Assembly: GCF_040183065.1 (NCBI RefSeq)
Contig: NC_091117.1
Span: 113,063,001 to 113,127,000, forward strand
Direction: 5' to 3'
Origin: Periplaneta americana
Taxonomy: Eukaryota; Arthropoda; Insecta; Blattodea; Blattidae
Length of the DNA: 64,000 nt
Part shown: positions 1 to 64,000 of the stretch, in pieces
Numbering within the stretch: position 1 is the first letter of the stretch
Layout of the letters: each line of letters begins with the position of its first letter
The notes under the pieces: model-generated
Told to the model about the DNA's origin: nothing
What the model saw: the letters and a program-made list of their open reading frames with translations, nothing else
Database searches by the model: none
Made by a program: the position numbers and the translations under genes

Positions 1-230
1 AATATGAAGGTAATACATAAAAAACCATACACATGCAATAAAATACAAATAGAAAAAAGACACAATAAATACAAAAAGAACATTATCCCTAATTACTTCA
101 TTCGGTCAGTGTTGATACTACTCATTACAACACTAATTAATAACTCTTTCCCTTATTTCCTCGGCCAGTTCCACCCTCAACTGTCGAACTTTTGCCATAA
201 ATTTTCCCACACAGTCACAGAATTTAGCAT
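1..230. other. AT-rich sequence, no gene seen
   Basis: AT-rich sequence with short chance open frames only. No protein family, RNA or repeat boundary was recognised. Confidence 0.5.
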
Positions 231-425
231 TATTTAATTTATCTTATGTCGCCAAGTGCTCCCTGCTAGATGTAATGAAGGGCTCTGGCAGGAATCGTTT
301 CCTCAGAGCTTCTGTGGCTTCACACTCCGATAAAATATGGTGTGATGTCTCGCCTCTACCCCAAAGAGGACATATTCTCGCCCCCCTCTCCGTTGACGAT
401 TTTAAGTGCCCTCCAGGCTCCTACA
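230..425 (-). pseudogene. LINE 3' fragment with zinc-knuckle C-terminus
   Basis: Read on the minus strand, this stretch gives the end of a non-LTR retrotransposon polyprotein. It shows CPL(W)GRGE, then HHIL, then C, followed by EATEALRKRFLP. That is the C-x2-C-x8-H-x4-C knuckle usually found after the RNase H domain of R1/Loa/Jockey-type LINEs, with its second cysteine changed to tryptophan. Stops follow at once, so it is a dead remnant. The clade cannot be fixed from so little sequence. Confidence 0.5.
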
Positions 426-639
426 CGAAACCAGATTAAGCATATTACACACGATACATATACGGAAGTATGAATAATAAGTTATATAAGGCTACATCAA
501 TAAAGGAAACAATAGTAAAAAAGTACTGAAGATAATATTATTTAAATCTACAAAATTATATAACAAGTAGTAAATATATTTAAAAACATGTTACAATGTT
601 ACATATACACCCGAAGTTAATGTGAAGAATATGCCTACT

Positions 640-2796
<2,157 letters not shown>

Positions 2797-2810
2797 CAAC
2801 GAAAGTTTAG

Positions 2811-3989
2811 CTACCACTTGTGCAATCAAATTAATATGCAGGTATATATATTTTTTTTTTGAGACAACGTAACAGTCAATAGATTGTAGATTCCACGTAC
2901 CACGAATAACAAACGCTGCCTGACAGGTAGATAAAGCATAAAAGAAATTTCGAGAATTATCGAGTACTTGGCAAGCAAAAAAGATCGAGGTAGTTCCAGT
3001 GACGAGTAAATCTATTATTGCTGCTTCTATGTAGCAAGAAGAACGGAAACTACTTTCTGAGAAAGTATTTGTCGCTTAATGGAAGTAGTTTCCGTTTTTA
3101 CCGCTAGAGACTAGATGGAAGCAGAAATTTTTGTGATCTTCATAACTGTTGCGGACGGAGCCCCTGAGAATCATTCGCTGGACCAGTTGTCCAATTCCGT
3201 GGAAGATATCCAATCCCAACATGAAAAAACTCAGTCACCTACTTCTTTGTTTAGTGATGATATGTTCTGAGTCATGTTTGGTGTTTGGACACCACAGGAA
3301 AATCCTACAATTTTCATTAGATGAAAAAACTTTCTCGTTGGGCCATATTTATGTTCTATTTGTCTATAACAAGACAAAGCCCCAATTACAATAGATGATA
3401 TTAAACTACAGTATTGCCTATAACATAAAAGTGAAAAAATATATATGGTAAAACATGAACGAAAAAAGATATAAATACAAGGCATAGGTATAAATACAAA
3501 TATTAAAAAATTGAAAAAAAAAAAAACATATAAATAAAATATGTAAAAATGTATAAATGATGGTTATAGAATACCGAAGAGATATAAATATTATTTTAAA
3601 TCAACTACTACCTTCTATATTTTAATAACATGAAGTTTATATTTAATGTAAGAAATTATTATGTAGACGTCTTCTTAAAATAGCAACATTGCAATGATGA
3701 TCTAGTTCTCTGTGGATTCTGGGTGCAGGTTTAAAAAGATCTCTCTATTTACATTCAAGATTGCTGCTTCTTTCTGTGGTGTAATTTTCATTGGCTGCCC
3801 TGTCTTCAGTCACGTTTTTAAGTCATTCTTCCCCATGATCTTGAAAACACTTGATCCAATAGTTTACTTTTGCTGAACGACATTTATGATCACATTTAAT
3901 GGAAGGCCTGCTTCCTATATTCCAATAATCGTCCGTGCGTTACTTCAGAAGTATAAGGCATTGTATTTTGTAAAATTAATTTTCAATAA
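2811..3989. other. No gene recognised
   Basis: AT-rich sequence with poly-T and poly-A runs. Short open frames on both strands overlap each other and match no family I recognise. Confidence 0.5.
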
Positions 3990-4001
3990 TAATTAGATCA
4001 T

Positions 4002-4146
4002 TAGGTGGATTGATGCGGTTATGACTGACTCCAGACTCTTCTTCGGAAGCGCGGCATGGAGGATGGCGATGGATAGGGAAAAATGGAGGAAGAAGCTAGA
4101 GGAGGCTAGGGCCCAACATTGGGCTGTTAGGCCATAGTAGTAGTAG
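4002..4146 (+). mobile_element. 5'-truncated RTE-like LINE 3' end with (TAG)n tail
   Basis: An open frame from 4003 to a TAG near 4137 encodes the last 44 or so residues of a LINE polyprotein. It includes AWRMAMDREKWRKKLEEARA, the usual C-terminus of RTE/BovB-like elements of arthropods. It is followed by a (TAG)n tail and flanked by the 12-bp repeat TAATTAGATCAT at 3990-4001 and 4147-4158. This is a short, clean, 5'-truncated insertion. Confidence 0.85.
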
Positions 4147-4725
4147 TAATTAGATCATACGAAGTCTAGATAAACATACTGAATGTTGTTATAATCACAG
4201 ATCAACAATAAAGTTTACAAAGAATACTAAACAGATGGACGAAATATGTAGAAGAGTTATATGACTTAGCTGTAGAAGACAAAGCAGCCATATCAGAAGA
4301 CAAAAAAAAGGATTTTCTATTTTAAAGAAGCTGAACTAGCACTTAGGGAAATGAAGAATGGGAAAGCAACAGAGTTGATGGAATCCCTATTGACTTAGTG
4401 AAATGCTTGGGTGAAGACAAGAAGGAAATTCTGTCACTATGCAATGAAATATATGAGAAAGGTGAATTGTGTGTAGATTTTATAGAGACAGTGTTGCTTC
4501 CAATACCAAAGAAAAATAATCCCAAGAAATGTTGAGAGTTCAGGACCATCAACCTGAAACCACACTCAGCGAAAATTCTCCTGCAAATACTGAATTGACA
4601 TTTATATTCTAAGATGGAAGAACAGTTGGAAGAAGAGCAGTTTGGCTTCAGGAAGGGAAAAGATAAGAGAGATGCAATTGGACTGTTACAGACAATCAGT
4701 GAAAGATACCTATAGAAGAATAAAG

Positions 4726-4726
<1 letters not shown>

Positions 4727-4769
<43 letters not shown>
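4727..4769. repeat. (TA)n microsatellite
   Basis: About 21 TA units lie inside the dead LINE reverse transcriptase, just before the VFVDLEKA motif. Confidence 0.95.
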
Positions 4770-4771
<2 letters not shown>

Positions 4772-4803
4772 TTTGTGGACCTAGAAAAGGCTTCTGACAG
4801 AGT

Positions 4804-4935
4804 AAAAGAATTGTAAATTATATTTTTATTTAACAATGCTGAAACTGCCGAGGTTATATCAGCATCGCTGGTGTGCTCAAATTTTGTCCCGCAGGAGTTC
4901 TTTTACATGCAAGAAATCTACTGACAAGAGCCTTT
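4804..4935 (-). mobile_element. SINE fragment nested in LINE
   Basis: This matches the SINE at 19654-19833, sharing TTTTGTCCCGCAGGAGTTCT and the tail read here as TTATTTAACAATGC. It is truncated before the tRNA-like head. TGACAGAGT at 4795-4803 and 4936-4944 is the target duplication. The LINE frame (DRVDWNK) resumes after it. Confidence 0.85.
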
Positions 4936-5604
4936 TGACAGAGTGGATTGGAATAAACTTATGGGAGATCCTGAATAAAAATGGTGTAGATTAGAAAGAG
5001 GGACGCTGTTCAGTAATCTTTATATGAAACGAGTCAAAGTCAGGATAGGAGAAGAAATGTCAGGAGGAAGTGAAATAGCAAAAGGAACACGTCAAGGATG
5101 CCCTTTATCACCTACTCCGTCCAACATCTATTTGTAGGATTTAGTGAAGAACTGTTTTCAGAACATGGGAGGAGTGATAGTTTGGGGAAGAAGAATAAAA
5201 TGCATAAGATTTGCTGATGATATGGTGTTCTTAGCAAAAAGAAAGATGATACTAAAGAATAAGCTAGTGGAGCTAAATGACAGCTGTGAGCAGTATAGGA
5301 TGAAGATAAATGGAAATAAGACGAAGACCATGATCATAGGAAGAAAAATAAACAAGGTAAACTTGCGAATTCTAAATGAGGCAATAGAGCAAGTGGACAG
5401 CTTCAAATACTTGGGGTGTACTATAAGCAGTAACATGAGCTGCTGCCAGGAAGTCAAAAGGATAGCAATAGCCAAGGAAGCTTTTAATAGAAAAAGGAGC
5501 ATCTTCAGCGGACCTCTGGAAAAGAACTAAGGAAGAGACTAGTGAAGTGTTTTGTGTGGAGTGTGGCAATGTATGGAGTAGAAACATGGACATTATGACA
5601 AAGT

Positions 5605-6031
5605 GAAGAGAAGCAGATAGAAGTATTTGAAATGTGGATGAGAAGAATGGAATGTGTGAATTGGACAGACAATTAGAAATGAAGCTGTGTTGGAAAGAGT
5701 GGGTGAAGAAATAATGATGCTGAAACTTATCAGGAAGAGGAAAAGGAATTGGTTGGGTCGCTGTCTGAGAAAAAACTGCCTATTGAAGAATGCACTGAAA
5801 GGTATGGTGAACATAGAAGAGAAGCGGATAGAAGTATTTTAAATGTGGATGAGAAGAATGGAATGTGTGAATTGGACAGACAGAATAAGAAATGAAGCTG
5901 TGTTGGAAAGAGTGGGTGAAGAAATAATGATGCTGAATCTTATCAGGAAGAGGAAAAGGAATTGGTTGGGTCGCTGTCTGAGAAAAAACTGCCTATTGAA
6001 GAATGCACTGAAAGGTATGGTGAACATAGAA
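5605..6031. repeat. 211-bp tandem duplication inside LINE relic
   Basis: Two near-identical 211-bp copies abut at about 5820, and both encode the LINE segment MRRMECVNWTD...RNCLLKNAL. The junction shares a short GAAGAG microhomology. The few differences suggest it arose late in the life of this dead element. Confidence 0.9.
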
Positions 6032-6163
6032 GAGTTCGGAGCAGAAAAAGATATCAGATGATAGACGACATTAAGATATATGGATCATATGCGGAGACAA
6101 AGAGGAAGGCTCTTTCTTTTGCAAAGACACATTCATTTTACATTTAGATATTCTGTGGCATTA

Positions 6164-6240
6164 TAGCCCATGAAGGGCCCAGATCAACCAGCAGGCTGCT
6201 GGCTTCATGTCCTAGTGCCGAAGCAGAGGTGGGCACTTAG
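6164..6240 (+). repeat. Dispersed repeat shared with 17341-17405
   Basis: A 65-bp segment containing CAGGCTGCTGGCTTCATGTC and GCCGAAGCAGAGGTGG recurs near 17341. The family is not identified. Confidence 0.7.
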
Positions 6241-6249
6241 ATATTAAAA

Positions 6250-7050
6250 GTTAATAAATTGCAAGGGACTCTGAGCCTGAGTTTCACATAACTACAGACT
6301 CCAGCTTATGGCAATACATTTAGTTTTCTGTTTGGTACTCATATGCTGAAGTTTGTCTTTCAGAATTGAATGTTTTACATATTTTATTAGTAGTGCAATT
6401 AATACAGTACCTCTTTTCTTGTGACTCCCAGTCAGGAGTCTGAACAGCCATGTCTCTGGCATCCCTTGCATCTTTCTGAACTTGTTGCTTGGCTCTTTCT
6501 TGTACTTCGGTTGGTGAAAAAATGTCTTGTTTTAGCACTCTTTGTGTATCTTTCTGAGATTCAGTATTTTCATATTGAGCTAATAAAATTTTGTGCTTCA
6601 GCCTGTGGACAAGTGAAATATTACTGACAACTATTCAGCATAAACATTGTCATTATTATTAAATTGCTGATAAATAGAGCATTTTGTCACTCATTTAACC
6701 AATAACAAGGGAATATAACTGAGGTACCATATTATCAATATCATAATCATCATCATCTGATCATGGATCTTTATGAAAAATTCTATTTTCTTGCTTTAGC
6801 AAATAACAAAAAAATAAATCAAATTGTGCATATACATTTTATAGGTAATGACTAATGAGACTAACAAATAAGCATGTTTTGTAGAATCTAAAAATGTTTG
6901 TTGCAATATTAATTTATATTCACCAATATTTTACAAAATAACGCCTAAAAGTTCATTTTGTCCGTGCATCAGCTATATACTGTAAATAAATCTAGGAATC
7001 TGGACACTATTAACACAAATGTACGTATATATTTATTTTATTATATTTAT
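6250..7050. other. No gene recognised
   Basis: AT-rich sequence with only short chance open frames. Confidence 0.5.
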
Positions 7051-7059
7051 AGCTACCAA

Positions 7060-7275
7060 TATGTATGGATATGTATCAGAGGAAGAACAATTGTTTGTAT
7101 GCATCTGAAGTCTGATTAGTGTAACATGTAGCTAATGGGCGATGTATGCAATGGAGGGGGAAACGAACTGGCCACCCTACCCAATTTTATCTCCTGGCCT
7201 AGCTGCCTCATAAGTGATGCTTTTTGGTATCACTTATGAGGGTCTGATCAGTCTTTGGACAGTTGGCTAAACAAC
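7060..7275 (+). repeat. Dispersed repeat, copy 1 (second copy at 52470-52640)
   Basis: Both copies share GATGTATGCAA(T/C)GGAGG, AACTGGCCAC-like sequence, CTCCTG and a GACAGTTG(G/A)CTAAACAA end. This is an interspersed repeat with no coding. The class is unknown; a LINE or SINE 3' part is possible. Confidence 0.75.
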
Positions 7276-7489
7276 AATATGTATAGTCAGATATTAGGAA
7301 TGTCTTTTGTGACCATTACTGTTAACAGTTAACAAGCAGCAATGCAGACGTCAGTCCAAAATTCACCAGTCTTTCTTTCGATAGCTTGTGTTAATATACA
7401 AATTGCGATAGTTTAATGGCTAAAGTTATTGTTTCCAGTGGTATTGAAGATTTTGGCTTATTGCCATTTTCCTTTTGGCCTTCCAGTCG

Positions 7490-7526
<37 letters not shown>

Positions 7527-7628
7527 AATCCAAACAAGCATAAGGCTCACGGCCTGTATGGTCTTAGTGAGTCATTCTCGGTCCATCTCTCTTTTTTTTT
7601 TCTTTTTTTTTTTTTTTTTTTTTTTTTT
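7490..7628. repeat. (CAT)n microsatellite and T-rich tract
   Basis: About twelve CAT units are at 7490-7526 and a long T-rich tract at 7590-7628. The open frames that give poly-His, poly-Ile or poly-Phe here are products of these tracts. Confidence 0.95.
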
Positions 7629-7980
7629 GGATGGCCCAAAGGTCTCTTTCCTGGGGACAGTGTTGAAACATCTTTTGGAAGTCTATTATTGTGACTTTTA
7701 ATTCAACACAATAATGTTGCTTTTATTCACAACAATTATGACTTTCTATAACTGAATTTAAACACTCCCGTCAAAAATGGGTATTTCACTCCAACAGCAA
7801 CACAGTATTCGTTATTGCACTCCACAGACGACAATGGCAATTCACTTGGATTATTATGTACTCCTAATCTTAACTAATGTTCACAAAGCACTATTTACAA
7901 CACAAAACTGTCAGTTCTCAGTTCACGGTTCGTTTGCCTTAGCTAGTTTTTCTAGCTCATTCACTCAAGTTCACAGTATA

Positions 7981-8075
7981 TCGAACCCAAGACTTGCAGA
8001 GACAGTCCACTGAACTTCGAACTCAAGACTTCTGGAGACAGTCCACTGCACTCGAACTCAAGACTTCCAACTGCG
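7981..8075. repeat. 37-bp minisatellite, about 2.6 copies
   Basis: The unit reads roughly TCGAACTCAAGACTTCTGGA plus GACAGTCCACTG. Starts are near 7981, 8018 and 8054. Confidence 0.8.
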
Positions 8076-11012
8076 TTGCTTCCGCCTGGACACTGCTCAA
8101 GTTCACTTGTGTGTCGAACCGTAGACTCCTGGGCGCTGCTGATTCACAAATTGAACTCGGTGTCCAATACTAACAACTGCCTCTCTTCGAAGGCTGCACA
8201 CTTTTTATTAGTTAAACCACACTTCACGAACCTTTGACCCTCGAAGTTTCTGCTTCTATAGACTTCTGCTCGGGAGGTTTCGTTCCCCCCTTCACCTGCA
8301 GCTTTGCGTCCCCTTTGCTTCATACCACACCGCAAATGCCCATACACCAGATGCGCGTGCAATCTCCCCCACTGCGCCGCCCATCTCTTGCACTCCCCGC
8401 ACATGGTTTTTCCACTGCAGCTGGTACTTGTTTATAAATTGTGAAACTCATTGTAATTGGAGTTCTTGCATGGCCTTCCAGTGAACAGCCAATTTATATT
8501 GGTTTGGGAGTTGTTGGCTGTGCAGTACATCTCGGTTCATTGTTGAGAATGGGTTGTTGCAAAGTTTACACTAGTCACTTCCTTTAAGACCTATCTGGTA
8601 AAGATGTGATTCCAGGCAATCATGTCCCATTTTGACAACTGCTCTTTTCATTTCTTCATATTTGGAGTTTAGGTACTGTTTTCCTAGGAGACCAAGTTTG
8701 AACTCATCTGATTTTTTTTTCAAAATGTTGACAACATTTTCTTGTTGTGCTTTTTTTTTTGGTATTTTCTTACTTCATGCAGGTGTAGTTCGTTTTTTCC
8801 AATCTGTGACAGACTAGGCTCTTTTTGGAGGAGGGGGGGGTCTTTTTTTGGCTAGTTCATCTCCTTTCTCATTTCCTTTTACTGGATAGTGGATGGGGAT
8901 CCACTATTATGCTGCTGTTTTTTTGTTGCTTTCCCAATAAATGTCAGATCTATTCTTGTGAGTGGAAATAAACATTTAAGGAAAATGTTGAGGCATTGTT
9001 GTATTATAATTATAGAAGCTATTTTTAAGTTTGATAATGCCTAATTAAGCTACTGCATAAGGTTCCTGTTTTAGTTTGCAGTCTAAACATTATGCACATC
9101 ACAGATTAGGCTTGTTGACTTATACCAGTTACAAATCGATCTTCCAAAAGGAGGGCATGATAAGAGGATGATGATGTTAATTTTTTTTATTTTTCCTGTT
9201 AAAACACATTTATTCACTCGAAGTTTCTTATTTTGAGCCGAGTTAAATTTTAAAATTAAATTAAATTTTCTTACGAGTCTTTAATATATTGTTTTATCTG
9301 GCACAAGAAAATGGAGAATTTGACAACAGAATTTTCTACAACACTTCCTCAATGAAGATTTTTTTCGTGAAAATATTGCAAACAAAAATGCGTTGTTCTA
9401 CAGCCAAGGAGCGGAACCAGGACCTATTACGAGGGTAAACAAAGCCATAAAATCCTAAAACAGTCAGGCTCGTAGCCAACTGGTTTCCTTGAACAGCACT
9501 GGCATTTAGTTTCATCCACTCTGTATGTGGCCCAGTAGAAATAGTAAAGTATGCAGAATTAAAGATATATAGCTACTTAAAGAATACAATTTCAAATTGT
9601 CAGATACATTACTTCTGCTATTACAAAAATGCTTTTGTGTATGAGAATATAAAATGTTCATCATTTTACTTCGATGCACAGTAAATCATGTCTTGTAAAT
9701 GATAATTCAAGAAGTAAAGCAAGAAATAAGAATATCAATGGTAACATGATAAAAAATTAATTATTGTGAAGTGTGTAAAACATATAATGAGCAAATATGT
9801 GGCATCTTCACGACCTCAATTTTTAGGTTTAGCAAGATTCCTTCCACTTCAAATATTGCAACTAGTGTATCAGAATTTTAAATTGAGTGAGAAGGGGGAT
9901 TAAAGTATGCAGAACCAAGGTAAACATCACGTTTTTCTCGTGCTTCATATCAATGAACTTATTTGGAAATGTTAAATATTACTAACTAGCATACAAATAA
10001 TTTTCCATCTGGATTATGCCTAGACGTGAAATAAAATAAAAGCTGGATCTAAAATTTAAAATTGAGGTGTATGAAATGAAAATATAAAAATTGTCGGCTT
10101 TAGCACAGTGATAAGAACAACTGCGAAAACTGCTACGAAATCCACATGCAAATATGGGCATATTTTCATCCTCCAGATTTTATTTTTGACATGGATTAGA
10201 AATGGCCTGTAATTTTACCTATAGTCTTCTTATTCAAATACAGGTTCTTTTACGGTCGTAAATTTATGAGCCAGACCTCCCAGAATTACTATCTTAGGAA
10301 AAAAACTTAGGAGTTTCATTGCACATAAAATCCATGACCCTCATGCCGAGTATGTTAACCTCTAGACCACAGACCACTGAGGTCGATGCTTTGGACAGAT
10401 ACTAGCCCATCAAAATCCCTTCATTGGCATTATCCCTATCACCAAAGTAACTGAATGTTGTTATATGTTTTTTTTTTCTTTTTTTTTAACTAAGACAAAT
10501 GTTTCTCTGAGTTTGTAACCTATTTCCATTCAAAAGCTATTGTTTTTAGTTGTGTTTATTCTTAGTTACTCTTTGTAATCTGAACACATCTCTCTGAAAA
10601 TTATTTTCTCTATCTAAGATTATAATATATGATTATTATCTGCTAATAAAATGTAGGTACTTTGAACAAATAAACAGACATGATTGAGAAAATATTTGAT
10701 AGGTGCATCCTACTGGTCTAAAATACTTTCCCCTGCTGAACCAACTGTTTGACTGTCATGAAGATGAGCTAAATAAGATATTGTTTAGTCATGTTTACTT
10801 ACTTATGAGGTGGAAGGACTGCTTCATCTTCTTCTTCATCATTCTCGCATTCACATCGTTCATCAGTCAACTGATACGACCAATAATGATCTTCATGATT
10901 TAAAGACCGGCAAGTTTCTCTGATTAAAATAAGCAATAGATGTTGACATATCAGTTATGTAGCATGCAATATACTTCATTTTATTGTGTATACATGGTAC
11001 CAAATTCTAGAG
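8076..11012. other. Long stretch without recognisable gene
   Basis: There is a GC-richer island near 8230-8410 and then AT-rich sequence. I saw no conserved protein motif, terminal repeat or tRNA-like box. Confidence 0.5.
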
Positions 11013-11025
11013 AATACATAGGAGT

Positions 11026-11278
11026 GCCCACACCTGTGGAGTAACGGTCAGCGCGTCTGGCCGCGAAATCAGGTGGCCCAGGTTCAATTCCCGGTCGGGG
11101 CAAGTTACCTGGTTGAGGTTTTTTCCAGGGTTTTCCCTCAACCCAATACGAGCAAATGCTGGGTAACTTTCGGTGCTGGACCCCGGACTCATTTCACCGT
11201 CATTATCACCTTCATTTCATTCAGATGCTAAATAACCTGAGATGTTGATACAGCGTCGTAAAATAACCCAATAAAATA
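11026..11278 (+). mobile_element. tRNA-derived SINE (type A), full length
   Basis: Head: CACCTGTGGAGTAACGGTCA (A-box region), then B-box GGTTCAATTCC. The body contains GCAAATGCTGGGTAAC, and the tail ends GCGTCGTAAAATAACCC. AATACATAGGAGT at 11013-11025 and 11279-11291 is a 13-bp target duplication. A second copy lies at 17731. Confidence 0.93.
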
Positions 11279-11390
11279 AATACATAGGAGTATGGACTGT
11301 ATATGCATCTGTGAGAGGTAGGGAGAGAATTGTTATAAAGATATGCCAAAGTTTATTATTAGGCAGTTACGGGTAAGTAAGTAGAAACAA

Positions 11391-11638
11391 GCTCCCTGCG
11401 GTGGTTGAGTGGTCAGATCTTTAGTCTGTCATGCAGGCGGTCCGGGTTCGAGTCCCGGTCAAGTCTGGGATTTTTCAGTGACATTTGTAGCAGACAAGGT
11501 CGCAATTGTGGGTTTTCTCGGGGTTCTCCCGTTTCCCCTCCCTATATTAGGCATCTACATCATTCAGTCAACATTTCTCCATTCCATCATCATTCCACAG
11601 CATTCCCTGAATGCCGGATGGCAATGCACAGAGAGGGC
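11391..11638 (+). mobile_element. tRNA-derived SINE (type B), full length
   Basis: Head CTCCCTGCGGTGGTTGAGTG with A-box TGGTTGAGTGG and B-box GGGTTCGAGTCCCGG. The body has GTAGCAGACAAGGTCGC. The 3' end (GGATGGCAATGCACAGAGAG) is different from type A. TAAGTAGAAACAA at 11378-11390 and 11639-11651 is the target duplication. Confidence 0.93.
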
Positions 11639-11651
11639 TAAGTAGAAACAA

Positions 11652-13080
11652 ATTAGTAGATGTCATTAAATTGTAAAGAAACATGATAAATAGAATAAAA
11701 GAATAAATTGCAGTTACTGTGACAGAGTTCTCACTACATTCCCAGTGCACTACTAGCCAAGCCTATCTCGTTAGCGTCTCATTCTGATCTCACTGACCTT
11801 GCGCCCATCCTTTCGGTACTATAGCACTGCTCTCAATACTATGAAATGGAAGAGCCTGAACAAACGGGGCTCAAGTTCTCCCCCCCCCTCCAAAACCAGG
11901 TTTTTGTTGTGTATTTCCAGTAAAATGGAAATAATTTTTCATTCTCAAGTTAAGTTCCCATACTTTCACTTCTGCAGGCGTTTTTAGTGATATTAAAAGT
12001 ATTTATTTCAATCACTGACTTCACAGCATATGTTTAAGGTGTTAAACCTTTGCATTACATGTTTAAAAGACATATGAACGTTTTCGTTGAACTAAGTCAA
12101 CATCATCAGATACGACGTACATTTCAGCAATATCAATAATCTCTACATAATCTCTACAAATACAATACATATTTAGTGACATGCTCAATAAAACATACTA
12201 AAAACCAACATAGTTATGATACATAGTGACATTCTTGTATGACTGCCCTTATTGTCAATTATTTAAAATACACGTGTAAGTTGTAAAATATATATATATA
12301 TATGTTTGCAAGTCTTCACACATGGAATAATGAAGTAACGTGATGTAAAAGGAATAAAAATAAAATAAATATAAAACTAAGGTAATTATATGTTATGAAT
12401 GTGAAGAGTTGCAAATTACAGTATTTGATTACATTTGTTGTATTCATGTTTCTGTTACCCAATAATGCACATATTTCAACCTTTCAGAACGTGTGTATCG
12501 TATCTCGTAATTTGTCTTAAATGTTTTACAAAATAATATGGTTGTCTTATAATTGCCAATATATTATAAGTTGGGTTGTTTAATGTTGATTAGTAATGTA
12601 TATTTAATTTGACGATGATGCTGTACATCCAATCTGATGCCTTAGTGATATTTATAATTTAGCAATCTTTGAGTGTTAGCAGCCCTATATATTCTGACTG
12701 AAATCATTTGCAACTCTCCTGTCAGTAGCACTAGAACATGCCATAGCAAGGCGAATAGTAAGGCCACTCATGGCAGTTGGCCTATCGTATCCTTGACCTC
12801 TTAGATATTACAGTCTTTTAGCTCATCCAATTTTTTTGTGCTAAACTTTCATCTTTTAAATTCTCTAGAGGCATAAAATGTAAAAATGTATGTTGTATGA
12901 AATACATTAAATCAATGAACACTGTATTATTGACCTAACATGTGTGTTTTATTATTAAATATGTTGCACCCTTTCAAGCCATTATCTTTTACATAGTGCA
13001 CAAAAAAAGAAAATTGTTCAACAACAGACACATCACTAGTCTCATCTGAAATAACTGAGAAACATCTTGCACCGCTCACA
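11652..13080. other. No gene recognised
   Basis: AT-rich sequence with a short (TA)n at about 12288-12303. No coding or element boundary was recognised. Confidence 0.5.
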
Positions 13081-13089
13081 TCTCAAACT

Positions 13090-13300
13090 ATTTTTCTTTT
13101 AATTACAGAATCACATGAATTTCGATGGTGTGTACGAGGTATGAAAACAAAGTTGTCTCGTGAGCCAAATGTATGAGAATTTCATGCAAATGACAATTTC
13201 AGTTATTAATGGAGAAAAATTCGTTCTGGCACCGGGGATCAAACCCAGGACCCCCAGTTCTAAGCACTGGGTGCTATAACCACTGAGCTATGCTGAGGCT
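13090..13300 (-). mobile_element. tRNA-headed SINE (type C), boundaries uncertain
   Basis: On the minus strand from about 13298 there is GCATAGCTCAGTGGTTATAG (A-box) followed by GGGTTTGATCCCCGG (B-box), in the tRNA order and spacing. A downstream AT-rich body runs to about 13090. No acceptor-stem pairing is evident and no target duplication was found, so the 3' limit is a guess. Confidence 0.65.
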
Positions 13301-13900
13301 CAATCACCAGCACCGGATCGAATCCTTCAAATAACTAATGGTAACCATAACAGATAATTCTGTAGGACCAAAAAGTAATCTTTACATAGACGTAAATGAT
13401 CATTTTTGTTAAGTTACAAAAACTGATTACATACACAACTATTACTACTTTTAAAAGCTGAACTAAAGGGAGGGGCTACTCATCAATTAGCACTGGTCAG
13501 CTTGATGAGTTAATGACTGAATTTGGTATAATTTTCCTCTATTCAATACCTAATTCCCTCTTTACCCTTTCCTATCCAGTCCTCTGACTGAACTCTTACT
13601 TTCTTCAACCCCAATGGCATTAGAGCATTCGAGGCCTAGGGGTTCATTTCACTTTCCTTCCTCCTCTTTCTACTTTTCTGTTCCTAGTGCTGACCTGCTA
13701 TGGCACTAAAATCGTCCTCCAATGGCTTAAGAGGGAAAGCTGGTGATCCACAAGATCTCCCAGCTAGGTCCAATGGACCCGTAGACTAACAGCAGGTGTG
13801 GTCTTCCAGACATTCTGGGGGTTGTGTGTGAATGAAGTAGCCACCAAAACGTTAAAATATGGTGTTCACTTAAATCGGCTACAACTTGCCATTTTCACAT

Positions 13901-13977
13901 ATCTTTGAAAAATATTGGAGTGCAAGAGGTCAAATGACTTTATTGTCAAACGCCTGGCATTAGAAAACAACAACAAC
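13901..13977 (+). mobile_element. LINE 3' tip with (AAC)n tail
   Basis: This 77-bp piece ends TGGCATTAGAAAACAACAAC. It is the extreme 3' end of the RNase H LINE seen at 22497-23454, 62905-63628 and 63764-63940. It is severely 5'-truncated. Confidence 0.85.
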
Positions 13978-14974
13978 ATTACTGCTTTTAAATATGATGA
14001 TGATGATGATGATAATAATTTGTTTCCAACAATAGCATCAAATAATAATATGTTTACTAGCTAAGAGATTCTATGGTTTGGTTTTGCATATTCCAACTTA
14101 CATAAGTACCACTGCTACCACAACTCGAAAAATGATTCCTTAAAACATTATCTCCTGCATTTACGCAAGCTCTTAGAATAGTTATAAAAATTTCCTTCAT
14201 CCTTTACTGGAGATTTAGTCATTCAAACTCACCATGGTCTAAGACCACGTAACAGCAGACTATGTCATCCACATGGTATGACTATTTCGATTATTGGCTT
14301 GAGTTTTTTCCTATTTTCCAAATCCCGAGTTCTCTTTCCATCATAGGCGCCGACTACGGGCATGCTCGGTTGCTCGGACAGACCCTAGAAAGAAAGTGGG
14401 CATGCTCACCTGCTCATGTGATTTCTAGTTTGATATTATTATTATTATTATTATTCAAATGCTCTTCGGATTAGGCTGTTGGCCTGTTCCGTCTCCTGGA
14501 TTCAGCTGGTCCCTCCAACGCTTCTTCGGTCTGCCGATGTTTCTCCTACCTCTTCGTGTGTAGTTTAGGATATTTTGTGCTATTCTTTCTGGAGGCATTC
14601 TAATCACATGGTCGTAACAATTTCTTGTGTATGTATCTAAAATTGTAGTTATGTTTTGTATTTTTAATATGTTGTGAATGTCCTCGTTTCTTTGGTGATC
14701 AAGAAGTGTATAACCTGCTAGTGGCCTTAAGAGTCACATCTCTGCTGCTTCTAGTCTTCTGATCTGCTGTGAGGTGAATGTCCATGTTTCAGAACCATAT
14801 AATAGTGTTGGTATGATTAGTGTTTTGTAAAATTTTAAAACATTCTCAGTTCTAACCTTCTTCAACAGTGTTCTTTTAGTAGTGCTTATGAGTTGCTGAT
14901 ATTTAGCCATTTTATTGTCAAAATCCTTAGGGGAAATGTGAGAGAGGTTGCAATCTGAATAATCAAAAGAGTTA

Positions 14975-15758
14975 CCGTATTTACTCGCGTAATTCACGCC
15001 ATCGCATATTTCACGCACCCAAATTATTTACTAATAAATTAATTTCCTCGTATATTTCACGCATTTAATATTCGTGAAATACTGTAACAAGTACATACTG
15101 AAACTTGAAGTAATGAGGTGTGTTATGTTGAGGAGCCCTGAATGTACGGTATCTTAAATGCCGTAACGAGAGAGTGCATAGCGGTATTTGGGACCGGACA
15201 GCTACCTGTTACAGGCGCACCCTTCTCGTCTATGAAAGTCCTTTAAAAATACTGGTATAGGGTATTGACCTCCCCCTACCATTTGAATGGGGGTGGTTTG
15301 AAAGCTTTATGTTGGATCGCATCAGTTGAGTTTGAGACTCTAAAAGGGAAACCTGTCAAAAGCTGTCTGTTAAAAGTTTTAACAATGAATGGTAAATCCC
15401 GATATTCGAGTCATACTGCGTCCTTCAAATTAAAAGTTATTGCGTATGAAGAAACACGTGGCAACAGAGCAGCTGGGCGTGAATTCACAGTTCCAGAATT
15501 TAATAATCGCTACTGGAGGAAACAAAAACAAGCTCTTCAAGAAACAAATGCATCAAGGAAAGCATTTCGTGGGCCAAAAAGTGGAAAATTCCCTGATCTT
15601 GAAGACAAGTTACTAGGATATGTAAGGGAACTGCGTAGTTTTGTCATTTTTACCCTTAAAAATACCATCTTGTGAAATTCCTCGCTTAATTCACGCACCC
15701 TTAATTTATAGATTGAAATTGCGGGAAAAAAGTGCGTGAAATATTCGAGTAAATACGG
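14975..15758 (+). mobile_element. Non-autonomous pogo/Tigger-like element
   Basis: The ends are inverted: CCGTATTTACTCG..TTCACGC at 14975 and GCGTGAAATATTCGAGTAAA reading out to 15758. TA duplications lie at 14973-14974 and 15759-15760. Removing 784 bp plus one TA rejoins the interrupted LINE. Internal GTGAAAT/TTCACGC repeats extend the termini on both sides. It retains only the DNA-binding part of a transposase (see 15385-15675). Confidence 0.92.
15385..15675 (+). CDS. Truncated pogo/Tigger transposase, DNA-binding region only
   Basis: A 97-codon intact open frame from ATG 15385. It begins KSRYSSHTASFKLKVIAYEE, the psq/CENP-B type helix-turn-helix opening of pogo-superfamily transposases. 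RAAGREFTVPE and RYWRKQKQAL follow, and the frame ends after DKLLGYVRELR with an unrelated tail. The catalytic DDE domain is absent. The family binds its own terminal repeats through this region. An open frame could extend upstream to 15265, but similarity starts only at about 15385. Whether it is transcribed cannot be told from sequence. Confidence 0.7.
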   Translation: MNGKSRYSSHTASFKLKVIAYEETRGNRAAGREFTVPEFNNRYWRKQKQALQETNASRKAFRGPKSGKFPDLEDKLLGYVRELRSFVIFTLKNTIL

Positions 15759-16414
15759 TAACTTATTCTAATATATGATCTACAACTATTTTTGATCTGA
15801 TGGAATTTGACACAGAGAATGCTAAAACCTTGGTTTTTTTTTTTTTTGGTTGAAATTTTCAAATTATATGTTTTCGAAAGTTTTTCTAATTTGTATATTG
15901 CTCTTTGCATATTATCTTCTGAGTCGGCAACTACAATTTGGTCATCTGCAAACAGTAATGTGTCTAAGGTTGTATCATTTAGCAAATAATGTGTGTTCAA
16001 TTGTTCTTTCCATTCCCTGGTCAACTCATCTACATATAAATTAAATAATAGTGGGGATAGTGGACAGCCTTGTTTCACTCCTTGTGTTGTTTTCCTTGAA
16101 TTTTCGGAGGTTTTATTTTTTATTCTCACACTAATTTCTGTATTTATATACAGGCTTTGTATTGCTCTTATTAAATTTTGTGGTATACCTTTCAATTGTA
16201 GGATTGACCATAGCTTTCTCCTGTTCACATTGTCAAATGCCTTTTCATAATCTATAAATGTTATAAATGTGGGTACATTGAATTCGCGATGTTTTTCTGT
16301 TAGTTGTGACACTGAGAATACACAGTCTATGCACGATCTGTTGCGTCTAAACCCATTCTGCTCTTCAAGGAGGATTGCTTCTGTGATTGCATTTAAATGT
16401 TGGTTTAACAATGG

Positions 16415-16806
16415 CTGGCAAGGGTCACAGAAAGTCCACTGAAGTCGGTAAGTGGACTTACAAATTCCGTGTAGCCAACTGTCACATCAAACAGCTCTAC
16501 CAGCAAATCCTACTCCCACATCCAAGAAGGCACACTGCCGCCTAACCCCTGGGCAATGTAGCTACATAGCTATAGCAGATGGGAGAGGGTGAGAGTGAGT
16601 ATCTGGCGCTCTAAAACCGGACATTCCGACTAAGGGAGCATACCCCTATAGAAAACAGGCAAGTTTAGAGGCCTCAAGGTGGCAACCCCACCACTAAACT
16701 TACTCAACAAAGAGCTGGTTACCCATTTTGAGGAAATTTGAACAAACTCGAAAACTCCAGGATGATGCAAGCCAGACGGATTATTATTATTATTATTATT
16801 ATTATT
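16415..16806. repeat. Unidentified GC-richer segment ending in (ATT)n
   Basis: Less AT-rich than its surroundings (CAAGGTGGCAACCCCACCAC and similar) and ending in an ATT microsatellite at 16783-16806, which suggests a retroelement tail. No protein match was recognised. Confidence 0.45.
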
Positions 16807-17411
16807 GTTGTAACTTATTATGATAATTATTCAAAAAGTTTCACTAAATTATCGCTTAGCTTGTACTTCTGTAGATACTGTTTTGTCTTCTATAAAAGAA
16901 GCCAGAAATACTGATGCATTTTTGTCACTTCAAAAAGATGCTAATGAAAACTCTCATAGACTGCAATTAAGTCCCTCTAAACTTTCACGGCCAAGAAAAA
17001 TTCCATTAAGATTAGGAAGTAGTAAGATATGTAACTTCTCAAACATTCAGGAAAAGTTCCGCGATTTATATTATGAGGTAGTGGATCAAACAGTAACAAG
17101 CTTGAAAACCAGATTTCCACCCAAAACAATATGTTATTTCTATATTATGGTTACGATTTTGACGGTGTAAACTTAACATCAATGGAATGATCAACGAGTC
17201 CATCAGTAAAACAGCTGTCAGGAGAAACATTTTCCAGGTTCTATCATCGTAGGTGAGTGATTAGGCCTATATACGTAATGTTTGTATTTATTTCATATTT
17301 TCACAACAAAATTGTATCAATAAATAATAATCCTTTAAGATCCCAGACCGACCAGCTGGCTGCTGGCCTCACGTCCACATACCGAAGCAGAGGTGGACGA
17401 TCATCCAACCA

Positions 17412-17580
17412 GAATTGAAATTAGTTGATTTATGAATAAAAACGACGATGTAACACCACAATCAACTATCCCTATGCTAAGCGGGAGCTAATGTTTTGGT
17501 AGCATCGTGATGGCGACTGTCTGCAAGCTCGGCTTCACTTCTAAGTTGTTTTTGTCTACTCAATGTATTCTGTGCTCGTT
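17412..17580 (-). mobile_element. Terminal fragment of the THAP-bearing element at 55027
   Basis: In reverse complement this matches 55027-55195: the TIR AACGAGCACAGAAT, then GACAGTCGCCAT(C/T)A(C/T)GATG and GCTCCCG. Homology stops just before the position of the THAP start codon in the other copy. It is a solo end with no coding. Confidence 0.8.
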
Positions 17581-17730
17581 AGGTCTGTTGCCATGCTGTA
17601 GAGGGTTTAGTGAAAGGGATCACTATTTCTTGTACAGATACAGAATTAAAATTTGGAGCAAGTCTTGATGGTCCATCTGTATGTAGGCAACAATTTCACA
17701 CATGTCTACAAGTAGCATATATACAGGGGC

Positions 17731-17985
17731 GTCCACACCTTTGGAGTAATGGTTAGTGTGTCTGGCCATGAAAAAAGGTGGCCCAGATTAGATTCCCGGT
17801 TGGGGCAAGTTACCTGATTGAGGTTTTATCCAGGGTTTTCCCTCAACTCAATATGAACAAATGCTGGGTAACTATCAGTGCTGGACCCCGGACTCATTTC
17901 ACTGCTATTATCACCTTCATCTCATTCAGATGCTAAATAACCTAAGATGTTGATAAAGCGTCGTAACATAACCTACTAAAAAAAC
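17731..17985 (+). mobile_element. tRNA-derived SINE (type A), older copy
   Basis: Same family as 11026-11278 with more substitutions. B-box is decayed (AGATTAGATTCCC), and the tail is GCGTCGTAACATAACC. TATACAGGGGC at 17720-17730 and 17986-17996 is the target duplication. Confidence 0.92.
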
Positions 17986-18273
17986 TATACAGGGGCTCTT
18001 ATTTATCGCACATGCACAGTGTGTTATAAGCGAAACTTATAGGTCTACAATAAGGAATGTTATTTCCATAATTATCTGTACATAAAAGATTGCCATTTTA
18101 CCTAAACAATTTTCAAAAATATTATTTTAAGTATTTTCCCCACATTACACCTGCACATAATTAATTCCCTCCCCTCTCCTTCCACTTGTATACCTTCCCG
18201 ACAAAACATTTAGGCATAAAGATTTCAGTTACATTAGCTCTTGTAACTATGGCAGTTAACATGCTGTATTAGT

Positions 18274-19201
18274 CAGGGTTTTAGTTGGGCTGGTACTTAC
18301 TGGTACTCAGTACTGGTAGTTATAGAATTGTCTGAAGAGAATACCAGAAGTTTTAAAGCATGCAAAAGTATGGCAGTACATACTGGTTCTTACAAGACCA
18401 ATGCTGTTCCACATGTTTGGATAAAATTCTATAAATTTACTGAACAGAAAATAATCTCATATACCTAATGCTGTCTTCTTTCGGAATCCACGATTTTTGT
18501 CTCTAACAACAACAGAATCTTTATCAGAGTCTATTTTGAACAGAAAGAACACAGGCAGCTGCTATAGAGCCTTCTCATTGACTGATGAGGACATGTTGCA
18601 CATTGTTTCAATTAAGACAGTGAACATTTTATGAATAAAATGAACACCTTCTTTTCGCACTTTAGAAACTAGAGGACCTGATGCGATATGTAAGAAGTAC
18701 AATACATTATACAATAGAGAATAAAAAGAACTGCCTGTTCCAGCTATTATCTAAAAAATGTACTATGGCGGACATGTTACTTTGTGAATGCCAGCTCCAC
18801 AATTTATTAGAGCTTTCAGGGAGTACAAAGAATATAGAAATTATGAAAGAAAGCCAAATGATCTATCGCCACTTCTTTCTGCTTCAGACACTATTGCTAT
18901 ATCAACAGCTGAGTGTGAACAGTCACTTAGCTCCATGAATAAGATTGTAACCTCAATAAGAAATGCTCTTTTGGTGTAACATATAGCTGATTTGATCTTC
19001 ATCAATTTAACTGAACCTCCTCTTTCTGAATTTGACCCACTTTCATATGTGAAATCCTGTCTGTCAACTAGGAGGCAATCAGCAGAAGAACTCTGTCGTA
19101 AAAGAAAAATGACTGCAAAACAACATCCCTTTCACCCAGTCTGGAAAATTTTAAAGGGTTAGGTGAGTACCGGTAGTTCTAATTTTCCAACTAAAGTCCT
19201 G
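18274..19201 (+). mobile_element. Internally deleted hAT element
   Basis: Termini CAGGGTTTTAGTTGG at 18274 and CCAACTAAAGTCCTG ending 19201 are inverted. The 8-bp duplication GTATTAGT lies at 18266-18273 and 19202-19209, as expected for hAT. At 928 bp it is far below an autonomous length and keeps only the C-terminal part of the transposase. Confidence 0.93.
18788..19162 (+). pseudogene. hAT C-terminal dimerisation domain
   Basis: Translation from 18788 gives SPLLSASDTIAISTAECEQS, then LSSMNKIVTSIRNALLV, a stop at 18977-18979, and in the same frame HIADLIFINLTEPPL and FDPLSYVKSCL up to TAG 19160-19162. AECERSFS-xMN-x-IKT-xRN is the signature of the hAT dimerisation region (KIAA1586/ZBED-like). 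One in-frame stop and loss of the catalytic part make it non-functional. Confidence 0.8.
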
Positions 19202-19429
19202 GTATTAGTAGTATCCAGATGCTACGTTTGTAATGGTTTGCATTCTCGTCAATCCAAAGTAAGTAAATGATAGAAATGAGAACGATGTATCAGTTTTTAC
19301 GAAATACAGATATTGTCATTTCGATATATTGGTATCGAAATATTGATTCAATATATCGTATAATATATCGGTTTTCTAAAAATTTATCTTCTTTCTTTTG
19401 GAATTGTTATTATCATTATTAACATCAAC

Positions 19430-19480
19430 AAAGGACGGAGACCGTAACAGGCCATTAGGCCTAATACCTGCAAGGATGAT
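19430..19480 (+). mobile_element. Short LINE 3' tip
   Basis: GGACGGAGACCGTAACAGGC followed by CCTAATACCTGCAAGGATGATG resembles the 3' terminus of the LINE at 14430-16413. It is probably a very short 5'-truncated insertion. Confidence 0.55.
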
Positions 19481-19653
19481 GCACACTAGACAACTCCTAT
19501 AATTCCCTAAGAGATGACACTAATGAAGGTGGAAGTTACATAATTGTGCAGCCTTGAAATATCCAATCCAATCAATACCTTCAAACTGTTTAATATGTAG
19601 TACCAAATTCAAAATGCAACATGTGCAAACATGAGAGTGAAATGGGAGGTTTA

Positions 19654-19833
19654 ATGTTAATGTTATGTTTTATTTAACGACGCTAGCAACTGCAGAGTTT
19701 ATATCAGCGTCGCTGGATGTGCCGGAATTTTGTCCCGCAGGAGTTCTTTTACATGCCAGTAAATCTACTGACATGAGCCTGCTGCATTTAAGCACACTTA
19801 AATGCCATCGACCTGGCCCGGGATCGAACCCGC
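19654..19833 (-). mobile_element. SINE (type D) with B-box and shared tail
   Basis: The minus strand begins AGCGGGTTCGATCCCGGGCC (B-box), so the head is cut between the A and B boxes. It ends GCGTCGTTAAATAAAACATA. TGGGAGGTTTA at 19643-19653 and 19834-19844 is an 11-bp target duplication. Confidence 0.9.
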
Positions 19834-19844
19834 TGGGAGGTTTA

Positions 19845-20730
19845 TCTACTACTGTTTTAGTATTAATGTTCTCCAAGGCAGGAGCAACTGGCACTCTGAA
19901 AAGGAACCATCCGACCTCAAAACTTTTATTTCTATGTTCTGAATGGAAAGAGAAATAAGGATTTAATACTAGTATGACATTTGTTTATGGCTAGAATTTC
20001 TATGCACGTAGTATACTGACATTGTTTTCTTATTATATCTTTTACTGCAGGATTGGGCACATTAAGCGATTCTGAGAAATAGGAATAGAAAATTATTCTA
20101 ATGAATAATTTTATCTTGACAAGATAATGTTATTATTTAACTAAATTTTCTCATCAGAAGTAATTGCTAAATTACTATAATTTGGTTTAAGAGACCATTA
20201 CTTGCTTTCAGTCATCTTTACTTTAAAGAGCAATACTCCCGAGTACTGTAATGCATGCATATTATACAGTCTTAGAAAAACGTTTTGTCACACAGATACT
20301 TTATAAGTCCCAGGAAGAAGGCAGTGCGCATGATCAGACATACAACGAAACAAAATTAATTTTATTACCTCAATTAGTCCTTCTCTTGTGAACCAGATCG
20401 CTCATCCTCTGATCATGCACATTGTCTCCTTTCTGGGACTTATTAAGTATCTGTGCAACAAAACTTTTTTCTAAAACTGTACCGTAACTCATTGTCAGTG
20501 GAGTGGTTGACTCTGCAGTAGGATGGCGAACATTGAAGATGTACCCACCTGAGAAGCTGTATGTTGGAAGAAAACCTAAATTATACGTGGGGTGTAACTT
20601 TAATAGTGGCAACATTGCTGTAAAAGTGAAACGAGATGGAGTTAATTGTTGTCACTTCTACCACATGTTAGTCTGTGTCTGCCCTCCTCCCCCCTAAAAG
20701 GACTCTCCCATCCGACTCACAGCATGAAGT
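19845..20730. other. No gene recognised
   Basis: AT-rich. The sequence near 20270-20310 and 20440-20480 shows an inverted match (TACTTTATAAGTCCCAG / CTGGGACTTATTAAGTA), which may be the stem of a small inverted repeat. Confidence 0.5.
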
Positions 20731-20769
20731 TTGTCTCCTGTTAGTTACAGCTCTAACAGTTGTTTTGCC

Positions 20770-21204
20770 ATGTTTACAAAGCAGGAACAGCGATTCTGGC
20801 TGAAAATTCAATCTCCCCGTGGTCGTACAGCACGACAATGTCGTGACGGTCTTGTTGAGGCATGTGGAGAGACGGCGTTATCATACAGGACTGTGGCGAG
20901 GTGGATCCGAGCCTTCAATGAGGGGAGTGACTGCGTGGAAAAAATGGCTCAACCGAGTCATCCTCCGAGTGTTAGTGAAGAGGAAGTGCAAGCTGTTTCC
21001 GTACTATTAGACAATGATCGACGATAGACGGTATGTGAGTTAGCCAGGAGATAAGAATATCACATATGACTGTGTTTCGTATTCTAAAGAATAGCCTAAA
21101 AATGAGAAAAATTGCATCTCGGTAGGTTCCCTGTGATTTGACGGAGGCACAGTGATGGATACGATATGACACCGCTCAAACTCACTTGGAGCGTTATGAT
21201 TAGG
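20770..21204 (+). pseudogene. Mariner-type transposase, N-terminal half
   Basis: ATG 20770 opens FTKQEQRFWLKIQ, then ARQCRDGLVEACGETALSYR and TVARWIRAFNEG, the paired helix-turn-helix of mariner transposases. A linker with a basic GRP-hook-like region follows (SHPPSVSEEE). After a stop at 21025 the frame is broken, but RKIASRWVP-like and WIRYDTAQTHLERY-like motifs are visible up to about 21195. Homology ends abruptly at about 21204 at GGGACCGGATTTTTATG, so another insertion or a deletion removed the catalytic half. Confidence 0.8.
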
Positions 21205-22480
21205 GACCGGATTTTTATGTAATTACATATTATATTCCTTTCAACCTAACCATATATAAATAACAAATCTTTGCGAATCTTGTAATTACCATTAATATAT
21301 TAAAATTTGATACTACACATTTTTACATATTTACCCCACATTACATATTATGACTTGATATTACATAAATCTACATATTTAGGGGTTTTATTCATTTTTA
21401 CTTCTCTAAAAGGAAAAAAAAAAAAAAAAAAAAAAAAGAGAACTTCTGCGGAGGAAGTTTACAATTTGAAATACACAGATTTTTACCTACCCAAGAAAGG
21501 ATATATTTCGGGACGAAACATAACATTCTTAGTTCCAGGAAGTAATAGAGGCACTCACCCCATACCACCCACTGTAAATATGAGTGAACAGAAGGCAATC
21601 TTTCTCATACAACTACCTTGTATTGTAAAAATCACTCAGAAAGTAGCGTTGCCTTCATGCAATGGAGTGATACGAGGACAACATGATTTGTCTCGAACTA
21701 TAATTGTTCCGCACGGGAACAAGCCGTTCCCATACAATTTGAATTTTACCAACCCTGTTCCTAATCCTTCCAGGAAAAACCCGTGTCAAATCTGGTATAA
21801 GCCGCAATAAAGAAGCTGAAGTAAAGAAAACGACCTAATTTGAAGACTATCAATCCATGGCTACCACCCGGAGATTGCATGTGCAAATTATGTGGTGAAC
21901 CATGTTGGCAATATCACATACTAACGTGTAAGAAGGCAGAGAAATCAATAACTGAATGGATAATGGTGATGTTTAATGTGTACAATGTTTGAAAGTGTTA
22001 TAATCAGATAAGTTAGGTAAGCCTCAGAATTGAATCTAACACAACTAACAGGATATTTTGTAATATCATAGCATTTTTTAACATAGGATTTTACACAAAT
22101 GAAGGTACACGGGAAAAACAATCAAGGTCCATCAAAAATCGAAATTGAGTTAATAATGCCGTGTTGTAGTGGAAAGGGAGTACTATCATGTGGTCTAGCT
22201 AGTTTTCTGTTAAAACGATCATGGTCCTCGAAAATGAGCGTTAAAGTTTTCATGTACTTCAGAAGAACAATCAAGCTCCAGTGGGTTCTGTGGAAGAACG
22301 ATAAGGTCCATTTTTCTACTCTGCTTTTTATCCTTCTATGTTTCGCTGCATAATGCTGTAGTTTTGTGTTACTGGCTTTCTGGCAATTTATGCAAATGAC
22401 CTAAATGATAATTTGGTTACTTGTCCACTGTTGAGTATGAATGCAATGATTTAGTTTTCATGCTAAAGTAAATAAGTTCA
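21205..22480. other. Mixed AT-rich repeat sequence, possible LINE zinc knuckle
   Basis: It starts GGGACCGGATTTTTATGTAA, which looks like a transposon end, but no inverted partner was found in the window. At about 21885-21945 the plus strand encodes CMCKLCGEPCWQYHILTC, a C-x2-C-x7-H-x4-C knuckle of the LINE RNase H type. At 22114-22310 the motif AACRATCAWGSTCC occurs four times, loosely spaced. No intact gene. Confidence 0.4.
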
Positions 22481-22496
22481 TATATTGCAGATTGTT

Positions 22497-23454
22497 GTTG
22501 TTGTTTTCTAATGCCAGGTGTTTGACAATAAAGTCATTTGACCTCTTGCACTCCAATATTTTTCAAAGATATTATTATGACCAACCAATGAAGCACAGAT
22601 TTTGAGATGTTCCGAATCCATTTCTTGGTTTGAGTTGCACAATGGGCAGTTAGGGGACTGATATATTCCAATTCTATGCAGATGTTTAGCCAAACAATCA
22701 TGGCCTGTTGCCAATCTAAATGCAGCTACAGACGATTTTCGTGGTAAATCGGGAATTAACTGTGGATTTTGATGCAGAGAGTTCCATTTTTTCCCTTGGG
22801 ATTGTGTTATCAAATTTTGTTTGTTGAAGTCTAAGTATGTAGATTTAATAAATCTCTTCACAGAGTAATACGTAGATTTAGTAACAGGTCTGTAAGTAGC
22901 AGTGCTGCCCTTCTTTGCTAAAGCATCTGCATTCTCATTTCCCAGGATTCCACTATGGGATGGTATCCACTGGAATACAATTCTTTTATTGAGTAATATT
23001 AATTGAGAGAGCATTTTAGTTATTTCTGCTGTTTGAGATGAAGGTGTGTGTTTAGAGACGATTGATAGAATAGCTGCTTTGGAGTCTGACAATATAACTG
23101 CATTCCTAAATTTATTGATGTGGATAGAAGATTCCTGAGACATTCACTTATTGCAATGATTTCACCATCAAAACTTGTTGTTCCATATCCAAGTGATCTA
23201 TAAAGTGAGAAGAGACAGCACGTAACACCTGCACCGGCACCTTGTTCTCTGGAGATCAAGGATCCGTCGGTGTATAAATGAAGCCAGTTTTGTGGAGGGT
23301 ACCTAATATTAATTGTCTCTAAAGACAATTGTTTCAGTATTTCAGTGTTTACTTCTGATTTCAGTATTTCTTCTGTTAAATTTAGATTATATTCTATATT
23401 TAATAGAGTTAAAGGGTTTGGTTTAATTTGTAAGTTTTCTTTTAAATATATATA
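22497..23454 (-). mobile_element. 5'-truncated LINE with RNase H domain
   Basis: TATATTGCAGATTGTT at 22481-22496 and 23455-23470 is a 16-bp target duplication bounding the insertion. The minus-strand end carries a short (AAC)n tail. The insert encodes the C-terminal RNase H and zinc knuckle of the element and nothing upstream. Confidence 0.95.
22508..23328 (-). pseudogene. LINE RNase H and zinc-knuckle region, one frameshift
   Basis: Frame one (23328-23020) gives WLHLYTDGSL and DGEIIAISE. Frame two (23143-22508) gives VILSDSKAAILSI and WIPSHSGILGNENADALAK. Together these show the four acidic positions D, E, D, D of RNase H. NCPLCNS..MDSEHLKIC, a C-x2-C...H-x4-C knuckle, follows, and the protein ends TWH. 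A frameshift near 23110 separates the frames. In I/R1/Loa-type LINEs this domain removes the RNA template. A near-identical copy lies at 62905-63628. Confidence 0.88.
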
Positions 23455-23470
23455 TATATTGCAGATTGTT

Positions 23471-24956
23471 ACATCAACATTCTTTCAGGCTTGTGTTAGT
23501 TGTTCCGGAGGTTTTCTAAAAGTTAATTCAAAAATGAAATGGAGGCATTAGAAATAACAGAGAATATAGATGAACATCAATTGCTATGCAGAATGCGAGT
23601 ACAAAGAAAATAAAGTTTTGGGCATATTTCTAATTCATAGAAAATGTTACAGATCATGAGTCACATTGCAGGAGACGAATTTAAGTGTTCAGGATTGAGA
23701 TGTTCTCAGAATATTTCACTTAGAGAAAGTAGTAGGTTAATAAAGTAATGAAATCTAATGGCTTCCTGTGCCACTTAGAATGCTCACCTGCTAGGTCTTA
23801 TCATTGTAAATAAAGTGAGGTTACAGAAACAATATCCATTGATTTTTGTGAATAAGTACAACGTAAGTTTTGAGTACCGTACTCCAGAAGTGACACATGT
23901 TCTATTTGGGATAAATTTAGAGCCGATATTTCTAAACTTGAATTAGAAATAAATAACAACAAAGATGCAACTCAGATATAAAATTTGAATAAACAGAAAC
24001 CACAACTCACAATAACTCAAAATGAACTACATAAGAGGAAAGGAGATACGTTGTATGAGATAAAACATTCTGAATGTTTGTATATATCTGAAATCCAGAA
24101 AGTCTATGATTAAGGAAGCAATTTGTATGGATTACCACAAGAAACTATCGATTCTTAATTTTTCAACAAATGAAACATATTACTGCAGACAACTATAATT
24201 TTTTTGTGCTATGTCCATACACTTTCTATTGCGAAATCTGTTTTTTGTACATATGACGAAACAGTTTCAAACGAGACGCCTGATGAAGTACCAGTATGCT
24301 TAATGATATGGTACTTCTGTTCTGAAATTCTGCCTGATTCTGTGCGTGAATTCAATATATTCTGCGAATCCTGTGGAAACAGAATAACACATTTTATTGT
24401 GATCCCATTTTGTCATTTCTTAGTGTAAAGAAGAAATTTTATTGTCTGTCAATAGCATTTTCAGCAAAAGATCATTCTTGCCTCGAGTGCAATAAGAATA
24501 TGGAATTATGAACCAAAAGATAAGATGTGAGTTTCCTGGTGACTGGAGGCATGAGATTGCTAATCCTAGGAGGTAACCTAAATCATTCTTCGTAGTTGAC
24601 TGCAAGATGGAAGAAGTGTATTATGAATGGGGAGAATTCTGAACAGCTACTGCGAAAAGAAAGCCCTTTTGCCTAGAGGTCCATTGCAATCTACACTGTA
24701 AAATAAGATACTAAAAAGGTGTTCCTGATAATCATCAAGCAGACGGTACGAAAGCTATATAGTGAGTTTCTATTTTATTTGTCAAAATTATTTTATCTTT
24801 AATTTTATTTATCAGATTTTAATTCCAAATGCTATTAAACATCCAAATTAGTCTATAATAGTCATTTTCTAACGTTATTTTAATTATATTTCAAACCACT
24901 GAGAAGAAATCAGAAGAAGAACAGTGTGAAAGAGTTGAAAACCTTCAATCGCTTTA
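23471..24956. other. No gene recognised
   Basis: AT-rich with short open frames on both strands and no family match. Confidence 0.5.
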
Positions 24957-25070
24957 TATGTACTGTATGTATGTATGTATTTATTCACACTGCAAATGGG
25001 TATATACCCGGTGGCAGTGGAACCTAATTACACTCAATAATTACAATTAATAATAAACACAACTAATAAA

Positions 25071-25080
<10 letters not shown>

Positions 25081-25120
<40 letters not shown>

Positions 25121-25126
25121 GCCTAA

Positions 25127-25166
<40 letters not shown>
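25081..25166. repeat. (AAT)n microsatellite
   Basis: AAT/ATA triplets, interrupted once by GCCTAAAATAA near 25121, in the 3' region of the LINE. Confidence 0.95.
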
Positions 25167-25168
<2 letters not shown>

Positions 25169-25543
25169 CATCCTAAATTAAATGAAGCATGGTCACTTAA
25201 AATAACATTTAAAGTAAATCTAATTTGTATCTTAACCCTAAATTCGAACTAAGACCCACGAGTGTTACAGGTTCATCATACCTGCACAAGTATCTTTCGG
25301 CACTACACTTATTTTGCTGTCAACTCACTCACTGCACTGATTCTATCTGATTTCACTAACACTTCTAACCTTTTCACTGTTCAAATACTTTGCACAGCCA
25401 CTTCACGGACACCAACACACTTCACTTACACAATAGACTTCACTGACACTGCACACTTCACTGACACAACACACTTCCTTACTGATAGAACACTTCAAAT
25501 AACAAGATATCAATTACACCCTTTAAGTAGTGTGTATAATATA

Positions 25544-27901
25544 CTACCGTCTATTAGTAAAGACCTTAAGCCTATTTTTAAATACATTTTTGGTTATTGG
25601 TAAAGCCTTTAGTAAGTCTGCAGGTAAAGCATTCCAGTCCCTGATAGTACGATTGAGAAAAGAAAACTTTCCAGTGTCCGTCCTCTGTCTTCTTTCCCTC
25701 AATTTATATGAGTGGTCGTTCCTTGAAGAGTAATTTGGTGGCTATTTTTTATTTCTCTCCAGGCAGGCTCACCTCTGTATGTTTTGAACACTGTGCATAA
25801 TCGAATTCACGTTCTCTGGTCCGTGAGTGTGTCCCATTTTAATGGTGAATTATTACGACAACACTTGAGAGTCCGTTTTTGAATCTTTTCCAGTGTCTTA
25901 ATATGTTCTAATCTGTAAGGATCCCAACATGCAGCACTATATTCCATTACTGGACGAACTAGTGATTTATATGCAATCTCTTTGGATTTATCAGAGCCTT
26001 TCCTTAGTACCCTCATCACAAAGTGTAACGCCCTCCATACCTTTTCCGCTGTGTCGGTAATATGTTCCCCCCCCCCCCAGCCGAGATCGCTGCTAAATGT
26101 TACTCCTAGGTATTTACATTTGTTAACTTCCAGAATGGTTTCACCCCCTAATGTATACGATGCGATTATTTTATTTCTTTTTCTTGTAAAACTAATGACT
26201 TTGCTCTTTAGAGAATTTATTTTCATTTTGTTGGCCATTGCCCAATCGTTTATTCTAATGAGGTCATTCTGAAGAAGAGTAGTATCTTCATGACTTTTTA
26301 TTTCCCTATATACGATACAGTCATCCGCGAATAATTGAACCCTGGACAAGATGTTAACTGGCAGATCATTTACAAAAGCAAGGAATAGAAGAGGCCCCAA
26401 GACACTCCCCTGCGGGACCCCGGAAGTAATTTCTATTGGGCTCGATAATTCCTCCCCCACCCATACTCTCTGAGTGCAACAAGTTAAAAATTCCTAGATC
26501 CACTGGAGTACTCTGAAGTCAACCCCCGTTGATTGTAGTTTAACCAACAGTATGTCATGTGGGACTACGTAGAATGCGCGTTTAAAGTCAATAATCACTG
26601 CATCTATTTGGCTATTTGAATCTATTCCGTCTGCTAAATCCTGACGTACAGTTACTAACTGACTCTCACATGAGCAGCCCCCCGAAACCCATGCTGACAA
26701 TTATGTAACCAATTTGCATCATTCCAATGCTGCCTTAGATATGCTGAAATCAAGTGTTCCACCTGTTTGCAAACCACAGAGGTGAGGTTGACTGGTCTGT
26801 AATTTTTTGTATCTGAGCGAGATTCTGATTATAAATTGGCACCACTGTTGCATCTTTCCAATCTCGCGGGACAGTACCATTATTTATTGATATTTAAAAT
26901 ATACGAACTAGATAGGGAATCATGGCTTCCCCTCCCAATTTTAACATGTCTCCGGCGATACCATCAGGTCCTACTGATTTATGAGTTTTCAATTTAGAGA
27001 TCATTCTCCTTATGCCCCTAGGCTTGATAGAAAACTGATCCGTATTTTCCACAGAAGCCAAGTTAGGTATTATTGCCCTCATCCCAAAAACAGTGGCATA
27101 ATAGGAATTTAGTTTTTCTGCTTTTTCTCTATCCTGTACAATAAATTCATTGAGGTCATTCTTTAAAGGGAGGCTCGAATAGTTTTCCTTGCATCGTCTC
27201 TTCACATATTTATCAAATTCCCCCCACCCATTTTATTCACCTTTGAAAAGTTTATTTAAGTAATTTTCCTGCGCTATCTTCGTCGCATTAAGCAGTTCTT
27301 TCGATAATTGTGAGAATTTTGTTTGTTTTACAACGCTTTCCTTGCGCTGGCTGTAGGATTTCCTTAGTTTTCTTTTAAGTTTCCGTATGTAATTATTATA
27401 ATATTCCAGATCAGGATTGTTTGATAAACGTTTAACCGGGATAAATTTCTGTATTCCTGTTAATATAATCTGCTTGAACTCCGCCCAGCATTCTTCTACA
27501 CTACTGCCCTTTACTACCCATGATGAGTACTTTTCTCTAAGATAATTTTGGAAGCCTTCTCTGTCTCCTTTGTTATATTGCAAGATATTTTTGTTCTTTG
27601 TTCCGCTTTGCTTGTACTTAGCATTCCATAATATTTCAAGAATTACCGCGTCGTGGTCACTAATACCTGGAATCACTTCAATACCTGCGACTATTTCTGA
27701 GGGTCTTAAAAGAAATATGTCTAGTAGGGAATCTCCCCGTGTCGCCCTATCTGTTACTTGTATTAAGTTATGTTTCGAGATGAGTGAGTTTACTAATGAT
27801 GACATTATATTTAAAAAACAACAACATTCAATGACTTTCAAATAAAGAAGCAGTTCTGCAGTATAAGCTGGTGTTTCACTATAATGCATGCTGTGTCCCA
27901 T
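25544..27901 (-). pseudogene. CR1/Jockey-type LINE ORF2 (endonuclease end, RT, C-terminus)
   Basis: The endonuclease end is TRGDSLLDIFLLRP and PGISDHDAVILEI (27800-27650), with the SDHDAV catalytic motif of APE-type nucleases. A linker follows (IVQDREKAEKLNSYYATVF). RT motifs are HKSVGPDGIAGDML (about 26960), VIIDFKRAFYVVPHDILL (about 26590), ITSGVPQGSVLGPLLFL (about 26420), LFADDCIVYREI (about 26330) and CKYLGVTFSSDLGW (about 26110). After a frameshift at about 25807 the C-terminus reads RRQRTDTGKFSFLNRTIRDW and ALPADL. Several frameshifts near 26490, 26880 and 27220 make it dead. Confidence 0.9.
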
Positions 27902-28747
27902 GTATCTCGAAGTTTCCTATTTGGACCTTGATCATTCTTATTTTGGATGTTTTCACACTGATTGTTTATATTGCATTTTCCATCGTTGCCATCCAAATTT
28001 AGAATAATATGTCAGTGTATAATTATAAATAAATATAAAAATATTAATGTCAATAATTGTATAAAAATATTAATGTCAATAATAGGAATAAGCATGTAAG
28101 CCTAAGTATAATGTTACTGGTATGAAATAATATCCATCACTAATATAATGTTATTAGCTAGTCAATAAAATTTTATTATATCCATTGGGTTGACGCCGTA
28201 ACTGCAACGAAACGAATGTCATGATCTATGTAGCTGGGTCATTCCATGCCAACTGAGCCTCTGAGTGATTTTTTCATTCATTAATAAAGTGTATGGTACT
28301 TTGATATATCAACTGTTAAAAGTATGAATTACATTGCCCTTAAAGAAAACTTGTCTTGTATGTAATATTTTTGCAGTTTTTTTTATGTTTGTTGGTAGGT
28401 TCTTTGAATAGTAAATATGTTATTTTGCATGCTTAAGTTTAAGATTCTGCTGTTGTCATAAAACACATGTTGTTGATCTTGCACTTTTGGAGGGAAATGT
28501 ATGAAGCTTTCCACGTTCAAGCATATATTACAATTCAAGGTAAGATCAAATTCAGTAATTAATTATAGCATATTAAAAATTGCTGTAGCATGTAACACAC
28601 GTTACACAAAATATGCAATAAGTTTTAATTATGATCTTATGAAATATTTGTTCACAATATCCTGTAGTGAAAGTGAGATTATAAGGTTGCTTGTTGAGAC
28701 CATAACATTTTTTAATTAATATTTCATTTATTTTATCCAGAAACAGT

Positions 28748-30156
28748 GTAACGGGTGTTAAAACTCTTTAAGTAACGGGTGTTACAGTATTCATGTAATA
28801 CCAGTTACAAAATGTTGTATTTGCCTGCTGTAACCTATTACAATGAAAAATAGCTTTTAACTCTCTCTTAAGTAGTTAAAGCTGCAAAGAGTCCATTCTG
28901 TATAAAATATTTGTTGTTTGCTCTACCACGATCTAATGCACTTGAATGTGCTTATTTCAAGAAATGGCTCCTGTAAACAATCACATGAAAAAAACACGTT
29001 GCATTTGGGTTCTAATGATACAGTGAAATCCTATGCTATAATAAGTAGTGATTTATCGCAGAACAAGTAGGCAGTCTGGACTTTCTTTAGCACCATAAGA
29101 TGATGATTCCACAGATTTTGGGGTTCTGAATATGGGATATTGACAAGTGAAACACAAGTGATTCCGATGTCAGTGTACAGCATTGATAGATCTGAAGTTA
29201 AGTCTGACATGTTTGTTTTGGTAGAGTTTTTAAGTGAAAACAAGAAACCCGGGTCATCAAAGGCTGAAAAAAAGTTCTGATACATTGGAATATGCCAGAG
29301 CCAAGCTGACAATGAAGAGGACGTTAAAATTATGTTCCTGAAAGTTTCTGGGCACAAAAAACAAATCTTCAAAGCTGATGAAAATGATAGGCCTATTTAT
29401 TTTGTAAAATTTAGTCAAATGGTCAGGAAGTTACCAACACCTGATGTCAAGTCTCAAGGAAACAGACTGTATTATGAATTCAGTGGCAATGTAGATGAAA
29501 AAAGATGTTTACATGCACTAAAATATCTGTAAAACAACCATAATTTGAATGTTCCTCAATTAATCTATTTGTTCCATTCTAGGCTATTTAATAAATAGAC
29601 TGTGCTCTGAGAATTTTAAAAAAGATAATTTAATTATTTACATAAAATGGAATTGCTATTACACAGAAATTTCGTTATATTTAATTTTAATAGTGTTGTT
29701 TCAATGAAAACAGAAAGAGTGTCATTAATCATTTGAGTAAAGTAGAAATATTTGCACAGTGTAACACCCGTTACAAGTCATGTAATACCCGTTACAGAAG
29801 CTTTTCTTGAAAAAATTAAATCTTTTAAGCAGAAAGGAAAACTGAGAACATATTTGATTTTGTCCATGTTTAATATAGGCTATATCCATATAAAAGGATG
29901 TTAATTTGTGTGCATTCAACTCACAGAATTTTACATCTTTCAATAAGCATGCAAAAGTTCATGTCTAAATTCTGTAACACCCATTACACCATGTTTTTTA
30001 CTTGTTATTCAACTTCGTTAAAATAAACTTAGGATTATATTATATCAAAATGTTCAGAAAATGTAGGGGAAATAGTTTTAATAAATAAATTTTGATTCTA
30101 TTAAGGCTGCATTGAAAGTGTTCAGTTTTTAGCTTTGCAGATGTAACACCCGTTAC
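28748..30156. repeat. Eight dispersed copies of GTAAC-ACCC-GTTAC motif
   Basis: The 14-bp imperfect palindrome GTAACACCCGTTAC (or its complement GTAACGGGTGTTAC) occurs at 28748, 28772, 28795, 28830 (shortened), 29761, 29782, 29974 and 30143. Copies cluster in a left group and a right group inside the TIR element. They may be binding sites for its transposase. Confidence 0.85.
29205..29531 (+). pseudogene. Unrecognised C-terminal coding remnant
   Basis: The plus strand gives FVLVEFLSENKKPGSSKAEK, a stop, then YIGICQSQADNEEDVKIMFL, SGHKKQIFKADENDRPIYFV and GNRLYYEFSGN, ending at 29529-29531. It looks like the end of a DNA-binding or transposase protein. I do not recognise a named family. Its place inside the TIR element suggests it belongs to that element. 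Confidence 0.45.
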
Positions 30157-30172
30157 AATGGAATGACTCAGC

Positions 30173-31268
30173 TAATGGTTCAATATTACATTATCAACAT
30201 AAGCATCTACCAATGACTTTAAAATTAGCGTCAATTAGTGAATATTTTCATGATGTTTACATACGGAAGTAATTATTATTATGATTATGTTGCCATTTCT
30301 TTGCCTCATGTCTTTCAAATTGTTAAAAGATTAGTAACAAATCTTTTCAGTAATATTAAATTATGGCAGTCCTGTCGTAGATGGAGAACCATCTGTTGGA
30401 GGTTCCAGATATTACACCCAGTTTCATGACATGCACACTCAGAATTCGTTCCCACGAATAGGCTAATTGTCCCTACTGATTCTTCTTATACTGTGGTCAG
30501 TTGCTTAGTTCCGAAACAGCAGATATGCGGCACAAAAAGCCGCACTACACTGAACATAAACAATGAACAGAAACATTTGCCAATGTATTAGAGAGATTGG
30601 AGTGTGTGTGTGTGAAGTAGTGTGGTGGATGCTGCACAGGCAACAGAATTAAGATGACTGCATAATACAGTTATCAAATGTTTATTTACCTCTACATCGT
30701 TTTTGTACGAAAAATCGAACTAATTATCAACAAGGTATTATAAAAAAAAAAAGGGCATTATAGAATTCAATGTCCATCTTCATAGTACCTAACAAACTAA
30801 TTTCCATATTAAGACTGTACCGAAAGCACGTGGAGATTTTCCGCACTGTAATAAGATGACAACTCACGTTACGTATCACAGCGGCATAATACATTTCGCA
30901 TCAAATTATGTTTATCTGAATATTTCCATCTGGATTTTAATAAGTACAGCAAATGTATTCTATTCGTTTTGGGCTTGTTCGAATGTTGTATCATTTTTTT
31001 TTTTCAGAAAGACTACTTGGTACAAATTATAATTACCGATTTTTAAAGTGTTTCTTTTTCATCACTTATAACGAAATTAATAAAGAAAACAGACATGCCT
31101 CAGCCTGTAAATTTTCTTCCGTACAGAGAATAACTGCTTGTGGAAATGATACAGCAGGACCATTCTTACCTCACAAGAAATACTCAGTCTCATGGTCAAA
31201 AGTAAAACAACTCCACCTTTGGTAATTTTATAAAGCTTTAAAGTCTACTGCATGCCTTTGTTTCTGTA
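30173..31268. other. No gene recognised
   Basis: AT-rich, with a short (GT)n near 30604. An open frame at 30953-31225 shows no family features. Confidence 0.5.
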
Positions 31269-32046
31269 TATGAGTCATTCCACGTCAAATCGCACAAAAT
31301 TATACAAATTTTGACCTTCATATTTCTGATTGCGTTTATATTTTTTTTACCAACTCTATGGGTCTAATAAACCAGCAAGTGTACTTTTATTTCCTCCTAA
31401 GTCCACATGTTTCTAAAATATTGCATGTTAAAATTCGTTAAAAATGTCGCACAATCAAACATTTAAAGCGTCATATTTCCGAGGATATTTATGTTAAAAT
31501 TTTTTTGAAAAATGCATTTAAAAGCTTAAAGTACTGTCTTTTGTTAAATATTTACTAACTAATTTTAATATAATTATTACAATTTTTTTTTATGATTCAG
31601 TTTTTAAAAGTTAGATATCAATGTGAAAAATCTAAAAAAAATGCCTACTAGGTGCACTGAAGTATTCTTAATAATTCCAGAAAAAATCACAATGGGATCT
31701 CCAATAGTTTAATGGAAATTTAATTACTTACGACGCAATGTGTAGCGGTTGGTGCAGCAGCAGTGGACGGGAAGCGTTGAAGCGCACTGGGAGGTTTATC
31801 GGCGCTGGATGATCGACTGAACGTTGTAAGATTACACACAGTAGGGATCAAGTCACTCGAGAAAACACTGCTAATTTACTTATTATGATATTCTCAAATA
31901 TTTGTACATTATGCTTTTTAAACGTTTGTTTTCATTCACACTACACTTTAAATTTTTATTCGCCTACCTTCTTTCTTGAAAGAAAATTGTTTTACTAGGC
32001 CTAAATCTTCAGTTTTTGACAACGGAATGAAAGAATATAATTTTAA

Positions 32047-32902
32047 CAGTGGCGTAGCGTCAATGTAAGCTAAAAAGCTTAGCTTCCCCAGTTAATAATA
32101 ATTTCATAATAAACCTGCAGTTTATGGAGAAAATTATTTATTAATTTTAATAGAATTTATATTTACGCGTTAAATATTGTGATGCGGCAGCTCAGGATGA
32201 TTTGTGATGCAGCAGTAAACAAGAAGCCTGCACACACCAGCTTCCAAGCAGACCGGTTTCTTCTGTGTAATCCACCCTGCAGATTTTCCATCCCTTTCTA
32301 ACTAAGCTACCCTAGTCGCAAGGCTCGCAAAGAAGCTAGCTTTAACATTTAAAATAAGTAGTTCCCGAGTTATCCCTTTTCGTCAGTTGTTTTCAGTTGA
32401 AGTGTTAGTGTGCACTGTGGCTGATATAATAAATAATGAGCGAAATAATAGGCCTAGTTCCTGACACTAATTTACTTGAATTTTTTTAGGACAATTGTAT
32501 TATCAAAGCTGACTTACGAACAAAAGTGTCATTTAAAAAACAAATGACAGACTCCCTTGCTGTCAATGAAGGACACAACCAAAAGACAGACGCATACTTA
32601 CGTAATGATAGGTACTAAAATTGTGATTTCTCTAAGTATGACAGGGAATGAGCTAATGTTATACGTATACGTGTCTATTTGTTAAGAGATATGTGTAAAC
32701 CGTGAAATCATATTTTATTACGTATCATTTGAGGTCATGCCTTATTGGTGTTACTTACGATGTTCCAACCAATCTTCGACTGCTGACTTGAAATTGACTA
32801 CAATTTATTTTAAGACTGTATTTTTGTAATACGTTTTCTCATATTGCATAAAAGACAACTTGAGTTAGCTTCCCCTGCTCAAAATTTCATGCTACGCCAC
32901 TG
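32047..32902. mobile_element. Non-autonomous hAT element
   Basis: Ends CAGTGGCGTAGCG at 32047 and GCTACGCCACTG ending 32902. The 8-bp duplication AATTTTAA lies at 32039-32046 and 32903-32910. CAGTGGCGTAGC is a typical hAT terminus. 856 bp with no intact gene. Confidence 0.93.
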
Positions 32903-32978
32903 AATTTTAATGTACCAGTTATTGGTTTTAGATTGTGGTATCTGGCCTGCAAATTTTCAGTGTGGTTTTTGTGCTTAT

Positions 32979-33317
32979 TCAATGGACAAAATATAAATGA
33001 CATTTTAGAAATGTTTTTTGTGACCAATCAAACAGTTTTTTTTTTTGTTGATGTTGTTTTATAGGATCTTGTATAGGCTGCTCTCGTTGCAAGTCTTTTA
33101 ACAGTTCCTCCAATGCCACCACATGGACTTTTACGATGCAACGTTGCAAAGAAGTGTCATTCAGCACTAATTCCATAATCGTCTTCATGCAAGCAATTAT
33201 TTTTAAAATTCTTTTTGTTTTTTGTATTGTTAACTTAATCCTTCGGAAAAGTAAATGATTTTTTTCATATCGTTGAATTCTTGCTTTAAGAAGTTGATTG
33301 CTTCGGATTGAAATCAA
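32979..33317 (-). CDS. Hypothetical basic protein fragment in TIR element
   Basis: A 112-codon open frame rich in Lys, Arg and Gln (RRIKLTIQKTKRILKII; LEELLKDLQREQPIQDP), probably helical. It lies downstream, on the same strand, of the Cys-rich fragment at 33519-34000, so it may be part of the same broken gene. No family is recognised. Confidence 0.35.
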   Translation of the reverse strand: MISIRSNQLLKARIQRYEKNHLLFRRIKLTIQKTKRILKIIACMKTIMELVLNDTSLQRCIVKVHVVALEELLKDLQREQPIQDPIKQHQQKKKLFDWSQKTFLKCHLYFVH

Positions 33318-33518
33318 TGAAAGGAATCAGTGTCATGTTTCATGCTTTCTGAGATGACGACAATATTTTTGTGACGAATTTCTGTATCTTCTTTGAAATA
33401 TACTACGAAAGTATGTATTGTGTCTTGGCATTTTTTCCAATGCACACCTTGTACTCAATCTTGTATTACAAATGAATAATTTTCAGAAAAGTCTGCAATA
33501 GGCCTAACTATGTAATTT

Positions 33519-34000
33519 TCAGGTTGTACATTTTCTTTGCATTCCGTCAAAAATAAAATATGGCGACTTTTGAAGGGATGACAATGCATCTTCTACATGA
33601 AAAACTTTACTTGCTTGGAAGCCTTTTATTTTTTTAAACTTTTCACGGGGGTATCGTTTTCGTTGTAGTTTTCTTTTCTTGATAGGGGATTCTATTGACA
33701 TCAGACTCTTGTTTAATTCCTCAATATTGGTGATTTCTAGCCCTGTATCCATAGATCTGCTAGAATAAGAACTGGGATAATCACTCTCTCTGCCTGCACT
33801 TTTATTTGATTCATGTTTACTAATATCACAAGAACTACCGGCTTCACATATAATTTCATCTGACCTATCTGGAAGTTGATAGATTTTTTTACAGAACGAA
33901 TCACATATTCGCACATTCAAAGACTCCTTTAAATTGAGCTTTATCAATAAATCGCGACTTATGCGTCTTAGTGTTCTTTTCTTTTTAAAAGCGTGATTAG
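33519..34000 (-). pseudogene. Cys-rich N-terminal part of an unplaced transposon protein
   Basis: The minus-strand frame opens with KCLNPFDLSNHAFKKKRTLR, then LNVRICDSFCKKIYQLPD. A C...C-x3-C arrangement followed by a basic stretch recalls the zinc-ribbon-like start of uncharacterised transposon proteins of invertebrates. A Ser-rich linker and a basic region, SPIKKRKLQRKRYPREKFKK, follow, ending at 33519. An AG dinucleotide just before the Cys block could be a splice acceptor. It is the best candidate for the protein that moves the TGRGTCATTCCA family. Confidence in function is low. Confidence 0.45.
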
Positions 34001-35291
34001 AAAGGTCAAATGGATTTAAACACTTCTTATATAGCCTATTATGCGTTCTTTACCATCACTGATGTTGTATAGAAGTCACGTCACTCCGTGAAATTCAAAC
34101 CCTGACTGATTATTTTTCTCTTCTATATTTTGTCTCCTGCCATCTGTTTACTGCCTTACCCAGCCTTGCTATCTTTAAACACTTGGCTATATTACAGTAT
34201 AAACATACAGCATTGTGAAGGGCTCCCCCTCTTAGCTGTTCTGACAATAATAAGATAACTTTAGATACTTACTGTTCCTTAAGGTATTGATCATTTGATG
34301 AATGAATGCATTTCTTTCGTAGTGTTGAGAGATCAGATATTACATGCAACAGAGGATTTCGTAAAAATTGCCGCCGACAGCCTTCTAGTCTATCTGTGGC
34401 TGCAAGTAGTACATTAGCTGGGAATAGCGAGTGCATGCATGCCTCCAGAAAATAAATTGTTACAAATGTATGTGTGGAGATCCCACATTTATAAATGCAG
34501 TAGTTTACAGATAATACATCAGGGAACAAGTCTATAATTTTTTCAGATTTTTAACTTGGCTATTTAACATAGTAATTAGGCTTTGAAAAAGAAATGATTA
34601 AAAAAATACGCCAAATTTTTAATTTGTGATACGCCTAAAGTAATAAAAAATGTTGTATTTAGTCTTTAAAATGCGCCAAACCGCAAATCTCAATTATTTG
34701 TAGACACAGAGTTCCAAGTGAGTTTATGTAACAGTGCGCGCATAATTTGCGTAATTTCAGATAGTCATAACTACACAAATAATTAATAATTGTGAAAATA
34801 AAACAATACGGGTATCTTTATTTGATGTCTGGAATTCATGAAAAAAAATTCGACCATTTCTGAGAAGGTAGTGTTTTATGGCTGTGCGATTTGACGTGGA
34901 ATGACTCATATCAGAGAAATACCCATGTTTTTGAGGCTGACACTCAAATTTCAGAGTATGTTGTTAACACTACAATGTCCCCGTAAGTTGATAAAAATAT
35001 GGTAAAGATAGAATATCATATTAATATGTTTATTTGTTAACATACACTATTTCAATAAATACTTAAGTTTGAATAGGCCTATGTACCTAAATCTTATATC
35101 ATTTTGCCATATTTGCTTTCGTAATTCCTTCGCAAGAAAAGGAAACTGTAACCTATATTCTGACTTCTTATGTACCATTTTAATTTAGAAAAAGCCATAA
35201 ACCATGAGTCTGGCATTTTCAAATTCCTGTATGCCCTCCTTACACTCAGTTTTATTGCCGTCTCTTGCGAAGTATATTAAGTTGGTAGATA

Positions 35292-36631
35292 CGAGGGGGA
35301 TCCAGGAAATAACGACCGTTTTGTTGTAATAATTAAAAAATATATATATTTATTTGAAAAAACAAAGTCTGTTACATAACTGAAGCTTCCTTTACTTCTC
35401 TACATAATCACCACCTACATTTAAACATTTGTCGTATCTGTTCACTAGCTTTAGAATTCCCGTGTTATACTCCTCTGCCGCCAGTTCATTAAGCCAGATG
35501 TTCACTGTCTTCTTCAACTCTTCATCACTTCCAAAACGCGTACCACCCAGAAAGTCTTTCAGCTTAGTGAAAAGGTGAAAATCGCTAGGAGCAAGGTCTG
35601 GACTATAGGGCGGTTGATCAAAGATTTCCCAACCGAATTGATCCAGCAATTCTCGAGTTGAAGCAGCAGTGTGCGGGCGGGCGTTGTCGTGAAGAAGCAC
35701 AACTCCTCTCGAAAGCATTCCTCGCCTCTTGTTTTGGATGGCTCGCCGTAGTTTTCGTAAAGTCTCACAATAACGATTTGCATTGATTGTAGTGCATTTT
35801 GGCATGAAATCCAACAAAAGAACACCTTTGCGATCCCAAAAGACAGTAGCCATGACTTTTTATGTTGAGAAAGTCTGTTTGAATTTTCTCGGTTTCTTGG
35901 GTGATGAGGGATGATGCCACTGACGTGATTGGCGCTTGGTCTCTGGGGTGTTGTGAGACACCCAGGTCTCATCACCAGTCACAATTTGATCAAGAAAGGC
36001 GTCTCCATCTGTGTGATATCGCATCAAGAATGTCAATGCTGAGGTCATTCTCTAAGTTTTGTGTTGGTCACTCAGTTGCTGTGGAACCCATCGTGCACAG
36101 ATTTTGTGGTAGCCAAGATGTTGCGACACAATTTCACCAAGCAAAGAACGAGAAATGTCAGGAAAGGCAATATGCAATTCGTCGAGTGATGTGCGCCTGT
36201 CTTGCAAGATTCTGTCGTTCACTTTAGTCTTCAGGTCTTCTGTGATGAGTGATGGGCGTCCGGGTCGAGTTTCATCGTGGACATTTGTTCGCCCATTGTT
36301 GAACATTTCGCACCATTTTCTCACATTTCTTTCATTCATTACAGTATCACCATACACTTCTTTCAATTGCCGGTAAATTTCTGCAGGTTTCAAATGTCGG
36401 GCATTCAAAAATCGAATCACACTCCTCTCCTCACCTCACAGTTGGCGGGATTATCAATCACGTCGTTCATTTTGAAGTAACACAAAATGCACAATGGCGA
36501 CTTGTTGCAACCAGTACTCACAACATTATGAGAACACATGTTAAGGAAGCCAGTTGACCTTCAAAAAAGGAAGGGGAGTCAGCTGCGCGGCGGGTATGTG
36601 CGAACGGTCGTTATTTCCTGGATCCCCCTCG
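35292..36631 (-). mobile_element. Mariner transposon, complete ends
   Basis: 29-bp inverted ends beginning CGAGGGGGATCCAGGAAATA at 35292-35320 and 36603-36631 are identical. TA duplications lie at 35290-35291 and 36632-36633. Its 1340 bp is the standard mariner length. It lies inside the first unit of a host tandem repeat. Confidence 0.97.
35392..36470 (-). pseudogene. Mariner transposase, D,D34D, two stops and one frameshift
   Basis: A start ATG at 36470-36468 opens NDVIDNPANCEVR. A 5-nt insertion near 36425 shifts the frame into VIRFLNARHLKPAEIYRQL, which runs uninterrupted except for a TAG at 36052-36054 and a TAA at 35860-35862. The helix-turn-helix pair (YRQLKEVYGD; VRKWCEMF) and GRP hook (RPGRPSLI) are visible. 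Catalytic residues are D in TGDETWVSH, D in LLHDNARPH and D in APSDFHLF. There are 34 residues between the second and third, which is the mariner signature. It cuts and pastes the 29-bp-ended element. These few lesions mean a fairly recent death. Confidence 0.95.
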
Positions 36632-36693
36632 TAGTATATCATATTAATGTGTTTGTCAACACACACTATTTCAATAAATACTTAAGTTTGAAT

Positions 36694-36761
36694 GGACAGA
36701 TGATTTAAACCTTGAAGACGGAACAGGCCAATAGGCCTAATCCCTGTAGCTGAAGAAGAAG
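36694..36761 (+). mobile_element. 68-bp LINE 3' tip
   Basis: GACGGAACAGGCCAATAGGC and a (GAA)n tail, flanked by ACTTAAGTTTGAAT at 36680-36693 and 36762-36775. The 3' terminus matches the LINE at 14430-16413. The uninserted site is seen at about 35075. Confidence 0.85.
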
Positions 36762-37250
36762 ACTTAAGTTTGAATGTGTACCTGAATCTTATATTATCAC
36801 AGTCTAGTATATACAGTCACGAAGCTTAATACTTACTAAATATGCAAACATAGACAGTTGAAATATGCATCCATAGATAGTTGCTCACCACCAGGATCGC
36901 TACTATCGCCTCATCACAGACTCTTTCCCTAGCAGACCATAAAATGTATTGTACTTTCGATATCGTGTTCTTTTGAAAAAACTAACACCTTCCTTCCACT
37001 ATTGAAATATGAAATACATAAGGTTTATATATTATTTTCATAAAATATATATTATATTCCACAAACTCACCTTCCTGGATCTTTCGGAAGTATAACTCCA
37101 ACCTATTTTTCTTATAATTTATAGTACTACAAACGTCTCCTTGTCCCATATTATTATTCAAATTATTGTATTTTTGCCATTTACAGTTATTACAACTGAT
37201 AACGAACATTTCACAGTTTACATAGCTTTTCACAAAAATGCGAAATATGG

Positions 37251-38238
37251 CACAGTCAATGCTTTTTCAATCTAGACCAGGCCGTAATATTTGTTCGGCT
37301 TTTCTATTTCAGTGTATGGAGCTCAGTGAAATATTATATTATAACTTTATTGCTTATCATTGCTAAGCTTCATTTAGTGTAATGTGTCCATAAGTTCCGT
37401 TTACTTCTTGTTGCATAATATGTTGCAGAAATAATTACAAAAATGTGTTATTTTGATGTGAAGAGAATTTTACATGTTAACATAATCTGTTTGCGTCAAC
37501 ATTTCAAGTTTAGAATGGAAGCTATTTTGAGGATTAATAAAAAAGAATTCATATTGTGATTTCAATTTAGCACATCTACCTTCATTAATTTTAGACAAAA
37601 CATTTACCATACCACTCCTATGAAATTAGTGTACGTACAATGTGTTACTTCGCCTCTTAAGTAGTAGATAAATACAGTAATTCAGTACTCAATTGTAGTA
37701 TTAAAATACAGACAAATTGAATGTCCGGGGTATCATACATGACACTATCCTTAATTATAATGTATGATTGCGAGTTTAGGAATATAAGTTAAATATAGTA
37801 AACATAACCTATAATTTTCATATGAATGGCAAGGCATTGGACATCACTAAATTTAGATACAAAGGGGCAACTGGTACAGTACACATAACCTATAATTTCA
37901 ACATATCTAAATATCCATGCGGTGCAATTGAAAATTATTGAATCGTGCAAAAATGAATGTACAAGAATTTCGCAATATTTAATCGAAATAAAGGCAGGTA
38001 TTACACATACGAACAACGTAATTTTCACACTATAAATAATATTACATCTAACTCGCAAGTGAATTATGTCTGAAGTGTCTCATAATCATTGTTTTAAATT
38101 TTATTAATGGAATTACACTACATTTTAGAGAAACATATGTTACTGTTCATGCATTCCAACTAATTTATATGGTTGAAATGTCGCCCTTCATGATCGGGTT
38201 AAGCAAGTTACATGGTCTGCCTTAAGGCCTGTATTAGA
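37251..38238. repeat. Segment homologous (inverted) to 43462-45345
   Basis: TCTAGACCAGGCCGTAA on the left and GGCCTGTATTAGA on the right correspond to the two ends of the element at 43462. The interior also matches, for example GGTAGATGTGCTAAATT and CTTCCATTC(T/C)AAACTT in reverse. Its own terminal bases are degenerate. Confidence 0.85.
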
Positions 38239-38606
38239 CGAGTTGGATACTATAGAGAGGCTGAAGACCTCTAATAAACGCTCCCTGCGGAAGCCAACAG
38301 TACAATGGATCGTTCCCTACAAAACATGGCGGTCTATAGTACCGCCAGCCTCTGCAAGGAGTGCTTATCAAAGGTACACTGCAACGAGTTAGACACTTCT
38401 GAATAAATATTATGAAAACAAATAGTCCTTTAACACCACCTTAAACTTATTACAAGTTTGAAATTGTCAAGTAGTAATTTGGTTATAATGTGGCAAATGG
38501 AAACAACGGGAGACTTTGAATAATATGGTGCCCCGTAGTTTCCAATGAATACTTTATTTTATATTCTTGTATGATACACTTTCAATAATAATATTTCACA
38601 ACATAT

Positions 38607-38607
38607 C

Positions 38608-38654
<47 letters not shown>

Positions 38655-38667
38655 ATTATTATTATTA
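38607..38667. repeat. (TTA)n microsatellite
   Basis: About twenty TTA units, with one break near 38647. Confidence 0.95.
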
Positions 38668-39207
38668 TGTATTTGTATTAATTGTAGACTTGGGTTAGTG
38701 GAAGAGCAGACCTTAACTCTGCCAGCTAAAGTAAAATAAATTATTATATTTTTCGGATACATCAATATTTAATTTAAACATTTCGCTATAGGTTTTGTAA
38801 AAAGCTGATTTATAAATGAAAAAGTAATAATTAAGACTTTAAAATTTCCAAAAATGTCTTATTCCCTCGGATTTAAATGAAATGTACGTAAATCATAATA
38901 TTCGTTGCTGGAGAATTAAACCCTCTCAATACAGGTACCAATGCCGCAGAGAATTATAAGATAAGACGGACTGAGCATAAGCGAAATATCTGTATTAATA
39001 AGTTTGTACCATCAGGAGTTTAGTATTTTGTTGTGTTAATAGGGCCTACTCCAATTTTCTTTTTATTAATGCGTTAGGGCTCTTTTTGTTAACAAAGAGG
39101 AAAGTTAGCACTTGCATCGCACACAATTTGTCATTATTGTTCAAAATAATGTAAGAACAGTTTTATTCTGCAAAAGCCTCTGCTTAGTTGCGAGACACGT
39201 GTGAGAT

Positions 39208-39307
39208 CAATATTTGTTTCAAATTATATTAGACTACACAATGTCTCCATCACGCGACAATATTTGTTTCAAATTACATTCGACTACACCATATCTCCAT
39301 CACGCGA
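39208..39307. repeat. 50-bp tandem duplication
   Basis: Two copies of CAATATTTGTTTCAAATTA..TCTCCATCACGCGA, starting at 39208 and 39258. Confidence 0.95.
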
Positions 39308-40438
39308 AAAGAAGTGTAGGTAGCTGTGGCTCCTGTTGTTTCAGATAACAATGTTAATCATAAGTATCTTATCGTTTCAATAAATGTGGTGAGTTATGAT
39401 CATGAGTAACTTTCTATTAATGTCATTCTTTAATTATTATGTTGCATGCTAAGAGGTTACTTGTAGTTTCAATAATTGCAGTTTGCAAAAATTCTCTGTG
39501 TTAATTCAAATTTCAAATGAATTTTTCTCAATAACTTAATTACTGGATTTTTTTTTTTAATTTTCGCCACTACCTTTCCTATATTTTACTCCTATTAGTT
39601 ACATACGTCGTCTCTCTTGAAATCACCTGGTGAGCACTGAATTACATGATTTCATATTAGGTTAGACTAGCTGTAAGGTAATTAAATTTGTGACGAAGTC
39701 AAAAAATTATTTATTTTTCTTCTGCTGAATACATTCATCCGTCTTTAGGTGCTTTGCTTTGGTTGCATTGAGTATAGCTTGTCATTTAATATCTGGGCTA
39801 TATTTAGTGAAACTAATAAAACATAGGCTTACAGCTGTTATAAAACGTAAAGTTTTGTGTGTATTTTACTTTTTACTTATTAACATAGTCTTAATATGTA
39901 ACTCAATTCACAATAATACTAACTTCATCACAGTCATTTCCTACAACATCCGAGCCACGCCCCTTTGTTTTGACTAACCAAAATATGGCGGACCAATGTT
40001 CAATTTTCTTCAACTTTCAGAGGTCTTCAGCCTCTCTATAGTATCTAGCTCGTTGGTATTAGATTACGATGGCTGTGGCAGTCTATTGTTCCTAGTACTC
40101 ACAGCGCTCCAAGCGGCTAGCAACTATCGCGAGATTTGCAAAAAATCATCCCAAGCTTCGTGACTGTATATAGTAGACTGTGATATTATCTTGCCATATT
40201 TGCTTTCGTAGATCTTTCACAAGAAAAGGATACTGTAATCTATATTCTGACTTCTTATGTACCATTTTAATTTAGAAAAAGCCATAAACCATGAGTCTGG
40301 CATTTTCAAATTCCTATATGCCCTCCTTACACTCAGTTTTATTGCCGTCTCTTGCTAAGTATCTTAAGTTGGTGGATTGAATATCATATTATTGTGTTTG
40401 TCAACATTCACTATTTCAATAAATACTTAAGTTTGAAT

Positions 40439-40566
40439 GGACAGATGATTTAAACCTTGAAGACGGAACAGGCCAATAGGCCTAATCCCTGAAGAAGAAG
40501 AAGAAGAAGAAGAAGAAGAAGAAGAAGAAGAAGAAGAAGAAGAAGAAGAAGAAGAAGAAGAAGAAG
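40439..40566 (+). mobile_element. LINE 3' tip with expanded (GAA)n tail
   Basis: Same insertion as 36694-36761, duplicated with its host unit. Here the GAA tail has grown to about 25 units (40491-40566). ACTTAAGTTTGA flanks both sides. Confidence 0.9.
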
Positions 40567-40820
40567 ACTTAAGTTTGATGTGTACCTGAATCTTATATTA
40601 TCTTGCCATATTTGCTTTCGTAGATCCTTAGCAAGAAAAGGAAACTGTAATCTATATTCTGACTTCTTATGTACCATTTTAATTTAGAAAAAGACATAAA
40701 TCATGAGTCTGGCATTTTCAAATTCCTATATGCCTTCCTTACACTCAGTCTTATTGCCGTCTCTTGCGAATTATCTTAAGTTGGTAGCACTTATCACCTG
40801 AAAAAAAAATCACTTCAATT

Positions 40821-42897
40821 TAGAGTTGAGCTTAAACGATATTTTCAAGTATCTGTGACTTTTATCTGTGAGTTTGTCACACCGATATTTTATATCGCTA
40901 AGCACAATATGCATGAATTATACCGATATTTTGTCACACCGATAAAAATTAACAGGAAATATTGAAGAGCAGTGCAATGTGAATACGATTTCTCTATACA
41001 CGCCACACTTCAGTGGTTTATATGGGAAAATCCAACAAATAAATTATGTACATGTACCATTAACAAATAAATACTAATCTAACTGAACAGTAACATGTAA
41101 AAAGTTAACCTTATATACCAAGAGGTTATATCGTAGTTTGCTTGTAGATATGGAATCAGTTGATAATTTTTAATGTAGTTGGGTACGGAGAAATTGAGGT
41201 TATGTGATTATCCTAATCGTTTTAAAAATTGATCCTTTTTATTGTATATAATATAATCGATAAAGTATTTTAGGTCGTGCATTAACATTATAATATTGAG
41301 TCAGAATAAAAATTAACGAAACATAAGTATTCGGAAAAACAATAGAAAATAATTACAGAACAAGACAGTTGTTCAGACAGGATATTACACAAGATAAAGT
41401 ATTGGTAACCAATGGTATTATTATTATTATTTTTATTATTATTATTTAAATCGTGTAATCACTATATCATTTATAATAAGATGAAACTAGCGCTGAAGTA
41501 GTTTAGGCAATTTCGGATGTGAAAATCATTGCATTTATAAGGAATTTTTTTGTGGAGAGACAGTTCCTCAGGTTAAACTAGCGCTGAGGTAGTTTCGGTG
41601 ATTTCGGAAGTGAAAATCGTTGAATTTAATTGTTTGTGGAGATGCAGTTGATCGTATATCCAAGGCATAACAAAGCCTAAACTAACCAAGCCTAACCTGT
41701 CACAGATTCGTATATGCAAGGTGTATAAGGGGAATACGAAGGAAACTACCTCAAGGTTAGTTTAGCCAAATAAGTTTTATCTCGTTCGGTTTTAATTCTA
41801 TAGGTGCTGTTGTCGGCTTGTGAGAAATGCTTCGAAAGTTCGGAAGAGCATAACGTTCAGTGACACGGAGTGAACTAACATGATTTACGTTTGATACCCC
41901 TTATTTTCAAATGTAATTAATTATCCCATTTATGTGTAAGTGTAGGTCTATTTTAAAGTGTGCAAGGGCAATGAGAACGATTTGTTGGAGCAGTGTCTGC
42001 TGGATGTCAGATCTTTTTGGAATTTATAAAATTGACAATTTTTGCTAACTACCCCATATTATTATATTTAAAAGTTGAAAATTACTTGCAAGTTGATGAT
42101 TTTAACAATATCTAGATAAATATCACTAAATATCAAGTTTAGAACATTGATTAGGCCTATTAATTGGGTGAAATAACACCCCACACGAGTACCAATGTTA
42201 GGAAGCACTGTGCGATTTCCTAAGAGTTAATAACCTTAAACAACATACCGGTAATGAACTTATTACAAATAATTTTATTTTAAGTTCAATTATTTTAATT
42301 AATACTACCCTGCACTGTTCGTGTTAGAGCTATACATTAAAACTGAATCATACATAAATGAGAGAAGTACATGTAAAGTTATTACAATAATGTAGGCTCC
42401 TGTAACTATTCTGTTTGTAATTAATAGTATAACTAAAAAAGTATTGTTACTGCGTAAAAATTGAGTGGAAAATATTTATACATTAATATATATTCACAGT
42501 AATATGAAAATGTGAAGATCTCGGGGGACTATATAAAATATTTATAAAACATATATTCAGACTTAATATGAAAACAAAATGTCAGATTCATGATTATATT
42601 ATTATAATGCCGCTAATAACTTTGCAACACATCATCACTTTGAAAAAAATAATATTGAATAAAATATCACGAAAAATTAATCAAATACCACCGCCCGATT
42701 GCTGTTATTGTATCATGCGCATGCGCAAACCCACGACGTAGAGGAGAAAATATCAGTCGCAGACGTTGCAACAGTCACAGAGTACTGAATACGGAGCAGA
42801 TTTCGATAACGATATTTTGTCACAGATATTTCGCGTCATCAGTCACAGGTTTATCTGTGACAAAAAAATACCTGTGACAAAATATCGGCCATCTCTA
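40821..42897. mobile_element. 2.1-kb non-autonomous hAT element
   Basis: It starts TAGAGTTGAG and ends CGGCCATCTCTA, with further internal inverted matches (CGATATTTTGTCAC/GTGACAAAATATCG). CTTCAATT is duplicated at 40813-40820 and 42898-42905. TAGAG ends and an 8-bp duplication point to hAT. There is no transposase. It contains a MITE copy at about 41575-41765. Confidence 0.9.
41485..41765 (-). mobile_element. MITE with AAACTAGCGCTGAGGTAGTT ends, plus partial duplicate
   Basis: AAACTAGCGCTGAGGTAGTT at about 41577 and AACTACCTCAAGGTTAGTTT ending about 41762 are inverted ends. An upstream partial copy of the first half lies at 41485-41560. In reverse complement it matches the copy at 44398-44575. 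Confidence 0.8.
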
Positions 42898-42905
42898 CTT
42901 CAATT

Positions 42906-43454
42906 TAGATTACTGCTCTTGTAGCTAAGATATTCTTTTAACAAACACTCAATACACTTGGTTGCTAATTCATTTTATAAGACGAATACATGTGAACAGA
43001 AATTCAGCAATCCTTTTCTTTGCATCTCCAACATAAATTTCTTTGAATTTCGACTCTCCTTCACCTTACAAATAAATATAAACACTTAGCAACCGCCACC
43101 ACTCGCCATCATACTAACAAGAAACAGGGTTGCCAAATTGGTATAACTAAAAGTAGCGAAAGGTCGCTAAAAAAGTAGCAAACTTTCAGAAAAAGCAGCC
43201 CAATATAAATGATAATTTTATTTCGCAAATTATAGGCTGTATCGTTGCAATTTAACGACTTTAAGCAGCGAAAGGAGAACAGTTTTGGGAAAAACTGCAG
43301 TTAGTGTCCCGCAAGAAATTTTTCAAAGTCCAATGATGGGACACTGCGCATGCGCAAGACACAGACAAGTAAAGGAGCTACCACACCATAGATAGAACTG
43401 ATGCTAAAACAGTAACATGTACTTAAACCGTTTTAGCAGGTACATTTATCAATA
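42906..43454. other. No gene recognised
   Basis: CAGGGTTGCCAAATTGG near 43125 resembles a hAT terminus, but no inverted partner was seen. Confidence 0.45.
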
Positions 43455-44397
43455 GCTGAGACACTGCCATCGTGATCTAATACAGGCCGTAAGGCAGACC
43501 ACGTGACTCGCTTAACAGCTGATCGCGAAAGGCGGTCTTTCAACCATATGAATTAGTTGCAGTGCATGAAGAATAACATATATTTCTCTGAAATGCAGTG
43601 TAATTGCGTCAGTAAAATTTTAAACAGTGATTGTGAGACACTTGAGACACAATTTACTTGCAATGTAAGGTATAATATTATTTTTGGTGTGAAAATTACG
43701 TTGTTGCAGGCAAAGTTCATATGTGTAACACCTGCCTTTATTTCGATTAAATATTGCGCCCTTATGTGGTTAAGTGAAATTTTGGTCTTATAAACAGTAG
43801 GCTAAATATGTGTAATAATATATACGTGAAAGTGAAACATTGACTGGCATGTAAAGTAAGTTGTGATTAGGCCTAAGTGCAGCGTTCCCGATGTTACTCT
43901 TGTCTAATCCATTATTGTTAGTTTACCGTATTTGTCTTATTAAATTTAAATTATTGCGCCCTTTTTATTTTGTGAATAACCTACATTATACGAGTAAATA
44001 ATACGACGTTTGATAATATACACAATTTGAACTAAAAACGAGATACATATAGTATATTACGAAAAATTACACCCTATAGTTTTCATTACTGTTACAGTAT
44101 CTAGAATTGTAATTAGTTGAAATAAAGCATTCATGCTTCATTACGAAATTCTTGCACATTCATTTATGCACGTTTCAACAATTTTCAGTTGCATCGCACG
44201 CATATTTTAATGTTTTGAAGTTATAGGTTATGTTTATTCTATCAGTACTTGCCTTATTTCCATATTCGCAATTATGCATTATAATTATGCATAACGCTAC
44301 GTATAACTTATAAATGCAATTTGTCTACACTTCAATTGTATTTATTCTTTTCAGACGGTACTCCAGTCTGAAGTCTGATTAGTTTAGTATGTTACTA

Positions 44398-44575
44398 GGG
44401 CTAAACTAGCGCTGAGGTAGTTCCCTTCGTATTCATACATCTTGCATATACAAATTAGTTCGGTTCGTTCAGGATTTTAATATGCCTTGCTTATAGGATC
44501 AAATGCATCTCCACAAAAAATAAATTCAACTGTTTTCATTTCAGAAATTACCGGAACTATACCTCAGCGCTACTA
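44398..44575 (+). mobile_element. MITE, second copy
   Basis: GGCTAAACTAGCGCTGAGGT at the left end and CCTCAGCGCTACTAAG at the right. The interior matches the inverted copy at 41577-41762 (GTGGAGATGCA, GCAAGGCATA). Nested in the 1.9-kb TIR element. Confidence 0.8.
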
Positions 44576-44584
44576 AGTAATATA

Positions 44585-45235
44585 ACGTATGTACATTTCA
44601 TAGGGGGGACTGGTGAATTTTCTACCTATAAGTAAGGACGGTAACCGTGTTCTGAAGTTTATCCTAAAACTATATTCTTCTTTAGTAAATCTCAAAACAG
44701 TTTTCGTTCTCAACTTAAGCCTAAAATGTTGACGCAGATAGGTTATGTTAACATGGTAAATTCTCTTCACATAAAAATAACACAGTTTTATTTATTATTC
44801 CTGCCACATTATGCGACACATAAATGGAACTTATGCACATATTACATTGAATAAAAATTTAATTGTATTATTTATTTGTTCCCTACTATACTGGGTTGTA
44901 ATGAATTGTATTTATCTAACCTACCAGATTAACACACAACTGTACATACACTAATTTCATAGGAGGGACTGTGGTAAACTTTGTACCTACAAGTAAGGAA
45001 GGTAGATGTGCTAAATTAAAATCAGAATATAAATAATTCTTCTTTATTAAATCTAAAAATAGCTTCCATTCCAAACTTAAAATGTTGATGCAACCAGGTT
45101 ATGTTAACATGTAAAACTCCGTTCACATTACAATAACACAGTTTTGTAATTATTTCTGCAGCATATTATGCAATAAGAAGTGTGAAGGGGTCTTATACAC
45201 ACATTACACTAAATAAAATTGAGCGCCGACACGCT
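44585..45235. repeat. 360-bp tandem duplication within TIR element
   Basis: CATAGG(G/A)GGGACTG is at 44599 and 44959. The following 280 bp align, including TTCTTCTTTA, AAATGTTGA and AATAACACAGTTTT. The second copy is closer to the homologous segment at 37264-38238. Confidence 0.85.
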
Positions 45236-45353
45236 ATAAAGTAATATATTTCACTCAGCTCCGTATAGGCAAATAGAAAAGCCCGACTCATCGAGTGACG
45301 TCACACAACCTGCATTACGGCCTGGTCTAGATCACGATGGCAGTGGCTGAGAC

Positions 45354-45839
45354 CCTAGATCATATATACTAACAGATAGCTCTCTTATATAGGCTTTAGA
45401 GTTTGCAGTCGAGGCCGGCTTGATGTAGTTCAATAATCGTCAACAGATGGCACAATGACCAACATCATCACGAGACACGAACTCTGAACCGGTCTGGTCG
45501 GTCTAAATCGATTATTTCTTGCTTACGAGATAATCTCGTAAGCAACGGTATGTACTGTCGACAACTGATGACCATGGATAAATATTATTGGCCTGTATGA
45601 CCTTCGCAAGTTCGGAACGAGGCAGCTATTTATAGTTGTCACGTGGGCGAAGCGAAGAGAAGATAAAGTACGCCTTTGTATTGAATATAATTCAGAATCT
45701 CTGCCAGGCAAAGCCAATGTACAGGTAAACAGAATATGTAGACCATGTTGTAATGGTACCGTATCGGGCAGCAATAATATGATTCGTTATCTCTTCTGTT
45801 TTTATATATTTGTCGTGAATATTATATATATGATCTAGG
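45354..45839. mobile_element. 486-bp TIR element, 7-bp duplication
   Basis: CCTAGATCATATATA at 45354 and TATATATGATCTAGG ending 45839. CTGAGAC is duplicated at 45347-45353 and 45840-45846. It inserted at the very edge of the 1.9-kb element, partly in that element's own duplication. No coding. Confidence 0.9.
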
Positions 45840-45981
45840 CTGAGACTCAACATAACAAATGGCGGCAGTTATATTGCATCGTTTAGGGCCGTTTTCTCCA
45901 AAGTAAGTTAAACTTGGGACAAATTAAACCCGTTCAACTTTACTATTCAGTTTAAACATGCTTCCATTTTCTCCATAAATA

Positions 45982-46011
45982 CATGGATAAATATATAATA
46001 GGATGCGAAAC
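45982..46011 (+). repeat. Left terminal inverted repeat of P-type element
   Basis: 30 bp beginning CATGGATAAATATATAATAG and ending GCGAAAC. Confidence 0.93.
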
Positions 46012-46176
46012 CGCGGTCAGCACGATCTAGATGCGGTATTCTGAAATAAGGTGATCAGCGCCCGACGTCGTAGGTGGTAAATCATATAACTACGTGAGAA
46101 CCAGCGTTCTCCACTTTCCGATACGAAGTAGTCAGAACGTTGGCCGATGACCAGCCAACAGCGTTTTGAAGGCAAG

Positions 46177-46654
46177 ATGGATGCCAGAAAAATGCAAAAG
46201 ATTCGAGGAAGATGCTCAGCGCCTGGATGCAAGACTGTTAATACTGTGGGAGGGAAGCATTTTTTCTATTTTCCTCAGGAACCTATGAGGTAAGCTTTAG
46301 TATTATTATTGTGTCCTGTGTAGCCTAAACCTTACACTTGAAAACAATGTACTTTTTGGTGAAGTAGGTTAGACGAGCTGTGCATTGCTTTCTGCTAATT
46401 TATTTAGGATTATAGTAGGAGTATAAATTTAGATGGTTCCGAAATTCAGTCAAACTGTAACGAAATGTGAAATATTGACGAAAAAGAGCAAGAAGGGTGA
46501 AAATGAAACCTCGTAAACCTGAATTGTAGCATTAGGCCACATGGCTGCAAACTAAAACCACGTGGTTTTTAGTATAAACATCTCACAGTTATGGAAAATA
46601 AAATTATGCCTTCTTTGATGTAGTTAGCCATTCTGGAGAAATTCTCAATCATGT

Positions 46655-46709
<55 letters not shown>

Positions 46710-47090
46710 GCTTAGGCCTAATTTTTATTTAGTTTGTACCCAATATCCGTTGCTGTTACCAGTTTTCCTATGGTCACTCACCACCTAGTGATGCGCATTA
46801 GACATCTCTTAAAATAACACAAATGCAGCAGATAAGTTATTATTTTTTTCCCCAATTTTTGCATGATTTCTATTCAATATTTCTTCTACTTTATCTCATT
46901 AGTAATTGTAATCCATTGCTTTAGTTGTTGGAAGTGGCTCCGATTTTGTGGGCTAGGGGACCGGTATCGAGTTGCCGCAGATGCCATACACAGGTTGAGA
47001 ATCTGCATGGACCACTTCATTGAGTCTGACTATTATAGCTCTTCACAAAAAGTGATACTTAAGCAAACTGCAGTGCCCACTGTTCATGCT
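46177..47090 (+). other. THAP zinc-finger domain spanning exons 1 and 2
   Basis: Cys residues sit in CSAPGC (exon 1) and C and H in ICMDHF (exon 2), with the conserved FP and W (YFPQEP; CWKWL) and the terminal AVPT box. The intron (46290-46924) splits the domain after the FPQEPM segment. The intron has GTAAGC and TTTAG ends and carries an (AAT)n array at 46659-46707. THAP domains of P elements bind the subterminal DNA. Confidence 0.88.
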
Positions 47091-50000
47091 AATGGATTAG
47101 TGGTGCCATCAAACCCTAAAATCCGGAGCCCACCATCTAGCCCAGCTATGCCTCGAGCGACCTTATCACCGGGGTCTACCCTAACTTTCAGGCATCACAA
47201 GACTTTGCGGACGTATGCTAGGAGGGCGAAGATTGATTCTGCAGCTGCTGAAGGTAATTAGTACACTAGCAATGTTTTTATGTCATTCATGTTTAAAATT
47301 TCCGATTTCATTACTCTTTTCTTTATTTTCAGGTACGTGTAGTCTCATAGATTTACAAGCTGCAACTGAGCAGGCTGCAGGCTTGGCAGCTATGCCTCAA
47401 ACAATTCCTGCTCCTATGAGTACTCCAGCTTCAAAGATTACTGCTTCGACGGCATATGCCGGGATGAATAAAGATGCGTGCCAACAAGGTAATTATTCCA
47501 CTTAGTCAAGTTTATGGATTTCAAGGAATGCCTTAGTTTCTCATCAGCTGTTCTTACATTACATGTTTCAAAATACATAATTAATTATGTTTCTTTTTTT
47601 TTTGTAATTATTACAGGGAACAGTATGATTGGTGAACAGCTGAGGGCTATCAGCAACCATCGCTCCTATTCAATGTGGTTCCCACAGCTGAAGGTAAGCG
47701 ATACTGTCTTGTGAGCCTGGTAACATGCTAGTAATCATTTAAGTTAATTGCCCCCTGCCATATGTCTGCAGTTTTCATACTTCATTCTTTTACAGTAGCG
47801 AATAATAACAAATCCTCTTAACTACAGGGCAGGGTGTTTATCTTGTTATATATCGATCGTCCAGTTCAAAAGTGCGACAACTCAAAAATTGCCATTTTTT
47901 AGTTATTTATACTACTGAAAGCCCCTTTCGGAGCTCTTTCCGATTCAATATTGAGATAGGTCATATTTACAACCAAAAAGAATAAAAACGAAATAAACTG
48001 CTTTAGAAGTAATTATAACTATGGACTTTATTAATTCATTATTACTACATTTCGAAATCTATTAATAATGAACTGGAAAATCGTGATATACTCGTCCTGA
48101 ATACTGACTCATTTCTAATTGTCGTGGTTATGAACCACAAATCTGTCCCTTTTTAGGGGATTTATTTGAAACTTTCAACTGAAGATATCTCAAAACTTGT
48201 TTTTTTTTTTAGTTGTCGCACTTTTGAACCAGACGATCGATATTGCAACTGATATCCTGACAAGTCTCCCTGGCACGAAGTACACCATCATTCCCTCTTA
48301 CTGACTTCTCTTTAATATTCCAACACCTCTGCTGATTATCCCTTTCTGTTAGTGTCAGTTGTCCTCTATGGCCCAGCCTATTAGCAAAAAAAAATATTTT
48401 ATATTACATTACAACGAACAATTCAGATTAACACAATCAAATTTGTTGCAGCATTAAACTTTTGGATTGTTACTATTACTTAACATTTATATGAGTTATA
48501 ATTTGTACAGTTAAGAGCAGTTTGAAATGAATGGAGCACAAAGTCTGTTCAATTCTTGCTTCAATTTAATTTATCATTTATTTCCTTAGATACTGACATG
48601 AATACATCCATGATGGAACAGTTTCCTTCAGCTTCAGCTACACCTCCTTCCAAACTTGGTAAATACTGATCACATTTTGATGTATTGTCAATTTTGTAGT
48701 ATGTTATATAGCCTATCCATAGCTTGCATGCCTTTTGTTAGGCCTACATTAACTTAACAAGGCTAAAGGTGTTGTCACGTTTCATTTTTTATTTAAAATA
48801 GTTCCCAGCAATTAGATTAATCTGAAGTTAATTTCGTAATCTTTAGGTCCTGGTGTTGCAAAACGAAAACTTTTCTCCAGTCCTCACTTCTCATCTTCAC
48901 CCAGGAGCAACAAACTAAAAATGGCAGCTCTGAAAGCAAAGGTGAAGAGACTGGAGAAAAAATTGCAACAAGTCGAAGAAGACAGAATTTCGGATCAAGT
49001 TGGAAGGAGAAGGGAGCCAATGGCCACATCATCTCAACTGCCAACAATTGTTCAAAAGATATACGAGGCACAGGTGCAGATGAGAAAAATTCATAAACAT
49101 GGATATAGATGGAGTGACGTCATGAAAGATTTTTCTTTGTCATTATTTTATCACAGTCCTAAAGGATATAATTTTATGAAAAAACTTTTCCTATTGGCCA
49201 GTATCAAGACACTTCAAAGTTATCAGAACAAAATAGACATTGAGTCAGGTCTGATGCAGCGTGTTTTGACAACTCTTAAGTCACTTGCTGCAGGGCCTCT
49301 GTCTGACAGATCAGAGAATGTATGTTCACTGATCATTGATGAAATTGCCATACGTCAGCAGTTGCATTATGACTCTAAATCTGATATGATTAAGGGTTTT
49401 GCTGACGATGGAATAGCAAGATATCCCATGAAAATAGGTAACCATTGTTTGATGGCAATGGTTAAAGGGATTAAGAAGGGATGGAAACAGGTAATAGGTT
49501 ATTGGATATCTGATGGTCCTATATCTGCTACATCTCTCTTGAACATTGTCAATTTGTGTGTTTGTGAACTTCACAAAATCGGGTTCCATATTAAGGTTTT
49601 AATATGTGATCAAGGTACAAATAATCAAAGTTTGGCATCTAAATTGGGGGTTTCAGCAGTAAGACCGTATTTTGAAGTCAATGGGAATAAAATTCATTTC
49701 ATGTATGATCCACCACACCTTTTGAAGTCCATTAGGAACAACTTATTGCGATATGATTTGCATTACATGGAAAAGCCTGTATCTTGGTCACATATTAGAA
49801 CTATCTATGATATGCATGATGATGTGTTAAAACTTAAGTTAGTTCCTAAACTTACAAAGGACCATGTTTTCCCTAAAATGTTTTCTCGTATGAAGGTTAA
49901 GTTGGCAACACAGGTGTTTTCCTATTCTGTACATACTGCAATTCTTGCATATGTTGGAATGGGAAAGCTATCTATCAGTGCTCTGCATACTGCCGACTTC

Positions 50001-50883
50001 ATTGAGATGATGGACAAGCTGTTTGACACTTTCAATAGCACGAAACTGAAAACAGATAAATTTAAATATATATTTGCCATAACTCCTGACTCCGTTCACG
50101 TAGAATCTTTGAAAAAAAAAAAAAAAAGAAACTTTGAATGACATTCAGTATTTGGAATTCGTGGGTTGCAAGTGTCAGCCAGCTTGTCCTGAAGGTTGGA
50201 GAATTAGTATTCAGAGCTTGCTGAATTTGTTCGATGAGCTTAGTTCTGAGTACAACATTCCTAAATTAAGGACTCGATTTCTGAGTCAGGATGCATTGGA
50301 GAATACATTTGCTACCATAAGACAACAACACGGGTGCAATGTAAATCCATCTGTCCAACAACTTGAAAGTGGTCTTCGACACATACTCATTACATTTCCT
50401 TCCAAGTTATCACACAGAAGTAACTGCGAAAAAGATGTTGAGTATGTGTTGACGAAATTGAATAGTATTTCTGTTAGTGACAAGGCTGTTCAGGAGTCGT
50501 CATCTGTTACAGATGTAAACTGTATCAGTGATTGTACTCCTGATACTATAGTCGAAATGGATGTGGAGTGTGATACTGGACGTATCGAGGACGATAATAT
50601 TGTGTACTACATTGCAGGGTACATTTGCTCAACGTTCCTCAAAAAACATAAATGCAGTCACTGTAAAAATACTCTCACTCTGGGAGAAAGCCAGAGAGAA
50701 CTGAGTGAAAGCCATCAAATATTTGCTTACTTCAAGGCATTTGATGACGATTTTGGAAGTCTTTCATTGCCCAGAAACGAAGTTTCCACTCAGTTCCGAG
50801 AATGGGAGAATTCATTCTGCAGACATTTCAAAGCAAACTGTCATTGTAAAAATTTGAGGACAGTGATGAAAAAATATGAGTAA
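46177..50883 (+). CDS. P-element/THAP9-like transposase, multi-exon, one homopolymer frameshift
   Basis: Exon 1 (46177-46289) starts MDARKMQKIRGRCSAPGC and ends at AG|GTAAGC. Exon 2 (46925-47253) completes the C2CH THAP finger: C-x4-C, then CMDHF (C-x2-H), and the AVPT box (KQTAVPTV). Exon 3 is 47333-47488 and a short exon is 48590-48658. The last exon (48847-50883) has a coiled coil (LKAKVKRLEKKLQQVEE) and the RNase H-like core: D in LIIDEIAIRQQLHYDSKSD, D in LICDQGTNNQ, the DPPHLLKSIRNNLL block and E in SQDALENTFATIRQQHG. A Cys pair, KCSHCKNTLTL, follows near the end. All joins keep frame as 1-2-3-48590-48847. An A16 run (50112-50127) shifts the frame, consistent with one extra A. Expected length is about 900 residues, like THAP9. 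It catalyses excision and integration of its own element. Exact exon 3 and 48590 limits are inferred from splice signals. Confidence 0.85.
47617..47693 (+). other. Candidate cassette or poison exon of 77 bp
   Basis: It is bounded by a T-rich tract with TTACAG and by AAG|GTAAGC, and it is open in the frame carried from exon 3 (MIGEQLRAISNHRSYSMWFP). Its length is not a multiple of three. Including it would bring TGA into frame four codons into the 48590 exon; skipping it keeps the frame. It could be a regulatory exon or a false one. Confidence 0.45.
47853..48240. mobile_element. 388-bp MITE in an intron of the P-type gene
   Basis: TCGATCGTCCAGTTCAAAAG (47853) and CTTTTGAACCAGACGATCGA (ending 48240) are inverted, followed inward by GTGCGACAACT on both sides. 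TA flanks at 47851-47852 and 48241-48242. It sits in the intron before the 48590 exon. Confidence 0.92.
50112..50127 (+). other. A16 homopolymer frameshift in transposase
   Basis: Sixteen A residues in the catalytic exon. The upstream frame ends 14 nt later (TGA at 50139-50141). The downstream frame (LNDIQYLEFVGCK) is offset by one. It may be a true mutation, a sequencing error, or a slippage site. Confidence 0.85.
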
Positions 50884-51090
50884 AATGCCAGTAATTTATC
50901 TCTTTGTAGTCAGGACCAATTCAATAATTTGTTTAATATGTATATAGTATCTAGGATTAATTGGTCGACTCGGTTTATCAACCAGTCACATTGTTTTGGT
51001 CCTGACTTCAAGAGAAAACTAAGGATATTAAATAATTTTTGAGTCTCTTCTGAGAAGAAAGTAGGTACAGTGTTGATAGCATCACATGTA

Positions 51091-51521
51091 CACTGGTGTT
51101 CAAAGATATCCGGCCTATGATTATATTATGACCATGTAAGCAAACTCTCCAATCATCACGGAATAAGTCAGAACCAAAGACATTAAAAATTGACAAAAAT
51201 TGGAAGAATTCCACTAGTTCTCAATAAGTGGTACCATTATTTGAGCAGTTAAAAACGTGTCAGGAAAAATTACTATGTAGATTGAGCATAAATTATTCTC
51301 GTAATTGACAATATCAGTGGTTTCCCGCTAAATTCAGTGTTGCTTCGCAATAAGCAGAGTGGGATGAAAAATTGAATTCTATAATGCGGGTATATTTATG
51401 TATGATTGGCAACACTGACTATTATCACCACCATGTATTCATACAAGTAATAACTAAATAAGCCATACTTACGCCAAAAAAAAATATCGATTAGTAGGGC
51501 CAGATATTTTGAACGTCAGTG
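51091..51521. mobile_element. 431-bp MITE, TA-flanked
   Basis: CACTGGTGTTCAAAGATATC (51091) and GATATTTTGAACGTCAGTG (ending 51521) are inverted with few mismatches. TA lies at 51089-51090 and 51522-51523. Confidence 0.88.
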
Positions 51522-51523
51522 TA

Positions 51524-51906
51524 CAGTAGTGGCAAGAAAACCCGGACCGACAGAATAATCAAAGTCCCCAAAATTAGCCACTGCACATGCCACACCTGCA
51601 TTCACAAGATAGCGATTAATCTATTAAAATTGTTGTAGTCTCGACTGCTGACTTAGCCCATTTTGAAAGCCATTAGAAAATAAGCTGGTAAAATTCATGT
51701 TCTGGGAATAATAAGTTAATTTAGTATAATATCGCTGCAATCAAAAAGTATTGGGAATAAATTTGAATAAGGAACAAAAAAAGGTTCCTTTCCAGGCAGG
51801 ATTCGAACCACGAAAGTCTTAGTTACCAGTCTATTGTGTTCTGGAGTGAACAAGGCTCTGAAATCAGCTACAAGGGTCGGTCCGTTTTTTCTTTTTGCCA
51901 CTGCTG
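51524..51906. mobile_element. 383-bp MITE abutting the previous one
   Basis: CAGTAGTGGCAAGAAAA (51524) and TTTTTGCCACTGCTG (ending 51906) are inverted, with (G)GTCGGTCCG/CGGACCGAC further in. TA lies at 51522-51523 and 51907-51908. The left TA is shared with the neighbouring MITE. Tc1-like ends. Confidence 0.85.
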
Positions 51907-52469
51907 TACATCATTGTGCATCTATCGTCTTGGATTGCAGCTACCTAGAGTAGTGACCCACCCATCTCTCATCTGCATACTGTGAACTCGACAGTGTCTT
52001 TAAAGTGGTGTAAATAGCTCATATTGTGTGTAACAAAAAGGTATATCATATTGGTGGAAAGTTCATAGCTTTTTTTATTATTTTTTTAAATATTTATTTA
52101 TTTATTTATTTTTGCCCCAGAAAAATATGTTTTTAGCAAATGTTAAATATATTGTGTAATTGTAGGGAGCAAAGTTACAGTATGTGGTACATGTGTGTGT
52201 ATGTAAGAGAGATATTTGACTTTGGAAGTTGGGGGTTAACATACCTTCAGTTCACCTAGTAAACTCTTTTGCCCAACATAATGCAAGTAAGTGATGCAGC
52301 TCATGTATTTCACTCTGACCCTCAGTACATACAACATTTTGGTATACACTACCTTTATGTGTATGCCAAACAACAATGTCTAAGAACCTTAGTTGTGATC
52401 CTAGAAAAGTGTTCTAAAATGTGTTGCAAAATAGTAGATAAGTAATATGACAGTTTCAATTATCAAACA

Positions 52470-52640
52470 TTTTTTTGTAGTATCTGAAATCTGATTAATG
52501 AAATATGTATTTAGTCAGTGATGTATGCAACGGAGGGGGGAAAGGAATTGGCCACTCTTACTCATTACCTCCTGCTCTGATTGCCCCATGAGTGTCACTT
52601 GTAGGGTCCAAACCTGTTTTTCGACAGTTGACTAAACAAT
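52470..52640 (+). repeat. Dispersed repeat, copy 2 (see 7060-7275)
   Basis: GTGATGTATGCAACGGAGGG, TTGGCCACTC and GACAGTTGACTAAACAA match the first copy in order. Confidence 0.75.
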
Positions 52641-53409
52641 AGTTGATGGGTCCAGGCAGACAAGGGGACAAACCATAAATTTCGATACGTAGGATATCTC
52701 ATTGGAATGTGAAGAAATATGTTCTGACTAAACTATATGACAACACATTATTCAAATGGTATCATTTACATCTGTAAACGAGCACAGATGGCAGAGCATT
52801 CCAAAATATAAATATATAGATGTGGCTTTTTCTCTTATCCGACTGGGCCCTACAATTTCAATTATTCAATTTGTTGTATAGACTTTACCAAAGTACTGCA
52901 CACTAAATATGTAAGTGTATCTGTGTGTATAGGATTACCAGATGTTCTGGATTTCGCTTGACATGTCCTGCGTCCTGCCAGGGTTCGTAAAAATCAGAAA
53001 TTTTCCTGCTTTTCTTTCTTGCCAATTCCCAATGGACAAAAGAGAGTAACTATTGAGTTGGGGTCCATTAGAGGAATTATGTTTATAAAATCCTTGCTCA
53101 AACAAGTCGAGTCACCAGAGAAGTATTAACAATCAGAAAATTAAATAAGGTGAAAGCTAATTTAGAATCCGTATACTTCAATTCTATTCATGATAATAGT
53201 TTTGTATCAGTTTTATTGTACAAAGACAAACAAATTACCTTATTATATCACAGAATGTAAAAAGACGTCACGTCAAGTATCAAGTTAGTCTATTATGCCC
53301 TGCCTTTATATGGAAAATTCTTTTTCATTTAAAATGACCTGCTTTTAAATTGTTACAATCTGGTAATCCTAGTGCACATGTAGTGTATGTTAAACAGTGA
53401 TATGATGGA
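52641..53409. other. No gene recognised
   Basis: AT-rich filler inside the P-type element. Confidence 0.5.
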
Positions 53410-54003
53410 CCTTGTCAAAATTGTGTTGCTATCTTCTCTTTAAGGCCTATTCATAATCCTCCTCCTTTGGTTCTTCTAAATGAACAAGTTACATGGCTCT
53501 CTAATCAAGAAGCTGTCAAATATTTGGGAATATTATTAGACACGAAACTTACATGGAATGCCCATATAACTCGCATTGTTACACTAACCTCTTCTAGAAT
53601 TCGAAAATTATACCCTTTGATTAATAGACGTTCACAAATTGGATTGGACTATCCAATGCTACTCTACACCTCGCTTGTACGACCTCTTTTAACTTATGCA
53701 GCGCCAGTGTGGGAGACTGCAAATAAGACACACATGCATAACCTACAAGTTCTCCAGAACAAGTTCCTGCGTACTGCAACAAATGCCCCCTGGTTTGTAA
53801 GAAATCAACAACTGCATCAAGAATTGGGAATTCTTCCACTAGAACAGTACATCCATTCTATGTCAAAATCTTTCTTCAACAAACTTCCTGGTGTTCCTGG
53901 AGCTGTGACATATAACATTGGAGCAAGAACTTGTCAGCCATCTCGACTTAAAAGGAAACTCCCTCAAGACATCCTTCTTAGTGATACTGACGACTCTTCA
54001 TAA
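53410..54003 (+). pseudogene. Jockey-clade LINE, C-terminal part of RT polyprotein
   Basis: An uninterrupted frame (AIFSLRPIHNPPP through to the TAA at 54001-54003) covers the region after the RT catalytic core. It includes EAVKYLGILLDTKLTWNAHI, LLYTSLVRPLLTYAAPVWET, NLQVLQNKFLRTATNAPWFV and NQQLHQELGILPLEQYI. This sequence order is typical of Jockey elements. It is 5'-truncated and nested in the 3' half of the P-type element. No target duplication was located. The long open frame suggests it is fairly young. Confidence 0.85.
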
Positions 54004-54538
54004 TTTAACACAGAAAATCATCATATTTTTACTCACATCATTCACAAAAATGTTTAATTAATTAATTTAAATTAATTAGAGGAGCCTTTAGAGCCAACCT
54101 CAGCATGATATTCTGCATGTGATATTCCATCATTTAACAGTGGTCTGTATAGCAAGTTTGCTGATCGACCAATATTAAACATAAAAAAAAATATGTCGTT
54201 GAATGTATTGTAAAATATTATACAGTAATATAGTAATTTCAAGTATGTAACTAGTTTTTGCAGACTTAAAGTGCACTATACACTATTACCTAAAGAATAA
54301 AATCCCAATTATCTAAGCTTGCTCTCTTTTATTTTCTGTCCCTGTTTGGCTGTATTTTAATTAGTTACATTATAAGGCAGTGTAAAATAGACCGTCTCTT
54401 CCAACTATTGGCTCCAATAACAATTTTCAGTGAAAGATGATGTGAGGAATAAAAATTTTAAAATTTTATTTTAAATTGAGGGGTGTATGGCGGTGGGGGG
54501 GAGGAGGAGGAGGAATATTTACTGCATATAGTTCAACT
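54004..54538. other. No gene; probable LINE 3' region and filler
   Basis: AT-rich, with a G-rich patch (GGTGGGGGGGAGGAGGAGGA) near 54494. Confidence 0.5.
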
Positions 54539-54670
54539 TTTCGCCGCCAGGTGCGCTGCTAGATGCACGGAGTAATTAGTTATTACTTTTGCTACTTGGG
54601 TGCGCTGCTGGACGCACGGAGTAGTTACTCTTTTCGCCACTTGGTGCGCCGCTAGCTGTAATAACGCCTC
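54538..54670. repeat. Three subterminal direct repeats of the P-type element
   Basis: GTGCGC(T/C)GCT(A/G)G cores are at 54551, 54600 and 54644, each preceded by a CGCC/GCTACTTGG-like segment. The first two are followed by GCACGGAGTA. They lie about 100-200 bp inside the right end, where transposase-binding sites are expected. Confidence 0.8.
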
Positions 54671-54742
54671 ACCATATATAGATGGCAGCACGATCAATTT
54701 CTACAACAGCGCCTCTAGTATGTGTTACGGGAAACTCAGTAA

Positions 54743-54996
54743 GTTTCGCATCCTATTATATGAGTAGTTTAATATCAAAGACGGACATCTCCATCTAGAG
54801 GCAATTTTTTGTTTCACAGTGTTCTTTGTAATATTTAACACAATTTATTTTATAAGTGTAGTGTTAGAATTTGCATATGGTTTCACTATAACTGGAAAGA
54901 GAATGAAAAATTGTATAAAAATCCACAGCTATCTCAATTTCTATCTAAGGTCAGATTTTCGCCTTTGATATTAAGCTACTCATATATTTATCCATG
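54743..54996 (-). repeat. Right terminal inverted repeat, split by a MITE
   Basis: GTTTCGCATCCTATTATA (54743-54760) and TATTTATCCATG (54985-54996) together are the exact complement of the left end. Confidence 0.93.
54761..54982. mobile_element. 222-bp MITE inside the P-type right end
   Basis: TGAGTAGTTTAATATCAAAG (54761) and CTTTGATATTAAGCTACTCA (ending 54982) are inverted with one mismatch. TA duplications lie at 54759-54760 and 54983-54984. Confidence 0.95.
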
Positions 54997-55194
54997 ATAA
55001 ATAGCTGGCAGCCCACCCGTTTAAAGCAACGAGCACAGAATGCATAGAGTAGATATAAACAGCTTGGAGGTGAAGCCGCTTTTGTGGACAGTCGCCATTA
55101 TGATGCTACCAAAACAATGGGCTCCCGGTTAGCACATGGGCAGTTGATTGTGATGTTGCATCGTTGTTTTAATTAATAAATTAACTAATTTCAA

Positions 55195-55264
55195 TATGCC
55201 TACATGTTCTGCGTATGGCTGCACAAACAGGTTTTCAAAAAAAATTCCTGGAATAACTTTTCAC
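55195..55264 (+). CDS. Isolated THAP first exon
   Basis: ATG 55195 opens MPTCSAYGCTNRF, then KKIPGITFH. This has the MP-x-C-x4-C-x-N-R start and the I(T/S)FH segment of THAP domains. The open frame meets CACG|GTTAAATATG, a plausible splice donor at about 55265, before a stop. No second exon with the C-x2-H half was found in the element, so this is probably the surviving first exon of an internally deleted transposase gene. Its sequence is clearly different from the THAP exon at 46177, so the two elements are separate lineages. Confidence 0.7.
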
Positions 55265-55349
55265 GGTTAAATATGCATGTGTGAAATGTACTTATTACTG
55301 GTAGCCTAGATACGGTAATGAATGAGTTAGCCTAGGTTAGTCGGTTAGA

Positions 55350-55850
55350 TTCGTATTGTTCACGTATTTGTTTGATTAAGAGAAAGGATTAGTGTATTGA
55401 TATTATTGTAATTAATTTTTATAATCACTAAATCAGACACGCTTTGTAAACTTAGCATTTACGAGCGAAGCTAACCTAACAACGCAAGTTGGAAGTTTGT
55501 GTCGCGTGCTATAGAAAATGGGTGTAACGAGGTTTCTCTTCAACCGAATGCACGTATTCGTTTGATGAAAAAGAAAGAGTGTATTAATATTATTGTAATT
55601 AATTTTTATAATCACGAAATCAGACATGCTTTGCAGACTTAGCATTTACGAGCGAAGCTAACCTAACAACCCATGTTGGAAGTTTGTGTCGAGTGCTATA
55701 GAAAACGGGTGTACCGAAGTTTCTCTTAAACCGAATGCACGTATTCGTTTGATGAAGAAAAAGAAATAGTGTATTAATATTATTGTAATTAATTTTTATA
55801 ATCACGAAATCAGACTTATGCTTTACAGACTTAGTAGCTTCATTAACTCG
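55350..55850. repeat. 188-bp tandem repeat, about 2.6 copies
   Basis: GTGTATT(G/A)ATATTATTGTA starts are at 55392, 55579 and 55769. Each unit contains GAGCGAAGCTAACCTAACAA. Confidence 0.92.
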
Positions 55851-56520
55851 GTCGTGAACTGACTTGACCCACTTGGTAATAAAACTTCACTTTTGTTCGC
55901 CGTTATAATCTAATTATATACTATAAACGAAGAGCCTATCAAATATTATATGGTTAAGAGCATTCCATTTTTTCTCCAAACAAAATCGGGACATCTATAC
56001 AAAATACTGGCAAAAGGAAGAGAATGATAATTTGCGTTAAGAAGCAAGTTTCATTATTAAATCGAAGCAAATGGATCAACCTATAAAAGTAATTATTATA
56101 GGGTAGCATTTTTATTGGACTAGTAGCAAAATAGGGTCAAAATGTTATTTTCCTTTTTTATCATTATTGTTTGTTTAACCTTCCAGATTATCTATTAAAT
56201 ACCATACTGCAATTTGCAGAGCTGCCAATTTAAATAACCTGTATATATGTGATTTATCGATGACAGTTTCGTAATTTTTGCTAAAAATACGTGCATAGCG
56301 ATTCTGTATTACGAAACAAACAAGAAAGTGTGAGTCCTACAAGAAATTAGGAACATATAGAATTCTTATTATAATAAGATCTTCTATAACGTAATAGCTA
56401 TTTTGCAATGTTTTGGTAGCAAGAAGATGACGTCAGGTCCATCAAACCGGCTTCACTCCGTCCAATGGTATTAAGATGCTAGTGTCTACTCTATTGTATT
56501 CTGTGCTCGTTGGTTTAAAG

Positions 56521-57510
56521 TAATGTAGGCACCAGATGCTCATGGCTTCTCATGTGTTGGCTACACTGAATAACAACAACAACAACTAGCCAATGAGAGC
56601 CAAGATTACTGATGGCGCGTATTATACGTTTTCAACATGTCAGCTGTTTACAGAGAATTGATGCTATAATCAAATCAACGCGAATAAAGAAGAAATGCAT
56701 CTACTAGTTTCACAAATAAATAAATAATGTATACCCATGTGAAGTGTTGTGTATCATTTAATCACCTGTTTTCTTGAATTTATTGGAAAGTATTCTCGAT
56801 TCCACTTTTCTCTCATAGACAAGATCGTGCAATAACTTGTGTCTTGTGTTAATGTGCATTATCTGGAGGCATATGTGGATCTATTTTAATATAACAATTA
56901 ATTTCCTTTAGCTTATTCCGTTCCCTCCGAAAATCATGATCTCCATTACTTTCCAGCTTTTTAATGTGTTCGGTAACCCTCTAAATTAGGCCTACCTGAT
57001 GTACCCAGGATCTTGATAATTCTAAGGGAAATAGCTTTTATTTTTAATGTTGTAGTATGTGATTTAATCTAGTTATGTAATATTCACAGGCCCTAGTTTA
57101 TAATTGGCTAGAATGCGCAAATACCCAGAGCAAGGCAGCAAGAAAAAGTTTTTTAAGGTAGGATGTTGAAATAATTGTTAAATACATGGTCAAAAATGAA
57201 TATTTATAAATAATGTAATAAAAACAGCTTTTTGTTTGGTGAATTGGCAAAATTATTGTTTCACATTTTTGTTTGGTAATAGAAGGGATAAAGTTAAAGA
57301 AAGAGGTTAGGGTGCCAACATTTGCTCTGTTCAGTTTTCCAGTGACCTAAACCCGGGGCCTAAATATTCATAATAGGCGTCATCCTCTTTTATTATTTTT
57401 ATTTCAGTAAATGTTGGTTGTACTGTATGATTGCTTCATCGTCCATTATGAATTTTGATCAGATTATCATAAGCTGATTAACGTACACTGTAAGGTCCTG
57501 TGTTCAGACA
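56521..57510. other. No gene recognised
   Basis: AT-rich, with short open frames only. Confidence 0.5.
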
Positions 57511-57663
57511 ATGGAGAATTCAGGAAAAAAAAAAGTAAGAATTTTAGAATATGAAACTCACAGAACTTCATATAAAAATAAGGAGTTTGATCTTGAGATG
57601 AAAAGAAGAATTCTTGAACTTGATGTTAGGAATAGGGAATTGGACCTTAAAACAAACAGCTAA
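57511..57663 (+). pseudogene. Coiled-coil C-terminus, probably a Harbinger accessory protein
   Basis: MENSGKKK, then a shift at an A10 run, then EYETHRTSYKNKEFDLEMKR and LDVRNRELDLKTN before TAA. This charged heptad-like end resembles the C-terminus of Myb/SANT or MADF accessory proteins of PIF/Harbinger elements. Harbinger transposase remains lie 1.4 kb away on the opposite strand, the usual convergent layout. The N-terminal DNA-binding region is absent. Confidence 0.45.
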
Positions 57664-58540
57664 CTGAAATCACAAGATTTTAAAGTAGTTATGGTGTTCA
57701 TTTTGTTCAAGTCTATATGTTCTTTTTTATTTAAATTAAAAAATTTAATCTAACATATTAAATCACATTAGCTAACTTATATATTGATAACTTCAGTTTT
57801 GTAGTGGTCGTAAAATGTTATGATGTCATTTTGATATTTTCATAATGTCATTCGGTTTATATCATTCACTGTATTAATAATACCATATTCAACATATCAC
57901 ATCAGATTATCATGCTACTTAAGACAGAAGATATTTAAATTTATGTAGCTTCTTAAATAATTGAATAAGTTAATCAGTAGGCAGTTTAACTTAATTCCAA
58001 TTGAAAAACGAAATTTATTGCATGTTATCACCTACCACATAATTTATATATGGCTTATTTATAATATATAAGAAAAAAACAGTAGGCTAGGCCTAATTAT
58101 AACATGACATCAAAATGTTCATAAATCAATTGTTAGTTTCATTTCTAATTATTTTAATAAACATGAACATAATATGAAATATACAGTATAATCTCTCCAG
58201 CTAATTTCTTATATGTTATAAAATAAACACACTGCATATTTCAAGTAATCAGTTACTTTCTTTCATTGAAATTCGACATTAATATAATTTTGATACAAAT
58301 GCAGATATATTTCAGCTTCTAACATCACTGCGTAATTAAAATAAAATGGAATTTTTACATAAATTGTGACTACACTATCATGTGTTAAAATATTTGTGTA
58401 TCAGTAGTAATATTTTATACAACACAGTTACAGTTAAGTCATGTCATCATTAGATTCTATATTATGGTGGTTGTGTTGCATCTAAAGCTACACCACACAA
58501 GATAATATGTCAGGTTTTAAAAAAATAACAATTTTAGGCT
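57664..58540. other. No gene recognised
   Basis: AT-rich, with little structure apparent. Confidence 0.5.
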
Positions 58541-58559
58541 TAATAATTATAGTGTAAGC

Positions 58560-58925
58560 TACTGGTACTGCTTAATTTTCAGTGAAGTAAAATTATAATA
58601 CTTTTGAAAATATCCAAGTTTAACATGAATAATAAACAATGTTACATGTACTACAGTGAATGAAACTTACTTTATGTTAATTTCATCCCTTTGTTTCACT
58701 GATTCACAAACAAATTTTAGTCATGAACGTACTGATGGATAAGGTGCTGGTAATGCTTAATTTCCATTGAAGTAAAGTTATAATATACTTTTGAAAGTAT
58801 GCAAGTTTAACATGAATAATAAACAATGTTACATGTACTGCAGTGAATGAAACTTATTTTATGTTAATTTAATCTCTTCCTTCACTGGTTCACCAAGTAT
58901 TGGAAGTATTGATGGATAAGATGGT
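58560..58925. repeat. 185-bp tandem duplication
   Basis: CTTAATTT(T/C)CA(G/T)TGAAGTAAA at 58571 and 58756. The two copies remain alike to GATGGATAAGRTG. Confidence 0.9.
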
Positions 58926-59059
58926 TTCGCCTGACATTATTTTCTGCTACATTTGGGTGTTGATCTAAATGAGGGGAAAAAAAGTCCAAACCCCTGACCT
59001 AAAGATACATTTGGGTGGTTGTTAGCTGCTTAAGGGAAGTTATGCACAGCGTTAATGGC

Positions 59060-59415
59060 ATCCAACTGGTATATTTTCATTCTCATTGCAAGCTATATTG
59101 TGTAAAATAGCTGTTGCCACAATTACACTTTGAATTCTGCCCGATTTTAGTCTGATTCCAGTAGCTAAAACACGAAATCTTCTTTTCTATACCCCATAGC
59201 TCCTCTGTACTGGACTTCTAGTCCTTATGATGGCCTTATGATTTCTGCATCTCCTCCATCTGGTGATTGTATTTTCACATGTTTTCAGTCAATTGCACTT
59301 ATATAGTTAGGAAAACGCGAAATCGTATAAAATCCGTGCTTAACCCTTGCCGTTCCTTTAGGTGTTGTTGGCATGTTGATATAACGCTGTGACATATGTA
59401 TAGCTGTAGATACTT
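59060..59415 (-). pseudogene. PIF/Harbinger transposase, two blocks
   Basis: Upstream block on the minus strand (59410-59280): MPTTPKGTARVKHGFYTISR, FPNYISAID and, in another frame, KHVKIQSPDGGDAEI. This is the region around the first catalytic aspartate of Harbinger transposases. Downstream block (59230-59060): GAMGYRKEDFVF, LLESD, then ATAILHNIACNENENIPV-like sequence, the usual C-terminal end. The central catalytic part is deleted. The break lies beside the minisatellite at 59430. Confidence 0.75.
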
Positions 59416-59424
59416 TTGCAAGGA

Positions 59425-60860
59425 CTGAGAGGACAGAGACTGGAATTAGAGTACAGAGAGTGGACTGAGAGTACAGAGAGTAAACTGAAAGTACAGAGAG
59501 TGGACTGAGAGGAATGACAATGGACTGAGAGGACAGAGAGGAGCCTGGGAGGATAGATAGAGCACTGAGGGCTACAGAGAAAGCTAAGAGAACAGAGGGA
59601 ACAGAGACTGAACTGAGTGACAAGAAGGTGGAGAGCGAGGATGGTGAGTAAACTGAGAGACCAGAGAGTGGACGGAGGGGACAGAGAGTAGACTGAGAGG
59701 AAAGGAAATGGATTGAGAGGACAGAAAGTGGACAGAGATTACAGAGAGTGAATTGAGAGTACAAAGAGTAAACTGAGGGGCAGAGAATGGAATGAAGGGA
59801 CAGAATGGACTGAGACGACAGTGAGAGGACTCAGACAACAGTGTGTAGCCTGAGAGGATAGGGAATGAGCAAGAGGAGTGGGAATGAGCTAAGAGAACAG
59901 AGAGTGAACTGAGAGAAAAGAGAGTGGACACAGAGAATGTTGAGTATATTGAGAGAACAGAGAGTGGACTGAGAGGACAGAGAAGGGGCAGAGATTACAG
60001 AGAGTGAATTGAGAAGACGCAGATTGGACTGAGAGGAGAGAGAGAGAGAGGACTGAGGTAGTAGAACAGGGAAAGGAAACAGAGTGGACCGATATCAAAG
60101 AGAGATTACTGAAATTACAGTGAGTGAGCATAGAGAGGACTGAGAGGAAAGAATTCTGACTCACAGTTTCCCCAGTTCACTCTCAGTCTTCTCTCTATCC
60201 TCTCAGTCCACTCTCTGTCCTCTCAGTTCACTCTCTGTACACTCAATCCACTCTCAGTTTTCACCCCACTCTGTCCTCTCAGTCTACTCTCTGTTACCTG
60301 AGTTCATATTCTGTACTCTCTGTCCTCTCAGACTGTCGATCCACACTCTGTCTCCTCTGGTCTCCTCACTGTTTTCTCAGTCCACTCTCTGTCACCTGAG
60401 TCTACTCTCTGTCCCTTCCCTGTTCTCTCAGATCACTCTCTGTCCTATCAGTCCACTCTTTGTCTTCTCAGTCCACTCTCTGTCTTCACTCTGTCCTCTG
60501 AGTCCACACTCTGTGCTCTCAGTACACTCTCTGTTCTCTCAGTCAACTCTATCCTCTCTGTTCACTCTCTCTTCTCTCAGTTCACTCTCTGATCCCTCTC
60601 TATTCTTTTAGTTCCCTCCTATTCCCACAGTGCTCCATCTATTCTCTCAGTCTACTCTCTGTCCTCTCAGACCCCTTTCTGTCCTCTCAGTCCACTGCCT
60701 GTCCTTTCATTCCACTCTCTGTAGGCCTATTCACAGTCCACTCTCTGTACACTAAGTTCACTCTGTCATTTTTGTGCCTTCTCTGCCCTCTGCCTTCCCT
60801 CTGTCCACTCTGTCTCGTCTCAAAGTTCAATTCATGAAGGAAAGAGAAGACTGAGAATAA
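59425..60860. repeat. Giant inverted minisatellite (about 20-bp unit, two opposed arms)
   Basis: From 59425 to about 60155 the plus strand repeats GGACAGAGAGTGGACTGAGA in degenerate form. From about 60165 to 60850 it repeats the complement, TCTCAGTCCACTCTCTGTCC. The purine-rich strand switches at about 60160 without a long spacer. Each arm is about 700 bp. Long open frames across the array (Ser/Val/Leu-rich) are products of the unit. Confidence 0.95.
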
Positions 60861-60905
60861 AACAGACTGAGAAGACTGAAATTTAGAGGAAGAGGTTCAA
60901 TATGT

Positions 60906-61800
60906 AAGTTTTTTTTAGATTTAGATTTTCCAGCAAATCTGTCATACCCACAGTAATGAATTTTAATTTTAAGGGGCTCGAACTAAGGAGATAATACGCT
61001 GACTAGGTTCAAACTACAGTCCGATATTTAACGGAGGGGGTTCATTATGTATACAAGTTCAGATTTTTCCTGGAATTCTTTATTCCTACAATAAGCAATT
61101 ACACATTTTCAAGGCTCGAACTCAGGAAATAATTCCGTCATTGGGTTAAAACTACAGACTGTAATGTGGCGGAAGATTTGCATTGTGCATACAAGTTTTT
61201 AGTTTTTCCTAAAATTTTTTATTTCTTTAATAAAAAATTATAAATTTTCGAGGCTCAAACTCAGAGAATAAAACCGTCATTGGGTTCAAACTACAGGCTG
61301 TAATTTGGCGGAAGATGTGTTTTGTGTATACAAGTTTTAAATTTTTCCTGTAATTTTTATGTCTCTAATGAAGAATTATAAGTTTTCGGGGCTCAAACCC
61401 AGGAAATAATACCGTCACTGGGTCCAAACTACAGACTGTAATTTGGCGGAAGTCGAGCAGTGTGTATGCAAATTTTTAGATTTTTCCTGGAAATTTTCAT
61501 GCCTCTAATAAACAATTATAGCCTACACTTTCGGTATTCGAACTCAGGAAATATAGCCGTCACCTTGTCCAAACAAGAGACTGTAATTTGTCGGAAGATG
61601 TGCATTGTCTATACAAGTTTTTAGATTTTTCCTGCAATTTTTGGTCTCTAATAAAGAATTATAAATTTTCGGGGCTCAAACCCAGGATATAATGCCATCA
61701 CTGAATCCAAACTACAGACTGTAATTTCGCGGAAGTGGAGCATTGCGTGTACATGTTTTTGGACTTTTTCTGTAATTTTTTATACCTATAATGATGAATT
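60906..61800. repeat. Tandem array, 138-149-bp unit, about 6.5 copies
   Basis: Copy starts (AAGTTTTTAGATTTTTCCTG) are at 60906, 61055, 61193, 61332, 61470, 61615 and 61753. Each unit has GGCTCGAACTCAGGAAATAA and CAAACTACAGACTGTAATTT. Copies have diverged, so the array is old. Confidence 0.95.
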
Positions 61801-62890
61801 CGGCCTTACTTGGTTCCTATCATAGACAAATAAATAGAAAGACCCCCAACTCAATGCATTACCTTCGACACGCTATTGACGCGACGTCGAGACACTTGGC
61901 GGCAAAACATCGGAACTAAATCTCGTTACACATAGCGGCAGAATGCGGAACTACATCCCTTGTTACACGGCCCGATCGGTATTACAGGTATCCGTTATGC
62001 CAACATTAGAGCACGATCGGTACTGCAGATACCTATTATACCAACACATACTGGTATTTTTCATATCGCCAAAGGAGTGTGTAATGGTTTATCAGTTTAA
62101 ATAACATGTTTAACCACAATATTTATATCACATTTTTGTTTTAACATGTGAATATAAATATAATGGTTGAACATGAAACTGAAAACCATTAACACACACC
62201 GTCATTTAACCCTTTTATTAAATTAATTTATCAAATTTGACTAATAAAAGTTTTTGCATCTTCTAGATCAAATATGTAATTGAGATACAGGATGCGAATA
62301 GGATAGGATACTTCTCTCCAAAACACCTTAAGCACTATTTTTAAATAATGTTATGTATCATGTATTGGAAGATAAAAACAAAGATTGACTTTGGAATACT
62401 GATTTCGAAGTTATTATTGGTCAGTTATATAATTATAATTCGCTCTTAATTTTTTTATGTCAAACATTAGCTTGAAAATAGTCATAAGATGTTTTGCTGT
62501 GACATAGTACAACGCACGTTCATAAACATTTATAAAACACCACTTTATTTGTTTTACACCGTCAGAGCTGAACATCTATTTTTAAAAGTAACTGCCATTA
62601 GTTTAATATATGGATATTAAAAATCTAAGTAATCAATAATCACCACTGATAAAGAATACTAAGAAAACTATTTGTCTACAACAGACATAAAATTAACTTA
62701 GACTTTTAATAAAAACACCATTAAGAAATACAAGTAAAAAAATTATTTTTCATTCTCTGATGTATAGTTGATTCAAAACACTGAACATATTAGAAAAAGT
62801 GCAATACAATTTATTAGAGATAAGTCTATACTTCGCAACATTTCCTAATTTTGAGCTTTGATACTGAGTGTTTGATTTGATTGTGGCCCC
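61801..62890. other. No gene recognised
   Basis: There is a GC-richer patch at 61850-62050 (ACACGCTATTGACGCGACGT) with CGATCGGTA(T/C)T repeated twice, then AT-rich sequence. Confidence 0.5.
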
Positions 62891-62904
62891 ATTGCTCAAA
62901 ATAT

Positions 62905-63628
62905 GTTGTTGTTGTATTCTAATGCCAGGGGTTTGACAAAGTATTTGACCTCTTGCACTCCAATATTTTTCGAAGATATTATCATGGCCAGCCACTGAAG
63001 CACAGATTTTGAGGTGTTCCGAATCCATTTCTTGGTTTGAGTTGCACAGTGGGTAGTTAGGGGACTGATATATTCCAATTCTATGGAGGTGTTTGTTTGG
63101 CCAGACAGTCATGGCCTGTTGCCAATCTAAATGCAGCTACAGACGATTTTAGTGGTAAATCGGGAATTAACAGTGGATTATGATGCAGAGTGATCCATTT
63201 TTTCCCTTGAGATTTGTGTTATCAAATTTTGTTTGTTGAAGTCTAAGTATGTAGATTTAATAAATCTTTTCACAGAGTAATACGTAGATTTAGTAACAGG
63301 TCTTTAAGTAGCAGTGCTGCCCTTGTTTGCTAAAACATCAGCATTCTCGTTTCCCAGGATTCCACAATGGGATGGTATCCACTGGAATACAATTCTTTTA
63401 TTGAGTGATATTAATTGAGAGAGCATTTTAGTTATTTCTGCTGTTTGAGATGAAAGTATGTATTTAGAGACTATTGATAGAATAGCTGCTTTGGAGTCTG
63501 ACAATATAACTGCATTCTTAAATTTATTGATGTAGCATAGAAGATTCCTGAGACTTTTACTTATTACAATGATTTCTCCGTCAAAACTTGTTGTTCCACA
63601 TCCAAGAGATCTATAAAGTGAGAAGAGA
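62905..63628 (-). mobile_element. 5'-truncated RNase H LINE, second copy
   Basis: Minus-strand copy of the element at 22497-23454, truncated at a different 5' point. A probable duplication CAAAATAT is at 62897-62904 and 63629-63636. An (AAC)n-like tail. Coding shows VILSDSKAAILSIVSKY and FQWIPSHCGILGNENADVLA, then CPLCNS..SEHLKIC. Stops and shifts near 63110 and 63300. Confidence 0.88.
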
Positions 63629-63763
63629 CAAAATATTGTACCATATTTACTCTCTTCTTAGCTGATGTTATACGACAAGCATTCCATTATAAAAAATTTA
63701 GTTGCTTCTGTACCATTAAAGTAGTCCCGCCCAGAAATCCGATTGGGGGACTATTTTGCTGCA

Positions 63764-63940
63764 TAGAATTGGAATATATCAGTCTCCTAACTGTCCATTG
63801 TGCTACTCAAACCAAGAAATGGATTCGGAACACCTCAAAATCTGTGCTTCAGTGGCTGACCATGACAATAATTTTGAAAAATACTGGAGTGCAAGAGGTC
63901 AAATGACTTTATTGTCAAATGCCTGGCATTAGAAAACATC
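63764..63940 (+). mobile_element. RNase H LINE 3' end, third copy, opposite strand
   Basis: Starts CTGCATAGAATTGGAATATA, encodes the zinc-knuckle end (CPLCYSNQ-like; SEHLKIC), and finishes TGGCATTAGAAAACATC. It is inverted relative to the copy at 62905 and separated from it by 135 bp. Confidence 0.85.
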
Positions 63941-63956
63941 AACATATTTACTCTGG

Positions 63957-64000
63957 TCATGATAATATCTTTGAAAAATATTGGAGTGCAAGAGGTCAAA
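63957..64000 (+). mobile_element. RNase H LINE 3' end, fourth copy, cut by window edge
   Basis: CATGATAATATCTTTGAAAA followed by TATTGGAGTGCAAGAGGTCA repeats sequence seen at about 63860-63905, in the same orientation. It continues past the window. Confidence 0.8.

Follow-up and report, generated by a model that had tools for sequence, protein, structure and literature searches.

The element at 45982-54996 of the window, a 64,000-nucleotide stretch of contig 1 of the Periplaneta americana assembly, is almost certainly a degraded member of a P-superfamily family of cut-and-paste DNA transposons that is present in many copies. The parent form of this family would be about 8 kb long, with a six-exon THAP-type transposase, joining to the target at points 7 bp apart, and non-autonomous derivatives. 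It is a new family of a known kind. Compared with this, the initial annotation of the same DNA overstated the novelty and gave only part of the reason why the copy is inactive.

Ends of the element

The element is bounded by one 30-bp sequence in inverted orientation, with ATAAATA as the flanking target-site duplication (45975-45981 on the left, 54997-55003 on the right). The left terminal inverted repeat, CATGGATAAATATATAATAGGATGCGAAAC, lies on the plus strand at 45982-46011. Its counterpart on the minus strand is split into an inner arm (54743-54761) and an outer arm (54982-54996, including an ATAT duplication) by a 220-bp MITE (54762-54981) with ATAT on both sides. When the 4-bp ATAT is counted once, both arms match the left end without any mismatch. 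Hence, the initial annotation was right in reading the repeat as perfect after subtraction of the MITE, and ATAAATA as duplicated on both sides. The MITE itself has 34-nt inverted ends (88% identity, ATAT included) and its 4-bp ATAT duplication; it is found in the window copy alone, the right repeat being uninterrupted in 17 of the 17 other copies with both ends.

The repeat stops at 30 bp in the window element. No second match to the left repeat was found within the window at up to three mismatches, and shuffled windows contained no match to the 30-bp end at this threshold, none being expected by chance. CATGG opens the left end in 20 of the 20 copies fetched at full length. P-superfamily terminal inverted repeats start with CA, and the ends of the Drosophila P element start with CATG.

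Inside the left end, ATCTAGATGCGGT (46025-46037, plus strand, element position 44) is a candidate subterminal inverted repeat, with a partner located 89-90 bp from the right end at one mismatch in the three copies examined. About 0.1 such pairs are expected by chance, and the pair is only suggestive of a subterminal repeat. The right subterminal region contains a tandem repeat of 2.8 copies of a unit of about 49 bp (54528-54655, plus strand), near which GYGCYNCTAG occurs three times (0.54 expected per window). Further tandem arrays lie to the right of the element, with a 187-bp unit in 2.5 copies (55361-55834), degenerate units of about 20 bp (59422-60722) and a 138-bp unit in 5.9 copies (60959-61792).

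A six-exon THAP-type transposase gene

Exon borders were placed at AG/GT sites, with P0002, an NCBI protein from P. americana, as a guide. All six exons are on the plus strand. Exon 1 (46147-46289), bordered by a GT donor and matching P0002, carries the start codon and the first zinc-binding residues of the THAP finger (C-x4-C). Exon 2 (46925-47253), delimited by AG and GT, carries the remainder of the finger (W, C-x2-H, F, AVPT; PF05485). Exons 3 (47333-47488), 4 (47617-47693, one base short) and 5 (48590-48658) encode a linker. Between exons 4 and 5, a pair of 39-nt inverted repeats, 316 nt apart, occupies 47850-48243, in DNA common to other copies. The long exon 6 (48847-50883) encodes a coiled-coil stretch, read by eye, together with the domains PF12017, PF21787, PF21788 and PF21789.

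The THAP domain (PF05485) scores 30.3 bits against a cut-off of 23.9, from exon 2 alone; Pfam did not recognise it in exon 1 alone. All five families, which include a helix-turn-helix (PF12017), the N-terminal part of an RNase H domain (PF21787), a GTP-binding insertion (PF21788) and the C-terminal part of the RNase H (PF21789), exceed their curated cut-offs. This corresponds to the domain set of the P superfamily, with a THAP finger, a P-type helix-turn-helix and an RNase H into which a GTP-binding segment is inserted. In the PDB, phmmer identified the Drosophila P transposase (6p5a, E 8.9e-33, chain residues 118-452), the one relative of solved structure that was identified by sequence. The codons of two catalytic aspartates, at 49338-49340 and 49608-49610 (plus strand), align with D230 and D303 of this enzyme. 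The putative catalytic glutamate (50299-50301, plus strand), counterpart of E531, belongs to a DALENTF motif within the PF21789 match; it was placed by motif because the C-terminal piece of the transposase gave no meaningful match in the PDB. The D, D, E of the superfamily can thus be assigned, the glutamate by motif. Overall, membership in the P superfamily is supported by the domains, the catalytic residues, the ends and the solved relative, and the earlier assignment of a THAP transposase with D, D and E is borne out by the five Pfam families and the 6p5a match. The guiding model P0002 has a glycine in place of the first catalytic aspartate (LIIGEIA), and it joins distant pieces of exon 6 as if by an intron.

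Abundance and internally deleted derivatives

The genome searched (P. americana, 3,231,669,367 bases in 91 contigs) is described in the available text of its assembly paper as 3.23 Gb in 17 chromosome scaffolds and 74 unplaced contigs (PMC12774602). The exact 30-bp end occurs 763 + 712 = 1,475 times, and its backward control 0 times. This corresponds to at least about 740 copies, because a copy has at most two exact ends. The element is therefore not alone, and the idea of an isolated relic is ruled out by these 1,475 exact ends. A longer, 55-base exact pattern of the left end matched the window only, since the other copies carry differences within this stretch.

Part of these copies come from segmental duplication. 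On contig 10, six left ends are spaced by 108.6-109.9 kb (147985802-148531727; L016, L028-L030), and the four copies fetched from this contig share the flank GAAGCATATAAT; the series is probably a tandem array of segmental duplications of about 109 kb. On contig 1, two left ends pointing the same way are found only 42 bp apart (112313093 and 112313135), with another one 5 kb further on; this doublet is an insertion or a duplication at an end.

With the left 318 bases as query, 993 candidates were obtained, of which 40, window included, were scored, all with at least 97% identity. The 20 best-scoring copies after the window were fetched as 10-kb stretches, a set of best matches to the left end and not a random sample. 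Both ends are present in 17 of these 20 copies, which fall into two size groups: 8 at 4.95-4.99 kb and 9 at 7.88-8.88 kb. No right end was found within 10 kb in the other three (L031, L032 and L045). One copy, L035, has the usual left end and a 7-bp duplication, and its right subterminal sequence belongs to another type; this copy also contains further long open frames and is possibly a hybrid of two subfamilies.

All eight 5-kb copies lack the same stretch, corresponding to 48968-51991 in the window, with borders that agree within 2 bases by BLAST; the junctions of five of the eight were displayed. The deletion takes nearly all of exon 6, the catalytic exon, and leaves the THAP exons. Over the first 2.95 kb, the eight 5-kb copies are 99.05% identical on average (28 pairs) and seven long copies 98.12% (21 pairs), in a count made without L032, L034, L035, L037 and L045. 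The 5-kb class is the most alike of the groups sampled, and the window copy is 98.25-98.30% identical to either group. Shorter forms were apparent from the spacing of the ends. Among 100 listed exact ends, all from contig 1, 19 convergent pairs within 10 kb were counted by eye (14 at 748-811 bp, two at about 1.26-1.29 kb, two at about 4.9-5.0 kb and one at 6.3 kb), and 62 of the 100 ends have no exact convergent partner within this distance. The 14 pairs at 748-811 bp, known from end spacing alone, point to a MITE class.

Because they share the ends and the duplication spacing of the longer copies, the copies of about 5 kb and the end pairs of about 0.8 kb are most likely passengers, that is, non-autonomous derivatives that would be moved in trans by the transposase of the longer copies. 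A more far-reaching reading would be that the family is a very abundant P lineage of the cockroach, active until recently, which fixed its 7-bp spacing independently of Galileo, and that its 5-kb deletion class was mobilised in trans as it spread and possibly represses itself, like a natural KP outside flies; taken as a whole, this reading seems rather unlikely.

The repressor part of it can be considered separately. Small P elements frequently code for repressors, KP being an example (available part of PMC7776569), and by analogy the 5-kb class resembles a KP derivative in the parts kept and lost. A truncated THAP protein that damps transposition might then account for the spread of one shared deletion, with most of exon 6 gone and the THAP exons retained, in the most homogeneous class sampled. 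However, the reading frame stops at residue 171 in four of the eight copies, and in the other four a +2 change in exon 2 leads to a stop at residue 73, such that a whole THAP finger is possible in at most half of the class. We consider this putative repressor role improbable, and retain trans-mobilised passengers as the preferred reading of the 5-kb class.

Target-site duplications

Seventeen of the 18 long and mid-size copies, window included, are flanked by duplications of exactly 7 bp, and one (L039) by exactly 8 bp. Among the first ten short pairs of contig 1, seven have exactly 7 bp, one exactly 8 and two have 7 bp with 1 or 2 mismatches. When the flanks of the 18 copies were mispaired as a control, agreement did not exceed 4 bases in 306 trials. 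A duplication of 7 or 8 bp is a P-superfamily feature, and the 7-bp form, proposed earlier as a trait of the lineage from the window copy, is indeed a family trait in the sampled copies.

Target preference was analysed at 24 of the 28 sites, after two inexact and two exact 8-bp sites had been dropped. A is found at position -3 in 36 of 48 half-sites. A purine is found at -1 in 36 of 48, with 22 of 24 on the left and 14 of 24 on the right, the right-side mirror being not significant. Position 2 of the duplication is a pyrimidine in 39 of 48, and never G. Palindromic pairs amount to 59 of 168, as compared to 43.2 in shuffles, a value reached by 6 of 2000 shuffles. The target preference is thus weakly palindromic.

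We propose the following scheme. The parent form of about 8 kb would encode the six-exon THAP-type transposase; the enzyme from an intact copy would bind the ends and bring them together, cut the element out and insert it into the target at two points 7 bp apart, instead of 8, and repair would then produce the 7-bp duplication. By analogy with the Drosophila P system, synapsis could be GTP-dependent, excision staggered by 17 nt, and the THAP domain could contact subterminal sites.

The initial annotation had taken 7-bp duplications as a distinction from known P families. This does not hold, since Galileo, a member of the P superfamily in Drosophila, has duplications of 7 bp, in a few cases 8 bp, and a palindromic target of 15 bp (available parts of PMC4168063 and PMC2775673). 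The cockroach family shares with it the 7-bp, rarely 8-bp, duplications, a 15-bp palindromic motif centred on the duplication and a THAP transposase, and could on these grounds be a cockroach branch of the Galileo lineage instead of a separate family. Galileo is nevertheless set apart, by description, by its long, internally repetitive terminal repeats and its GTANTAC target: the cockroach repeat ends at 30 bp, and GTANTAC is absent from the 26 duplications listed for the family. A Galileo origin is improbable, and a separate P-superfamily family remains the preferred reading. No protein named Galileo occurs among the matches listed (one of the two lists gives 120 of 584, mostly nameless), so that the tree described below has no row of that name. 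It is far less probable still that the true duplication is 8 bp, as in Drosophila P, with one flanking base mutated; the exact 8-bp duplications of L039 and of one of the ten short pairs would fit, but 17 of 18 copies at exactly 7 bp contradict such decay, the loss of only the eighth base in 17 insertions being implausible.

Inactivation of the copies

The window copy is dead, as a result of frame lesions and insertions. A homopolymer frameshift had been taken as its main defect, and the frame does shift at an A16 run (50112-50127, plus strand). That it is the main defect is not supported: exon 4 is also one base shorter than in 15 of the 15 other copies compared (15 of the 20 fetched), and an exon 6 with a fully open frame is absent from all 12 long copies examined, the window copy among them. 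In addition to the MITE, the window copy carries an insertion at 53432-54186 (plus strand), with a 200-aa frame and an A-rich end, which is missing from 18 of the 18 copies that span the site. The frame has no Pfam match. It appears to resemble the C-terminal region of non-LTR reverse transcriptases, which, together with the A-rich end, suggests a 5'-truncated non-LTR retrotransposon. Neither this insertion nor the exon 4 length lesion had been noticed in the first reading.

The longest open stretch of exon 6 among the 12 long copies is 604 codons, and exon 6 is partly deleted or interrupted in L035 and L045. Upstream, no stop occurs in exons 1-5 or at the beginning of exon 6 in three of the seven other long copies checked, one of which is L031, where two small length changes cancel. 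Across ten copies, exon 6 shows 38 synonymous, 73 non-synonymous and 7 stop changes, for a neutral expectation of 27, 69 and 3%, i.e. change is near neutral. An NCBI model of the family, P0002, goes under the name of an uncharacterized P. americana protein, but a domesticated THAP9-like host gene that happens to sit between repeats has next to no probability and is ruled out by the terminal repeats and duplications, the 1,475 ends, the broken frames and the near-neutral change.

Comparison with known systems

A tree of 53 rows was built by a quick method with SH-aLRT support only; besides the window and the segment of the solved Drosophila P transposase, it contains 51 proteins out of 225 obtained. 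In this tree, two Periplaneta models and P0001 form a group with the window (SH-aLRT 100), which Chrysoperla joins next (99), among P-type transposases of animals. The Drosophila P row has a long branch and an unsure place in this tree.

The description of the element as undescribed stands in part. No paper naming the cockroach family was found in the literature searched, and the term 'P element' is absent from the main text of the P. americana assembly paper (PMC12774602). On the other hand, UniRef already names two P. americana proteins of this family, P0003 and P0086, 'Transposable element P transposas...'. A search of viral contigs, among which records of the window's own genome may be missing, yielded neither a confirmed relative nor an exact copy of 20 bases of the end. 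For specialists, this is a useful new family and no surprise. It also shows that a P. americana model named 'uncharacterized', P0002, is built on such an element.

Several P elements resemble the cockroach family. The P families and P-MITEs of Anopheles gambiae share its range of end size and have short derivatives that keep the ends of their master; in the available part of PMC1562414, their ends are 27-32 bp and their masters 3.5-7.5 kb (table rows). They differ by their 8-bp duplications and by their 3 to 41 copies per subfamily. As far as its available description goes, zebrafish Pdre2 / THAP9 shares a THAP transposase, terminal repeats starting with CAT and deleted copies; in contrast, its terminal repeats are 13 bp long and its duplications 8 bp.

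The P element of Drosophila melanogaster shares the order of the transposase domains, the D/D/E residues, ends of about 30 bp and internally deleted derivatives. The canonical features of its family are not found in the cockroach: where the Drosophila element has 8-bp duplications, 31-bp ends, a length of 2.9 kb and three introns (PMC7776569, available part), the cockroach family has 7-bp duplications, 30-bp ends, about 8 kb and five introns. The 1,475 exact ends are a large natural data set on what determines whether a P-superfamily transposase spaces its target joints by 7 or by 8 bp; the Drosophila P transposase, the only relative with a solved structure identified by sequence, makes 8-bp duplications.
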